51,465 nt of DNA, from assembly GCA_018664075.1 (NCBI GenBank), contig JABJOY010000097.1:1-51465 (forward strand). The letters are read 5' to 3'. Both the position numbers and the translations under genes were made by a program. This document shows positions 1 through 51,465 of the stretch, piece by piece (positions within the stretch are counted from its first letter, which is position 1; every line of letters begins with the position of its first letter). This stretch comes from Porticoccaceae bacterium. GTDB lineage: Bacteria > Pseudomonadota > Gammaproteobacteria > Pseudomonadales > Porticoccaceae. The notes below the pieces were generated by a model. The model was not told the DNA's origin, searched no databases, and saw only the letters and a list, made by a program, of their open reading frames with translations.

Positions 1-74
1 GTGAGCGCGCCGCGGCCCGGCTTGCCAATACCACGGGGTGTGCGACAGGCGTCGATAATCCATGCTTCGGTCAT
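1..74 (-). CDS. Acetyl-CoA acetyltransferase / thiolase (N-terminal fragment)
   Basis: Only the first 24 codons of this leftward gene lie in the window. The peptide starts MTEAWIIDACRTPRGIGKPG, which is the typical beginning of thiolase-superfamily acetyl-CoA acetyltransferases, where a V/I-I-D/A-A-x-R-T-P stretch precedes the first CoA-fold strand. Thiolases condense or cleave acyl-CoA with CoA. The ATG at 72-74 is preceded by an AAAGGT-like ribosome binding site. The active-site cysteine and histidine lie outside the window, so biosynthetic and degradative types cannot be told apart. Confidence 0.75.
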   Translation of the reverse strand, partial: MTEAWIIDACRTPRGIGKPGRGAL

Positions 75-307
75 AATAGTTACCTTTGTTTGAAAAGCTC
101 CATTCAGTTACAGCACTGTGTAGAGCGCTTTTGTTGTTTTAATTATTCTCGCTTATCTCCACTGTATTAACAGCTCGGCAACTATTCAAACTTACTTATG
201 ACCAATGGTTCAGGAAGACGGCAGCAACTATCTGGCCATCCAGAGATATTCTATTTTATTTCCGCTAGACTGGGTTTAAATTCGGGGTTTTAGTTCGGAG
301 CCTAATA
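75..307. other. Intergenic region between two divergent genes
   Basis: This 233-base AT-rich stretch separates the leftward thiolase from the rightward metallo-hydrolase. It must hold promoters for both, but I find no convincing pair of -35/-10 boxes, no hairpin with a T-tract and no small gene. A GGAG motif at about 296-299 serves as the ribosome binding site of the gene starting at 308. Confidence 0.4.
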
Positions 308-1372
308 ATGATAAAAAAAAAGTTCTCACCGCAATTTATGGCCGTCGGCCTAATCTGTCTATTGGGCCTTGCCATGCAGGTTAAGAGCGAGACCGAGCGC
401 AGCTTTGCGCCAGCAGAACAGGATAGCAAAGGCCGCTATATCAACCTCGACAGGAATCTCCCGGGCGTATCCATCAAGGTGACCGCACCGTTTTTTGCCC
501 GGCGTGTGCTCACTGCCTTTAAAAGTCGCGACGGCGCGCCACAGCGCACTGTCAACGACGGTGTATTTCTGCGAGAAAACGCCAGACACAGTGAGCCCAC
601 AGTAACCTGGGTAGGCCATGCGACATTATTGGTGCAGATGGAACATCTGACTTTTCTCACTGACCCCATCTGGTCAAACCGACCTAGCCCAGTGCCCTTT
701 GCTGGCCCCAATCGCTATGTCAAACCCGGCATCGCTATCGAAGACCTGCCCCCTATCGACTTTGTAATGATCTCTCACAATCATTATGACCATCTGGATG
801 TACCAACATTGCGCAAGCTGGCCAAACGCAGCCCGGATACTATCTTTTTTGTGCCTGTGGGCAATGGCAAGCTGCTGCGCAAAAAAGGTATCGAGCAGGT
901 TCGGGAGCTGGACTGGGGTGAGACAGCCAGTATTAAAGGCGCAACCATCCACTGCCTGCCGACCCAGCACTGGAGCAAGCGCAGCCTGACCGATACCAGA
1001 AAAGCACTCTGGTCTTCCTGGGCGGTAACCGGGCCCCAGCGCCGCTTTTACTTTGCCGGAGACACTGGTTATTTCGAGGGTTTTAAGGAGATTGGGGAGA
1101 AACTGGGGCCTTTCGATTTAGCCGCTGTACCCATTGGCGCCTACGAGCCCAATGCCATGATGAAGGTTTCCCATATGAATCCAGAGGAAGCAGTGCAGGC
1201 AGCGATGGATATAAAGGCTGAACGGGCCGTGGCCATGCATTTTGGCACCTTCAACCTCTCGGATGAACCTCTTACCGAACCGCCCCTGAGATTTAAAGCT
1301 GCAGCTGAAAACAGCAGCTTAGGTGTCGACAATAGCTGGGTTTTAGATATTGGCGAAACCCGGCGATTTTAA
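308..1372 (+). CDS. Exported MBL-fold metallo-hydrolase, NAPE-PLD/UlaG-like
   Basis: 354 residues. Residues 1-27 look like a Sec signal peptide (KKK, then a hydrophobic stretch and cleavage near VKS-E), so the enzyme probably acts in the periplasm. The metallo-beta-lactamase fold is shown by WVGHAT at 101-106, the metal-binding HNHYDH at 157-162, H221, the FAGDTG aspartate (D252) and H311 in MHFGTF. This set and the closing P-L-x-E-P-P stretch resemble COG2220 enzymes related to N-acyl-phosphatidylethanolamine phospholipase D. The substrate cannot be read from the sequence; a phosphodiester or lactone is possible. The start has a GGAG ribosome binding site. The next gene begins 42 bases downstream. 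Confidence 0.8.
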   Translation: MIKKKFSPQFMAVGLICLLGLAMQVKSETERSFAPAEQDSKGRYINLDRNLPGVSIKVTAPFFARRVLTAFKSRDGAPQRTVNDGVFLRENARHSEPTVTWVGHATLLVQMEHLTFLTDPIWSNRPSPVPFAGPNRYVKPGIAIEDLPPIDFVMISHNHYDHLDVPTLRKLAKRSPDTIFFVPVGNGKLLRKKGIEQVRELDWGETASIKGATIHCLPTQHWSKRSLTDTRKALWSSWAVTGPQRRFYFAGDTGYFEGFKEIGEKLGPFDLAAVPIGAYEPNAMMKVSHMNPEEAVQAAMDIKAERAVAMHFGTFNLSDEPLTEPPLRFKAAAENSSLGVDNSWVLDIGETRRF

Positions 1373-1414
1373 TTACCAATCTTTAGTTGAACCATTTAAG
1401 CAAGGAAAATACCC

Positions 1415-1945
1415 ATGTCAGTGACCCTGTATCAATCTTCAATTCCGGTTTTTGTTCGCCATCTGGATAATCTCTCAGGACTGTTGGCGACCGGCTTGAG
1501 CTATGCCCATGATCAAGAGGTCGACGAAGCCGTATTGGCCAGCGCCCGACTGTTCCCCAATATGCATCCACTGGTAAAGCAGGTACAGATCGCCTGCGAT
1601 ATGGTAAAGCGCGGCGGAGCTAGACTGGCTGGAGTTGAAGCTGACAACGATGAGGATACAGAGGTTAGTTTTGCCGAACTGCAAGACAGGATAGCAAAGA
1701 CCAAAGCATTTTTGCTCAGCCTGCCGGAGGGGGCTATTAACGGCGCCGGAGACAAAACCATTGTCATGCCCGCCGGGCCCTATGAACTGACTTTTACCGG
1801 CACCGAATATTTGCATCTATGGGTGCTGCCCAATATGTATTTTCATATCACCACCGCTTACAACATCCTGCGGCACAATGGCGTCTCCATAGGCAAGATT
1901 GATTATCTTGGGGTGGGTTCATTTATCAGCAAAGGGCCTGAGTAA
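1415..1945 (+). CDS. DUF1993 family protein (DinB-like fold)
   Basis: 176 residues, soluble, with no signal peptide. The start MSVTLYQSSIPVFVRHLDNL and the later F-P-N-M-H-P-L, F-x-G-T-E-Y and P-N-M-Y-F-H motifs are characteristic of DUF1993. That family is predicted to form a four-helix bundle related to DinB and mycothiol-dependent enzymes, with histidines that may bind a metal. No reaction is established. It follows the MBL hydrolase on the same strand and may be cotranscribed with it. The AAGGAAAA upstream of the ATG at 1415 is a good ribosome binding site. It converges on the deacylase gene with 45 bases between and no clear terminator. Confidence 0.8.
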   Translation: MSVTLYQSSIPVFVRHLDNLSGLLATGLSYAHDQEVDEAVLASARLFPNMHPLVKQVQIACDMVKRGGARLAGVEADNDEDTEVSFAELQDRIAKTKAFLLSLPEGAINGAGDKTIVMPAGPYELTFTGTEYLHLWVLPNMYFHITTAYNILRHNGVSIGKIDYLGVGSFISKGPE

Positions 1946-1990
1946 GGGTCGCTTGAGGCCTTTGCCCCCGTCAAAGCTAGCCCAGCTTGA

Positions 1991-3877
1991 CTAGGCTGCG
2001 TGAACTGCTCGCAGTAACCGGCCCATAGGCTTCTCCCCCAGATCAGCAGCAAACTGGGTATTTTCCCAGGCACTGTGGCCACCAATCATCACTAGCTCAA
2101 CCACGCCGTCAGATCGGTTGACCAGCTGCTCATGGCTAAATTCTTCACGATGAATACGCTCGGCACTGGTCTCGCCATCGTATTCCGCGAGCTTTTTAGG
2201 GTCGATCAAAATCAGATCGGCCACATCGCCCATATCAATGGTGCCACCCTCAACACCAAATACATCGGCGGCATCTTTGGTCAGGCGCTTAACCATATAG
2301 CTGACATCCTGATCACCCCCCAGAGCGGCCAGCTTAAGGCTGCGCAGATTGACATCATAAAATGCCATATTGGTCAGGTGGGCACCGCTATCATTGAAGC
2401 CTGGCAGCAGCAGCGGGTTCATTAGCAGCTCGCGCACTGTCTCCAGGTCGCGGTTGGCGGTAATGGTGCTCCAGGTCAAATCATTGTCAAAGGAGCGTAG
2501 CATCTGCAGCATAAAGTCCCCCTCGTCTTCAATCCAGGTAAAGTCTGCCTGCACTGTTGCAAGCTCATCTTCACTGGTATCTGCCAGCCACTGACCTGCA
2601 TTAATAGCATTTATCCGGTCAAACACCGCCTGAAAATCCATGCCCTGCCAGCTGGTTTGGGGACAGCGCTCCAGGTGCATATCCGCAAGGGTGCGGTGGA
2701 AGGCATAGTCCTCAAGATTGATCTTGCGCTTTAGACGAGCCAGGCTCCAGCCCTGCTTGCCCTTCATCCACATGGCTTTAAAGGCCTTGGCATAGTCCGG
2801 ATCATTGAGAATTGCCTGGCGACCAGCGCGGTCCTCCAGATCCGTCTCATTGAGGCGACGCAATTCAGGAATCTCTTCGGCCAGAGGCGTCACTGCACCA
2901 TCACCCCAGGTTTTGAACGGAGCGCCCAGAGCCTGCATATGAAAGTCTCCTTTGACCAGCCAGGAGTTCAACATGCGCGCCAATATCTTGGTCAGGCGAG
3001 CCAGACGCCAGTTATTGGTAATATCCAGTGCCGCAACCACTGTGGTCCGCAATGGCTTGCCATAGAGGCGGCCACTGGTAAGCAAAAAGGTTTTCAATGT
3101 GCCTATCACAGTATCTTTTGGCGGTGTCGCCTGCCACAGGGCACCCTGCTCTCGCACCACCCCAGCCAACGCTTTTAGCTCGGGGAACTTGGAAAACTGA
3201 GTGGGAATAGTTTTTTCGCAATGGGGCTGTGCCGCCAGATAATGGAATGGCAATGCATCGGTCGAAAAGCCCGCATAGCCCTGCTGCAAACCTTCACGCA
3301 GCGAATCTTTCATCTGCTCCAGCTCATCGCTGGTGGGGTCGCGGGTAATGCTGTTTTCAAAACCCATTTTCTCGATACGCAGCATTGAGTGAGGAAACAG
3401 CGCCACCACATTGGGACCCAGATTAAGCTTTTCCAGATGGTCCAGATAGTCACCGGGGGTTTCCCAGCTGACATTATCGGCACAGTTGCGCAGAACATGT
3501 TTGGGAATATTTTCGACTCGGGCATAGCAGCTCACAATAGGATCATTGGTGCCATCCCGCTGAGCGCCAAAAGCCAGACCCAGGCTGCAGTTGGCAATCA
3601 CCACAGAGGTGGTGCCGTGGCGGGTAGACTCTGGCAGGCCAGGTGCTACCTCCAGCTCCAGATCATAATGGGTGTGAATATCAAAGAGTCCGGGCATCAA
3701 CCAAAGACCCTCGGCATCAATTACCCGACCGGCCTGAGATGAATCCAACTGCTGCCCGCGGGCCACAATTCGGCCATCAGCGACGGCAACATCTTCAATA
3801 ACAGGCTGTTCGCCCCGATTAAAAACTTTGGCATTTTTGATTAGGGTATCAAACGGTTGAGACTGAGCTTGAGTCAT
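1991..3877 (-). CDS. Amidohydrolase, N-acyl-D-amino-acid deacylase-like
   Basis: About 628 residues. The N-terminal beta-sandwich (TLIKNAKVFNRGEQ) leads into GLFDIHTHYD, the metal-binding H-x-H of the amidohydrolase superfamily. A late GAHLTNMAFYD segment and a C-terminal DLILIDP complete the COG3653 pattern (N-acyl-D-amino-acid deacylase / D-aminoacylase). Large members of this group, near 600 residues, are common in marine bacteria and mostly uncharacterised; the substrate is likely an N-acyl amide or a cyclic amide. Both a GTG at 3878-3880 and the ATG at 3875-3877 could start it. I chose the ATG because the AAGAGA ribosome binding site is better spaced for it. Cytoplasmic. Transcribed divergently from the alpha/beta hydrolase. 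Confidence 0.8.
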   Translation of the reverse strand: MTQAQSQPFDTLIKNAKVFNRGEQPVIEDVAVADGRIVARGQQLDSSQAGRVIDAEGLWLMPGLFDIHTHYDLELEVAPGLPESTRHGTTSVVIANCSLGLAFGAQRDGTNDPIVSCYARVENIPKHVLRNCADNVSWETPGDYLDHLEKLNLGPNVVALFPHSMLRIEKMGFENSITRDPTSDELEQMKDSLREGLQQGYAGFSTDALPFHYLAAQPHCEKTIPTQFSKFPELKALAGVVREQGALWQATPPKDTVIGTLKTFLLTSGRLYGKPLRTTVVAALDITNNWRLARLTKILARMLNSWLVKGDFHMQALGAPFKTWGDGAVTPLAEEIPELRRLNETDLEDRAGRQAILNDPDYAKAFKAMWMKGKQGWSLARLKRKINLEDYAFHRTLADMHLERCPQTSWQGMDFQAVFDRINAINAGQWLADTSEDELATVQADFTWIEDEGDFMLQMLRSFDNDLTWSTITANRDLETVRELLMNPLLLPGFNDSGAHLTNMAFYDVNLRSLKLAALGGDQDVSYMVKRLTKDAADVFGVEGGTIDMGDVADLILIDPKKLAEYDGETSAERIHREEFSHEQLVNRSDGVVELVMIGGHSAWENTQFAADLGEKPMGRLLRAVHAA

Positions 3878-3943
3878 CACTTTTCTCTTAATGTTTATTA
3901 TTTCACCTATACGGACTGAGGTTAAAAACTGACTATCAGCCCT

Positions 3944-3972
3944 TTGATTCAGAGTATTGCACCAAGATTAAT
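3944..3972 (+). promoter_or_regulatory. Possible sigma70 promoter for the hydrolase-PhyH pair
   Basis: TTGATT at 3944-3949 and ATTAAT at 3967-3972 are spaced by 17 bases and face the alpha/beta hydrolase. Each matches four of six consensus positions. If real, transcription would begin near 3979. That would leave almost no leader before the ATG at 3990 and would favour the downstream ATG at 4053. Confidence 0.3.
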
Positions 3973-3989
3973 CGGACTCAAGGTTGTAA

Positions 3990-4970
3990 ATGGACTCACG
4001 GGTCGTTTTACGCCAATATAGAGAACCTCCATTTTATAAAAATAAAACCACTATGGAATCAACTGCCGACAAACCCGGTTTCAGCCCAGAGCTATGGCGC
4101 GCACAGGGGGCATATCAAACTCTTCTGGGGCATCAGATATTCTGTATGGATAGCGGCGGGAATCAGTCACCCAACGCCCAACAACCCAGCTTACTACTGC
4201 TCCATGGCTTTCCCACCTCAAGCTGGGACTGGCTGCCAATCTGGGATGACCTAGTAAAAGATTATCGAGTCATTGCACTGGATATGCTGGGCTTTGGCTT
4301 TTCTGACAAACCCAATAACCGCAACTACAGCATCCATGGTCAAGCTGATATCGTCGAGGCACTGGTTGCCTCAAAAAGGCTTGAGAGTTTTCATGTACTG
4401 GCCCATGACTATGGCGACACCGTAGCCCAGGAGCTTTTGGCGCGACAACTGGATGGCAGCGGTTGCGGGAAGTGGCTGTCCTGCTGTTTTTTAAATGGCG
4501 GATTATTTCCCGAGACCCATCGCGCCCTGCTGACTCAAAAACTGTTGCTCAGCCCTGTAGGCGGATTGCTTAACTTTTTCACAGGCTATGCTAAATTCAG
4601 TCGCAATTTTAGCTCGGTATTTGGTGCAGATACCCAGCCCTCAGAGCAAGAGTTACAGGATTTTTGGTGGCTGATTAATTTCAATAATGGCAAACATCTT
4701 TTTCACAATCTGATTACCTACATGAGCGATCGTATCCAGCACCGGGAGCGCTGGGTATCGGCCCTGCAAACATCCAGTATACCCCTGGCCTTAATTAATG
4801 GTTCGGTGGATCCGGTGTCCGGCAGCCATATGGTAGCCCGCTACAAAGAGCTGGATTGCCGACTGGACTATTGCGCCGAGCTGCCAACGATCGGCCATTA
4901 TCCTCAGGTAGAGGCTCCCCAAGATGTGCTGGCCCATTATCAAATGTTCCTTCGCGGAGATAATCATTGA
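3990..4970 (+). CDS. Alpha/beta hydrolase, MEST-like with aspartate nucleophile
   Basis: 326 residues from the ATG at 3990, or 305 from the ATG at 4053. The first has an AAGG ribosome binding site, but the conserved part begins after the second. Oxyanion motif HGFP at 72-75, nucleophile region AHDYGD with D140, acid D274 in NGSVDP, and base H303 in GHYPQ. An aspartate rather than a serine nucleophile places it with epoxide hydrolases and haloalkane dehalogenases. The HDYGDxVAQELL and NGGLFPETHR segments resemble the mammalian MEST/PEG1 branch. It probably hydrolyses an epoxide, a carbon-halogen bond or an ester; the substrate is unknown. Its stop overlaps the start of the PhyH-like gene, so the two are probably made together. 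Confidence 0.75.
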   Translation: MDSRVVLRQYREPPFYKNKTTMESTADKPGFSPELWRAQGAYQTLLGHQIFCMDSGGNQSPNAQQPSLLLLHGFPTSSWDWLPIWDDLVKDYRVIALDMLGFGFSDKPNNRNYSIHGQADIVEALVASKRLESFHVLAHDYGDTVAQELLARQLDGSGCGKWLSCCFLNGGLFPETHRALLTQKLLLSPVGGLLNFFTGYAKFSRNFSSVFGADTQPSEQELQDFWWLINFNNGKHLFHNLITYMSDRIQHRERWVSALQTSSIPLALINGSVDPVSGSHMVARYKELDCRLDYCAELPTIGHYPQVEAPQDVLAHYQMFLRGDNH

Positions 4971-5866
4971 ACAATTCTGTTAGCCAGCTCAGCAAAAATG
5001 CCCCATCAACCAGCAACAGCGTTGATATCCAGAGCCTGGATCAGTGGCTGGGTGGACTAACTTTTGATCAGGCCTACCAGCAGTACGAAGACCAGGGCTA
5101 TATTCTATTTCAAGATGTAATGGATGCTGCCACCGTGCAACAGGTGCGGGATGCGCTGGCGCCGTTTTTAACCGCCACCGGACGCAATGACTTCGAGGGT
5201 TTTAAAACCAACCGAGTCTACAGCTTACTCGCCAAAGCCCCGGAGGTGTTTTCTGAGATGGTCACCCATCCTCTGGCCCTGGCATTTGCCGAGCGCGAAC
5301 TGGGTGAATCCTGTCTGCTGTCAGCTCTGCTGGCAATTAATTTACACCCAGGGGAGACGGTGCAGGGCTGGCACTGTGACGATTCCCAGGTCAATATTCC
5401 GCGCCCCCGCAAAGCCTTTGGAGTCAGTGCTTTTTGGGCGATTGATGACACCACCGAATTAAATGGCGCCACGGAATTTATCACTGGCAGCCACCGCTGG
5501 ACTGAAGATAAGGCTATCTCTCTGGGCGATATTGAAGAACTGCTGGATCCAAGAGGGCGGGATCCAAAACATGACCCCCAACCCAGATCCGATACTTTTA
5601 AAATCCCTATGACCAGTGGCTCATTGCTGCTGATCAAAAGTAATGTCTATCATAGAGGCGGCGCAAACCTGTCCGATGCCTCGCGCTTAATTGTGACGCC
5701 ACAGTATTGCACTGGCTGGGCTCGCCAGCTTGAAAATATGGCGCTGGCTATTCCCCCTGATATTGTTCGCACTCTGCCCAAGCGTGTCCGTGAGCTGATT
5801 GGCTACAGTATCCACGAGGCATTTATGGGGTATGTCGATGGTGTCCACCCAGAGAAAAGCCTATAA
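4967..5866 (+). CDS. Phytanoyl-CoA dioxygenase (PhyH) family protein
   Basis: 299 residues. Iron(II)/2-oxoglutarate dioxygenase of the PhyH family: H136 and D138 in GWHCDD, distal H229 in NVYHRGG, and R240 in ASRLIVTP, which would bind 2-oxoglutarate. Family members hydroxylate acyl-CoAs and many small molecules; the substrate here is unknown. The start is a TTG at 4967-4969 that overlaps the TGA of the upstream hydrolase (4968-4970). A GGAG lies about 8 bases before it, and no better start exists nearby, so translational coupling is likely. No signal peptide. The 37-base gap to the next gene contains its own AAGGAG. Confidence 0.85.
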   Translation: MNNSVSQLSKNAPSTSNSVDIQSLDQWLGGLTFDQAYQQYEDQGYILFQDVMDAATVQQVRDALAPFLTATGRNDFEGFKTNRVYSLLAKAPEVFSEMVTHPLALAFAERELGESCLLSALLAINLHPGETVQGWHCDDSQVNIPRPRKAFGVSAFWAIDDTTELNGATEFITGSHRWTEDKAISLGDIEELLDPRGRDPKHDPQPRSDTFKIPMTSGSLLLIKSNVYHRGGANLSDASRLIVTPQYCTGWARQLENMALAIPPDIVRTLPKRVRELIGYSIHEAFMGYVDGVHPEKSL

Positions 5867-5903
5867 AAAGTCAGACCATTATTAAACAAAAAGGAGTTTT
5901 ACT

Positions 5904-6914
5904 ATGAAATACATTATTGCTGCCCTGGGCATGCTGTGCCTAAATGCCGCTGCCGACCACCACCAGTCTGACGAACATAACCAGCCGGAGTTTATGGATA
6001 CCGCAGGTTTTGAAACCCTGTTAGAGGAGGTATCAAATTGGGGCCGCTGGGGAGATAAGGATCAGCTGGGGACTTTAAATCTGATCACTGCCGACAAACG
6101 GGTGGCTGCCTCAAAACTGGTAAAGACTGGTCAGGTAGCCTCATTGGCACTGCCCCTCAATAAAACCAAAGACGCTGTGAACCAAGACCCCTTTATTCAT
6201 GAACCCTTTATCTTTCCCGCCAGTCCGGAAATACCTGCAGAGGTGCATCCTGAAGCAGCGGGAGATAACTTCTCTGTGGCCTACCATGGCTTTGCCCATT
6301 CCCATCTGGATGCTGTCTCTCACTTTGCCTACAAAGGCAAAATGTATAACGGCTTTCCCTTTGAATTGGGTGCCGGAGGCTTTGATAAACTGGGTATCGA
6401 GAATATTGCAGAGTCCGGCATTATCACTCGCGGAGTACTGGTAGATCTGCCAGAGTTTTTTGGCGTCGACTATGTAACACCAGGTCAAGCTATCACTACC
6501 GAAGATCTGCTGGCCTGGGAGAAAAAATCCGGTATTAAAATTGGTTCAGGGGATGCGCTGTTTATTAAAACCGGTCGGTGGCTGGCTGTGGAAAAACTGG
6601 GGCAATGGAACTTTGTTGCCAAGGCGGCCGGTCTCCATTCCACTGTAGCCAGTTTCCTAAAGGAGCGGGATGTAGCAGTTATTGGCTGTGATGGCGTATC
6701 CGATGTTATGCCCTCTGGCGTGGAAAACCGCTTTAATCCGCTGCATGAGCTTGTGATGGTAGGCATGGGCATGCCTATTTTTGACAACATGGATCTCAGA
6801 GCTGTGAGTGAACTTGCTCGTCAGCACCAGCGCTCGACCTTTATGCTGGTGGCCGCTCCGCTAAAAGTAGAGGGTGCAACCGGCTCACCGCTAAATCCTA
6901 TCGCTATCTTTTAA
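5904..6914 (+). CDS. Exported cyclase-family (kynurenine formamidase-like) hydrolase
   Basis: 336 residues. Residues 1-18 form a Sec signal peptide (MKYIIAALGMLCLNAAA), implying a periplasmic enzyme. The cyclase family (PF04199, COG1878) is recognised by the HGFAHSHLDAVSH block, with H128, H132, H134, D136 and H140 standing for the usual H-x-G-T-H-x-D-x-x-x-H metal site. Family members hydrolyse formylkynurenine, isatin or other cyclic or amide substrates; the exact one cannot be read here. Preceded by a strong AAGGAG ribosome binding site. It follows the hydrolase-PhyH pair on the same strand and may be part of that operon. It converges on the racemase gene, 34 bases away. Confidence 0.8.
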   Translation: MKYIIAALGMLCLNAAADHHQSDEHNQPEFMDTAGFETLLEEVSNWGRWGDKDQLGTLNLITADKRVAASKLVKTGQVASLALPLNKTKDAVNQDPFIHEPFIFPASPEIPAEVHPEAAGDNFSVAYHGFAHSHLDAVSHFAYKGKMYNGFPFELGAGGFDKLGIENIAESGIITRGVLVDLPEFFGVDYVTPGQAITTEDLLAWEKKSGIKIGSGDALFIKTGRWLAVEKLGQWNFVAKAAGLHSTVASFLKERDVAVIGCDGVSDVMPSGVENRFNPLHELVMVGMGMPIFDNMDLRAVSELARQHQRSTFMLVAAPLKVEGATGSPLNPIAIF

Positions 6915-6948
6915 GCGCTGGCAACTGCCTCAGTGCTATTGAGTTGAG

Positions 6949-8085
6949 CTAGGTTAATATGCCCTGCTGCTCTAGGGCATCGATAGCAGCTTGATCAAAG
7001 CCCCAGTCGGCCAGCACAGCCTTGGTATCTGCTCCTTCGGCTGAGGGTGCTGTTGGAGTATCACATTGGCTGCGACTGAACCTGGGGGCTGGGGCTGGCT
7101 GAGGCTGGCCATTGATTTCAATATAGGTCTGCCGAGCTCGATTGTGAGGGTGATCCACGGCCTCCTGAATATTTAAAATACCGGCAACACAGGCATCTGT
7201 GCCTTCAAAAATCTCTACCCACTGATCTCGGGTTTTAGACTTGAACCTGTCCGCAAAGATGGTTTTTATCTGCGGCCATTTCTGTGGATTATTCTGCTCT
7301 TCAATAATATGTTCCGGCATACCCGCTAGCCGAATCATCTGGGCGAAAAATTGCGGTTCAATAGGCCCGACGGAAATATGCTTGCCGTCGGCCGTTGCAT
7401 AGGCACCATAATAGGGCGCGCCAGCATCCAGCAAGTTAGTTTGACGAGCAGGGCTATAGGCGCCCAATTGGCTCATGGTATAAAACATACTCATCAGATG
7501 CGCCGAGCCATCGGTTATGGCAGTATCTATCACCTGGCCCTGGCCAGACTTCTGCACCTCCAGCAGCGCCGATAAAATACCCACTACCAGAAACATGCTG
7601 CCACCAGCATAATCGCCCACCAGATTCAGTGGCGGTAGCGGTTGCTCCTCGGTGCCAATAGCTGCAGCGGCTCCGGTCAGGGAAATATAGTTGTAGTCGT
7701 GGCCGGCAGAATGGGCCAGGGGACCGCTCTGGCCCCAGCCAGTCATGCGGCCATAGATAATTTTTGGGTTATGTTGCAGGCAGATATCCGGGCCAAAGCC
7801 CAAACGCTCGGCAACCCCTGGGCGATTACCTTCAAAGATAACATCCGCCGTTTCTACCAGCTGCAACAGAACTTGCAGGCCCTCTGACTTGCGCAGATCC
7901 AGAGCAATGCTTTTTTTGCCGCGGGAATTCACATCCAGGGCGGAGGGTGGTGCAATGGAATTAGGCTTAGAGGCGCGCTCAACAACAATTACCTCGGCAC
8001 CCAGATCAGCCATCAGCTGGCCCGCATAGGGGCCAGGGCCAATGCCCTTCATTTCTATTATTTTTATACCTGCAAGAGGTCCCAT
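6949..8085 (-). CDS. Alpha-methylacyl-CoA racemase / CaiB-BaiF CoA-transferase family
   Basis: 378 residues, a normal length for AMACR. The N-terminus MGPLAGIKIIEMKGIGPGPYAGQLMADLGAEV is the classic family III CoA-transferase start. GRMTGWGQSGPLAHSAGHDYNYISLTGA contains the histidine of the AMACR His/Asp pair, GDYAGG its aspartate, and VGPIEPQFF the conserved glutamate. The enzyme would interconvert 2R- and 2S-methyl-branched acyl-CoA, allowing beta-oxidation of methyl-branched or isoprenoid chains. It is followed on the same strand after 71 bases by its upstream neighbours AtoE and the MFS carrier (read right to left), so the three may form an operon. Confidence 0.85.
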   Translation of the reverse strand: MGPLAGIKIIEMKGIGPGPYAGQLMADLGAEVIVVERASKPNSIAPPSALDVNSRGKKSIALDLRKSEGLQVLLQLVETADVIFEGNRPGVAERLGFGPDICLQHNPKIIYGRMTGWGQSGPLAHSAGHDYNYISLTGAAAAIGTEEQPLPPLNLVGDYAGGSMFLVVGILSALLEVQKSGQGQVIDTAITDGSAHLMSMFYTMSQLGAYSPARQTNLLDAGAPYYGAYATADGKHISVGPIEPQFFAQMIRLAGMPEHIIEEQNNPQKWPQIKTIFADRFKSKTRDQWVEIFEGTDACVAGILNIQEAVDHPHNRARQTYIEINGQPQPAPAPRFSRSQCDTPTAPSAEGADTKAVLADWGFDQAAIDALEQQGILT

Positions 8086-8156
8086 ATTGTCTCCCCAATA
8101 ACTAACCTGCCAATAGTCTGTGTATCCAGGCTTTCTTGGCTACTTGGTAAATCTCT

Positions 8157-9476
8157 CTAATAGAACGAATAAATCATGCTGCATATCAGAGCGCCAGACC
8201 AAAGCAATATGACAACGCAATAACCCATAATCTGACGCAAATTAAGCCCGGATAATGCCAGCAGCGGCAGAGCCCAAAACGGCTGAATCATATTAGTCCA
8301 GGCGTCGCCCCAGGCAACCGCCATCGCCGCCTTGCTCACAGGCACACCCAACTCAGCCGCTGCAGGCACCACAATAGGGGCCTGCACTGCCCATTGGCCG
8401 CCGCCAGAGGGCACAAAAAAGTTAACCACCCCAGCGCTTAAAAATGTAATAACCGGAAAACTTTGCGCGCTAGATATATCCACAAACCACTGAGACATGG
8501 CACCGGCAAGGCCTGACCCTACCATCATTCCCATCACGCCAGCATAGAGGGGAAATTGCAGAATAATGCCACTGCTGGTGCCAATGGCACTGTTCATTGC
8601 ATTGAGATAGTTGCGCGGGTTGATGTGCAGGGCCAGACCAGCCAGCAGCAGGCACAGATTAATTTCGTTGAGGCTGATGCTGCGACCGGAAGAGAAAGAA
8701 CCAAACAGGTAAACAGCACCTATGGCCACCAACAGATAATTAATAATCGGATAATGTTCTAATTTTTCAGCCGGACTCATAGCTGTCAGATCAACAGCTG
8801 GTTCCGGTTCTTCTTCAGCGGCCAAACCAAGTCGGTTATTTTTATCCGGCATCATCAGGATATTCAAGATAGGCAGGGAAATCGCCAGAGCAATAATAAT
8901 GGCAATATTCTGCCAGGCGAAAATAGTCTCCAGCAGAGGAACTGTCTGGCCATTAAGTAACTGACTTAAAGCATCATCACCAGTGGAGGCAATCTTTAAC
9001 GGGATTGATCCTGACAGGCCACTGTGCCAGACCAACAGGCCGCTGTAGGCTGCGGCAATCAGCAATGGAAAATGGCTATTTTTAACATGGCTGGCGACTT
9101 CCCGGGCCAGCAATGCGCCAACCACCAGTCCAAACCCCCAGTTGACCCACAGGGCCATCATAGAAGTCAATGTGACCAAAATAATCCCCTGGGACGGTGT
9201 GCTGGCCACCCGGGCAATGGCGCGCAATGCTGCTTTAACTGGCCTGCTCATCGCCAGCACAGTGCCCAGTACCAGAATAAGTACCATCTGCATGGAGAAC
9301 CCCAGCAACTTCCATACCCCATTGCCCCAGTGATCGGCCATAGCGCCGATGCCCTGACCCTGAGTAACCATGCCGGCCAGAAACACGACAGCCGTCAAAA
9401 TAATCGCGATAACAAAGGTGTCTGGCAGCCAGCGCTGCATAATGCGACTAAAAAATTCAGCACTCGCTCTGATCAT
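8157..9476 (-). CDS. AtoE-type short-chain fatty acid transporter
   Basis: 439 residues, almost the length of E. coli AtoE. About ten to twelve hydrophobic segments are present. The N-terminus (FFSRIMQRWLPDTFVIAIILTAVVFLAGM), the SMMALWVNWGFGLVVGALLARE segment and the late FVPSGGGQWAVQAPI motif are characteristic of the AtoE / COG2031 family of inner-membrane carriers, thought to import short-chain fatty acids such as acetoacetate or butyrate. It lies 9 bases after the MFS gene on the same strand, so they are probably cotranscribed. The CoA-transferase pair at 17609-18979 could activate what it imports, though the two are 8 kb apart. Confidence 0.85.
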   Translation of the reverse strand: MIRASAEFFSRIMQRWLPDTFVIAIILTAVVFLAGMVTQGQGIGAMADHWGNGVWKLLGFSMQMVLILVLGTVLAMSRPVKAALRAIARVASTPSQGIILVTLTSMMALWVNWGFGLVVGALLAREVASHVKNSHFPLLIAAAYSGLLVWHSGLSGSIPLKIASTGDDALSQLLNGQTVPLLETIFAWQNIAIIIALAISLPILNILMMPDKNNRLGLAAEEEPEPAVDLTAMSPAEKLEHYPIINYLLVAIGAVYLFGSFSSGRSISLNEINLCLLLAGLALHINPRNYLNAMNSAIGTSSGIILQFPLYAGVMGMMVGSGLAGAMSQWFVDISSAQSFPVITFLSAGVVNFFVPSGGGQWAVQAPIVVPAAAELGVPVSKAAMAVAWGDAWTNMIQPFWALPLLALSGLNLRQIMGYCVVILLWSGALICSMIYSFY

Positions 9477-9485
9477 TTTCCCGCC

Positions 9486-10805
9486 TTAGCTTTCAGCTAA
9501 TTCCTGGTTGCGTTTTTCAGCTGCAGCCCAGTCTTTGGGCAACACACGCGCAACCACCATAAAACTGATAATAGACGGAATAAACATGCAGGAGGTAACC
9601 GTCATTGCATAGCGCATGGACATAAGATCCCCATTGCTCTCCTTGAACACATCAATAATCCAGCCAGTGAAGGTTGGACCTCCGCCCAAAGCAATCATAT
9701 TGAGGATAAAGAAGAACAGCGCTGTCGACATGGCGCGCATATTAATCGGCGCTAAAGTCTGGGCTATCGCAAAACTAGGTCCCAGATAAATACCCAAAAA
9801 TAGCAAAAATACTGTGGTGAAGGCGAGGTGGGCCCACACAGTGGACACCCAAAAGCTGCCGATACCGATGGGCAGGCATAAGCTTATTGCTATGGCGGGC
9901 AGCCAGCCGTAAGCGCGGATATTTTTCGCCCCCCATCTATCTGCAAGTCGGGCACCAAAAAAAGCGCCCCCGGCATAGGTCGTGCCATTAATAACACCGA
10001 GCACAATCACCAGGGTTTTAAAATCAAAGCTGGGGTCGAGCAGAACTAGATACTTGGTCTGGAACGCCGAGGTTGCATAGGACACAAAGGAACCAAAAGC
10101 GATACCAAAACACATTGCCCACCAAGCCGGAATTTTAAGCAGGCTATTGAGGGATTCTCTAAAAGGCGGCTGGACAATATCCTGACGACCACCAAACTCC
10201 ATGGCACCGCGCACAGGCTCTCGCAGGACCAGCCGCACAACGACCGCCAGAGCTACACCTGTAACGCCGAGAAAGATAAAGATACGCCGCCAATTCACAT
10301 CTTCTCCGGAGGAACCCATCAGCGAAGCGGTGGCAAAATAAGCCGCCATAATACCCAGGGGAATACCCATGGAATAGACACCCAGAGCTCCGGCACGCTC
10401 TTCTTTGGGGTATAGATCGGAAATAATTGAATGGGATGGAGGGCTGCCACCAGCCTCGCCTATGCCTACGCCCATTCGCGCCAGACCTATCTGCAAAAAG
10501 TTGCCAGCCATTCCCGTCAATGCGGTAAAGCCACTCCAGGTAGCCAGAGCTATGGACAGAATATTAACCCGATTATAGCGGTCGGCTAACCAGGCGATGG
10601 GAATTGCCACCAATGTGTAGAAAGTCGCGAAGGCCAGACCAATTAACAGCCCTAACTGGGTATTCGTCAGACCCAGATCCTCCTGGATAAACGGTGCCAA
10701 AATACCCACAATCTGGCGGTCGATAAAGTTAAAGCCGTACACTATCGTCAGCAGTACCAGAACCATGGTGCGATAGTTTTTACTTGGTGTTTTTTGATCT
10801 GTCAT
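9486..10805 (-). CDS. MFS transporter (Spinster-like)
   Basis: 439 residues with about twelve hydrophobic segments. The signature LADRYNR between segments 2 and 3 and GIGEAGGSPPSHSIISDLYPKEERAGALG in the segment 4-5 region match the Spinster-like group of the major facilitator superfamily, common in marine bacteria next to lipid and aromatic catabolism genes. The substrate is unknown. It is the first gene of the leftward run MFS-AtoE-racemase. The 126 bases before it, after the RND pump gene, contain a short CTACC-GGTAG hairpin at about 10826-10840 but no obvious terminator T-tract or promoter. Confidence 0.8.
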   Translation of the reverse strand: MTDQKTPSKNYRTMVLVLLTIVYGFNFIDRQIVGILAPFIQEDLGLTNTQLGLLIGLAFATFYTLVAIPIAWLADRYNRVNILSIALATWSGFTALTGMAGNFLQIGLARMGVGIGEAGGSPPSHSIISDLYPKEERAGALGVYSMGIPLGIMAAYFATASLMGSSGEDVNWRRIFIFLGVTGVALAVVVRLVLREPVRGAMEFGGRQDIVQPPFRESLNSLLKIPAWWAMCFGIAFGSFVSYATSAFQTKYLVLLDPSFDFKTLVIVLGVINGTTYAGGAFFGARLADRWGAKNIRAYGWLPAIAISLCLPIGIGSFWVSTVWAHLAFTTVFLLFLGIYLGPSFAIAQTLAPINMRAMSTALFFFILNMIALGGGPTFTGWIIDVFKESNGDLMSMRYAMTVTSCMFIPSIISFMVVARVLPKDWAAAEKRNQELAES

Positions 10806-10931
10806 AGAAGCCCGCTTATTTCTACCCTGATGGTAGTCGTTATTATTTTTGTCGGGGACAGGCTACGTTAACCCATGGGATAGAGCAAGCCAGCTGACCA
10901 ATTTGAAAATAATATTGTCTGTTGGCAGTCC

Positions 10932-13900
10932 CTACGCTGCCTCCGTCTTACTGCCATTCCACCATTGATCCAGATCCCCGAGAATCAAATACAGGCAAGG
11001 CACCAGCAGCAATGTAATAACCGTCGCAAAGACAATACCAAAGGCCAGTGAAATGGCCATAGGAACGATAAACTTAGCCTGGGCACTCTGTTCCAGCAGC
11101 ATGGGCGCCAGCCCCAGAAAGGTGGTCATGGAGGTCAGCAGGATGGCTCTGAATCGCCTGCTGCCAGCCTGGGTAATGGCAAGCACTCTATCCTTTGTCG
11201 CCCCTGCCCGTTTGTTGGCAAAATCCACCAGAATCAAGCTGTCATTTACCACGACCCCGCTCAGGGCAATAATCCCCATCACCGACATCATGCTCATGGA
11301 GTAACCTGTTATCCAATGGCCGACAATAGCGCCAATACAACCAAAGGGAATAACACCCATAATAATCAGCGGTTGAAGATAGGAGCGAGTCGGGATGGCC
11401 AGCAGCGCGTAAATACCAAACAGCGCCAAAGCAAATCCCACCGCCATACTCACAGCCATTTTTTCCTCTTCCTTAGCCATGCCGGACACGCCCCAGCGCA
11501 GACCGGGATACTTGGCCAGCAATTGAGGAATAATGCGCTCCTCAACATCGGCCATAACCTTTGCCGGCTCAACTATGCTGGCGTCCCCTTCCGCTGTGAT
11601 TTCAGAGGCCCGTTCAAAGTTAATTCGCGTGGCCTTGAGCAGGCCCTGTTTGACCTGCAAACTGGCGACAGTATCAAAGGGAAGTTCATCACCTACAGGG
11701 GTGCGGATAAACATGTTATTCAGGCTGCCAACACTCTCTCGATCGGCGCGGGGGTAGCGCACCATAACCTTGATCTCATCAATACCCCGCTGCACTCGCT
11801 GAGCTTCGGCACCGTAAAAGGCATGGCGCACCTGGGTACCCAGATCGTATCTGGTCAGCCCCATGGCCTCTCCCACCGGCAGAATATCCAGATGAAACTC
11901 ATCGGCAGTGTCGCTGGCACCATTGCGAATATCATTGAGACCAGCGTAATGGGTAAGCTTCTCTTCCAACTCGGCGGATGCCTGACGCAAAATATCAAAA
12001 TCGCTGTGCATAAGGTCAAAGGCGATATTGGGGCCAAAGCGCGGCCCATCTTCCATCTGGAAAGACAGCACCTCGGCACCATGAACAGCACCCAGTTGCT
12101 CTCGCCAGAGTTGCTGAACCTGAACCGCTGAAATATCTCGCTGGTCTTCCTTAGTCAGTTCCACCATAACCCAGCCATTGATGCGGTCTTTGCCATAGGC
12201 ATTGATGTGAGTGACAAGACCGGCGCCATTTTCGTTAGCCTGCCGGTAATCGCGGTCAACGTCCTGCAGCGCACTGACAATATCAGCGACCGCCTGCCTG
12301 GTACCCTCTTCGGGAGAGCCCTCCGACATGCGCAGCTCAACACTGATAAATTCACCGGGAATCTCTGGAGACAGAACGGTACGCACAACACCGCCGGCAA
12401 GCAGGCCCGAGGCAAGAATAAACAGCGCCAGAAAAAATGCCAAGGTGGCATAGCGATAATCTATGCAGCGTTTGACCATTGGAATGTAATGGTTAGCGAC
12501 AAATTGCCGCAGCCGATCATTGACCCTTTCCTGTATGCCATTGATCTTTAGTAGCAGCGGATTGCGGGTCGGTTTGCTGTGGGCAAGGTGGGCCGGCAAT
12601 ATCCACTTTGATTCAATCAGGGAAAATATCAGGCACAGAATAACCACCCAACCGCAGGCTCGGGGAAAAGGCCCTATCATGCCATCCACAAAAAGAGTTG
12701 GTGCAAAGGCAACAATGGTTGTCAGTACGCCAAAAGTCGCTGGCGTGGATACCTGATAGACACCATTAATAATATTCTCAACGCTGTGCCCCTGTAGCTC
12801 CTGCTCGCTGTAGGCACTTTCACCAATAATAATGGCATCATCCACCACAATGCCCAGCACCAAAATAAAACCAAAGATACTGATCATATTCAGGCTAGTA
12901 TCAACATAGGGTGTATTGAGAAACGCCATAGCACCAAGAAAGCAGACCGGAATTCCCACCATCACCCAAAACGCCAGCTTAATTTCAAGGAACAATGTCA
13001 GGGTGACAAATACCAGTAGCGCACCTACGGCGAGGTTCTTGATCATCATATTCAGGCGGCCCTCCAGATAATAGGTAGTGTCTGCCCAGATAACCAAAGA
13101 CACTCCGGCTGGCAGCCGCGCCTGTTTTTCCTCTACATAGGCCTTGGCTACGTCTGCGGTCTCAATGAGGTCTTGTCGCCCCATGGCAAAAACGTTCACC
13201 CCAAGGGAGTACTGGCCGTTAAACATGGAGAATCCCTTTGCATCGACAAAGCCATCGTCAATGCTGGCGATATCACCCAACAACAGGCGGGTACCATCGG
13301 GCCAGGTCTTGAGAATAATCTGCTCGAAATCCTGTTGCACATAGGCCTGGCCAACAGTGCGCAACATAATATCGCCATTGCGGGTCTGCACCGAGCCCCC
13401 GGGCAAGTCCAATGAGGAGGCAGAAATACGCCGAGCCACATCGCCGAGGGTCAGGTGATATTCCCGCAATAGCTGCTCAGAAATTTCAATGGCTATTTCA
13501 TAGTCTCGGGCGCCCACCACTTCAGCGGCAGAGACTTCTTCATAGGTGAGCAGGTCCCTGCGAATCTGGTCGGCCAGTGATTTCATGCTACGCTCATCCA
13601 GATCTCCGGAGATCTGGATGGTCAGAGCCGGCATTAATATCTCCGGCTGACTGACAATAGGCCGCTCAGCCTCTCCGGGGAAATGGGCAATACCATCAAT
13701 GCGGCCTCTAATATCCGCCGTTAGCTTGGTAACATCGACATCTTTATCCGGCTCAATAATCATCCGGCCATAGGACTCAAAAGCATCTGCCTCTATGCGC
13801 TTGATGCCATCCAGATCATTGATGGCCTCCTCGATCTTAAGAATAACGCCCAGCTCAACCTCCTCCGGCGCGGCACCGGGATAGGGCACATTAATAACAA

Positions 13901-14051
13901 TCCGGTTAATCTCAAAAGCCGGCATCATAGCCCGCTGCAAACTAAAAGCTGAGCCAATGCCCACAGCGAAAATCACCAGCATCAGTAAATTGGCCGCCAC
14001 CGGATTGCGAGCAAACCAGGCGATAATGCCCGACTGAACCCTGTGATTCAT
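10932..14051 (-). CDS. RND efflux transporter permease subunit (AcrB family)
   Basis: 1039 residues, the usual length for RND pumps. A first membrane segment, a large periplasmic loop, a cluster of segments with the proton-relay pair in GFILVLGIVVDDAIIIGES, a second periplasmic loop and a final membrane cluster ending at LVPCLYLILGDLDQW are all visible. It would form the inner-membrane trimer of a tripartite pump, driven by proton influx. The start ATG overlaps the stop of the adaptor gene by four bases (14048-14051), which is standard for an adaptor-permease operon. No outer-membrane TolC-type gene is near, so it must use one encoded elsewhere. The substrate is unknown. Confidence 0.9.
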   Translation of the reverse strand: MNHRVQSGIIAWFARNPVAANLLMLVIFAVGIGSAFSLQRAMMPAFEINRIVINVPYPGAAPEEVELGVILKIEEAINDLDGIKRIEADAFESYGRMIIEPDKDVDVTKLTADIRGRIDGIAHFPGEAERPIVSQPEILMPALTIQISGDLDERSMKSLADQIRRDLLTYEEVSAAEVVGARDYEIAIEISEQLLREYHLTLGDVARRISASSLDLPGGSVQTRNGDIMLRTVGQAYVQQDFEQIILKTWPDGTRLLLGDIASIDDGFVDAKGFSMFNGQYSLGVNVFAMGRQDLIETADVAKAYVEEKQARLPAGVSLVIWADTTYYLEGRLNMMIKNLAVGALLVFVTLTLFLEIKLAFWVMVGIPVCFLGAMAFLNTPYVDTSLNMISIFGFILVLGIVVDDAIIIGESAYSEQELQGHSVENIINGVYQVSTPATFGVLTTIVAFAPTLFVDGMIGPFPRACGWVVILCLIFSLIESKWILPAHLAHSKPTRNPLLLKINGIQERVNDRLRQFVANHYIPMVKRCIDYRYATLAFFLALFILASGLLAGGVVRTVLSPEIPGEFISVELRMSEGSPEEGTRQAVADIVSALQDVDRDYRQANENGAGLVTHINAYGKDRINGWVMVELTKEDQRDISAVQVQQLWREQLGAVHGAEVLSFQMEDGPRFGPNIAFDLMHSDFDILRQASAELEEKLTHYAGLNDIRNGASDTADEFHLDILPVGEAMGLTRYDLGTQVRHAFYGAEAQRVQRGIDEIKVMVRYPRADRESVGSLNNMFIRTPVGDELPFDTVASLQVKQGLLKATRINFERASEITAEGDASIVEPAKVMADVEERIIPQLLAKYPGLRWGVSGMAKEEEKMAVSMAVGFALALFGIYALLAIPTRSYLQPLIIMGVIPFGCIGAIVGHWITGYSMSMMSVMGIIALSGVVVNDSLILVDFANKRAGATKDRVLAITQAGSRRFRAILLTSMTTFLGLAPMLLEQSAQAKFIVPMAISLAFGIVFATVITLLLVPCLYLILGDLDQWWNGSKTEAA

Positions 14052-15271
14052 TCCGAGACTGCCTTGGCCTGAATAAGCTGGTCAGTGGAAGTGGTTGACT
14101 GCACGGCAACGGCGGCCCCAGTGAATGAAGGATCCATCAGTGTGAGGCACACCAGATCCCCCTCATCCAAACCGGCGGTGACATAGATCTGATCTCCACC
14201 AGTACGCAACATTTCCACCTGTCGATTACGCAGAATATTGTCTTTATCTATCACCCAGAGCAGGTTTCCGGCGCGCAATATATAGCGCGGCAGCGCCACC
14301 AGGTTTTGTATTTCACGGCCCTGAATCCGGGCATTGACAAAACTGCCCATGCGCAATGGTTCTGCGCCAGGGTGAAGACCAGTGTGAGCAAGCCCATAGG
14401 GATCTTCAATACGCACCACCAGATACATCACCCGCGAGCGCTCATCAAAAACACCTTCAGTGCGATGAGCCTGGGCGGTCCAGCGACTGGTTTTGCCGCC
14501 TATTTCGGTATAAAGCTCAACATCCGGGCCGCCCTGATACTGCTCTACACCTTTAGGCAGGTCCAGATAATTGATGGTGCTCTGGGGTATCGGCAGCCTA
14601 ACCTCCGCCTGGTCAACGGAGAATATCTGCGCCAGGGGCGTTCCCGGTCCAACAAACTGACCCAACTCACTGTGCTTGTCGCGGATCAATGCATCATAGG
14701 GGGCCCTGATAATACTGCGCTCCAGATTATCCCGGGCGGTATTCAAATCCGCCTCCGCTGCCAATAGCTGAGCCTCTGCCTGCTCCAGCTGTGGTTTGCG
14801 CAAGTAGAGATCACTGGCGGCCTGACTGCGCTGGCTGCCCGGGGGTAGCTTTTTCCATTCCCGCAGAGCCACCTCGGCGCGGCCCTGCTCCTGAACCAGA
14901 CTGCTGGCGGCGGATTTGAGCGCCGCCTGGGCACGCAACAGACGGGTCTTATAGTCGCGAGGATCAATACGCAATATCACATCACCAGCGGCAACAAACC
15001 CACCCACCAGAAATGTCTCCGCGGTTTCAACAATGCGCCCGGACACCTCTGCCTGTATTGAGGTGGCCCGCAACGGCGCGACGGTACCCTGAGCCTCGAC
15101 CGGTATGCGCAGATTCTCCCTGATTACCAGAGCCGCATCCACAGACACAGGACTATATTCGGGCGCAGCCAGCTCCGCGGATGGACGGCTCCAATACAAT
15201 AAAACGCTGATTACCAGGGCGACAACCAACATTCCAAGGGCAATAGACGACTGCTGTTTTAAGCTGGCCAT
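14048..15271 (-). CDS. RND efflux periplasmic adaptor subunit (MFP family)
   Basis: 407 residues. One N-terminal membrane segment (about residues 10-28, ALGMLVVALVISVLLYW) anchors it. A barrel-sandwich half (VPVEAQGTVAPLRATSIQAEVSGRI) follows, then a helical hairpin rich in alanine, leucine and glutamine (about 110-170), the second lipoyl half (ERSIIRAPYDALIRDKHSELGQFVGPGTPLAQIF) and beta-barrel domains. It bridges the RND permease and the outer-membrane channel. First gene of the operon, overlapping the pump gene by four bases. The 213-base divergent region upstream should hold its promoter. Confidence 0.88.
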   Translation of the reverse strand: MASLKQQSSIALGMLVVALVISVLLYWSRPSAELAAPEYSPVSVDAALVIRENLRIPVEAQGTVAPLRATSIQAEVSGRIVETAETFLVGGFVAAGDVILRIDPRDYKTRLLRAQAALKSAASSLVQEQGRAEVALREWKKLPPGSQRSQAASDLYLRKPQLEQAEAQLLAAEADLNTARDNLERSIIRAPYDALIRDKHSELGQFVGPGTPLAQIFSVDQAEVRLPIPQSTINYLDLPKGVEQYQGGPDVELYTEIGGKTSRWTAQAHRTEGVFDERSRVMYLVVRIEDPYGLAHTGLHPGAEPLRMGSFVNARIQGREIQNLVALPRYILRAGNLLWVIDKDNILRNRQVEMLRTGGDQIYVTAGLDEGDLVCLTLMDPSFTGAAVAVQSTTSTDQLIQAKAVSE

Positions 15272-15484
15272 ATTAATATTCGCTAATAATCAAAATTCTG
15301 GAAACTCTTTTATATCAGTGCTTTTTCTATATTACTTGGTAATGAATAAAGATAATACATTGATAATGCCCAAGTCTGTCCGTAGACGAATTAAGGCAGA
15401 CATAAGTTTTTTTGCTCGCAAATTTGCTATAGACCAAGCCGCTTCTTACAATACGCGCCGCTAACAATATCTGAGATTCTAGGC
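15272..15484. other. Divergent intergenic region, pump operon / dehydrogenase
   Basis: AT-rich 213-base region between the leftward adaptor-pump operon and the rightward dehydrogenase. I see no gene. It includes the perfect 10-base palindrome GCAAATTTGC (15418-15427), overlapping a second inverted repeat TTTGC-TC-GCAAA (15411-15422), just before a TATAGA-like element (15428-15433). This could be an operator, but no partner is identifiable. Confidence 0.35.
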
Positions 15485-16588
15485 ATGGCACAGACATACA
15501 AAATTGCAGTACTGGCAGGTGATGGCATCGGCCCCGAAATTACTCAGCAGGCACTGCGTGTATTGAAACTGGTTGAGGAAAAACGCGATGTGCATTTCGA
15601 CTGCCAAGAGGCAGAGTTCGGCGCCAGTGCTTATTTTTCCACAGGAAAATCATTTCCCGACGCCACCAAGAAAGCCTGTGACGAAGCCGATGCAATTTTA
15701 AAAGGCCCGATCGGCCTGAGCCATGAAGAATCCGAAAAAATTCCGGTTGAAGAACGCCCGGAGCGCGGCGCGCTGCTACCCATGCGTCGTCGACTAAATA
15801 CCTATGCCAACTTTCGCCCTATTTCCCTACCCAAAGGAATGGCCCATTTTTCTCCGCTAAAAGCAGAGGTTGTGGGTGAAGGCATTGATATTCTGCTGGT
15901 GCGCGAGCTGGTTGGGGGACTGTATTTTGGCGGCAAAGAGCGCGGCGAGACAGCTGAAGGCCTGCGTTATGTTAAAGAGACTCTTGAGTACGACGAGCAG
16001 CAGATTCGTCAAATAATGGTAATCGCTTTTCAAGAGGCCATGAAACGCAAAAAAGTGCTGCACAATATTCACAAAAGCAATGTATTGATCTCCTCGGTAC
16101 TGTGGAATGAAGTACTTGAAGAGGTCGCGGTCGACTACCCTGAAGTAAAAGTTATTCATATGCTGGTCGATGCCGCAGCCACCCATCTGTGCCTGAACCC
16201 CTGCCAGTTTGATGTGATGGTGATGGAAAATATGTTTGGCGATATTCTCAGTGACCAGGGTGGGGGTATTTTGGGCTCGCTGGGCCTGATGCCATCTGCT
16301 TGCATGGGCCCCGATAAAGCCTATTACGAACCCTCCCATGGATCTGCGCCAGATATCGCAGGTAAAAACCTGGCCAACCCCTATTCCATGATTGGCTCTG
16401 TCGCCCTGATGCTAGATATGAGCTTTGGCATGGCCGCGGAAGCCAAGGCTGTTTGGCAAGCAATGCAGAGCGTATTTGAAGCTGGTTTCTCGACCGGTGA
16501 TCTATCACAGGCAGGGTCGGATATTACTCTGCTAAGCACCACCGAGTTTGGTGACAAAGTGATGGAAGCGCTGCAGGACCTTTTATAA
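15485..16588 (+). CDS. Isopropylmalate/isocitrate dehydrogenase family protein (LeuB-like)
   Basis: 367 residues, the length of LeuB. The beta-decarboxylating dehydrogenase fold is clear: AVLAGDGIGPEI, ERPERGALLPMRRRLNTYANFRP with substrate-binding arginines, LVRELVGGLYFG with the catalytic tyrosine, HKSNVL with the catalytic lysine, the FGDILSD metal site and SHGSAPDIAGKNLANP. The last motif, with PDIAG, favours NAD over NADP. Compared with LeuB, the D-K-A-N motif reads HKSN and the I-D-N-A-T segment reads VDAAAT, and leuC and leuD are not adjacent. It may be a LeuB paralogue acting on another 2-hydroxy-3-carboxy acid. The ribosome binding site is weak. Confidence 0.7.
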   Translation: MAQTYKIAVLAGDGIGPEITQQALRVLKLVEEKRDVHFDCQEAEFGASAYFSTGKSFPDATKKACDEADAILKGPIGLSHEESEKIPVEERPERGALLPMRRRLNTYANFRPISLPKGMAHFSPLKAEVVGEGIDILLVRELVGGLYFGGKERGETAEGLRYVKETLEYDEQQIRQIMVIAFQEAMKRKKVLHNIHKSNVLISSVLWNEVLEEVAVDYPEVKVIHMLVDAAATHLCLNPCQFDVMVMENMFGDILSDQGGGILGSLGLMPSACMGPDKAYYEPSHGSAPDIAGKNLANPYSMIGSVALMLDMSFGMAAEAKAVWQAMQSVFEAGFSTGDLSQAGSDITLLSTTEFGDKVMEALQDLL

Positions 16589-16603
16589 GGTAAAGCACTG
16601 GGG

Positions 16604-17497
16604 TCAGGGCTGCCCACTGGCAGCGTTGATCAGCTCCTCCATTGCCTTGGCTGCCACAGACAGCTCCTGCTGTCGGCGAGTAATAACGCCCAACTCATGG
16701 GTAATAACCGGTGCAACTACAGGGCGACAGTGCAAACCCATCTCCTCCATTTGCCCACGGCTGGTGCTTGGCACCACACTTAACCCCAACCCTTCGCTCA
16801 CCATGCGCCCAATACTAACCAGCTGGTGAGATTCAAAAGCCGGTGTCAGCACCAACCCGTCTTCCGCCAGAGCCTGATCAATCAATGCTCTGGTGCCCGC
16901 TGGCCGCTGCAGACTGATATGGGGGTAGGCCAGCATATCGGCCCAGCTCAGCTTGTCCTGAGTCAGCAGACTGTGGCTGGCGGGCAAAATAGCAATAAAG
17001 CGATCTCGGAATAATGGCTGAAAGTGCAGATCCGGGGCATCTCCCGGATCAAAGGTAATACCAAGTTCACAGCGCTCCTCCCTGACCATTTCAACCACAT
17101 TTTCAGCAACCACATCATGCACAGTCACATGAATATCCGGATATTGGCGATGAAAACCAGCTAGTATTTTAGGTAACAGGTTGGTGGTGTAGGTCGGCAT
17201 CGCCGCTATATCCAGTTTGCCACGCCGCAGCGCAAAGTGGTTGCGCACATCCTGCAGTGATTGCTCCCAATCGGCGAGCAGTCGCCGTGCCACTGGATAA
17301 AAGGCTTTGCCCTCCGGTGTCAGCGACACCGACCTGGTGGTGCGAGCCAGCAATTTGCCACCCAGGCCTTGCTCAAGGTTTTTAATCGCAATACTGAGCG
17401 CTGGCTGGGACAGATGTAACTGGATAGCGGCCTCGGCAAAACTGCCTGTTCGAGCCACAGTACTAAAGGCAATTACCTGATTAATCGGTATAGACAT
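16604..17497 (-). CDS. LysR family transcriptional regulator
   Basis: 297 residues from the ATG at 17495-17497. The helix-turn-helix is at about residues 17-37 (TGSFAEAAIQLHLSQPALSIA), followed by LEQGLGGKLLARTTRSVSLTPEG; residues 90-290 are the periplasmic-binding-protein-like effector domain. An in-frame upstream extension was rejected because it would overlap the CoA-transferase gene and add unrelated residues. The gene is divergent from the CoA-transferase genes with a 111-base gap holding a T-N11-A palindrome. The usual LysR arrangement therefore suggests that it senses a metabolite and controls the transferase pair and itself. It converges on the LeuB-like gene. Confidence 0.9.
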   Translation of the reverse strand: MSIPINQVIAFSTVARTGSFAEAAIQLHLSQPALSIAIKNLEQGLGGKLLARTTRSVSLTPEGKAFYPVARRLLADWEQSLQDVRNHFALRRGKLDIAAMPTYTTNLLPKILAGFHRQYPDIHVTVHDVVAENVVEMVREERCELGITFDPGDAPDLHFQPLFRDRFIAILPASHSLLTQDKLSWADMLAYPHISLQRPAGTRALIDQALAEDGLVLTPAFESHQLVSIGRMVSEGLGLSVVPSTSRGQMEEMGLHCRPVVAPVITHELGVITRRQQELSVAAKAMEELINAASGQP

Positions 17498-17541
17498 TAA
17501 TAGTTTACTTTTATTAATTGTTTTAAATTTACAATTTGTTA

Positions 17542-17570
17542 AATATAAAGATTTCTTGCACTCTGTGCAA
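17542..17570 (-). promoter_or_regulatory. Probable promoter of the lysR gene
   Basis: Read on the minus strand, TTGCAC (17570-17565) and TATATT (17547-17542) are separated by 17 bases and face the LysR gene, about 45 bases before its ATG. The -35 element lies inside the TTGCAC-TCT-GTGCAA palindrome, which is the usual layout for an autorepressing LysR protein. Confidence 0.45.
17556..17570. promoter_or_regulatory. LysR-type operator (T-N11-A palindrome)
   Basis: The perfect inverted repeat TTGCAC-TCT-GTGCAA sits between the divergent lysR and CoA-transferase genes. Its inner T (17557) and A (17569) are 11 bases apart, the LysR-box signature. Its end is 38 bases from the scoA start and overlaps the likely lysR -35 box. 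Confidence 0.55.
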
Positions 17571-17608
17571 TTCTTACTCAAAACCAAACTAAGCAGCAGG
17601 AGATTACT

Positions 17609-18310
17609 GTGTCCGGATTTGACAAGGTGGTAACCAGTTATGAAGAGGCTCTGGAAGGCCTCGAAGACAATATGACAATTATTTCCGGAGGTTTCGGCCT
17701 GTGCGGGATACCGGAAAACCTGATCAAAGAAATTAAACGCAAAGGCACCAAAGGATTGACCATTGCTTCCAATAATGCCGGTACAGACGGCCATGGGCTG
17801 GGCCTGCTACTGGAAGACAAGCAGATCAAAAAGATGATCTCATCCTATGTCGGCGAAAATGCTCTATTTGAAAATCAGCTGATGAGTGGGGAGCTGGAAG
17901 TCGAACTCACACCCCAGGGCACCCTAGCCGAAAAAATGCGTGCTGGCGGTGCCGGTATTCCAGCTTTTTACACTGCCACCGGCTACGGCACACCTGTGGG
18001 CGAAGGCAAGGAAGTGCGTGAATTTAATGGCCGTCATTATATTCTCGAGGAGGCCCTGAGCGGTGACTTTTCCATTGGTAAAGCATGGAAAGCTGATCGC
18101 CATGGCAATCTGATGTTCCGCAAGACAGCTCGTAACTTTAACCCCTCAGCAATTACAGCTGGCAAAATTGCTGTGGTTGAGGTGGAGGAAATTGTCGAGG
18201 TCGGCGAGCTGGATCCGGATGAGATCCATCTGCCAGGCATCTATGTCAACCGCCTGATTAAAGGAACATTTGAGAAAACCATTGAACAGCGCACCGTGCG
18301 CAGCGCATAA
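17609..18310 (+). CDS. scoA: 3-oxoacid CoA-transferase subunit A
   Basis: 233 residues. The family I CoA-transferase alpha subunit is evident from [18 protein letters not shown] (G-G-F-G-L-x-G-I-P motif), [15 protein letters not shown] and [27 protein letters not shown]. With the B subunit it moves CoA from succinyl-CoA to acetoacetate or a related 3-oxoacid. The start is a GTG at 17609 with CAGGAGA upstream. The two subunits are adjacent with a 12-base gap, forming an operon divergent from lysR. The symbol follows bacterial succinyl-CoA:3-ketoacid transferases; an acetate-type donor (AtoD-like) cannot be excluded. Confidence 0.9.
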
Positions 18311-18322
18311 GGAGAATTGGAT

Positions 18323-18979
18323 ATGGCTTTAACTCGAGATCAACTGGCTAAAAGGGTCGCCCAGGAATTTGAAGACGGCTACTACGTCAACCTTGGAATA
18401 GGTATCCCAACATTGGCAGCTAATTTTATCCCCGATGATATGGAGGTCATGTTGCAATCTGAAAATGGTCTGTTGGGAATGGGGCCTTTCCCTCTGGATG
18501 AAGAGGTGGATGCTGACCTAATCAATGCTGGCAAGCAGACAGTCACCATGGTTAAAGGTGCCTCTCTATTCTCTTCTGCCGAGTCTTTCGCCATGATTCG
18601 TGGCGGTCATGTAGATTTAACTGTTCTGGGTGCCTTTGAGGTGGATTGCCAGGGCAATATCGCCTCCTACATGATCCCGGGCAAACTGATTAAAGGCATG
18701 GGTGGGGCCATGGATCTGGTGGCTGGCGCTGATAATATTATTGTCACCATGACCCATGCATCCAAGTCAGGTGCCTCCAAACTGCTATCGGAATGCACAT
18801 TGCCGCTCACTGGTAAGGGCTGCATCAAACGAGTGCTCACTGATCTGGCATTGCTGGATATAGAGGGCGGTAAGTTTATTTTGCGTGAGCGGGCGCCGGG
18901 GGTCAGTGTTGAAGAGATCGCTAACCTGACTAGTGGGGAGTTGGTTATTCCGGACAATGTTCCGGAAATGGTTTTTTGA
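18323..18979 (+). CDS. scoB: 3-oxoacid CoA-transferase subunit B
   Basis: 218 residues from the ATG at 18323, which has GGAG 8 bases upstream; an in-frame TTG at 18317 is too close to that site. GYYVNLGIGIPTLAANF and the SENGLLGMGP motif, with E47 as the glutamate that forms the acyl-CoA thioester intermediate, are diagnostic of the beta subunit. GGHVDLTVLGAFEVD and GAMDLVAGA follow in the usual order. Pairs with ScoA to activate ketone bodies or short 3-oxoacids, giving acetoacetyl-CoA that a thiolase such as the one at the left edge could cleave. Confidence 0.92.
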   Translation: MALTRDQLAKRVAQEFEDGYYVNLGIGIPTLAANFIPDDMEVMLQSENGLLGMGPFPLDEEVDADLINAGKQTVTMVKGASLFSSAESFAMIRGGHVDLTVLGAFEVDCQGNIASYMIPGKLIKGMGGAMDLVAGADNIIVTMTHASKSGASKLLSECTLPLTGKGCIKRVLTDLALLDIEGGKFILRERAPGVSVEEIANLTSGELVIPDNVPEMVF

Positions 18980-19054
18980 ATGCTGGGGATAATTTAGATA
19001 GATAGCTCTTAAATAGGCTGCCTAAAAGGGTGGCCTTCTTTTGTTTGGTTTGGA

Positions 19055-19151
19055 GATGGTGGTGTTTTGGATTGGGAGAGGCTGTGCTGTTTAGGGTTGG
19101 GGCGGCCCTCTCCAGCTCTGACCGCCACAATCCAAAAAAACACCCAACATC
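19055..19151. terminator. Large imperfect hairpin between convergent genes
   Basis: The left arm at 19055-19081 (GATGGTGGTGTTTTGGATTG, then GGAGAGG) pairs imperfectly with the right arm at 19106-19151 (CCTCTCC, then CAATCCAA, an A-run, CACCC and AACATC). The stem has A- and T-runs on both sides and lies between the ends of scoB and the oppositely oriented aldolase gene. It could act as a bidirectional terminator; a degenerate repeat element is the alternative. Confidence 0.4.
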
Positions 19152-19162
19152 CCAATAGATAG

Positions 19163-19897
19163 CTAAAGCCGGTAATCCGACTCAGACTGATCCAGAATCA
19201 GCTTCAACTGCTCAAAATGACGTCTGGCACTATCCCCATACTGTTCCCACTGCACAGCAGTTTTCTCAGCCACAACCTCAGATAAAATATTGAGCGGCAT
19301 GCCTGTCTGCAAAGCCCGAATATAGGTTTCCGCCGAACGCTCAAAATAAAATAATCGGTTAAAAGCATCCGCTACCGAAGAGCCTAAAACCAATACCCCA
19401 TGATTGCCCATCAGCATGACCTTTTTATCCGGATCATCAAGCATTGCAGCACAGCGTTCACCCTGGTCAGCAAATGCCATGCCGTCAAATTCCTTATCCA
19501 GTACCAGCCGGTTATGAAACTGGGCCGTATTTTGATCGATGGCTGGCAATCTGGGATCCTCCAGACAAGCCAAGACTGTGGCAAACATTGAATGGGTATG
19601 CAGCACGCAACGAGCATGGGGGCAGAAGCGATGGATCGCACCATGCAGCCCCCAGGCTGTGGGGTCAGGGGCATCAGGCTGGGACATGGTGTCCGGATTG
19701 TTGGCGTCCAACAGAAGCAGCTCACTGGCCTTGATCAACGAAAAATGCCGCTGGTTGGGGTTGATCAAAAACTGACTGCCATCGGTATTTACTGCAACAG
19801 AAAAATGGTTAGCCACCCCTTCATGGTACTTCAAGCGCACCGCCCACCTGAACGCCGCGGCTAGATCAATCCGTTGAGTCTGTATCGAATCTAACAT
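19163..19897 (-). CDS. Class II aldolase/adducin family protein
   Basis: 244 residues, one aldolase-II domain. HEGVANHFSVAV, the INPNQRHFSLIKASELLLLD segment, the zinc-binding HTHS in CVLHTHSMFATVL and MGNHGVLVLG follow the family order. Relatives include fuculose-phosphate and ribulose-phosphate aldolases and epimerases, but this longer group, frequent in marine proteobacteria, has no known substrate. The gene lies alone, convergent with the CoA-transferase and divergent from the BCCT carrier 88 bases away. The start ATG is at 19895-19897. Confidence 0.8.
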   Translation of the reverse strand: MLDSIQTQRIDLAAAFRWAVRLKYHEGVANHFSVAVNTDGSQFLINPNQRHFSLIKASELLLLDANNPDTMSQPDAPDPTAWGLHGAIHRFCPHARCVLHTHSMFATVLACLEDPRLPAIDQNTAQFHNRLVLDKEFDGMAFADQGERCAAMLDDPDKKVMLMGNHGVLVLGSSVADAFNRLFYFERSAETYIRALQTGMPLNILSEVVAEKTAVQWEQYGDSARRHFEQLKLILDQSESDYRL

Positions 19898-19985
19898 AAC
19901 AATAGCCCAGTGTTTTGCCCTGCCTTTAAGAAGTAAGGCCCGACATTGTGTTACCCTGCTGTGATACTAATAACAATAAACATCT

Positions 19986-21578
19986 ATGAGTGTCCAAGCC
20001 AGCAAAAAAAACAACCAGCCCGAAGTTGATTGGGCAATCTTTGTTCCAGCAGTAATCATTGTTCTTGTCTGCGCCATACCATTAATGCTTTTTCCCGACA
20101 GCGCAGCCCAATTGCTGGTCGATGGGCGCAAAGCCATTATGAGTAACTTCCTGTGGCTATATCTATCGGTGGCCATCGCCGCTGTAATGTTTTGTCTGTG
20201 GCTGGCTTTTGGTCCCTATGCCCATGTAAAACTGGGTGCCGCTGATGAACCCCCAGAGTATTCTGATGCCCATTGGGTAGCCATGATGTTTACTGCGGCC
20301 ATTGGTGCTGGAGTAATAGCCTGGGGCTTTGCCGAGCCAATTTATTACCTGCAAACACCGCCCATGGGCATTGAGCCAGGCTCGCCCAAGTCTTTTGAAT
20401 GGGCTCATATGTACCCATTGTTCCACTGGGGCGTTATGGGTTGGGCGATCTATGCGGTGCCCGCTGTGCCCATCGCTTATATGCTCTATGTAAAGCGTTA
20501 TCGCACCCTGCGTATTAGCAGCGCCTGCGATGGCGTGCTGCCAGCAAAGGGCCGCAGCCAAATTAAAACCCTGATCGATATCTTTATTGTGCTAGGTATT
20601 GTCGGCGGTGTCGCCACCTCATTGGGGCTCGGTGTGCCGCTTTTATCAGCCATGCTCGCCACCCTGTTTGATATTCCCGACAGTATGCTGATCAAAATGG
20701 CGGTGCTCTGTGTGTGGACCTTATTGTTTGGTGCCAGTGTCTACCGGGGGCTCAAGTCGGGCATCAAGGTGCTGGCGGATATCAATATTGCTCTGGCCCT
20801 GGTGGCTATTGTCTTTGTTCTATTGGCCGGGCCCGGAATTTTTATTTTGGACCTGACCGTCAATAGCATTGGCTTGATGTTTGGCAACTTTATTAGCGCC
20901 GCCACCTGGACTGACCCCATTGCGAATGGCTCTTTCCCGGAAGACTGGACCGGATTTTACTGGGCCTGGTGGCTGGCCTATACGGGCATGATCGGGCTGT
21001 TTTTTGCGCGCATTTCCCGCGGCCGCACCATTCGCCAGATGGTGCTGGGAGTGATCGGCTGGGGCTGTCTGGGAACCTGGCTATTTATGGCGGTAATGGG
21101 CGGCTATTCTCTGCACCTGCAGACTACCGGCAGCTTGGCAGTGCAGGAGATTCTCTCTACTCAGGGTATGTCGTTTGTTAATGCACTGGTTATTCAAAGT
21201 ATGCCTCTGGGGAAATTTACGTTGGCAGTGTTTACATTGCTGTCGATTATCTTCTATGCCACCAGCATTGATTCAGCGGCCTATGTGCTGTCCAGTATCT
21301 GTGCCAGAAACCTGCCTGCAGATGCTGAACCCAAGCGCTGGAATCGTCTGGCTTGGGCTGTTTTGCTGGCCCTTATAACTGCCGGAATACTGCAGTCCGG
21401 GGCACTGGATACAGTCATGTCTATGACCGTGCTCAGCTCTGTGCCATTGGTGCCTATTATGATTTTGCTCTGCGTTTCTCTGGTGCGCTGGTTAAATCAG
21501 GACTTTGGCCATCTGGTCAGCGCGAAAACATTGGTTATGCCTGCTGATAACTCTCATTCAAAAATCACCGACAATTAA
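19986..21578 (+). CDS. BCCT family transporter (betaine/carnitine/choline type)
   Basis: 530 residues and about twelve membrane segments. AAIGAGVIAWGFAEPIYY near residue 100, LFHWGVMGWAIYAVPAVPIAY, and the tryptophan-rich FYWAWWLAYTGMIGLFFARISRGRT of the substrate pocket define the betaine-carnitine-choline transporter family. The YWAWWLAY box contains the aromatic cage for a quaternary ammonium or sulfonium group. Glycine betaine, carnitine, choline or DMSP are all possible. The ribosome binding site is poor. It is followed after 21 bases by the BASS carrier, so the two carriers probably form an operon. Confidence 0.9.
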   Translation: MSVQASKKNNQPEVDWAIFVPAVIIVLVCAIPLMLFPDSAAQLLVDGRKAIMSNFLWLYLSVAIAAVMFCLWLAFGPYAHVKLGAADEPPEYSDAHWVAMMFTAAIGAGVIAWGFAEPIYYLQTPPMGIEPGSPKSFEWAHMYPLFHWGVMGWAIYAVPAVPIAYMLYVKRYRTLRISSACDGVLPAKGRSQIKTLIDIFIVLGIVGGVATSLGLGVPLLSAMLATLFDIPDSMLIKMAVLCVWTLLFGASVYRGLKSGIKVLADINIALALVAIVFVLLAGPGIFILDLTVNSIGLMFGNFISAATWTDPIANGSFPEDWTGFYWAWWLAYTGMIGLFFARISRGRTIRQMVLGVIGWGCLGTWLFMAVMGGYSLHLQTTGSLAVQEILSTQGMSFVNALVIQSMPLGKFTLAVFTLLSIIFYATSIDSAAYVLSSICARNLPADAEPKRWNRLAWAVLLALITAGILQSGALDTVMSMTVLSSVPLVPIMILLCVSLVRWLNQDFGHLVSAKTLVMPADNSHSKITDN

Positions 21579-21599
21579 AACAGGTAACGGGGAGACATC

Positions 21600-22511
21600 A
21601 TGATTGGGCTGTATATCGAGTATGAATACTGGGTGGCGGCAGTACAGCTGGTACTGGCAATGCTGGGTATGGGCGCAGGCCTGCAAATCGCTGATTTTAA
21701 GAAGGTGGTTCTGCAACCCAAAGCCGCGACCGTTGGCCTGTTAATGCAGTTGGTGGTTGTGCCTCTGATTGCACTGAGCTTTATTATACTGACTGACCTG
21801 CCTGCCGGCATGGTAATTGGTATTGCCATAGTGGCTGCTATCCCCGGTGGCACGGTTTCCAATATCTTTACCTTTATGGCGCGGGGCAATGTGCCCCTTT
21901 CGATCAGCATCACTGCCCTCACATCAGTAGCCTGTCTTGTCACTACGCCGATGATTTTAGATTTTCTTATCTCCGACTATATGACCGATAGCTTTGTGAT
22001 GCCGGTACAAAAAGTCGCTATTGAAATTGGTCTTTGCCTGCTGCTGCCCCTTGCCACAGGCATGGCTTTTTTAAAACGCTTCCCTAACTATGCCAAAGAT
22101 TTTTCGGATCTCTGTGTTAAGGGCTCACTCACCGGCATTGGCATTATTGTGATCGGCTCTCTAGGTGCTGGCAGACTCAACTTTGCCAATACATCAGGCG
22201 ATGATATTGCCATGCTCTCTGCCTTTATTATTAGTCTAACCCTAGTGGGCGTATGGATGACCAAAGGCTTTGGGCTGGCTTCAGAAGATAATAGAGCCAT
22301 CGAAATGGAAGTGGTGGTGAGAAATGTCAATCTGGGCTTTCTACTCAAGGTATCACTGTTCCCAACGGTCGCAGGACAGAGCAACCCGGTGGCAGATATG
22401 GCGCTATTTACCATGTTGCTCTATGGTGCATGGCAGCTTGCTACCGGAATCTTTTTGATTTTCTGGCGGCGCAGGCAACCGACCGACCCATCATTGGCGA
22501 GCAGCCAATAA
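21600..22511 (+). CDS. Bile acid:sodium symporter (BASS) family carrier
   Basis: 303 residues, about nine to ten hydrophobic segments. AIPGGTVSNIFTFMARGNVPLSISITA, the conserved sodium-site crossover region, and the final EMEVVVRNVNLGFLL motif identify the BASS family, which couples sodium to uptake of organic anions such as bile acids, pantoate or 2-oxoacids. The physiological substrate is not predictable. Preceded by a GGGGAG ribosome binding site and close behind the BCCT gene. It converges on radA with 41 bases between and no clear terminator. Confidence 0.85.
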   Translation: MIGLYIEYEYWVAAVQLVLAMLGMGAGLQIADFKKVVLQPKAATVGLLMQLVVVPLIALSFIILTDLPAGMVIGIAIVAAIPGGTVSNIFTFMARGNVPLSISITALTSVACLVTTPMILDFLISDYMTDSFVMPVQKVAIEIGLCLLLPLATGMAFLKRFPNYAKDFSDLCVKGSLTGIGIIVIGSLGAGRLNFANTSGDDIAMLSAFIISLTLVGVWMTKGFGLASEDNRAIEMEVVVRNVNLGFLLKVSLFPTVAGQSNPVADMALFTMLLYGAWQLATGIFLIFWRRRQPTDPSLASSQ

Positions 22512-22552
22512 TAAAAGTATGCAGCAAACCTGTTAATCGACTCGAAGCAGGA

Positions 22553-23923
22553 TTAAGACAGTGCGTCGAGCGCCTCAGTAACCCTGCGCACCGGTATCAC
22601 AGTCATACCTTTGATTGGCTGCTTTGGCGCATTGCCCGCAGGTACAATCGCGCGGGTAAACCCATGTTTGGCCGCCTCTCTCAGACGCTCCTGACCATTG
22701 GCCACCGGACGAATCTCACCGGCCAATCCCACCTCGCCAAATACCACCAGATTCTGGGGCAGAGACTTATCACGGAAGCTGGAGATCACCGCCAAGATCA
22801 GTGCCAGATCTGCACTGGTCTCCAATACTTTGACCCCACCCACCACATTTACAAACACATCCTGATCGCCCACAGCAATACCGCCATGACGATGCAACAC
22901 CGCCAGTAACATCGAAAGACGGTTGTGATCCAGACCCACAGTAACCCGCCGGGGGTTGCCCAGATGGCTATCATCCACCAGTGCCTGCAACTCAACCAGC
23001 AGAGGCCGGGTGCCCTCCCACACCACCATTACCACAGAACCAGAGGAAACCTCTTCGCCGCGCTGGAGAAAAATTGCCGAGGGGTTGGCCACTTCTTTGA
23101 GGCCTTTATCGGTCATGGCAAAAACCCCAAGCTCATTAACCGCTCCAAAGCGGTTTTTATTGCTGCGCAAGGTGCGAAAATGGGAATCGCTGGAACCCTC
23201 GAGCATCAGCGAGCAGTCGATCATATGCTCCAGTACTTTGGGTCCTGCCAGAGAACCATCTTTGGTTACATGGCCCACCAGAATCAATACAGTGCCAGTC
23301 TGCTTGGCAAACTGCACCAGCATGGAGGCGCTCTCGCGCACCTGGGATACACTGCCGGGAGCCGAGGCCACATCTTCCATATGCATCACTTGAATGGAGT
23401 CCACCACCAGAATTTTAGGCCGCTTCTGCTCGGCAATTGCGCAGACAGTCTCTACCGATGTCTCCGCCATAATTTCCAATTTATCCGCGGGCAGATCCAG
23501 GCGCTTGGCGCGCATGGCCACTTGCTGGGGAGACTCCTCGCCAGTGACATACAAAGCAGTATTGTTTTCCGCCAGTTTGCACAATGTCTGCAACAGCAAG
23601 GTGCTCTTGCCGGCCCCGGGTTCACCACCCACCAAAATAGCGGAACCTGGCACTAGGCCTCCACCGAGCACCAGATCTAGCTCGCCGGTTCCTGTGCTGA
23701 TGCGGGGGATTTCATCCAGCGCTATATCCGCGAGGGTTTTTACCGCGCCATCCACAGCCCCAGCAAAACCGGGCCGTAGCACTTTGCCACCGCGGGCTGC
23801 CGGGCCCAGACGCACTTCAGACAGAGTATTCCATGCGCTGCATTCGCCGCACTGACCCTGCCATTTACGGTAGTCAGCGCCGCAGTCATTGCACACATAG
23901 GCGGATTTGGATTTTGTGGCCAA
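22553..23923 (-). CDS. radA: DNA repair protein RadA/Sms
   Basis: 456 residues, full length. The N-terminal zinc finger C11/C14/C25/C28 (YVCNDCGADYRKWQGQCGEC), Walker A GGEPGAGKST at 99-108, the RadA-specific KNRFG at 256-260 and a C-terminal Lon-protease-like domain with FGEVGLAGEIRPV are all present. RadA is a DnaB-like branch-migration motor acting in recombinational repair. The start codon is TTG at 23921-23923, with a strong AAGGAG ribosome binding site. A consensus LexA box lies 36 bases upstream of the start codon, suggesting SOS control; this is not the textbook regulation of E. coli radA. Confidence 0.95.
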   Translation of the reverse strand: MATKSKSAYVCNDCGADYRKWQGQCGECSAWNTLSEVRLGPAARGGKVLRPGFAGAVDGAVKTLADIALDEIPRISTGTGELDLVLGGGLVPGSAILVGGEPGAGKSTLLLQTLCKLAENNTALYVTGEESPQQVAMRAKRLDLPADKLEIMAETSVETVCAIAEQKRPKILVVDSIQVMHMEDVASAPGSVSQVRESASMLVQFAKQTGTVLILVGHVTKDGSLAGPKVLEHMIDCSLMLEGSSDSHFRTLRSNKNRFGAVNELGVFAMTDKGLKEVANPSAIFLQRGEEVSSGSVVMVVWEGTRPLLVELQALVDDSHLGNPRRVTVGLDHNRLSMLLAVLHRHGGIAVGDQDVFVNVVGGVKVLETSADLALILAVISSFRDKSLPQNLVVFGEVGLAGEIRPVANGQERLREAAKHGFTRAIVPAGNAPKQPIKGMTVIPVRRVTEALDALS

Positions 23924-23959
23924 AGTACTCTCCTTTTATCTACAGTTATTTAATCCCAT

Positions 23960-23979
23960 TACTGTTGTTATGTACAGTA
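23960..23979. promoter_or_regulatory. SOS box (LexA operator) between radA and the GNAT operon
   Basis: The sequence reads TACTGT-TGTTATGT-ACAGTA, a perfect match to the TACTGT-N8-ACAGTA core of the gammaproteobacterial LexA operator. The perfect inverted arms extend to eight bases (ATTACTGT / ACAGTAAT, 23958-23981). It lies in the 119-base gap between divergent radA and the GNAT gene and overlaps the rightward promoter. Confidence 0.75.
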
Positions 23980-23993
23980 ATAAAAATTATAAC
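23965..23993 (+). promoter_or_regulatory. Probable promoter of the GNAT-dehalogenase-DnaT-P run
   Basis: TTGTTA at 23965-23970 (four of six) and TATAAC at 23988-23993 (five of six) are separated by 17 bases and face right, giving a start near 24000 and a leader of about 43 bases. The -35 and part of the spacer are inside the LexA box, so bound LexA would block polymerase. Confidence 0.55.
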
Positions 23994-24042
23994 CGAGAGC
24001 TAAGATAAGCCTCCGGCAAACCCATAAAAATAATTTTGAACT

Positions 24043-24543
24043 ATGTCATTAATTATCCGTCAGGCCACAGTAGAAGACTGCCCGCTTATTCTAAAATTTA
24101 TCAGAGAGCTGGCAAATTATGAAAAACTCCTTCACGAGGTGGTGGCCGATATCGGCACGCTGGAAGAATCACTATTTGGGTATAAACCCTACGCTGAGGT
24201 AGTGATTGCCCAGTATCAGGGTCAGCCAGTTGGGTTTGCCCTGTTCTTCCATAATTACTCCACCTTTCTGGGGCGGCCAGGTCTGTATCTTGAGGATCTC
24301 TATATTCAGCCAGAGATGCGCGGTAAAGGCTTTGGCAAAACCTTGTTGGCCTATCTGGCCAACCTGGCTCTGGAGCGCAACTGTGGCAGACTGGAATGGT
24401 GGGTACTAGACTGGAATCAGCCAGCTAAAGATTTTTACCAGTCTCTGGGGGCCGAACCCATGGATGACTGGACCGTTAACCGGGTAACCGGTGAAGCACT
24501 TGGCAAACTTGCCAGCCATTATTCAGCAAAGGATCAACCATGA
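24043..24543 (+). CDS. GNAT N-acetyltransferase, SSAT/thialysine-like
   Basis: 166 residues. Typical GNAT order: IIRQATVEDCPLILKFIRELANYEK, then LYLEDLYIQPEMRGKGFGKTLLAYLA with the acetyl-CoA loop R-G-K-G-F-G, then LEWWVLDWNQPAKDFYQSLGA. The EDLYI, W-x-V-L-D-W-N and FY-x-S-L-G-A motifs match the diamine N-acetyltransferase (SSAT2) branch, whose members acetylate thialysine, polyamines or other small amines. First gene of a rightward run; its stop overlaps the start of the dehalogenase gene by four bases. The ribosome binding site is weak. Confidence 0.85.
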   Translation: MSLIIRQATVEDCPLILKFIRELANYEKLLHEVVADIGTLEESLFGYKPYAEVVIAQYQGQPVGFALFFHNYSTFLGRPGLYLEDLYIQPEMRGKGFGKTLLAYLANLALERNCGRLEWWVLDWNQPAKDFYQSLGAEPMDDWTVNRVTGEALGKLASHYSAKDQP

Positions 24544-25220
24544 GCAGCAATGACCTAAATAGCAAACGGATTCTAGTCACCCAGGCAGATACTTTTATGG
24601 GACCCACGCTCTGTGAAGTCTTTACCGAAATGGGCGCTGAGGTCATCGGCGACAATCAGCTGCTGACTGATCCAGCACTGCCCGCCAGGATTATTGAAGC
24701 TGCAGGCACTATTGATGTTCTGGTGATTAATCTGGCCGTTCCCGCCCCGTTTACCAAGCTGGAAAAAGTTGAGGACAACGAGTGGCAGTCAGTGTTTAGT
24801 GCAGTGGTTGACCCAATGCCCAGGCTGGTCAGCGCAGTACTGCCTCAGATGATTGAACGCCAGTCCGGCAAAATTCTGGTGATGGGCAGCGCCTCTGCCC
24901 TGCGCGGCATGAAGCGAGCATCCACCTATAGCGCAGCCCGCGGCGCGCAGCTGGCCTATGTGCAGGCCGCCGGTGTAGAGATGGCTCCCCATGGTATTCA
25001 GATCAATGCCATAGCCCAGAACTTTGTCGACAACCCTACATACTTCCCGGAAGAGACCAAAGCCAATCCAGCATTCCAGGACAGGCTCAAACGGGAGGTG
25101 CCACTGGGACGGCTGGTATCAATGCGTGAAGATGCCCAGTTTGCGGCCTATCTCTGCTCTGATGCGGCAGATTGCTTTGTCGGACAGGTGTTTCCTGTGA
25201 GTGGGGGCTGGGCTGTTTAA
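24540..25220 (+). CDS. Halohydrin dehalogenase (SDR-related)
   Basis: 226 residues, as in HheA-HheG enzymes. Though related to short-chain dehydrogenases, it lacks the G-x-x-x-G-x-G dinucleotide loop and has instead T14-x4-F19-x-G21 (TQADTFMG), the halide-pocket motif. The catalytic triad is S117, Y130 and R134 in the exact spacing S-x12-Y-x3-R, with arginine replacing the usual lysine. The C-terminal part (NPTYFPEE ... VPLGRLVSMREDAQFAAYL ... CFVGQVFPVSGGW) aligns by eye with HheC. Such enzymes turn vicinal halohydrins into epoxides and open epoxides with small anions. Overlaps the GNAT gene by four bases and is followed 43 bases later by the DnaT-like gene. Confidence 0.85.
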   Translation: MSSNDLNSKRILVTQADTFMGPTLCEVFTEMGAEVIGDNQLLTDPALPARIIEAAGTIDVLVINLAVPAPFTKLEKVEDNEWQSVFSAVVDPMPRLVSAVLPQMIERQSGKILVMGSASALRGMKRASTYSAARGAQLAYVQAAGVEMAPHGIQINAIAQNFVDNPTYFPEETKANPAFQDRLKREVPLGRLVSMREDAQFAAYLCSDAADCFVGQVFPVSGGWAV

Positions 25221-25263
25221 GGTTTATCTCGTCCATCAGTTGGCTTTCTGATACAGTATTCGG

Positions 25264-26391
25264 ATGTCGCTAATTCCCGAAAACCCTATTGCTATCTCGC
25301 CCACTCTGGCCGCTACTATCGGTCTGGAGGAGACGGTATTGCTGCAATTGCTGCAGGAGTGCCTGGCCCATGGCGATGCTGTGCAGAGCAGTGGTTTTAG
25401 CTGGGTGACCGTCTCTGGCCAGCGGCTTCTGGGGCTCGCACCATTTTGGCGTGAAGATGATATTCGTCGCCTGACTGCTAGCCTTCATGAGAAGGGGTTG
25501 CTGTTAATTGGCGGCGCGCCTTTTTCCGCCCAAGAGGATTTCCGCTTTGCCTTTAACGAAGGAGCCAGCTCAGCTCAGGTGCCATCCCAGACCGCGCATC
25601 AGCCCAGCCCACAGATTAATCAGTTCAGCAGCCCCCATTCCGCCAAAACCATTTGTGGCAGCTGGCAGCCCAGCGAGGACGCACTGCGTCAGCTGGCTCA
25701 GCTGGGTGTGACCCGGGAGTTTGCCCAGCAGCAGATTCCGCAGTTTGTTGCCTACTGGCGTGAGCGCAATGTGCCGCGGCACAGTTGGGAATCAAAATAT
25801 ATCAAAGAAGTGTGGCGCCAATGGCAGCAGGCGGAGAGCACCAATCATCGCCGCCGCCGTGAAGTCTCGGTAACCGGCGAATGGCGACCCTCGGCGGATG
25901 CCATGGATATTCTGGTTAAGCAGGGCGGCATCAACCCTAACTTTATTGAAGATGCGGTGCCGGAGTTTATTCTCTACTGGCGCGATCGCGGTGATGTGTC
26001 TAGCACGTGGGATTCAAAGTTTATTCAACATGTGCGCCGTCAGTGGCAGTTTTATACTGGTATGATGGACCAGGACTCAATGCCTCGTTCTATCCCTGCC
26101 CAGTGGCAGCCCAAAGAATCTGTCTATGATGTTTTGCAAATGGCCAATATTGATCGCCAGTTTGCCCAGCAGATTATTCCCGAATTTGTGCTCTACTGGC
26201 AGGAGAATGGAACCCCTCAGGTTTCATGGAGCACCAAGTTTTTGCAGTATGTAAAGCGTCAGTGGGCGCGGCACAATCAACCTCAGTCAGCGAGCAGTAA
26301 TCATGGCAAACAGCACGGATCTCATCCAGAAGGTCGCCTCAGAGATCGCAGCATCATCGACGCACTCTCCGACCGCAGCTGGGCAAGCTAA
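25264..26391 (+). CDS. Protein with three DnaT-like DNA-binding domains
   Basis: 375 residues. Residues 10-90 look like a winged-helix domain (LEETVLLQLLQECLAHG ... LGLAPFWREDDIRRLTASLHEKGLL), as in the DnaT/DnaD N-terminus. Three copies of the DnaT C-terminal domain follow at about 132-190, 205-265 and 279-338. Each has the pattern W-x-P-S/K-x-x-x-x-x-L ... F-x-x-x-x-x-P-x-F-x-x-Y-W ... S/T-W-x-S/T-K-F/Y-I/L-x-x-V-x-R-Q-W. E. coli DnaT has one such domain and binds single-stranded DNA in replication restart. Three in tandem would widen the footprint or allow self-assembly (inference). The last 89 bases overlap the next gene in another frame. The ribosome binding site is poor. Confidence 0.75.
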   Translation: MSLIPENPIAISPTLAATIGLEETVLLQLLQECLAHGDAVQSSGFSWVTVSGQRLLGLAPFWREDDIRRLTASLHEKGLLLIGGAPFSAQEDFRFAFNEGASSAQVPSQTAHQPSPQINQFSSPHSAKTICGSWQPSEDALRQLAQLGVTREFAQQQIPQFVAYWRERNVPRHSWESKYIKEVWRQWQQAESTNHRRRREVSVTGEWRPSADAMDILVKQGGINPNFIEDAVPEFILYWRDRGDVSSTWDSKFIQHVRRQWQFYTGMMDQDSMPRSIPAQWQPKESVYDVLQMANIDRQFAQQIIPEFVLYWQENGTPQVSWSTKFLQYVKRQWARHNQPQSASSNHGKQHGSHPEGRLRDRSIIDALSDRSWAS

Positions 26392-26968
26392 ACCAGTTCC
26401 AGCCAGCCCTGAACTGATTGATGCGATCAATCAGATTTTTGCGCTGTTTCAGGTTAACTATCACAATCAGTACTACGCCGCCTTTGGCGATAATACCAAA
26501 TCGGAAAATCTGGCGAAAAAACTGTGGCTGTCAAAGCTGGAGCATTTTGCCCCTGCAATTATTTTGTCCGCTGCTGAGAAGATTATCGCCGACAGTGAGT
26601 ACCTACCAACATTGCACAAAATGTTGAATGCCTGCCGCTCTGCGGGCATGCCTGCGGGTCTGCCCAATCCACGCAAGGCCTATCAAGAGGCCTGCAATAA
26701 ACCTAGCCCCAAGGCTGAGCAGCAATGGTCCCATGCCATAGTCTACCTGGCTGGCCGCGACTGCGGCTGGCATCTACTGGCCAATGAAATTGAATCCAGA
26801 GCACTGCCCGCCTTTACCGAGATCTATCAGCAGTACTGTGATCTTGTCGTGATAGGGCAAGAGTTCAGCATTGAACCGCCTCAGGCGCTGCCTGAAACTC
26901 CTCAGGTGGCCGCCAGCCAAGCGCATAATCTTGAGCAGCTGGACCGGCTCAAGCAGCTACTAGACTAA
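26303..26968 (+). CDS. Replication protein P-like helicase loader
   Basis: 221 residues. ASPELIDAINQIFALFQVNYHNQYYAAFGD, KLWLSKLEHF, AAEKIIADSEYLPTLHKML and the G-L-P-x-P-R-K-A-Y-x-E-A-C segment are typical of the lambda P / chromosomal replication protein P family, which delivers the DnaB helicase to a DNA-bound partner. Directly after, and overlapping by 89 bases, a DnaT-like gene, it would complete a primosome-type pair. No other phage genes are nearby, so it appears to be a domesticated or native chromosomal gene. The ATG at 26303 has only a weak ribosome binding site; coupling to the overlapping frame may help. Confidence 0.7.
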   Translation: MANSTDLIQKVASEIAASSTHSPTAAGQAKPVPASPELIDAINQIFALFQVNYHNQYYAAFGDNTKSENLAKKLWLSKLEHFAPAIILSAAEKIIADSEYLPTLHKMLNACRSAGMPAGLPNPRKAYQEACNKPSPKAEQQWSHAIVYLAGRDCGWHLLANEIESRALPAFTEIYQQYCDLVVIGQEFSIEPPQALPETPQVAASQAHNLEQLDRLKQLLD

Positions 26969-26977
26969 CCGCTGACT

Positions 26978-28747
26978 ATGGCTGGACAACTATTAACCCA
27001 TAATTCCACTGCCCGGCGTATGGCGAAGACCATATTGAATGGCTTTCGCAGCTATTTTGCCGACTATCTAAACTCTACACTTAGTGCCAAGGCGCGCTTT
27101 GAAAAAGCTGATTGGCATGGGGTGCAGCAGGCGAATGTGGATCGGCTTGAACTATATAAAGACAAGGTAGCTCAGACGGTTCAGTATCTGGAAATGGTGA
27201 CAAATAAAGATATTGCCAACCTTGAACTGTGGAGCGAAGCCAAGCGAGCCTACACCCAGCTGGTGTTTAATTTTCCCAATTTTGAAATTGCCGAGACATT
27301 TTTTAACTCGGTGTTTAGCGATATTCACGACCATGACAAGATCAATGACGATATTATCTATGTGCTGTCATCACAGCTGATTGAGGCCCCGGAAGCGGAG
27401 TACAGTATTTTTGTGCGCTACGAGGGTGAGGGCTTTCGCGACACCTTCAGGCGCATTTTGAAAGAGTCGGAATTCAGCCTGCCCGGTGAGGATATTGAGC
27501 TGGATCTCGACTGCATTATGGCGGTGTTTAATCAAGAGATAGTGCCCCAACTTAAAGGCTCTGCTGAACAGATTAAATTCGATATTCTGGAATCCACTTT
27601 TTATCGCAGCAAGGCTGCCTATATGGTGGGTCGTGTTGTGGATGGGGATCAGACTTTCCCCATGGCTCTGGTATTTCTCAATACCGAGAAAGGCAATCTG
27701 TATGTGGATACGGCGCTATTTAACGACGATGATCTTAGTGTGGTATTCAGCTTTACCCGCAACCATTTTATGGTGGATGCGCCCCTTCCCTACCAATATG
27801 CCCATTTTCTGAAGACATTAATGCCCCGCAAGCTGGACTATGAAGTCTACAATTCACTAGGCTTCCCCAAGCATGCCAAAACTGAATTTTATCGGCAGCT
27901 GGTAGGTCATCTGGAAAATTCTTCCGATCAGTTTATTGTTGCCCCTGGCATTAAAGGCATGGTGATGACTGTATTTACGCTGCCCTCTTACAATATTGTG
28001 TTTAAGATTATTAAAGACAAATTTGCGCCACCCAAGGAAGTGACCCATCAGATTGTGCGCGAGAAATACCGCCTAGTATCTCGCCATGACCGCATTGGCC
28101 GCATGGCGGATACCCAGGAATTTGATAATCTGGTATTTCCTCTGGATCGCTTCTCCGACGAATTGATTGAAGAGTTGCAAAAGGTAGCCCAGTCTTCGAT
28201 TGAAATACGGGGAGATAAGCTGGTGATCAAGCACCTGTATACAGAGCGCTATATGACACCGCTAAATATCTACCTCGAAAGCGCCTCAGATGAACAGATT
28301 CGTAGTGCCATGGAAGAATATGGCAACTGTATCAAGCAGTTGGCTGCGGCCAATATTTTCCCCGGGGATATGCCACTGAAGAACTTTGGTGTTACCCGTC
28401 ATGGCCGCGTGGTGTTTTATGATTATGATGAGATCGCTACTTTGACGGACTGCAATTTCCGCAAGATTCCTCAGCCCCGCAATGAGCAGGAAGAGATGCA
28501 ATCCGGCACCTGGTACACGGTGGCACCTGATGATATTTTCCCGGAGGAATTTCCCCTGTTCTTCTCTGGTAATATAAAAGCCAGAAAAATGTTTGAAGAG
28601 ATACATGCTGAACTCTACGACGTGAGTTTCTGGACTGGCCTGCAGGAACAGATTCGCAATGGCTATGTAGTGGATGTATTCCCTTACCGAAGAGCCAAGC
28701 GTTTTGATCGGGGCAAAGATTCCGTGCTTGAAGTTTTTTCTGACTAG
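26978..28747 (+). CDS. aceK: Isocitrate dehydrogenase kinase/phosphatase
   Basis: 589 residues, full length for AceK. GSAEQIKFDILESTFYRSKAAYMVGR, APGIKGMVMTVFTLPSYNIVFKIIKDKFAPPKEV (ATP-binding region), GDMPLKNFGVTRHGRVVFYDYDEIATLTDCNFRKIP and the closing DVFPYRRAKRF are highly typical. AceK phosphorylates isocitrate dehydrogenase to divert carbon into the glyoxylate shunt and also reverses this. That role suits an organism growing on fatty acids and acetyl-CoA, as the left part of the window suggests. It lies 9 bases after the P-like gene, so may be cotranscribed. In enterobacteria it follows aceBA, which are absent here. Confidence 0.95.
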   Translation: MAGQLLTHNSTARRMAKTILNGFRSYFADYLNSTLSAKARFEKADWHGVQQANVDRLELYKDKVAQTVQYLEMVTNKDIANLELWSEAKRAYTQLVFNFPNFEIAETFFNSVFSDIHDHDKINDDIIYVLSSQLIEAPEAEYSIFVRYEGEGFRDTFRRILKESEFSLPGEDIELDLDCIMAVFNQEIVPQLKGSAEQIKFDILESTFYRSKAAYMVGRVVDGDQTFPMALVFLNTEKGNLYVDTALFNDDDLSVVFSFTRNHFMVDAPLPYQYAHFLKTLMPRKLDYEVYNSLGFPKHAKTEFYRQLVGHLENSSDQFIVAPGIKGMVMTVFTLPSYNIVFKIIKDKFAPPKEVTHQIVREKYRLVSRHDRIGRMADTQEFDNLVFPLDRFSDELIEELQKVAQSSIEIRGDKLVIKHLYTERYMTPLNIYLESASDEQIRSAMEEYGNCIKQLAAANIFPGDMPLKNFGVTRHGRVVFYDYDEIATLTDCNFRKIPQPRNEQEEMQSGTWYTVAPDDIFPEEFPLFFSGNIKARKMFEEIHAELYDVSFWTGLQEQIRNGYVVDVFPYRRAKRFDRGKDSVLEVFSD

Positions 28748-28780
28748 GGCGGAAATCTATCTATTAAGGGCATAGACTCC

Positions 28781-29275
28781 TTAACGGTAAGGTAATACCT
28801 CACTGCGCTCTGCAGCGTTAATTTCAATCCCCTCGACACCTATATTGATCAATGTCCAGTGCTCATCTATTTTGTCTCCCTGGCGAAAGCTACGGCCATT
28901 GGCAAACAGGCGATTCGATGCCGAACCTTCATCAATATACATATGTCCGGAGATCTGCAGCTGCGGCAGGCGCAGAGGTTTCTCCGCTGAGGCTGGCACT
29001 GCAGCCGGCGGTGCCAACTGGGCACTAACTAGATCCTGCTTCACAGGCACCGTATCAACTGAAGGCTGCGGCAAATTAAGCATGCGCGAATAAATAAATA
29101 ATCCACCCAGCACCAGAAGCAAAACTGCTAGAAAAAAAAGATACCTTGGCAGATCAGACTTGGACGGCTGTTGATAGGGATCCCAGTTGGAGCTGGCAAA
29201 ATCATCCAGTTCTTTGGGGTCCTCCCGTAGACGATCCCGCTCGGCTTTTTTTAGTGCATCAAGAATATAAGACAT
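28781..29275 (-). CDS. gspB: Type II secretion assembly protein GspB
   Basis: 164 residues, shorter than Aeromonas ExeB. The start MSYILDALKKAERDR is the hallmark of GspB-type proteins, followed by a cytoplasmic linker, one membrane segment at about 44-62 (RYLFFLAVLLLVLGGLFIYS), a proline-alanine linker and the GspB domain (GHMYIDEGSASNRLFANG ... DKIDEHWTLINIGVEGIEI). With ExeA/GspA it helps place the secretin through the peptidoglycan. The start overlaps the gspA stop by one base (TAATG). Last gene of the secretion operon. Confidence 0.9.
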   Translation of the reverse strand: MSYILDALKKAERDRLREDPKELDDFASSNWDPYQQPSKSDLPRYLFFLAVLLLVLGGLFIYSRMLNLPQPSVDTVPVKQDLVSAQLAPPAAVPASAEKPLRLPQLQISGHMYIDEGSASNRLFANGRSFRQGDKIDEHWTLINIGVEGIEINAAERSEVLPYR

Positions 29276-30864
29276 TAGCCAGACCCCTTCATAAGCAGGG
29301 GAATGCCCTGCTCAGTCAGCTGATTTAGCCGCAGCAGAGTCTCGCGACCCACTACACCATCGGCATTAATATTTTGTTGGCGCTGAAAGTTGAGCACCTG
29401 GTCTGCAATCGCCTGACTGTAGCGCCCGGCACTGATAATAACCTCTACATCTTTATCCACCGCAGCCAGTTTTGACTGCAACCAGGCCACTGCCTGGGGG
29501 TCGGTATCCCCAAGCTTTAGGCTGTCTATCTGCTGTGGCGGCCGCCATAGATAGACAAAAGTACCGGACCAGTTATCGACAAAGCTCTGGGTATCCAGCG
29601 GCTCAAAATCCTGACCCTGGACAATAACGCCAAACGGATTTATCTGGCTGAGCAGTGCACTTTTTAAATAGCCATTGTGGTCTTTAAGACGAATAATCCC
29701 CGGACGATTAATGGCTTGCAGATCCGCCAGACTGGCGTTTTTAATTAGCTCGACACGCAAACCATTGCGGCTAGCCAGAGCCTCTGCCTCCTCCTCGGAA
29801 TAGATCTCGCCCACTTCCACTGACCAGAGATCAAAGAGTGCAGAATAGGGGTTTGTGGGGGCGGTATCGGCAACCTTTGCTGCAGCTAGGGACGCAGAGC
29901 TTTTCGTTACTGGGCTTTGCGTTACTGGATTCTCAACTGCAGGAGCCGAGAGTTGCACAGCATAGAACAGTCCTGCCGCTGCAATTAGCACCAAAGGCAA
30001 AACCCAATAGCGCCATTGCTGCACAATTGGATGCAAGGTATTACTGCGGCCCAAAATTTCCACAGCGGCCTGTTTAACCAACCTGGGCGTCACCTGCTTG
30101 GCTTCGATTGAGTAAGCGGCCAGCAATGAATGCTGACAGACCAGATTAATCAGCCTTGGAACACCATTGGTCAATTTAAACAAAGTCGCCATACAGGCAC
30201 GATCAAAAATGGGGCGCTTGGCGCCAGCTCTGTGCAGGCGGTGATTAACATAGTTGGCGAGGTCATCTTTAACTAGGGGCAACAGGTGAAACCGCGATAC
30301 CACTCGCTGGTTGAGCTGCCGCAATTCTTTCTGCGCCAGAATCTCCAGCAACTCCGGCTGGCCGACCAATAATATATGCAGCAGCTTGTGGGTATGGGTT
30401 TCCAAATTGCTCAACAGGCGCAAAGTTTCTAGCACCTCTGCACTGAGGTTTTGCGCCTCTTCAATAACAATTAATGTCTTTTTACCTTCAGCATGGGCCT
30501 GCAATAAATCTTGATTGAGGGCATCGATACAGATCTTGGAAAAGGACAGGCCGCGAGTGCTGGGCAACTCAACCCCCAGCTCATGACAGATACTGGCCAG
30601 GGCATCTGTGACCTTGAGTTTGCTGTTGAGCACATAGGCTACGCGCACATGGGCGGGCAACCGCTTAAGCATGGTGCGGGTCAATGTAGTCTTGCCTGTG
30701 CCCACCTCACCGGTGAGCAGAATAAACCCACCCTCGCGATCAAGGCCGTATTTTAAATGGGCAACAGCCTGACGATGATGGTTACTGGGATATAGAAACC
30801 CAGGATCGGGAACAATGGAAAAAGGCTCCCGCGCGAGCCCAAAATGCTTGAGATATATACTCAT
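29275..30864 (-). CDS. gspA: Type II secretion ATPase GspA/ExeA with peptidoglycan-binding domain
   Basis: 529 residues. AAA ATPase domain: Walker A GEVGTGKT at 52-59, Walker B LIVIEEAQ, and a GVPRLINLVCQ sensor segment. A single membrane segment at about 284-305 follows, then a periplasmic part ending in a peptidoglycan-binding domain (DPQAVAWLQSKLA ... VLNFQRQQNINADGVVGRETLLRLN). The layout is that of Aeromonas ExeA, which opens or remodels peptidoglycan so the GspD secretin can assemble. Starts 9 bases after gspD. Confidence 0.9.
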   Translation of the reverse strand: MSIYLKHFGLAREPFSIVPDPGFLYPSNHHRQAVAHLKYGLDREGGFILLTGEVGTGKTTLTRTMLKRLPAHVRVAYVLNSKLKVTDALASICHELGVELPSTRGLSFSKICIDALNQDLLQAHAEGKKTLIVIEEAQNLSAEVLETLRLLSNLETHTHKLLHILLVGQPELLEILAQKELRQLNQRVVSRFHLLPLVKDDLANYVNHRLHRAGAKRPIFDRACMATLFKLTNGVPRLINLVCQHSLLAAYSIEAKQVTPRLVKQAAVEILGRSNTLHPIVQQWRYWVLPLVLIAAAGLFYAVQLSAPAVENPVTQSPVTKSSASLAAAKVADTAPTNPYSALFDLWSVEVGEIYSEEEAEALASRNGLRVELIKNASLADLQAINRPGIIRLKDHNGYLKSALLSQINPFGVIVQGQDFEPLDTQSFVDNWSGTFVYLWRPPQQIDSLKLGDTDPQAVAWLQSKLAAVDKDVEVIISAGRYSQAIADQVLNFQRQQNINADGVVGRETLLRLNQLTEQGIPLLMKGSG

Positions 30865-30873
30865 AGCGACAGT

Positions 30874-32805
30874 TTACTCGGTTGCCTGCTCCTGCGGCCG
30901 AAATTGCTCCAGCTGTTGGGTGATTGCCCCTTCGGCTCTGCCATTCAGATCCCTGGTGATCAGATGATCAAACTTCTTGCGCGACAATTTTCGCGCGTCT
31001 TCTGCGGTACGAATAATGGTGGGGCGAATAAACATCATCAGTACGGTCTTGCTCTCTCCTTTATTAGAGGAGCGAAACAGCCGCCCCAACAATGGGATAT
31101 CACCCAGCAACGGTACTTTTGAGGCGCTGTTGTTGGTTTGATCTTCAATAAGACCACCCAGAATCAGCAGCTCGCCGTCCTGAATCATGACATTGGTTTG
31201 CATGGTGCTTTTTGAGGTGGTTTGCAAGCCTGGCTCACCGCTTTTAACCTTGGAAGATTCCTGTTCAATCTCCAGACGCACGCCATTGCCCTTACTGATC
31301 TGGGGCTTCACTTTTAGCATCACCCCCACCTCTTCACGATTGACAGTGGTGAACGGATTGCCGCTGGAAGTATTGTTGTTGATGCTGGAAAAACTGCCCG
31401 TGACAAAAGGAACTTCCTCACCCACACTCAAGGTTGCCTCTTCATTGTCTAGAGTGACCACCGAGGGTGTGGATAGAATATTGGTAGCGCCATCGGTCTT
31501 CAGGGCCTGAATCAGAATACCCATACCTTTGCCGGTATTCTGATCAAAATCACCAGCGATACCAACGGCAGACTTTGGCAAACCACTAACAATATTAGTC
31601 AGTGCGGCCTCATCAACCTCACCATCTGCAGCTACGCCCAGCAATGAAGATAGCAGCGAATCAAAATTAGTCAGATAACCACCGCGCTCTTTACTGGCAT
31701 AGGCCAGTTCTGTACTCAGGGTTTTGGCCTGGGACTCGGATAGCTCTGCAATCACTGCCTCAATCAACACCTGTGGCCTGGACAGATCGAGCTTGCTCAC
31801 CACATTTTTAATTTCCCGTATCACAGCTGAGGGAGCTGCAATGATCAGAGCATTATTAAGTTCATCGATCTCAATTTTATAGGCGTTTCTGGTCTTGCCG
31901 CCCTGGGCTTTGGATCCAGCCTCACCGGCCAGGCGCAAAAAGATATCGGACTGTAGCATTCCCTCAACAATGGGCTTCATCTCCGCCGCCCTGGAGTAAT
32001 TCAGATAGATAACTTCAACACTGCCTTTTTTCGTTGAGGGCAGATCCAGGGTCTTGAGCATGGTTTTAAATGCTATTCTGGCCATACTCGGCCCGCTGAC
32101 AATAACCCGGTTGTTGAGTCCATCTTCCACCAGGGATAGATTCTGCTTTTGCAGCTCCTTGAGCTGCCCGGCAATATGCACAGCTTCTGCGGCGGAAATA
32201 TGTTCAAGGTTAATCACTTCAACCCGGCTCTGTTCCGGATCGTCCATCTCGGCAATCAATCGCTTAATCCGGTCAACATTGGTGCGCACATCGGAAACAA
32301 CCAGATAGTTGCTCTGGTTGAACGCCTGCAACCTTGCGCCATTACTCATCATTGGCTTGAGCACTGGCACCAGTGTCGCTGCCTGGACATAGTTAATTTT
32401 CAACAGCTCGGTCTGCAGTTGATTTTTACCACTGCCACCAGCAAAGCTAAAAGCCTGATTAAAAGGCACAATTCTGGTTACCGCACCATCTTCAATGGCT
32501 TGAAAACCCTGTACCTGAATAGCTGACAACACAGCTTCATAGAGCAGCGATGAATCAATCGCTTCCGGGGCAATAATAGTGACCTTGCCTTTTACTCTTG
32601 GATCCAGAACAAATGACTTGCCGGTGATCTCTGCGACACTTTCAATAACACTGCGAATATCCGCATCACGAAAATTAATGCGCACCTGTTCAGCGGCCCA
32701 GGCCTCAGCCATCAGGGCAAAGGACAAAAACAGGGCGCTGAAGAACTGCACAGTACTGCGGTAGCCAGTGGTCATAGTCGTACTTCGCTTTGTTATGGTT
32801 TTCAT
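30874..32805 (-). CDS. gspD: Type II secretion secretin GspD
   Basis: 643 residues. A signal peptide ends near AWA-AEQ (about residue 38), followed by N0 (VRINFRDADIRSVIESVAEITGKSFVLDPRVKGKVT), N1-N3 ring domains (about 120-330) and the secretin core with VPLLGDIPLLGRLFRS near the end. It forms the outer-membrane channel. The start at 32803-32805 lies one base after the gspC stop. An ATG at 32773-32775 would give a shorter signal peptide and cannot be excluded. The domain order fits the family. Confidence 0.95.
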   Translation of the reverse strand: MKTITKRSTTMTTGYRSTVQFFSALFLSFALMAEAWAAEQVRINFRDADIRSVIESVAEITGKSFVLDPRVKGKVTIIAPEAIDSSLLYEAVLSAIQVQGFQAIEDGAVTRIVPFNQAFSFAGGSGKNQLQTELLKINYVQAATLVPVLKPMMSNGARLQAFNQSNYLVVSDVRTNVDRIKRLIAEMDDPEQSRVEVINLEHISAAEAVHIAGQLKELQKQNLSLVEDGLNNRVIVSGPSMARIAFKTMLKTLDLPSTKKGSVEVIYLNYSRAAEMKPIVEGMLQSDIFLRLAGEAGSKAQGGKTRNAYKIEIDELNNALIIAAPSAVIREIKNVVSKLDLSRPQVLIEAVIAELSESQAKTLSTELAYASKERGGYLTNFDSLLSSLLGVAADGEVDEAALTNIVSGLPKSAVGIAGDFDQNTGKGMGILIQALKTDGATNILSTPSVVTLDNEEATLSVGEEVPFVTGSFSSINNNTSSGNPFTTVNREEVGVMLKVKPQISKGNGVRLEIEQESSKVKSGEPGLQTTSKSTMQTNVMIQDGELLILGGLIEDQTNNSASKVPLLGDIPLLGRLFRSSNKGESKTVLMMFIRPTIIRTAEDARKLSRKKFDHLITRDLNGRAEGAITQQLEQFRPQEQATE

Positions 32806-32806
32806 T

Positions 32807-33613
32807 TTATCGACTCAATCCAATATTCGGTAACATTTTTGCCGCCAGGCTGGCAGCATTAACATAAATCGTTTGTTCCTGTCCCTGACGCATTACAGTG
32901 ACCGGCAAGTTGCTGTTACCACTGTAGTTTGCCCATTGCCCAGGATTAGCCATCAACTCCTGCACCGAGGCACCATCTACCTTTATCACCACATCCCCCT
33001 CTTGCAGATCGGCGATAGAGGTAATTTCGCTGGACAGATTATTTAATTTTAAACCTGAACCACCGGCTGCAGCCACCGGCACTGCTCCAAACATATTGGC
33101 CAGCGCAAAGCCCTCTGTAGGCTGTTGCGCCGCCTGCTCATCAGGGACCTGCTGAGTCTCAATAATACTGTCGGGCTTTTTCATCAACACTTGCTGGTTG
33201 AGACCGTTTTTGCGCACCACAATACGGTAGGGCTCAATATCCACCAGCTGATAACCGGAATTAAGGTCGTCCCCTCTATGATACACAGCCTCAGGCTTGC
33301 CATTAAATTTTAATGTGGCAAAGGAATTATCACCGGCAATCATGACACCCAGAAGAACCGCATTGATATTAGCTTCCGGGAGCTCACCATGATCTTTGTC
33401 TGTCGCCTCAACAACAGCACTATCACCGGAAAACCAATTCCAGGACATCAGTTTGGTGCTGGGAAGGCGCTGTAACTCTTTACCAGAATCTTCGTTGCTC
33501 TGGGTGAGCTGTAACAGGATCAATAAAGCAAAAAACAATGAGACCAAAAGCAACATGGCCATCAGGGCCTGCCGCAGCAATGTTTTTGGGTCGCGGCGCA
33601 TTAGACTATTCAA
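32807..33613 (-). CDS. gspC: Type II secretion protein GspC
   Basis: 268 residues. A cytoplasmic start is followed by one membrane segment at about 15-35 (ALMAMLLLVSLFFALLILLQL), the homology region (INAVLLGVMIAGDNSFATLKFNGKPEAVYHRGDDL ... YQLVDIEPYRIVVRKNG) that touches the GspD N0 domain, and a C-terminal PDZ domain (SIADLQEGDVVIKVDGASVQELMANPGQW). It links the inner-membrane platform to the secretin. Its start overlaps the gspM end by eight bases. Placing gspC after gspM, rather than first in the operon, is unusual. Confidence 0.9.
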   Translation of the reverse strand: MNSLMRRDPKTLLRQALMAMLLLVSLFFALLILLQLTQSNEDSGKELQRLPSTKLMSWNWFSGDSAVVEATDKDHGELPEANINAVLLGVMIAGDNSFATLKFNGKPEAVYHRGDDLNSGYQLVDIEPYRIVVRKNGLNQQVLMKKPDSIIETQQVPDEQAAQQPTEGFALANMFGAVPVAAAGGSGLKLNNLSSEITSIADLQEGDVVIKVDGASVQELMANPGQWANYSGNSNLPVTVMRQGQEQTIYVNAASLAAKMLPNIGLSR

Positions 33614-34097
33614 CGGACGATACCTCCATCATGGCGGCGAGTCTGTTGTTCTCCTCGGGGGATTTAACAATCTCGAAGCTCTCAACCACAAAGCCATCAC
33701 AGGCTATCTCGTGGGCCAGCCGCACCATCTCATTGGCATCTGTGCCAGTGAAGCTAAGGCTGATGGCATTGTTGGCTTCTCGCATATCGATCAGTTTTAA
33801 CTGATTGCGGCGCAGCAAGCGGGTCAACCTCTTGGTTTTGGAGCCTTTGGACACCACTGAGAGCGGGCAGCTATTGCCCAGCCGAGCAATCAGGTCCCGC
33901 TGTTGATACAGCCATTGCAGATCTGAGTGCAGCTGCGACTGCTGAGCCGACAGCTCATTGTATTTTTCCCACTGGGGTAAGAGGATAAGATAGAGCATGG
34001 CAGCCACAATCAATATTGCACCGACATTGACAAATAACCGCTCTCGGGGTTGCAGGTCGGCAAAGGCGTCTTGCAGCCGTTTTAGCAAACTATTCAT
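33606..34097 (-). CDS. gspM: Type II secretion protein GspM
   Basis: 163 residues: a short cytoplasmic start (LLKRLQDAFADLQPRERLF), one membrane segment at about 22-42 (VNVGAILIVAAMLYLILLP), then a coiled-coil-prone and ferredoxin-like periplasmic part. The E-R-L-F-V-N/x-V-G-A motif before the membrane segment is typical of GspM. It partners GspL and GspE in the inner-membrane platform. Sequence conservation in this family is low, so position between gspL and gspC weighs heavily. Overlaps gspL by four bases and gspC by eight. Confidence 0.85.
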   Translation of the reverse strand: MNSLLKRLQDAFADLQPRERLFVNVGAILIVAAMLYLILLPQWEKYNELSAQQSQLHSDLQWLYQQRDLIARLGNSCPLSVVSKGSKTKRLTRLLRRNQLKLIDMREANNAISLSFTGTDANEMVRLAHEIACDGFVVESFEIVKSPEENNRLAAMMEVSSVE

Positions 34098-35242
34098 GGG
34101 CGATCTCCCATCCTGGGATTAATCATCAGTACTATCATGTCTGCTGGCAAGCCCGCTGCTGTGTTCGGCGACTGGGTAATAGCTAGCTGATAACCGGGAA
34201 TATTTAACGCTCTGGTTTTTAATTGGGCGCCATTATTGATAGTCAATTCTATGCTGTCTTGCTCAGCTAGCAGACTAACTAGATCACATTCACAGGACTG
34301 CATCAAACTGTCCAGTGCAACCAATCCGGCCACAGATCCAGTGTTTAGCGCTCGCTGCTGGGCAAAGCGGTCATTCAGGCGAGCTTCTGTTGCAGCTCTA
34401 ATATCGCCAGTGGCTCTTTTGGTGGAGGGGAATAATTTTGCATAATCGCTGGTCAGCTGCCTTTCCAGTCCCTCCACCTGACCCTGCAAATGACTGCTGG
34501 CGATCTGCAGATAAGACACCAACATCACCAGCGCCAGTGCTGCCAGCCCTGCAGTTGGCAGCCATGCGGCTGAGGGCAGTTGACTGACTGAGGGACGATG
34601 CTGTCCGGACAGTAAATTTGGGGTCCCGGGGATATCGGCAAATTCCCAGTCGATAACCGAATTATTAATATCGGCCTGCTCGCGCAGGTGCTCGGGCACC
34701 AATGCATGGTCCGGTATTGAAATTGACAATCTGGGGCTAATCTCAGCACTGTCCAACAGGCTTTCAATCATGGTCCAGGCAACGTCTGCGCTGGCGGCGA
34801 ACCCCTGCTCCGGCCCTGTGCGCACCAGGCAGAGACCATCGCGCCAGCCCACATTGATACGACCCTGCTCCCATGGCAGCACCAGATAATCAGGCACCAT
34901 GGATTGAGCGGCAACCCCGGCATTATCTGCGATTCGCTGCCAATCTCGCATATCTTCATGGCTGACAGCCAGGATCTGTAACTGCCCGCCATCACTGCGG
35001 CCTGCAATCACAAAATGCATATCATCTACTGGCTGTAAAATTCTATCTTCGAGCAGCCAGGGGATCAGCTCAGGCCACTTGCGCTCTGGTGCTGTGGGCA
35101 CATCAATAAGGTGTAAACCGACACGCTCGGAAGGCACCCAAAGCTGCATTGGCGCCTGATTTGAACCGGCAACGGACTCAAAGGCCGAGCCTTCATTAGT
35201 GATGCGACGGTCAAGATTGTGAATATGGTCAACTGATATCAT
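34094..35242 (-). CDS. gspL: Type II secretion protein GspL
   Basis: 382 residues. The cytoplasmic actin-like domain (about 30-215, with WPELIPWLLEDRILQPVDDMHFV typical of the GspL N-domain that binds GspE) is followed by a membrane segment at about 227-246 and a periplasmic ferredoxin-like domain. It anchors the GspE ATPase to the membrane and pairs with GspM. Its start shares one base with the gspK stop, and it overlaps gspM by four bases. Confidence 0.88.
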   Translation of the reverse strand: MISVDHIHNLDRRITNEGSAFESVAGSNQAPMQLWVPSERVGLHLIDVPTAPERKWPELIPWLLEDRILQPVDDMHFVIAGRSDGGQLQILAVSHEDMRDWQRIADNAGVAAQSMVPDYLVLPWEQGRINVGWRDGLCLVRTGPEQGFAASADVAWTMIESLLDSAEISPRLSISIPDHALVPEHLREQADINNSVIDWEFADIPGTPNLLSGQHRPSVSQLPSAAWLPTAGLAALALVMLVSYLQIASSHLQGQVEGLERQLTSDYAKLFPSTKRATGDIRAATEARLNDRFAQQRALNTGSVAGLVALDSLMQSCECDLVSLLAEQDSIELTINNGAQLKTRALNIPGYQLAITQSPNTAAGLPADMIVLMINPRMGDRP

Positions 35243-36375
35243 CAGTTATTTTCCCCAATCATTAGGCAGGCTGATTGCACTTGGTTGGTCTCCGCAGACT
35301 CATCAAAGTCTGTATCCTGAGTTATGTCTGTGTCAGTTATGCTGTCAAACAGCTTTTCTACTGCCGATGTATCCGCTTTTGGCAAACTTGCTGGCACCAC
35401 CGTGAGCTGCCGCGCAATAATAACCGGTTCATCCCTGCCAGTGCGATCCATTATACTTTTTACTTCGATCCGTGCCTCCCCCAATATAACTTCCAGATAA
35501 AGCTCGAAATAGTCGGACTTCACGGACAGCAATGATGTTGGCCAGCGCTGTTCTACCACTGGCATTTCAAGCTGCATATTTTGTACGATCGTCCGATAAA
35601 ATTCATTGATTGAATCAAAGGGCCGTTCCTCCATTACCAGACTGACAAAGTCCGCGCCCATAGTGCCGCTCATTGCCATTAACAACTGCTCTGAAGCTGT
35701 ATTGATATTGATCGATGTCGACCGCGGCAGCGCACTTAGCCAGGGCGCAAGCAGCTGCACCTCGGCAACTTCATAACCCATAACCGCTGCCAGCTCAGTA
35801 ATATCGGTAACCATAGTGTTGGCCGGGACTCTGGGCACCGCCAGGCCGTCGTAATCAGGTTGCTCTGCACCCCAGCTATTGATCAGGCTTGAATCTGCAT
35901 CGAGCCAATCAATAATTCGGGCGGTGCGGGACAAGTCAGCTGGCAGCTGCAGATCGGTTAATAGCTGCAGCCATAGCTTGGCTATGCCCATATTCTCAGA
36001 GTTGATCTCGTTTTGCAGACTCTGGTCGGTATAACCGAGAAAGCTGTTTAGATTGACTCGCCCCTGTAGGTCGGAAATACAGCCAGTAATCAGCCCACCA
36101 TCGACAGGCAGCATTGGCAGGGCCTGGGCCCAGTCGTCTTCAAAACTGTCCACCCCACGGTCATCCTCTTTATCTGACAGCAGCTGCCGCGCCCAGCCCT
36201 CGCCGCTCATGGCCAAAAGCAGAGCCTGATCTCCGTGCATTGATGCTGTGGCCTGAGTAATGTCAATTTGATGCCTATAAAAAATATTGCTCAGTATCAC
36301 AACGACGGCAAGCATCAGAATTAGTGCCGCTAACAGAGCGACGCCGGACTGATATTTGGGTGACCGACTATTCAT
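35242..36375 (-). CDS. gspK: Type II secretion minor pseudopilin GspK
   Basis: 377 residues, the long pseudopilin. The leader MNSRSPKYQSG is followed by a cleavage site before VALLAALILMLAVVVILSNIFY; like other GspK proteins it lacks the glutamate at position 5 of the mature protein. The INTASEQLLMAMS motif and the alpha-helical insert are family features. It caps the pseudopilus tip with GspI and GspJ. Overlaps gspJ by four bases and gspL by one. Confidence 0.9.
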   Translation of the reverse strand: MNSRSPKYQSGVALLAALILMLAVVVILSNIFYRHQIDITQATASMHGDQALLLAMSGEGWARQLLSDKEDDRGVDSFEDDWAQALPMLPVDGGLITGCISDLQGRVNLNSFLGYTDQSLQNEINSENMGIAKLWLQLLTDLQLPADLSRTARIIDWLDADSSLINSWGAEQPDYDGLAVPRVPANTMVTDITELAAVMGYEVAEVQLLAPWLSALPRSTSININTASEQLLMAMSGTMGADFVSLVMEERPFDSINEFYRTIVQNMQLEMPVVEQRWPTSLLSVKSDYFELYLEVILGEARIEVKSIMDRTGRDEPVIIARQLTVVPASLPKADTSAVEKLFDSITDTDITQDTDFDESAETNQVQSACLMIGENN

Positions 36376-36992
36376 TCCACTGACAGCCCAGGAAACAACT
36401 TTGATGTCTCCCGCTCCCCATCCAGCTCAATAATCACACGAATCATTTTTGGCAGGCTGGTGGGGCTGTGCTGTTCATTAATTGGCGGCCAGTCTTCGCT
36501 GTAAAAATAAGACCTGGTGAGATGTTCAAAACGCACCTCAGTGACATCATTGATCAGCGCCATGCTACTGCCATCACTTAAGCGTGGAGATTCCGTAATG
36601 GCCCAGGATTGACGCACCAGCTGCTGATTTTCATTGATAAAATATTCCACTCGCCGCAGGCCACTGGGGTTTGAGCGCACCATAGGACCACCGCCGCGGC
36701 TAAAGCGCACACCAAATTCACTGGGGTCGGTAATATAGGCTGGCTCAATGGTACCGAGGCCATCGACAAAGGTTCGCGGCCGCAAGTGAATAATATCTCG
36801 GCCAATAATCTGCCAGGCACGCTGCAATCGGGCCTCTTCAGCGAGACTCTGCTGGCTGCGATCATTGATCAGCAGCACTGCCTCAATGGCTTGATATGAC
36901 ATCATGGACATGATCGCCAGCAGCAACATGGCAACCAGAGTTTCAATCAGGGTAAAGCCTCTGGCCTGCTTTATAGGGGAGAGCTGACTCAT
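36372..36992 (-). CDS. gspJ: Type II secretion minor pseudopilin GspJ
   Basis: 206 residues. The leader ends in RG before FTLIETLVAMLLLAIMSMMSYQAIEAV, the prepilin-peptidase site with E5. The downstream WQIIGRDIIHLRPRTFVD ... EFGVRFSRGG and LRRVEYFINENQQLVRQSW segments are typical of GspJ. Part of the pseudopilus tip complex. Overlaps gspI and gspK by four bases each. Confidence 0.9.
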   Translation of the reverse strand: MSQLSPIKQARGFTLIETLVAMLLLAIMSMMSYQAIEAVLLINDRSQQSLAEEARLQRAWQIIGRDIIHLRPRTFVDGLGTIEPAYITDPSEFGVRFSRGGGPMVRSNPSGLRRVEYFINENQQLVRQSWAITESPRLSDGSSMALINDVTEVRFEHLTRSYFYSEDWPPINEQHSPTSLPKMIRVIIELDGERETSKLFPGLSVE

Positions 36993-37384
36993 CTTTCGTC
37001 AACCACAAGGTACATGGCAAGAGCACCAGTCATTTTTTTGCCCTGTGCCGGACCAGCCTGAACCTCATAGCGGAAAAGGTCCTGGCCCATAGCTTCTTCA
37101 ATATTGACTTGCCAGCGCCATTCCTGACCGTACTGCTCATCAAAACCTTTGCTCTGCAGATTGCTGCGCTCGGTAGCCGGAATCCAGTTCTGCGCAAACT
37201 GGTAGCGCTCCATCAGCCGATTCCACGATACCTGAGTGGCAAAAGTCCGCTCCCGCAGGCGCAGACGCTCGTCGCTGTATTGACTGACAACAGACAGAGC
37301 ACCACCCAACACCAGACTGAGAATCGCCAGCGCTACTGCGACTTCGATTAGCGTAAAACCCTGGCTGCGGTGGGAGCTAATCAT
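36989..37384 (-). CDS. gspI: Type II secretion minor pseudopilin GspI
   Basis: 131 residues, normal for GspI. The leader MISSHRSQG precedes FTLIEVAVALAILSLVLGGAL. The WNRLMERYQFAQNWIP segment and the short beta domain fit the family. It nucleates the pseudopilus tip with GspJ and GspK. Two bases separate it from gspH, and it overlaps gspJ by four. Confidence 0.88.
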   Translation of the reverse strand: MISSHRSQGFTLIEVAVALAILSLVLGGALSVVSQYSDERLRLRERTFATQVSWNRLMERYQFAQNWIPATERSNLQSKGFDEQYGQEWRWQVNIEEAMGQDLFRYEVQAGPAQGKKMTGALAMYLVVDER

Positions 37385-37386
37385 TG

Positions 37387-37965
37387 CTATGGCGCTCCAG
37401 ACTCTCGGGCAAGGAAAAGGGTCGAGTCAATCTGATCCTCGCCCCCCCAGCGATAGACGAAGGTTTCCTCAGAATTTGTGAAGCTCAACTCTATAGTACC
37501 CTGGGGCTCTATATAACCATCGGGGAGAAAGGCAATTTCAGGTAACAGCAATTTGTCTTCATCCAGCTCACCGGAGTTAGCCAGCGAACTGTCCTCCTGT
37601 TGCTGGGGTAGCAGCTGTTCATCTTCATCGAACGCCACCAACCAATTCAACACAGCATCATCACTGAGAGGGAAAGGAGCCGGGGCAGTCACTGCGACCC
37701 AGCGATTGCGGTAATAAATCACCGCGCGCAATTGCGAGCCAGACTCCATTTCATCGCTAATCACTCCATAGGCGGAGCCCTGCAGTGCAGCGTTTTCGCT
37801 CAGTTGCTGGAGCCAGATTAGCAGTCGATCAGCCTCGGCGACATAGCGCCGGCCAAAGGCCTGATTAATAGCCAGCACACTCATCGCTGAAATAGTGGCC
37901 ACAATCATAACCACCACCAGCATTTCGATCAGTGTGAAGCCCTGCTGCTGTCTGTAGGTAGTCAT
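37387..37965 (-). CDS. gspH: Type II secretion minor pseudopilin GspH
   Basis: 192 residues. The leader MTTYRQQQG precedes FTLIEMLVVVMIVATISAMSVLAI. The next LLIWLQQLSENAALQGSAYGVI segment is the usual GspH pattern. It connects the major pseudopilus to the tip complex. It carries an acidic loop (DEDEQLLPQQQEDSS) in the middle that may be a lineage insertion. 29 bases follow gspG. Confidence 0.85.
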   Translation of the reverse strand: MTTYRQQQGFTLIEMLVVVMIVATISAMSVLAINQAFGRRYVAEADRLLIWLQQLSENAALQGSAYGVISDEMESGSQLRAVIYYRNRWVAVTAPAPFPLSDDAVLNWLVAFDEDEQLLPQQQEDSSLANSGELDEDKLLLPEIAFLPDGYIEPQGTIELSFTNSEETFVYRWGGEDQIDSTLFLARESGAP

Positions 37966-37994
37966 GGTTTGAACCTACAGATTCAAATGCCTGC

Positions 37995-38423
37995 TCATTG
38001 GATATTCCAGTTACCCAGATCCTGATTAGACCCTTCACCACCCACTTGTCCATCGGCACCCAAACTAAAGACTTCGATCTCTTTGCCATGGGTACCAGGA
38101 TTTTGATACTGGTAGGCAGCACCCCAGGGATCCTTGGGCAGAGATTCAAGATAGGGTCCGTTCCACTTTGACTCGGCGCCAGCTGGCGCTGTTACCAGAG
38201 CTTCAAGGCCCTGACTCTGCTGTGGATAGCGATAGTTATCCAGGCGATAAAATTTAAGTGCACCGACCACGGTTCTAATATCTTGAGCAACTCTGGTCTC
38301 TTCTGCCTGCTGTACCTTTTTGAATAATGTCGGCCCAATCATGGCGCCAAGCAGCGCAATTACCACCACTACAACCATCATTTCAATCAGAGTAAAACCC
38401 GCCTGCTTATTATTTCTTTTCAT
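37995..38423 (-). CDS. gspG: Type II secretion major pseudopilin GspG
   Basis: 142 residues from the ATG at 38421-38423. The leader MKRNNKQAG precedes FTLIEMMVVVVVIALLGAMIGPTLF. The body (QDIRTVVGALKFYRLDNYRYP, QGLEALVTAP, GPYLESLPKDPWGAAYQY, EVFSLGADGQVGGEG) is highly characteristic, including the calcium-binding loop near the end. I rejected the upstream start at 38483, which gives a 29-residue leader and begins right at the end of gspF. An AGG lies nine bases before the chosen ATG. Confidence 0.93.
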   Translation of the reverse strand: MKRNNKQAGFTLIEMMVVVVVIALLGAMIGPTLFKKVQQAEETRVAQDIRTVVGALKFYRLDNYRYPQQSQGLEALVTAPAGAESKWNGPYLESLPKDPWGAAYQYQNPGTHGKEIEVFSLGADGQVGGEGSNQDLGNWNIQ

Positions 38424-38483
38424 TTCCTGATACCTAAAAAGTGATTTATTCAAATGGCCTGTGTTGCCGGCAACAGCCTGCAA

Positions 38484-39692
38484 TCAGACCATATTATTCA
38501 TATCCATAATTGGCAACATCACCGCTGCCACCACTGAAAGAATAATCATCCCCATAAAAATAATCAGTATTGGGTTGATTAACTTGAGAAATACTTCAAT
38601 CGCATTGGCCAGACGCAGAGAGTAATAATCGGCCACCCTTATAAGCATTTTATCCAGCTCACTGGAAGCCTCACCACTGCCCACCATATGAATCAAAAAG
38701 CCGCTGCCTACCTTATTTTCCTCAAGGGCTTTCTGTAAGCTGCTGCCGCGGCGCATGCTTTCTGTGACTAGCTCCATCTTGCTGCGCAGGTGCAAGTTAT
38801 TGACCACCGCCGAGGATATTTTTAGTGCCGCCAGCGCCGGGACGCCATTATTGAGAAGCACCCCCAGACTACGCGACCAATCGGCAATATTGGCCATCAA
38901 TGTCCAGCGCCCCAGCCCTGGCATATTTAAAATAATGGCGTGCCAACGCTGTTTGCGCACCGGGTCGCGCATCAGCCTGATAAATACCAGAGCCCCAGCG
39001 ACAATTACCAGCAACAGATAGATCCCATAATGCTGAGTAAAATCGCTCAGACCAATCACAATGCGGGTAATCAGTGGCAGTTCGCGGTTGGAGCTAACAA
39101 AAATCGCAGTAATTTTCGGCACCACCCAGACCATCATAATGGCCACCACAATAATTGAGGTGCTGATCAGAGTGGCCGGATAAATCAGTGCTCTGGTAAC
39201 AGTTTTGCGGTTTTCTGCACTGCTCTCCAGATCCACTGCAAGACGCATCAGAACCCGATCCAAATGACCGGCTTCTTCACCAACACCGACACCGGCAATA
39301 ACCGACTCGGGAATTTTATAGGGCGAACGCCGCAGCGCCTCAGAAAAACTACGCCCCTCAACAATCTCAGAGCGCCAACTCTCGACCATGCGTCGCTGCT
39401 TATCGGTTTCGGCCTGCTCAATAGTCATGCGCAAGGCGTCTTCAAGGGGCAGTCCAGACTGGATTAAAATCGCCTGCTGCTGCAGCAGCAATGACAGATC
39501 AAAATTATTTACCCCGGCCTCACGACCTTTGCGTGCACCAGCTTTGGCACTTTGGCCAACTTCTTTAAGACTGGCGGGCAACAGGCTCCTGTCTTTTAAC
39601 AAACGCCGGGCATGACGCTCGGAATCTGCCGAAATCAGACCTTCGACCAGTTTCCCGGAGTCATTGTAAGCGGAGTAATCAAAGGCAGGCAT
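38484..39692 (-). CDS. gspF: Type II secretion inner-membrane protein GspF
   Basis: 402 residues. Two T2SSF domains with three membrane segments: FDYSAYNDSGKLVEGLISADS at the start, QAILIQSGLPLEDALRM and VIAGVGVGEEAGHLDRVL in the first domain, LGVLLNNGVPALAALKIS and MVGSGEASSELDKML in the second, and the final IFMGMIILSVVAAVMLPIMDMNNMV. It is the polytopic centre of the assembly platform above GspE. Five bases after gspE. Confidence 0.93.
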   Translation of the reverse strand: MPAFDYSAYNDSGKLVEGLISADSERHARRLLKDRSLLPASLKEVGQSAKAGARKGREAGVNNFDLSLLLQQQAILIQSGLPLEDALRMTIEQAETDKQRRMVESWRSEIVEGRSFSEALRRSPYKIPESVIAGVGVGEEAGHLDRVLMRLAVDLESSAENRKTVTRALIYPATLISTSIIVVAIMMVWVVPKITAIFVSSNRELPLITRIVIGLSDFTQHYGIYLLLVIVAGALVFIRLMRDPVRKQRWHAIILNMPGLGRWTLMANIADWSRSLGVLLNNGVPALAALKISSAVVNNLHLRSKMELVTESMRRGSSLQKALEENKVGSGFLIHMVGSGEASSELDKMLIRVADYYSLRLANAIEVFLKLINPILIIFMGMIILSVVAAVMLPIMDMNNMV

Positions 39693-39697
39693 AGGCG

Positions 39698-41161
39698 TTA
39701 AACACTGGTGACACGAAGAACTTCTTCGATGGTAGTGACACCCTGGCGCACCAACTCAAACCCAGCCTCGCGAATGCTCGGCACATTGCGGCGAATCGAC
39801 TCTTCCAGCTCAATCTCACCGGCATTTTCATGGATAAGCGACTGCAGAGGCGCGTCCACAGTAACCAGCTCAAAGAGCGCCTGACGGCCTGAAAAACCAG
39901 TGTTGTTGCATTTGGCGCAGCCTTTGGACTGGAACACAGTTGCGCCGTCCTCAAGCCCCAAAAGGTTGCGGTTAAACTCATTGACCTCGGCAGGCTCGCA
40001 GCAATGGTGGCACAGCTTGCGCATTAGCCGCTGAGATATAATCCCGCGCACTGTAGATGCCAGCAAAAAGCTGTCGACCCCCAGATCCTGGAGCCTGGTA
40101 ATGGCGCCAGCGGCAGTGTTGGTGTGCAGGGTGGATAGCACCAGATGGCCGGTTAAGCTGGCCTGGGTGGCAATTTCAGCGGTTTCCCCATCACGGATTT
40201 CACCGATCAAAATAACATCTGGATCCTGTCGCAAAATAGCTCTCAGACCGCGGGCAAAGGTCATCCCGGCGCGCAGGTTAATCTGGGTCTGGCTGATACC
40301 GGGCAGGTCGTATTCCACAGGATCCTCAACTGTCATAATATTACGCTCCTGGCGATCCATCTGCTGCAGCGCGGCATAGAGCGTGGTGGTCTTGCCTGAG
40401 CCTGTAGGGCCAGTGACCAAAATAATGCCATGGGGTCTGGACACCAGCTGTTCCAGCTGCGCCTTGGTCTGTGCAGGCATACCCAGATCATCGGTCTGCA
40501 ATTTGCCAGCATCTTTATCCAGCAGGCGCATCACCACGCGCTCACCGTGACTGGAGGGCATGGTTGAGATACGCAGATCAATACTTCGACCCCCTAGGCG
40601 CACGCTCATTCGACCATCCTGGGGCAGTCGACGCTCGGCAATATCCAGCTTGGACATCACTTTGATACGGGAAATAAGCAAGGGAGCAATTTGAATGGAG
40701 GGACTGAGTACAGTTCTTAGAACACCATCGAGGCGAAAACGCACTAGCGCCTCTTTCTCATAGGGCTCAATGTGAATATCAGATGCATTTTCCTTAAGGG
40801 ATTCGGCCAGAATGGCATTGAGCAGGCGGACGATAGGAGCATCATTTTCCGCATCAAGCAGGTCTCCAGCCTCTTCAATCTCCGCTGCGGCCGACTCCAG
40901 ATCAACAAAGTCCTTAATATCTTCCATCACTGATTCTGAAGAACCCTGACGACCACTGTAGACCTGGCTGAGCATGGCATCAAAGTCTTCGTCACCCACG
41001 CGACTTACCGTTAGCCGAGAGCCCGCAGCCCGGCTGACTTCGGCAATAGCCCAGTCAGGAGCACCAGGGGCGAGCATTAAATTACCCAGATCAGCCTGCA
41101 ATAATACTCGATTGAGCCGGGCAAACTCGTAAGGGAGTAATTCCAATGTTTGCTGCACCAT
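39698..41161 (-). CDS. gspE: Type II secretion ATPase GspE
   Basis: 487 residues from the ATG at 41159-41161, with GAGG six bases upstream; an ATG at 41221 in the same frame adds 20 unconserved residues and has no better site. The N1 domain (LLPYEFARLNRVLL) is followed by NASDIHIEPYEKEALVRFRLDG, Walker A GPTGSGKT at 251-258, an Asp box and Walker B in DPDVILIGEIRDGETAEIA, and a tetracysteine zinc module (LCHHCC ... CAKCNNTGFSGRQALFEL). It powers pseudopilus growth. First gene of a 12.4 kb operon. Confidence 0.93.
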   Translation of the reverse strand: MVQQTLELLPYEFARLNRVLLQADLGNLMLAPGAPDWAIAEVSRAAGSRLTVSRVGDEDFDAMLSQVYSGRQGSSESVMEDIKDFVDLESAAAEIEEAGDLLDAENDAPIVRLLNAILAESLKENASDIHIEPYEKEALVRFRLDGVLRTVLSPSIQIAPLLISRIKVMSKLDIAERRLPQDGRMSVRLGGRSIDLRISTMPSSHGERVVMRLLDKDAGKLQTDDLGMPAQTKAQLEQLVSRPHGIILVTGPTGSGKTTTLYAALQQMDRQERNIMTVEDPVEYDLPGISQTQINLRAGMTFARGLRAILRQDPDVILIGEIRDGETAEIATQASLTGHLVLSTLHTNTAAGAITRLQDLGVDSFLLASTVRGIISQRLMRKLCHHCCEPAEVNEFNRNLLGLEDGATVFQSKGCAKCNNTGFSGRQALFELVTVDAPLQSLIHENAGEIELEESIRRNVPSIREAGFELVRQGVTTIEEVLRVTSV

Positions 41162-41219
41162 TTCCTGCCTCTTCAAGCTTGTATTTAGCACGCTATTTAC
41201 CCCAGTGCGTCGCTGGAGC

Positions 41220-41237
41220 AACTGTAACTGTAACTGT
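41220..41237. repeat. Three tandem AACTGT hexamers upstream of gspE
   Basis: The hexamer AACTGT is repeated three times without a break in the region upstream of the gspE start. The copies lie about 60-75 bases before that start. They may be a chance microsatellite or a phased binding site. Confidence 0.5.
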
Positions 41238-41404
41238 GAACTTTACCACATTCGCAGTTTAGTCTTGAATTGTTTAGCTATTATTACGTCGCAGTTTGAG
41301 GGCCTTCCAGCCTGTCTGAAAGCAAAGTAAATTCATTATTCCATTGGTCTTTGCCGCGGTCCTATACCAGACTCAACTAAATTAATTTAATAAGGACCAC
41401 AACA

Positions 41405-41791
41405 ATGGAAATCACTGCCGTCATTATTTCAATCGCGCTCCTGCAGTATATTTTGTTTGTTATCCGGGTTGGGCTTAGTCGCAACAAGTACAATGTCCAG
41501 GCCCCCAGAACCACAGGCAATGAGATCTGGGAGCGGCTATTTCGTATTCAGCAGAATACTCTAGAGCAGCTGGTGATTTTTATTCCGGGAATGGTAATTT
41601 TCACCATGTATGTGAGCGAAACCTGGGCATTGCTGCCAGGGATTCTGTTTATTCTGGGCCGCCAGCTCTATTCCGGCTTATATTTGAAGGACCCCGCCAG
41701 CCGAGGCCCGGGCATGTTTCTGAGTTTCTTGAGCAATATTGGCCTGGTGATTGCCGGGCTGATCGGAATAGGCCTGCAGCTGTCGGCCTAA
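41405..41791 (+). CDS. MAPEG family membrane protein
   Basis: 128 residues and four hydrophobic segments. The GNEIWERLFRIQQNTLEQLVIFIPGMVIF segment, with R-x-Q-N-x-x-E-x, is the MAPEG (membrane-associated eicosanoid/glutathione metabolism) signature. Bacterial members are mostly uncharacterised; some have glutathione transferase or peroxidase activity. The glutathione-contacting N and E in QNTLEQ are present. An AAGGA ribosome binding site precedes the ATG. Its stop overlaps the stop of the oppositely oriented DUF1820 gene. Confidence 0.85.
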   Translation: MEITAVIISIALLQYILFVIRVGLSRNKYNVQAPRTTGNEIWERLFRIQQNTLEQLVIFIPGMVIFTMYVSETWALLPGILFILGRQLYSGLYLKDPASRGPGMFLSFLSNIGLVIAGLIGIGLQLSA

Positions 41792-42126
41792 TCAGCCTTG
41801 GGCTTGCCCCCGGCCATGCTGGGGAATGGAAAAGGGCTGATATTGCCACCACTGGGGGCCTCTGTAATTTTACCGGCGCCCTCTTTTTCAACCTCGTCAA
41901 TGCGCACGATTGACTGCATGGGAATAAAGCTGCGCTTGATGCTGGAAAACTCGTTTTTGAGCTTCTCTTCCGCTGGATCCACAATCATCTGAGAACGCTC
42001 ACCAAATATAAATTCTTCAACTTCCAGAAACCCCCAGAGATCGCTCTGAAACACATGCCTGGCATAGATTTCATAGACCTGCCCCTGATTGAAAAAGGTG
42101 ATGCGATAAATGGGTTCACTTGCCAT
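41788..42126 (-). CDS. DUF1820 family protein
   Basis: 112 residues from the ATG at 42124-42126. The start MASEPIYRITFFNQGQVYEIYARHVFQSDLWGFLEVEEFIFGE and the following RSQMIVDPAEEKLKNEF ... IPMQSIVRIDEVEKEG stretch are the hallmarks of DUF1820, a small gammaproteobacterial core protein of unknown function. It often sits next to miaB, as here, where it is divergently placed. I rejected a longer upstream reading (to 42222), whose extra residues are arginine- and tyrosine-rich and unconserved. Confidence 0.85.
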   Translation of the reverse strand: MASEPIYRITFFNQGQVYEIYARHVFQSDLWGFLEVEEFIFGERSQMIVDPAEEKLKNEFSSIKRSFIPMQSIVRIDEVEKEGAGKITEAPSGGNISPFPFPSMAGGKPKAD

Positions 42127-42269
42127 GGATAGTCTGCACAATTTTGACGTTGTTTTGGGGCGGCGATAATAGCACAACCGCCATTGAGTTCGATGCTTAA
42201 ATGTTGCGAATTGGCCGCGCACAGCTATAATGCCGTCCCTCTATATTTGATCAAAGAATAACCAGCTAA

Positions 42270-43607
42270 ATGACTGCAAAAACGGCTAAAAAGCTTCATA
42301 TCGTGACCCATGGCTGCCAGATGAATGAGTACGATTCCTCGCGTATGCAGGATTTGCTCGGTGACAGCCACGACATGGTGCCCACGGATAATGCAGCTGA
42401 TGCCGATGTTATTCTGCTCAACACCTGCTCAATTCGCGAAAAGGCCCAGGAAAAGGTCTTTCATCAGCTTGGCCGCTGGAAACACCTTAAAGAAGCTAAA
42501 CCAGAACTGGTGATTGGTGTGGGCGGCTGCGTAGCCAGCCAGGAAGGCGAGGCAATTGCCAAGCGCGCGCCCTTTGTCGATGTGATCTTTGGTCCGCAAA
42601 CATTGCATCGCCTGCCGGAAATGATGGAAACCCGCAAAACAGATGGCAAAGTTGTGGTCGATATCAGTTTTCCGGAAATTGAAAAATTTGACCGCCTGCC
42701 GACGCCTGAAGTCGACGGCGCCAGCGCCTTTGTCTCGATTATGGAAGGCTGCTCCAAATACTGCACATTTTGCGTAGTGCCCTACACCAGAGGCGAAGAA
42801 GTCAGTCGACCCATGGCCGACGTGCTGGCCGAGGTCGCTGAGTTAGCCGCCCAGGGTGTTCGCGAGGTCAATTTGCTCGGCCAAAATGTTAATGCCTACC
42901 GCGGCGATATGCTGGATGGTTCGGTGTGCGACTTTGCCGAACTGATTCCCTATGTAGCCGATATCGAAGGTATAGACCGCATTCGCTACACCACCAGCCA
43001 CCCGGTAGAGTTTTCCGACGCACTGATCGAGGTCTACGACCGGGTGCCGGAACTGGTCAGTCACCTGCATCTGCCGGTTCAGAGTGGTTCGGACCGTATT
43101 CTGATGGCCATGAAGCGGGGTCATACCGCCATTGAATACAAGTCTAAAATTCGTCGTTTGCGCGCATTGCGCCCGGATATCAGTATTTCTTCCGACTTTA
43201 TTATCGGATTTCCCGGTGAAACCGAGGATGACTTCGCTGCCACCATGAAATTAATTGAAGAAGTGGGTTTTGATACCTCCTTCAGCTTTATTTACAGTGC
43301 CCGCCCTGGTACCCCGGCTGCAGATCTGCCGGATAACACCAGCGAAGCCACCAAGAAACAGCGCCTTAAGATTCTCCAGGATCGCATCAGCCAAAACGCC
43401 GCTGCAATCGGCCGCCGCATGGTTGGCACCCGCGCCAGATTGCTGGTCACCGGGATCTCCAAAAAGGACCCGGGGCAGCTGCAGGGGCGCACTGAAAATA
43501 ACCGCGTGGTCAACTTCCGTTGCGACGATCACAGCCTGATTGGTCAGTTTGCCGAGGCTGACATCACTGAGGCCCTGCCTAACAGCCTTCGGGGTACTCT
43601 TGCCTGA
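42270..43607 (+). CDS. miaB: tRNA-2-methylthio-N6-dimethylallyladenosine synthase MiaB
   Basis: 445 residues. The UPF0004 domain has the three cluster cysteines C16 (HGCQMNEYD), C53 ([12 protein letters not shown]) and C87 (GCVASQEG). The radical SAM domain has C161, C165 and C168 (CSKYCTFC) followed by [12 protein letters not shown], and a C-terminal TRAM domain ([14 protein letters not shown] ... [11 protein letters not shown]) ends the protein. It adds a methylthio group to i6A37 of tRNAs reading UNN codons. It precedes the ybeZ-ybeY-corC-lnt cluster, as in many gammaproteobacteria. Confidence 0.96.
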
Positions 43608-43664
43608 ACTCAAAATCTACTTATATAGCAGCCATTTCTTATAATATTTACGTAATAAAAAATG

Positions 43665-43694
43665 TTTACCCTCTTCTCCAGTTCGCGCTATGCT
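43665..43694 (+). promoter_or_regulatory. Possible sigma70 promoter for the ybeZ-ybeY-corC-lnt operon
   Basis: TTTACC at 43665-43670 and TATGCT at 43689-43694 are separated by 18 bases, placing a start near 43701, about 30 bases before the ybeZ start. A TATAAT at 43640-43645 lacks a good -35 partner. Confidence 0.35.
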
Positions 43695-43732
43695 ACAAAT
43701 ATGTCAATTATGGAAAGGCTTTAAAGCACCTA

Positions 43733-44743
43733 TTGAAACGATTGGATACTCAACCATCAGCCTACAGCATCACTCTCGAGCCTAACGACGCTCGTCGTCT
43801 CGCCTCACTCTGCGGTCAATTTGATGAAAACCTTCGCCTGATCGAACAGCGGTTAAACGTTGACATTCGCTCGCGGGATAATTTTTTTGCTGTCTACGGT
43901 GATGCTGATGATTCACAGTGTGCCGCCGATATTATTTACAACCTGTATCAGGAGACAGCTCATTATGCCGAGCTGGCTGCTGAAGAAGTCCACCTCCACC
44001 TTCGCCAATGCGAGAGAGAGAAGCCTATGACCCCATCTGCCAGCAACCTGCAATCTGCCGACAATGTTGAAAGCTTTTCGGTAATACGCACGAAAAAAGG
44101 CAATATCAAACCCCGGGGCTTGAACCAACAGCGCTATGTGCGCTCAATTCAGACCCATGACATTAATTTTGGTATTGGCCCCGCTGGTACAGGCAAGACC
44201 TATCTGGCCGTCGCCTGTGCCGTGGAAGCTCTGCTGCGCGATGAAGTTGAACGTATTTTACTGGTCAGACCAGCTGTAGAAGCCGGCGAAAGACTGGGCT
44301 TTCTGCCCGGCGACCTGGCACAAAAAGTAGACCCTTACCTGCGCCCACTCTATGACGCACTGCATGAAATGCTTGGCTTTGAAACTGTGGCCAAACTGCA
44401 GGAGCGCAATGTTATTGAAATCGCGCCACTGGCCTATATGCGCGGCCGCACCTTGAATGGCGCCTATATTATTCTCGACGAGAGCCAGAACACCACCCGG
44501 GAGCAAATGAAAATGTTCCTAACCAGGATTGGTTTTGGCTCTACAGCGGTGATCACTGGCGATATGTCACAGATTGACCTGCCCCGGGGCGTTAGCTCCG
44601 GGCTGGTGCATGCCTGCGATGTACTGCAGCATGTTGATGAAATCAGCTTCACCCACTTCGAATCAAGAGATGTGGTGCGCCATCCGATTGTGCAAAGCAT
44701 TGTCGATGCCTACGATGCCTTTGAAAAAGATGCCGACCAGTAA
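43733..44743 (+). CDS. ybeZ: PhoH-like ATPase YbeZ
   Basis: 336 residues. An N-terminal KH-like part (about 10-100) leads into the PhoH domain with Walker A GPAGTGKT at 149-156, LLVRPAVEAGERLGFLPGDLAQKVDPYLRPLYDAL, the Walker B ILDESQNTT and TGDMSQIDLPRGVSSGL. YbeZ works with YbeY in ribosome quality control and rRNA maturation. The start is a TTG at 43733; the ATGs at 43701 and 43710 are out of frame, and the ribosome binding site is weak. Three bases before ybeY. Confidence 0.92.
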   Translation: MKRLDTQPSAYSITLEPNDARRLASLCGQFDENLRLIEQRLNVDIRSRDNFFAVYGDADDSQCAADIIYNLYQETAHYAELAAEEVHLHLRQCEREKPMTPSASNLQSADNVESFSVIRTKKGNIKPRGLNQQRYVRSIQTHDINFGIGPAGTGKTYLAVACAVEALLRDEVERILLVRPAVEAGERLGFLPGDLAQKVDPYLRPLYDALHEMLGFETVAKLQERNVIEIAPLAYMRGRTLNGAYIILDESQNTTREQMKMFLTRIGFGSTAVITGDMSQIDLPRGVSSGLVHACDVLQHVDEISFTHFESRDVVRHPIVQSIVDAYDAFEKDADQ

Positions 44744-44746
44744 GCC

Positions 44747-45208
44747 ATGAATATTTCCATGGATATACAGATGGCCTGCTCATCTGATGAGGCACCAGAC
44801 GAGGACAGTATGCGGCGCTGGGCCACAGCAGCTCTGCGCAACGAGCGTGAGACTGCCGAGCTCAGTGTGCGAATTGTCGATGAACAAGAGAGCGCGGCGC
44901 TGAACCAACAATACCGCGGAAAATCTGGCCCCACTAATGTCCTGTCCTTCCCCTTTGATGCCGTAACCCCGGAACCACTGCCTATTTTGGGCGATCTGGT
45001 AATCTGTGCCCCTGTGGTGATCCGCGAGGCACAACAGCAGAACAAACCCGCAGAAGCCCACTGGGCCCATATGTGCGTACATGGTGTACTGCACCTGCTC
45101 GGCTATGACCATGCTGGAGACAGTGATGCCGAGGTAATGGAAGCATTGGAAACAACAATTTTACTGGATATGGGTTTTCCAGCCCCTTATTCTGAAGAAC
45201 AAGAATAG
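44747..45208 (+). CDS. ybeY: Endoribonuclease YbeY
   Basis: 153 residues. The zinc motif HGVLHLLGYDH at 112-122 (H112, H116, H122) and YRGKSGPTNVLSFPF are diagnostic. YbeY is a single-strand endoribonuclease needed for 16S rRNA 3' end processing and 70S ribosome quality control. It follows ybeZ by 3 bases and precedes corC by 29 bases, the conserved order. Confidence 0.95.
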   Translation: MNISMDIQMACSSDEAPDEDSMRRWATAALRNERETAELSVRIVDEQESAALNQQYRGKSGPTNVLSFPFDAVTPEPLPILGDLVICAPVVIREAQQQNKPAEAHWAHMCVHGVLHLLGYDHAGDSDAEVMEALETTILLDMGFPAPYSEEQE

Positions 45209-45237
45209 CGAGCTCCTGAGAGTTTATTGAGATAAAC

Positions 45238-46077
45238 ATGAACGACGAAACATCAAACAGCAGCCAGGATAACTCCTTGCTCAAAAAGATCGGTAAGGTT
45301 TTTTCACCCAACCCCAGCAACAGTGATGAAGTGGCCGATATGCTGCGCAGCGCTGAAAATGAGTCAATCATTGATGCCAGTGCTCTGCAGATTATGGAGG
45401 GCGCACTGAAGGTCTCCGACCTGCAGGCCCGGGAAATCATGATTCCCAGATCACAGATGAATGTGATTGAAGAGGACTTCAGTCTGGAGCAAATACTGGA
45501 GCTGGTTATCCAGTCCCAGCACTCGCGCTTTCCCGTGGTGGGAGAATCTGCAGATGATGTATTGGGTATCTTGCTGGCCAAAGAGCTTTTGCCGCTGGTG
45601 CTTTCCGGCAAAGAATCCTTTGACCTGAAAAGCCTGCTGCGCCCGGCAACTATTATCCCCGAAAGCAAGCGCTTAAATATCCTGCTGCAGGAATTCCGCG
45701 AGAATCGCTACCATATGGCCATGGTGGTGGATGAGTATGGCGGTGTATCCGGACTGTTGACCATTGAAGATGTGCTTGAAGAAATTGTCGGTGAGATTGA
45801 AGACGAAACCGATGAGCATGAAGCTGTGCAGATCAGCAAGGTCAGCGACAATCTCTTCCAGGTTGAAGCCATTACCGAGATCGAAGACTTTAATGAATTC
45901 TTTGATATTGGGTTTTCCGACGATGAATTCGATACCGTTGGCGGACTGGTGGTGCATACCTTCGGCCGCTTGCCAGACATCGGCGAAAGCACGAGCATTG
46001 AAAACTTCGACTTTAAAGTGATTGATGGCGACAACCGCAAAATCACTATGCTGGAAGTGAGTAAAAATAACCCATGA
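45238..46077 (+). CDS. corC: CBS-domain protein CorC (YbeX)
   Basis: 279 residues, no membrane segments. LKVSDLQAREIMIPRSQMNVI begins a CBS pair (about 60-190) with HSRFPVVGESADDVLGILLAKELL and YHMAMVVDEYGGVSGLLTIEDVLEEIVGEIEDETDE. A CorC_HlyC FAD-like domain follows at about 200-279. Linked genetically to magnesium and cobalt efflux and to ribosome metabolism with YbeY. 13 bases before lnt. Confidence 0.93.
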   Translation: MNDETSNSSQDNSLLKKIGKVFSPNPSNSDEVADMLRSAENESIIDASALQIMEGALKVSDLQAREIMIPRSQMNVIEEDFSLEQILELVIQSQHSRFPVVGESADDVLGILLAKELLPLVLSGKESFDLKSLLRPATIIPESKRLNILLQEFRENRYHMAMVVDEYGGVSGLLTIEDVLEEIVGEIEDETDEHEAVQISKVSDNLFQVEAITEIEDFNEFFDIGFSDDEFDTVGGLVVHTFGRLPDIGESTSIENFDFKVIDGDNRKITMLEVSKNNP

Positions 46078-46090
46078 TGTACGCCATCTG

Positions 46091-47578
46091 ATGGCTCTTA
46101 GCCGCGCACAGACATTTCTTGCGCTGTTTGCCTCTGGCGCCCTTATGCCTCTGGCCCTGGCACCATTGTCCCTCTGGCCCATCGCCATCTCAAGTACTGC
46201 CCTGCTATTCTGGACATTGCAAAACCAGACACTGAAGCAAGCTCTGGTAAAGGCCTCAGTATTTGGCTTTGGCCTGTTCTTCGCCGGCGTGAGCTGGGTC
46301 TATATCAGCATTCACGACCATGGTTTTATCTCCGCACCTGTGGCCTTCGCCGGGACAGTACTATTCTGCCTGTTTCTGGCGCTGATATTTGCCACCCCCT
46401 TTGCCCTTGGCGCCGTTATTCCGCAAACCCCGCTTGCACTGGGCTTTGGGCTACCGGCTATCTGGGTTATCAGCGAGTGGATACGGGGTTGGATATTTAC
46501 CGGCTTTCCCTGGCTCTATGCGGGTTATGCCCACACCGACACCTGGCTCAATGGCTGGGCACCCATAGGTGGGGTACTGTGGCTAAGTTTTATCAATGCC
46601 CTGGCGGCAGCAGCACTGGTTCAACTACTAAAAAACCCCAGAGCACCGATGATGGCCGCCATAGTCACGGCACTATGGGTTGGCGGCTATGGCCTGCAAA
46701 GCATTAACTGGACAGAATCTACTGAGACTGAGCTGTCCGTGGTGCTAATTCAGCCCAATGTAGACCAAGAGGACAAATGGTCCCTGGTTGAACAGGATGG
46801 CATTTTGCAACAGCTGGCCAACCAGACCGAGGCCCACTGGGGTGCAGATATTATTATCTGGCCTGAGGGTGCTATTCCAGCTCTGCCGAGGCAGATTATG
46901 GACTATCTGATTGAGGTGGATAATCGGGCAAAAGTGAACCAAACAGCACTGTTGACCGGTATACCTACACAGGATCCACGCAATCGCCGCTATTACAATT
47001 CAATGCTGGCGCTGGGTGATTCCAGAGGGCAATACGACAAAACCAGACTGGTTCCCTTTGGTGAATATGTTCCACTGGAAAATATTCTCCGGGGTTTAAA
47101 TAGGTTTTTTGATCTACCTATGTCGTCCTTCTCTCTGGGAGCCCCCAATCAGTCTCTGCTGACGGCCAAGGGGCAACCCATAGCCACAGCGATTTGCTAT
47201 GAAATTGCCTACCCCAGCTTGGTAGCGGACAGAGCGGCGGGTGCCAGTATCCTTATGACCGTCAGCAATGATGCCTGGTTTGGCCGTTCAATGGCGCCCA
47301 GACAACATATGCAAATGGCGCGCATGCGAGCTATTGAAAATCGCAAACCATTAATGCGCGGTACTAATAATGGCGTAACTGCACTGGTCGACCATCAGGG
47401 CAAGATCTACCAGCAGCTTGAGCAGTACAGCGCAAGTGAACTGAGCGGCACTGTTGTGCCCAGAGTAGGACAGACATTTTTTAACCGGTTTGGCAGTTGG
47501 CCGACGGTGGTGCTGTCACTGCTGATTTGTCTCGGTCTTGTAGCCCGCAGATTACTGACCAAAACGGAGAGGACGTAA
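46091..47578 (+). CDS. lnt: Apolipoprotein N-acyltransferase Lnt
   Basis: 495 residues. Six or so N-terminal membrane segments (about 10-190) precede a nitrilase-like periplasmic domain with the catalytic triad: glutamate in IIWPEGAIPAL, lysine in YDKTRLVPFGEYVP and cysteine in ATAICYEIAYPSL. A last membrane segment lies near 470-485. It adds the third acyl chain to lipoproteins in the inner membrane, which the lipoprotein LptE encoded downstream would require. One base separates it from the peroxiredoxin gene. Confidence 0.95.
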   Translation: MALSRAQTFLALFASGALMPLALAPLSLWPIAISSTALLFWTLQNQTLKQALVKASVFGFGLFFAGVSWVYISIHDHGFISAPVAFAGTVLFCLFLALIFATPFALGAVIPQTPLALGFGLPAIWVISEWIRGWIFTGFPWLYAGYAHTDTWLNGWAPIGGVLWLSFINALAAAALVQLLKNPRAPMMAAIVTALWVGGYGLQSINWTESTETELSVVLIQPNVDQEDKWSLVEQDGILQQLANQTEAHWGADIIIWPEGAIPALPRQIMDYLIEVDNRAKVNQTALLTGIPTQDPRNRRYYNSMLALGDSRGQYDKTRLVPFGEYVPLENILRGLNRFFDLPMSSFSLGAPNQSLLTAKGQPIATAICYEIAYPSLVADRAAGASILMTVSNDAWFGRSMAPRQHMQMARMRAIENRKPLMRGTNNGVTALVDHQGKIYQQLEQYSASELSGTVVPRVGQTFFNRFGSWPTVVLSLLICLGLVARRLLTKTERT

Positions 47579-47579
47579 T

Positions 47580-48107
47580 ATGAAACAGCTAAACAATCTA
47601 ATACTCTGCCTGTTAGCAACAGTATCCCTTACCGCGAACGCCCTTGAAGTGGGCGATCAGGCCCCAGCGTTTTCCCTTCAGGCCACAGATGGCAAAACCT
47701 ATAGCCTGGAACAGTTCCATGACAAACAGGCGATTGTTATAGCCTGGTATCCAAAAGCTTTCACCAGCGGCTGCACAATCGAATGTAAATCACTGGCTCA
47801 GAATGGTCACCTGTTAAAGCGTCTGGATGTCACCTACTTTATGGCTAGTGTTGACCCATTGGAGAGCAACCAGAAGTTTGCCGAGGAGAATGAAGCCGAC
47901 TTTCCTCTTCTGAGTGACCCGACAAAAGAGGTCGCCAGGGCCTATGATGTGCTGGCTTTTTATGGCTTCCCTAAACGCCATACTCTATATATCGGCAAAG
48001 ATGGCAAGGTTCTGTTTATCGATCGCAAGATCAACGCAGCGACCTCGGCACAAGATATGGCTGCCAAGCTTGAAGAACTGGGAATCCCTGCCAGACAGGC
48101 GAGCTAA
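47580..48107 (+). CDS. Exported peroxiredoxin (AhpC/TSA, BCP-like)
   Basis: 175 residues. Residues 1-21 form a signal peptide (MKQLNNLILCLLATVSLTANA), so the enzyme is predicted to be periplasmic. The thioredoxin-fold peroxiredoxin domain has W-Y-P-K-A-F-T-S-G-C with peroxidatic C65 and T62. A second cysteine, C69, is at a position close to that of the resolving cysteine of BCP-type enzymes. It would reduce hydrogen or lipid peroxides. It begins one base after lnt and is likely cotranscribed with it. Confidence 0.88.
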   Translation: MKQLNNLILCLLATVSLTANALEVGDQAPAFSLQATDGKTYSLEQFHDKQAIVIAWYPKAFTSGCTIECKSLAQNGHLLKRLDVTYFMASVDPLESNQKFAEENEADFPLLSDPTKEVARAYDVLAFYGFPKRHTLYIGKDGKVLFIDRKINAATSAQDMAAKLEELGIPARQAS

Positions 48108-48121
48108 GCATCTGCTTAAAT

Positions 48122-48147
48122 GCCTGTCTAACTGCTGTTAGATAGGC
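48122..48147. terminator. Strong hairpin between the peroxiredoxin gene and leuS
   Basis: GCCTGTCTAAC and GTTAGATAGGC form an 11-base-pair stem with one G-T pair and a TGCT loop. It lies 14 bases after the peroxiredoxin stop. No T-tract follows, so an intrinsic terminator is only one option; an mRNA-stabilising hairpin is another. Confidence 0.5.
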
Positions 48148-48164
48148 CGCAGTTCCCCTATAAT
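48135..48164 (+). promoter_or_regulatory. Possible leuS promoter
   Basis: A perfect TATAAT at 48159-48164 lies 37 bases before the leuS ATG. The best -35 is CTGTTA at 48135-48140 (three of six, 18-base spacer), inside the preceding hairpin. Confidence 0.4.
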
Positions 48165-48201
48165 TCACGCCTATTTTTAAATCAATAAGCAGTGAATCTC
48201 G

Positions 48202-50799
48202 ATGACCATTGAACAGCATTATAATCCCGCCGAACTTGAGCGCGACGCGCAGCAATACTGGACTAAAAACCGGACGTTCGAAGTCACCGAAGATCCCAGC
48301 AAAGAGAAGTTTTATTGCCTGGCCATGTTCCCCTACCCAAGCGGCAAGCTGCATATGGGCCATGTGCGCAACTACACCATTACCGATGTAATCGCTCGCT
48401 ATCAGCGCATGCAGGGTAAGAATGTTTTGCACCCCATGGGCTGGGATGCCTTTGGTCTGCCCGCAGAGAATGCGGCGATTCAAAACAAGACTGCCCCTGC
48501 CAAATGGACCCATGAAAATATTGCCTATATGAAAGCTCAGCTGAAATCTCTGGGCTTTGGTATCGACTGGTCCCGTGAGCTGGCTACCTGTGAGCCCGAT
48601 TACTACAAATGGGAGCAGTGGTTTTTTACAAAGTTGTATGAAAAAGGCATGGTCTATAAAAAGACCAGTGCGGTTAACTGGTGCCCCAATGACGCCACCG
48701 TACTGGCCAATGAGCAGGTTATTGATGGCTGCTGCTGGCGCTGCGACAGCCCGGTAGAGCGCAAAGAAATTCCCCAGTGGTTTATTCGTATCACCGATTA
48801 TGCTGATCAACTGCTCGACGATCTGGACGATCTAGAGCACTGGCCCGAGCAGGTCAAAACCATGCAGCGCAACTGGATTGGCAAGAGCAGCGGTGTCAAT
48901 ATGACCTTTGATCTGTCCGCAGCCGTTGGCCAACACCAGAGCTTTGATGTCTACACTACCAGACCAGATACATTGATGGGCGTGACCTATTTAACCCTGG
49001 CCACCCAGCATCCGATTGCTCTTGAAGTGGCACAAAATAATCCTGAGCTGGCCGCCTTTATCGCTGACTGCCAGACTCAGCAGGTATCAGAGGCCGAGAT
49101 GGCCACGATGGAAAAACGTGGCATGGATACAGGTATCAGTGCGGTGCACCCATTGACCGGAGAAACTGTGCCTGTCTGGGTCGGCAACTATGTACTGATG
49201 GACTATGGCTCTGGCGCAGTGATGGCTGTTCCGGCCCATGATCAGCGCGACTATGAGTTTGCCAAAAAGTATCAGCTGGAAATCAAGCAGGTAATAGCAC
49301 CAGCCAATAATGAACCCTGGGATTTAAACACAGAGGCCTTTACTGCCAAGGGCCTGCTGATCAATTCTGGCAACTATGATGGTCTCGACTTCAACGCCGC
49401 TTTTGATGCCATAGCTGGCGCACTTGAAGCCGCTGACCATGGCTCTGTCACCACCAATTATCGCCTGCGCGACTGGGGCGTGAGCCGCCAGCGCTACTGG
49501 GGATCGCCTATTCCCATGTACAACCTGGCAGAGGGCGGTGAGATCCCTGTGCCCCTGGACCGGTTGCCGGTGATACTGCCCACGGATGTAGAAATGGATG
49601 GTATTCAGTCACCCATCAAAGCCGACCTGGACTGGAAAAAAGCTGAGATTAATGGACAGGCTGTCGCGCGTGAAACTGATACCTTCGACACCTTTATGGA
49701 GTCGTCCTGGTACCACGCCCGCTTTACCTGTTCCGATTTGGATAGCGCTATGCTGGATCCGGATCGCGCCAATTACTGGCTGCCTGTGGACCAATATGTC
49801 GGCGGTATCGAACATGCGATTTTGCACCTGTTGTACGCGCGCTTTTATCACAAGCTGCTGCGGGATGAGGGGCTGGTAGAGAGCAGCGAACCTTTTAAAA
49901 GCCTGCTCTGTCAGGGCATGGTGTTGGCGGAGTCCTTCTACACTGAAACCGATGGTCGCAAGCAATGGCTGGCGCCCTCTGAAGTCAGTGTCGAGCGGGA
50001 CGACAAGGGCCGCACTGTCAGCGCCACTGAAACTGCCACGGGCAATACAGTACACAGCGGCGGCATTACCAAGATGTCGAAGTCAAAAAATAATGGCGTC
50101 GACCCGCAAACCGCGATTGATCAACATGGCGCCGATACTGTGCGCCTGTTTACCATGTTCGCTGCACCCCCGGAGCAGACGCTGGAATGGAGCGATGATG
50201 GCGTCAGCGGTGCACACAGATTTTTGCGCAAACTCTGGACCATGGTCAACAATCATCTGCAACAGGATGATATAGCCAGCCTCGACAGAGACAGCCTCAA
50301 TGACGAGCAGAAAAATCTGCGCCGCAAGACCCATGAAACCATCAGTAAAGTGAACGACGATTATGGTCGCCGCAATACCTTTAATACGGCCATTGCCGCA
50401 GTGATGGAACTGTTAAACGAAGTCGCCAAGCTAAATGATCAGCAACCCCAGAGTATTGCGGTGCGCCATGAAGCCCTGACTAGTGCAGTGCTGCTGTTAT
50501 CGCCAATTGCACCCCATATCTGCCACCGCCTGTGGCATGCCCTTGGCAATACTGATGCGGTTGCTAATGCCTCTTGGCCTGTGCTGGATGAAACTGCTCT
50601 GGTGCGCAGCAGCATTGAAATGGTAGTGCAGGTAAATGGCAAAGTACGGGGCAAAATTCAGGTCAGTGCCGATGCTTCAAAGGACGCTGTTGAAAAAATG
50701 GCCCTTGAAGATGCCAATGTACTGCGTTTTACTGGAGGGGTGAGCATCCGTAAAATTATTGTTGTCCCTGGACGACTGGTCAATATAGTCGCTAACTAA
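48202..50799 (+). CDS. leuS: Leucyl-tRNA synthetase
   Basis: 865 residues, full length. Class I HIGH motif as HMGH at 51-54 ([17 protein letters not shown]), zinc-associated cysteines ([23 protein letters not shown]), the CP1 editing domain ([20 protein letters not shown] ... [15 protein letters not shown]-type, here [14 protein letters not shown]) and KMSKS at about 624-628. An anticodon-binding domain and a C-terminal domain close it. It charges tRNA-Leu. lptE and holA follow in the usual order. Confidence 0.97.
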
Positions 50800-50824
50800 C
50801 CAGATATTGCTGAGAGCATTGAAT

Positions 50825-51352
50825 ATGAGATTTAGAAATATACTGCTAGCTACTGTTATTGTGTTGCTGTCCTCTTGCGGCTGGCAACTGCGCAATGCCC
50901 AGATTGTTCCCGACAGTCTCGGCAGCCTGCACCTCTCATCTGAAGATTCCCACAGCAATCTGGTCGCCGAACTCACCAGAGTTCTCGATCTCTATGGAGT
51001 CAAGGTCGTACCCAGTGCTGCCGAGGCGAGCTACTCTGTGGTCATTGTCGACTACAGACGCACCAGACGCACGGGCTCCACTAATGCCAGTGCTCGAGCG
51101 GCAGAGTATCAGCTCAATGAAGAGGTGGACTTTTTGATTGTGGATGCTGAAGATAATCCGTTAATTCCCCTTTCCACAGCTTCTGTAGAGCGTGTCTATG
51201 AATTCAACGAGCGGGATGTGCTCGCCTCGGGGAATGAAGAACGTCTAGCTCTAGAGGGTATGCGCGAAGATATTATTCGACAGATTCTCAATCGCCTACG
51301 CCTGATCCCGGAGGAAGCTACTGACAACCCTGAGGCTCAGGAACCCCAGTGA
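50825..51352 (+). CDS. lptE: LPS-assembly lipoprotein LptE
   Basis: 175 residues from the ATG at 50825-50827, chosen because it gives a proper lipoprotein signal: MRFRNILLATVIVLLSSCGW with lipobox L-S-S-C, cleavage before the cysteine at about residue 18. The CGWQLRN start of the mature protein is typical of LptE, which plugs the LptD barrel in the outer membrane. The leuS-lptE-holA order supports the call. Its stop overlaps the holA GTG start. Confidence 0.9.
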   Translation: MRFRNILLATVIVLLSSCGWQLRNAQIVPDSLGSLHLSSEDSHSNLVAELTRVLDLYGVKVVPSAAEASYSVVIVDYRRTRRTGSTNASARAAEYQLNEEVDFLIVDAEDNPLIPLSTASVERVYEFNERDVLASGNEERLALEGMREDIIRQILNRLRLIPEEATDNPEAQEPQ

Positions 51353-51465
51353 AAATAAAAGCAGAGCAGCTTCAAGCCCATCTGCAAAAGCAGCTTTTAC
51401 CCATCTATGTGGTCAGCGGTGATGAATCTCTTCTGGCCCAGGAATCCATTGATGCTATTCGCGCA
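51349..51465 (+). CDS. holA: DNA polymerase III delta subunit HolA (N-terminal fragment)
   Basis: The first 39 codons are in the window, starting with a GTG that overlaps the lptE stop (GTGA). The peptide begins MKIKAEQLQAHLQKQLLPIY, then VVSGDESLLAQESIDAIR, the HolA start with the degenerate nucleotide-binding segment. It opens the sliding clamp in the clamp loader. The rest of the gene continues beyond the window. Confidence 0.88.
   Translation, partial: MKIKAEQLQAHLQKQLLPIYVVSGDESLLAQESIDAIRA

Follow-up and report, generated by a model that had tools for sequence, protein, structure and literature searches.

To our knowledge, radA of Escherichia coli is not a LexA target. In that organism RadA, RecG and RuvAB form three branch-migration systems that are partly specialised and partly redundant (PMC4786428), and LexA does not occur in that paper. 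Lineage-specific additions to the SOS response have been described from Vibrio, where recG, topB and mutH were placed under LexA control by comparative genomics and supported by gel shift (PMC3323433). The same study names ruvAB, recN and uvrA as SOS genes and reports one LexA site common to the divergent uvrA-ssb pair; radA has no occurrence there. In Mycobacterium tuberculosis, exposure to a DNA-damaging drug raises the level of radA mRNA (12-fold for moxifloxacin), and the gene is classed among other DNA repair genes, in a group separate from the SOS genes (PMC7911356). In the titles and abstract openings from the literature searched, mostly without subscription journals, radA was not found as a LexA target, and the available parts of PMC1839093, PMC3323433, PMC3374874, PMC4786428, PMC7911356, PMC5101192, PMC10804225 and PMC3135505 hold no statement that LexA controls radA.

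We analysed a stretch of 51,465 nucleotides from a Porticoccaceae bacterium (contig JABJOY010000097.1), hereafter the window, in which the 119-base intergenic region between radA and a divergent GNAT acetyltransferase gene contains a perfect SOS box. Positions 23958–23981 read AT-TACTGT-TGTTATGT-ACAGTA-AT, and direct reading confirms the perfectly symmetric 8-base arms that an earlier sequence-only reading had described. The predicted LexA operator itself, TACTGT-N8-ACAGTA, occupies 23960–23979 (minus strand). It had been placed 36 bases upstream of radA, which is correct when counted from the 20-base operator to the TTG start codon (23923, minus strand). The proposed target, radA (sms; 22553–23923, minus strand), encodes 456 amino acids, matches TIGR00416 at 678.9 bits (cut-off 403) and is preceded by a Shine-Dalgarno-like AGGAGAG at 23928–23934 (minus strand). 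The closest named radA loci are from Porticoccaceae of the SAR92 type, with a best identity of 96%; MOLA455 (90%) and LSUCC0057 (80%) rank lower.

The operator is of a known kind. It shares with gammaproteobacterial LexA operators the CTGT-N8-ACAG motif, an overlaid promoter-like pair and, in the window's genome, the company of lexA, recA, imuA-imuB and dnaE2, but it differs from the gammaproteobacterial SOS regulon in its target, and we consider it best read from the sequence as a conventional SOS operator whose target, radA, is unusual. The nearest precedents are Vibrio recG under LexA and the damage-inducible radA of M. tuberculosis. The Vibrio genes recG, topB and mutH (PMC3323433) likewise represent lineage-specific SOS recruitment of another recombination gene, although genes and lineage differ and gel shift was shown there, whereas the SAR92 case is predicted from sequence. 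The M. tuberculosis gene, as far as the available account goes, resembles the radA induction proposed here, in a distant phylum. The LexA motif of M. tuberculosis is also a different one. As in the uvrA-ssb pair, one operator lies between divergent genes; unlike in that pair, the gene facing radA differs from genome to genome, and dnaT, the older neighbour, has a promoter-like element of its own.

The source genome (2.06 Mb in 104 contigs) encodes LexA (TIGR00498, 244 bits, cut-off 111) and contains three perfect sites, against none for a reversed-pattern control. The radA box is thereby tied as the best site in the genome, the other two perfect sites preceding imuA and dnaE2. A single mismatch is found in five further sites: those upstream of recA and of lexA, one close to a nitroreductase gene, and two within coding sequence (alaS and the NAD kinase gene). 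Within the window, sites with up to two mismatches numbered one, compared with 0.87 expected from shuffles, and the one observed has no mismatch. The LexA operator that the sequence-only reading proposed at radA is supported, because the genome's own lexA, recA, imuA and dnaE2 sites share its CTGT-N8-ACAG motif and because close relatives have kept the box. We conclude that the box is probably a LexA operator that represses radA, with binding, repression and induction inferred from these sequence comparisons.

To describe this conservation, we took 75 of the 80 genomes in an even draw of the family, which gave 76 radA upstreams, and scored the best site in 400 bases of each. A box was counted as present when it had no more than three mismatches, kept CTG-N10-CAG and lay within 100 bases of radA. 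Four of the 80 genomes had no radA match and were left out, as was a radA fragment without its N-terminus (G040), and one genome (G065) contributed two copies of radA. Two core matches, at −389 (L141) and −386 (L044), were disregarded as lying past the start of dnaT or too distant from radA. By this measure the box is present in 29 of the 76 upstreams and is confined to the window's genus (g1, 18/18) and genera g6 (2/2) and g10 (9/12), with none among the 44 upstreams of the remaining genera. For comparison, a CTG-N10-CAG site with up to three mismatches was found in 384 of 5840 random 400-base stretches of the loci collected, real boxes included. Boxes with two or three mismatches account for eight of the nine in g10, both in g6 and four in g1; in 16 of the 18 g1 genomes the 5′ end of the box is 56–63 bases from the start of the radA match. 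The three genera form one clade, in which 29 of 32 radA upstreams keep the box. The sequence-only reading had named a lack of conservation in relatives as evidence against itself, and the close relatives instead retain the site. Three of the 12 g10 genomes (L164, L166 and L169) are without a radA box while the other nine have it, possibly through secondary loss or as a separate lineage.

Among 80 named radA loci, 25 carry the box; some genomes occur in both this set and the unnamed one, so that the two are not independent. In a rapidly built RadA protein tree (81 rows, SH-aLRT support, no bootstrap), the 25 named carriers and the window all fall in one 27-row clade with an SH-aLRT support of 96, and the sole box-free row inside it is the long-branched L054. 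The box label needs two changes on this tree, compared with a mean of 22 when shuffled, which fits one gain and one loss. Box loss through a changed LexA motif was considered and is not supported: all 44 lexA upstreams that were scored, also those from genera lacking the radA box, retain CTG-N10-CAG with up to four mismatches. A lexA match was obtained in 75 family genomes, and the lexA set comprised 50 of their upstreams. Six of the 50 were unscored as the fragment gave no lexA match; the best site in five of these six has one or two mismatches, and that in L233 (genus g3) comes only to four.

Across the class, we searched 369 gammaproteobacterial genomes with two gap patterns, each combining a box with the zinc-finger codons of radA downstream of it. 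A gap of 36–66 with the loose CTG-N10-CAG gave five places in four genomes, none with CTGT-N8-ACAG and with about three expected by chance on our own estimate; a gap of 67–97 with CTGT-N9-CAG gave one genome, the window's own. The two patterns recover 28 of the 29 known carriers, and their zinc-finger part fits all 80 named and all 76 family radA genes, the loci on which alone they were calibrated. Independent recruitment of radA elsewhere in the Gammaproteobacteria was set aside, as these two patterns found no CTGT-N8-ACAG site in the 369 genomes except the window's. Because the box is kept in most close relatives and not in distant ones, it is probable that radA joined the SOS response within the SAR92-type lineage.

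The operator overlies promoter-like hexamers of radA. An alignment of 16 g1 intergenic regions (L109 and L112 were excluded for odd spacing) has its best-conserved part in the box and the adjoining block toward radA: the block ACTGTACATAA is invariant, as is the CAG after it, followed by AAT-N2-G-N-TTAAAT. These positions give a consensus match, TGTACA-N17-TTAAAT, directed at radA with its −35 inside the box. In the window, the putative −35 hexamer TGTACA is at 23971–23976 (minus strand) and is invariant in all 16 aligned upstreams, and 17 bases from it lies the putative −10 hexamer TTAAAT at 23948–23953 (minus strand), which reads TTAAAT in 15 of the 16 and TTTAAT in one. Six g10 genomes have another consensus match, TTGACA-N17-TATAAA, also directed at radA, with the −10 inside the box. 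When promoter-like pairs were scored in both directions across the 29 box carriers, the pair toward radA scored higher in 23, lower in four (the window included) and equal in two; in four g1 genomes (L104–L107) the scoring favoured another radA-ward pair over the conserved one. The window's own radA hexamers have only 8/12 consensus matches, and a stricter search of the window for promoters reported neither these nor the rightward pair described below.

These features suggest the following mechanism. In the undamaged cell, LexA bound at 23960–23979 would cover part of the radA promoter (the putative −35 in the window, the putative −10 in the sister genus g10), block RNA polymerase at radA and keep RadA low. 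Following DNA damage, RecA filaments would lead to LexA self-cleavage, and RadA would then rise alongside RecA, LexA and the products of the imuA, imuB and dnaE2 genes. More RadA may speed branch migration behind RecA during repair. On the simplest account, this control of radA would have arisen once, at the base of a SAR92 subclade, upon an older divergent radA/dnaT arrangement.

That the palindrome is instead the site of another regulator, or a chance match, is highly improbable. We found no specific support for such a reading, this genome has the same motif at lexA, recA, imuA and dnaE2, the place of the box is conserved, and perfect sites summed over the 80 family genomes number 148 against 13 for the reversed-pattern control. 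A second question is what the box may do for its rightward neighbours. The GNAT gene (24043–24543, plus strand; PF00583) is a genus-level insertion between radA and dnaT, found in 14 of 18 g1 genomes and in none of the 62 other genomes of the family draw. It is followed by an SDR gene (24540–25220, plus strand) predicted to be of the halohydrin dehalogenase type. The first two structure matches of its product, 7b73 (E = 1.3e-126) and 8xxb, are named only as SDR, and the third and fourth, 4zd6 (E = 1.6e-54) and 5b12, are halohydrin epoxidase B; its closest characterised relatives are halohydrin dehalogenases, and this activity is predicted. This SDR gene stands beside GNAT in only part of the genus. 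The GNAT and dehalogenase genes are later insertions. The box is retained in g6, in g10 and in those four g1 genomes that lack GNAT, and regulation of GNAT or the dehalogenase was rejected as its main role because it is kept where both genes are absent. A narrower version, in which one operator serves radA and also the rightward GNAT and halohydrin dehalogenase genes in the window's species or sub-group, is possible though doubtful. The box does lie between divergent genes, a shared site of this sort is known for uvrA-ssb (PMC3323433), and the rightward promoter that the sequence-only reading saw overlapping the box does exist as hexamers: the candidate at 23965–23993 (plus strand, toward GNAT) consists of TTGTTA (23965–23970), N17 and TATAAC (23988–23993), has 9/12 consensus matches and scores 9.5 in the window, compared with 9.0 for the radA-ward pair. 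These hexamers, however, are not conserved in the genus, the distance from box to GNAT varies in g1 from about 64 to 150, and the other genera with the box, g6 and g10, lack GNAT.

The sequence-only reading went further and joined radA and a DnaT/P pair under LexA, in a damage-inducible locus whose members rise together. This is unlikely. Downstream of the SDR gene, and outside the proposed SOS unit, are a dnaT-like gene (25264–26391, plus strand; PF17948 in three stretches), a lambda-P-like gene (26303–26968, plus strand; PF06992 at 23.3 bits, below the cut-off of 26) and aceK (26978–28747, plus strand; NF002804, 758.7 bits). The DnaT-like protein has 375 amino acids and three matches to the DnaT DNA-binding domain; E. 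coli DnaT is much shorter. Across the family, dnaT and the lambda-P-like gene, which accompanies it in most loci, are divergent from radA, either directly adjoining or with genes between, and aceK comes next in many. In four g1 genomes, in g6 and g10 and in several genera without the box, the two genes adjoin radA in divergent orientation, an arrangement that would suit joint control, and in the window read-through from the rightward promoter via GNAT and SDR could in principle reach them. Joint regulation is nevertheless not supported, because a conserved promoter-like element belonging to dnaT itself is present whether or not a locus has the box. The window's copy is an extended −10, TGATACAGT, at 25249–25257 (plus strand), six bases before the dnaT ATG; the corresponding CTGnTAnnGT occurs in 69 of the 74 Porticoccaceae loci, for the most part at a distance of six or seven bases from the ATG, and is unchanged between box-bearing and box-free genera. 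Transcription of dnaT from a promoter at the box instead of its own is thus not what these loci indicate, the box being 1.28 kb from dnaT and about 1.27 kb from the promoter-like element. The dnaT mRNA is predicted to be leaderless, since the extended −10 would place the start site at the ATG. That the box travels with dnaT was likewise rejected: of 32 dnaT genes that do not adjoin radA, including that of the window, none has a site with fewer than three mismatches in the scanned stretch.

With the box assigned to radA as a probable LexA operator, we compared the conservation of sites at other SOS genes within g1. The box was found at 15/15 recA loci (recA was found in 15 of 19 genus genomes). 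It is not conserved at ruvA, with one weak site among 17 loci (17 of 19 genus genomes; up to 1300 bases searched, fewer being available upstream at four loci), nor at recG, with one weak site in 17, recN (0/17) or uvrA (0/18). Weak sites of similar quality turn up in the random 400-base stretches as well, at the 384 of 5840 given above. Excluded from these counts as fragments, duplicates or other helicases were L273, L275 and L277 (recG), L293, L296 and L297 (recN), and L312 and L317 (uvrA). The gene recG, LexA-controlled in Vibrio (PMC3323433), has a single weak site in the SAR92 genus, and ruvAB, recN and uvrA, named there as SOS genes, share the theme of damage-inducible processing of damaged or recombining DNA but have no conserved box at ruvA, recN or uvrA in this genus. 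Because the lexA and recA boxes are kept while ruvA, recG, recN and uvrA have no conserved box, radA looks like a member of an apparently small regulon without several E. coli members, as judged from the six genes compared (lexA, recA, ruvA, recG, recN and uvrA).

A broader interpretation, for and against which we see an even balance, is that the SAR92 SOS response has been rewired. RadA, a branch mover within the RecA filament, would be its damage-inducible branch-migration factor, RuvAB, RecG and RecN would have left or never joined LexA control, and the regulon would comprise lexA, recA, imuAB, dnaE2 and radA. If, as it seems, this lineage has RadA under the SOS repressor but neither RuvAB nor RecG, it offers a natural experiment as to which of the three is limiting for repair. 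The SAR92 clade would also gain a first outline of its SOS regulon, as we found no literature combining SAR92 and LexA.

The one-mismatch box near the nitroreductase gene (L007:1501–1520, corresponding to G000:C81:18668–18687) lies about 240 bases upstream of that gene, which is followed by moaC. From its sequence, the nitroreductase gene is a possible further member of the regulon.
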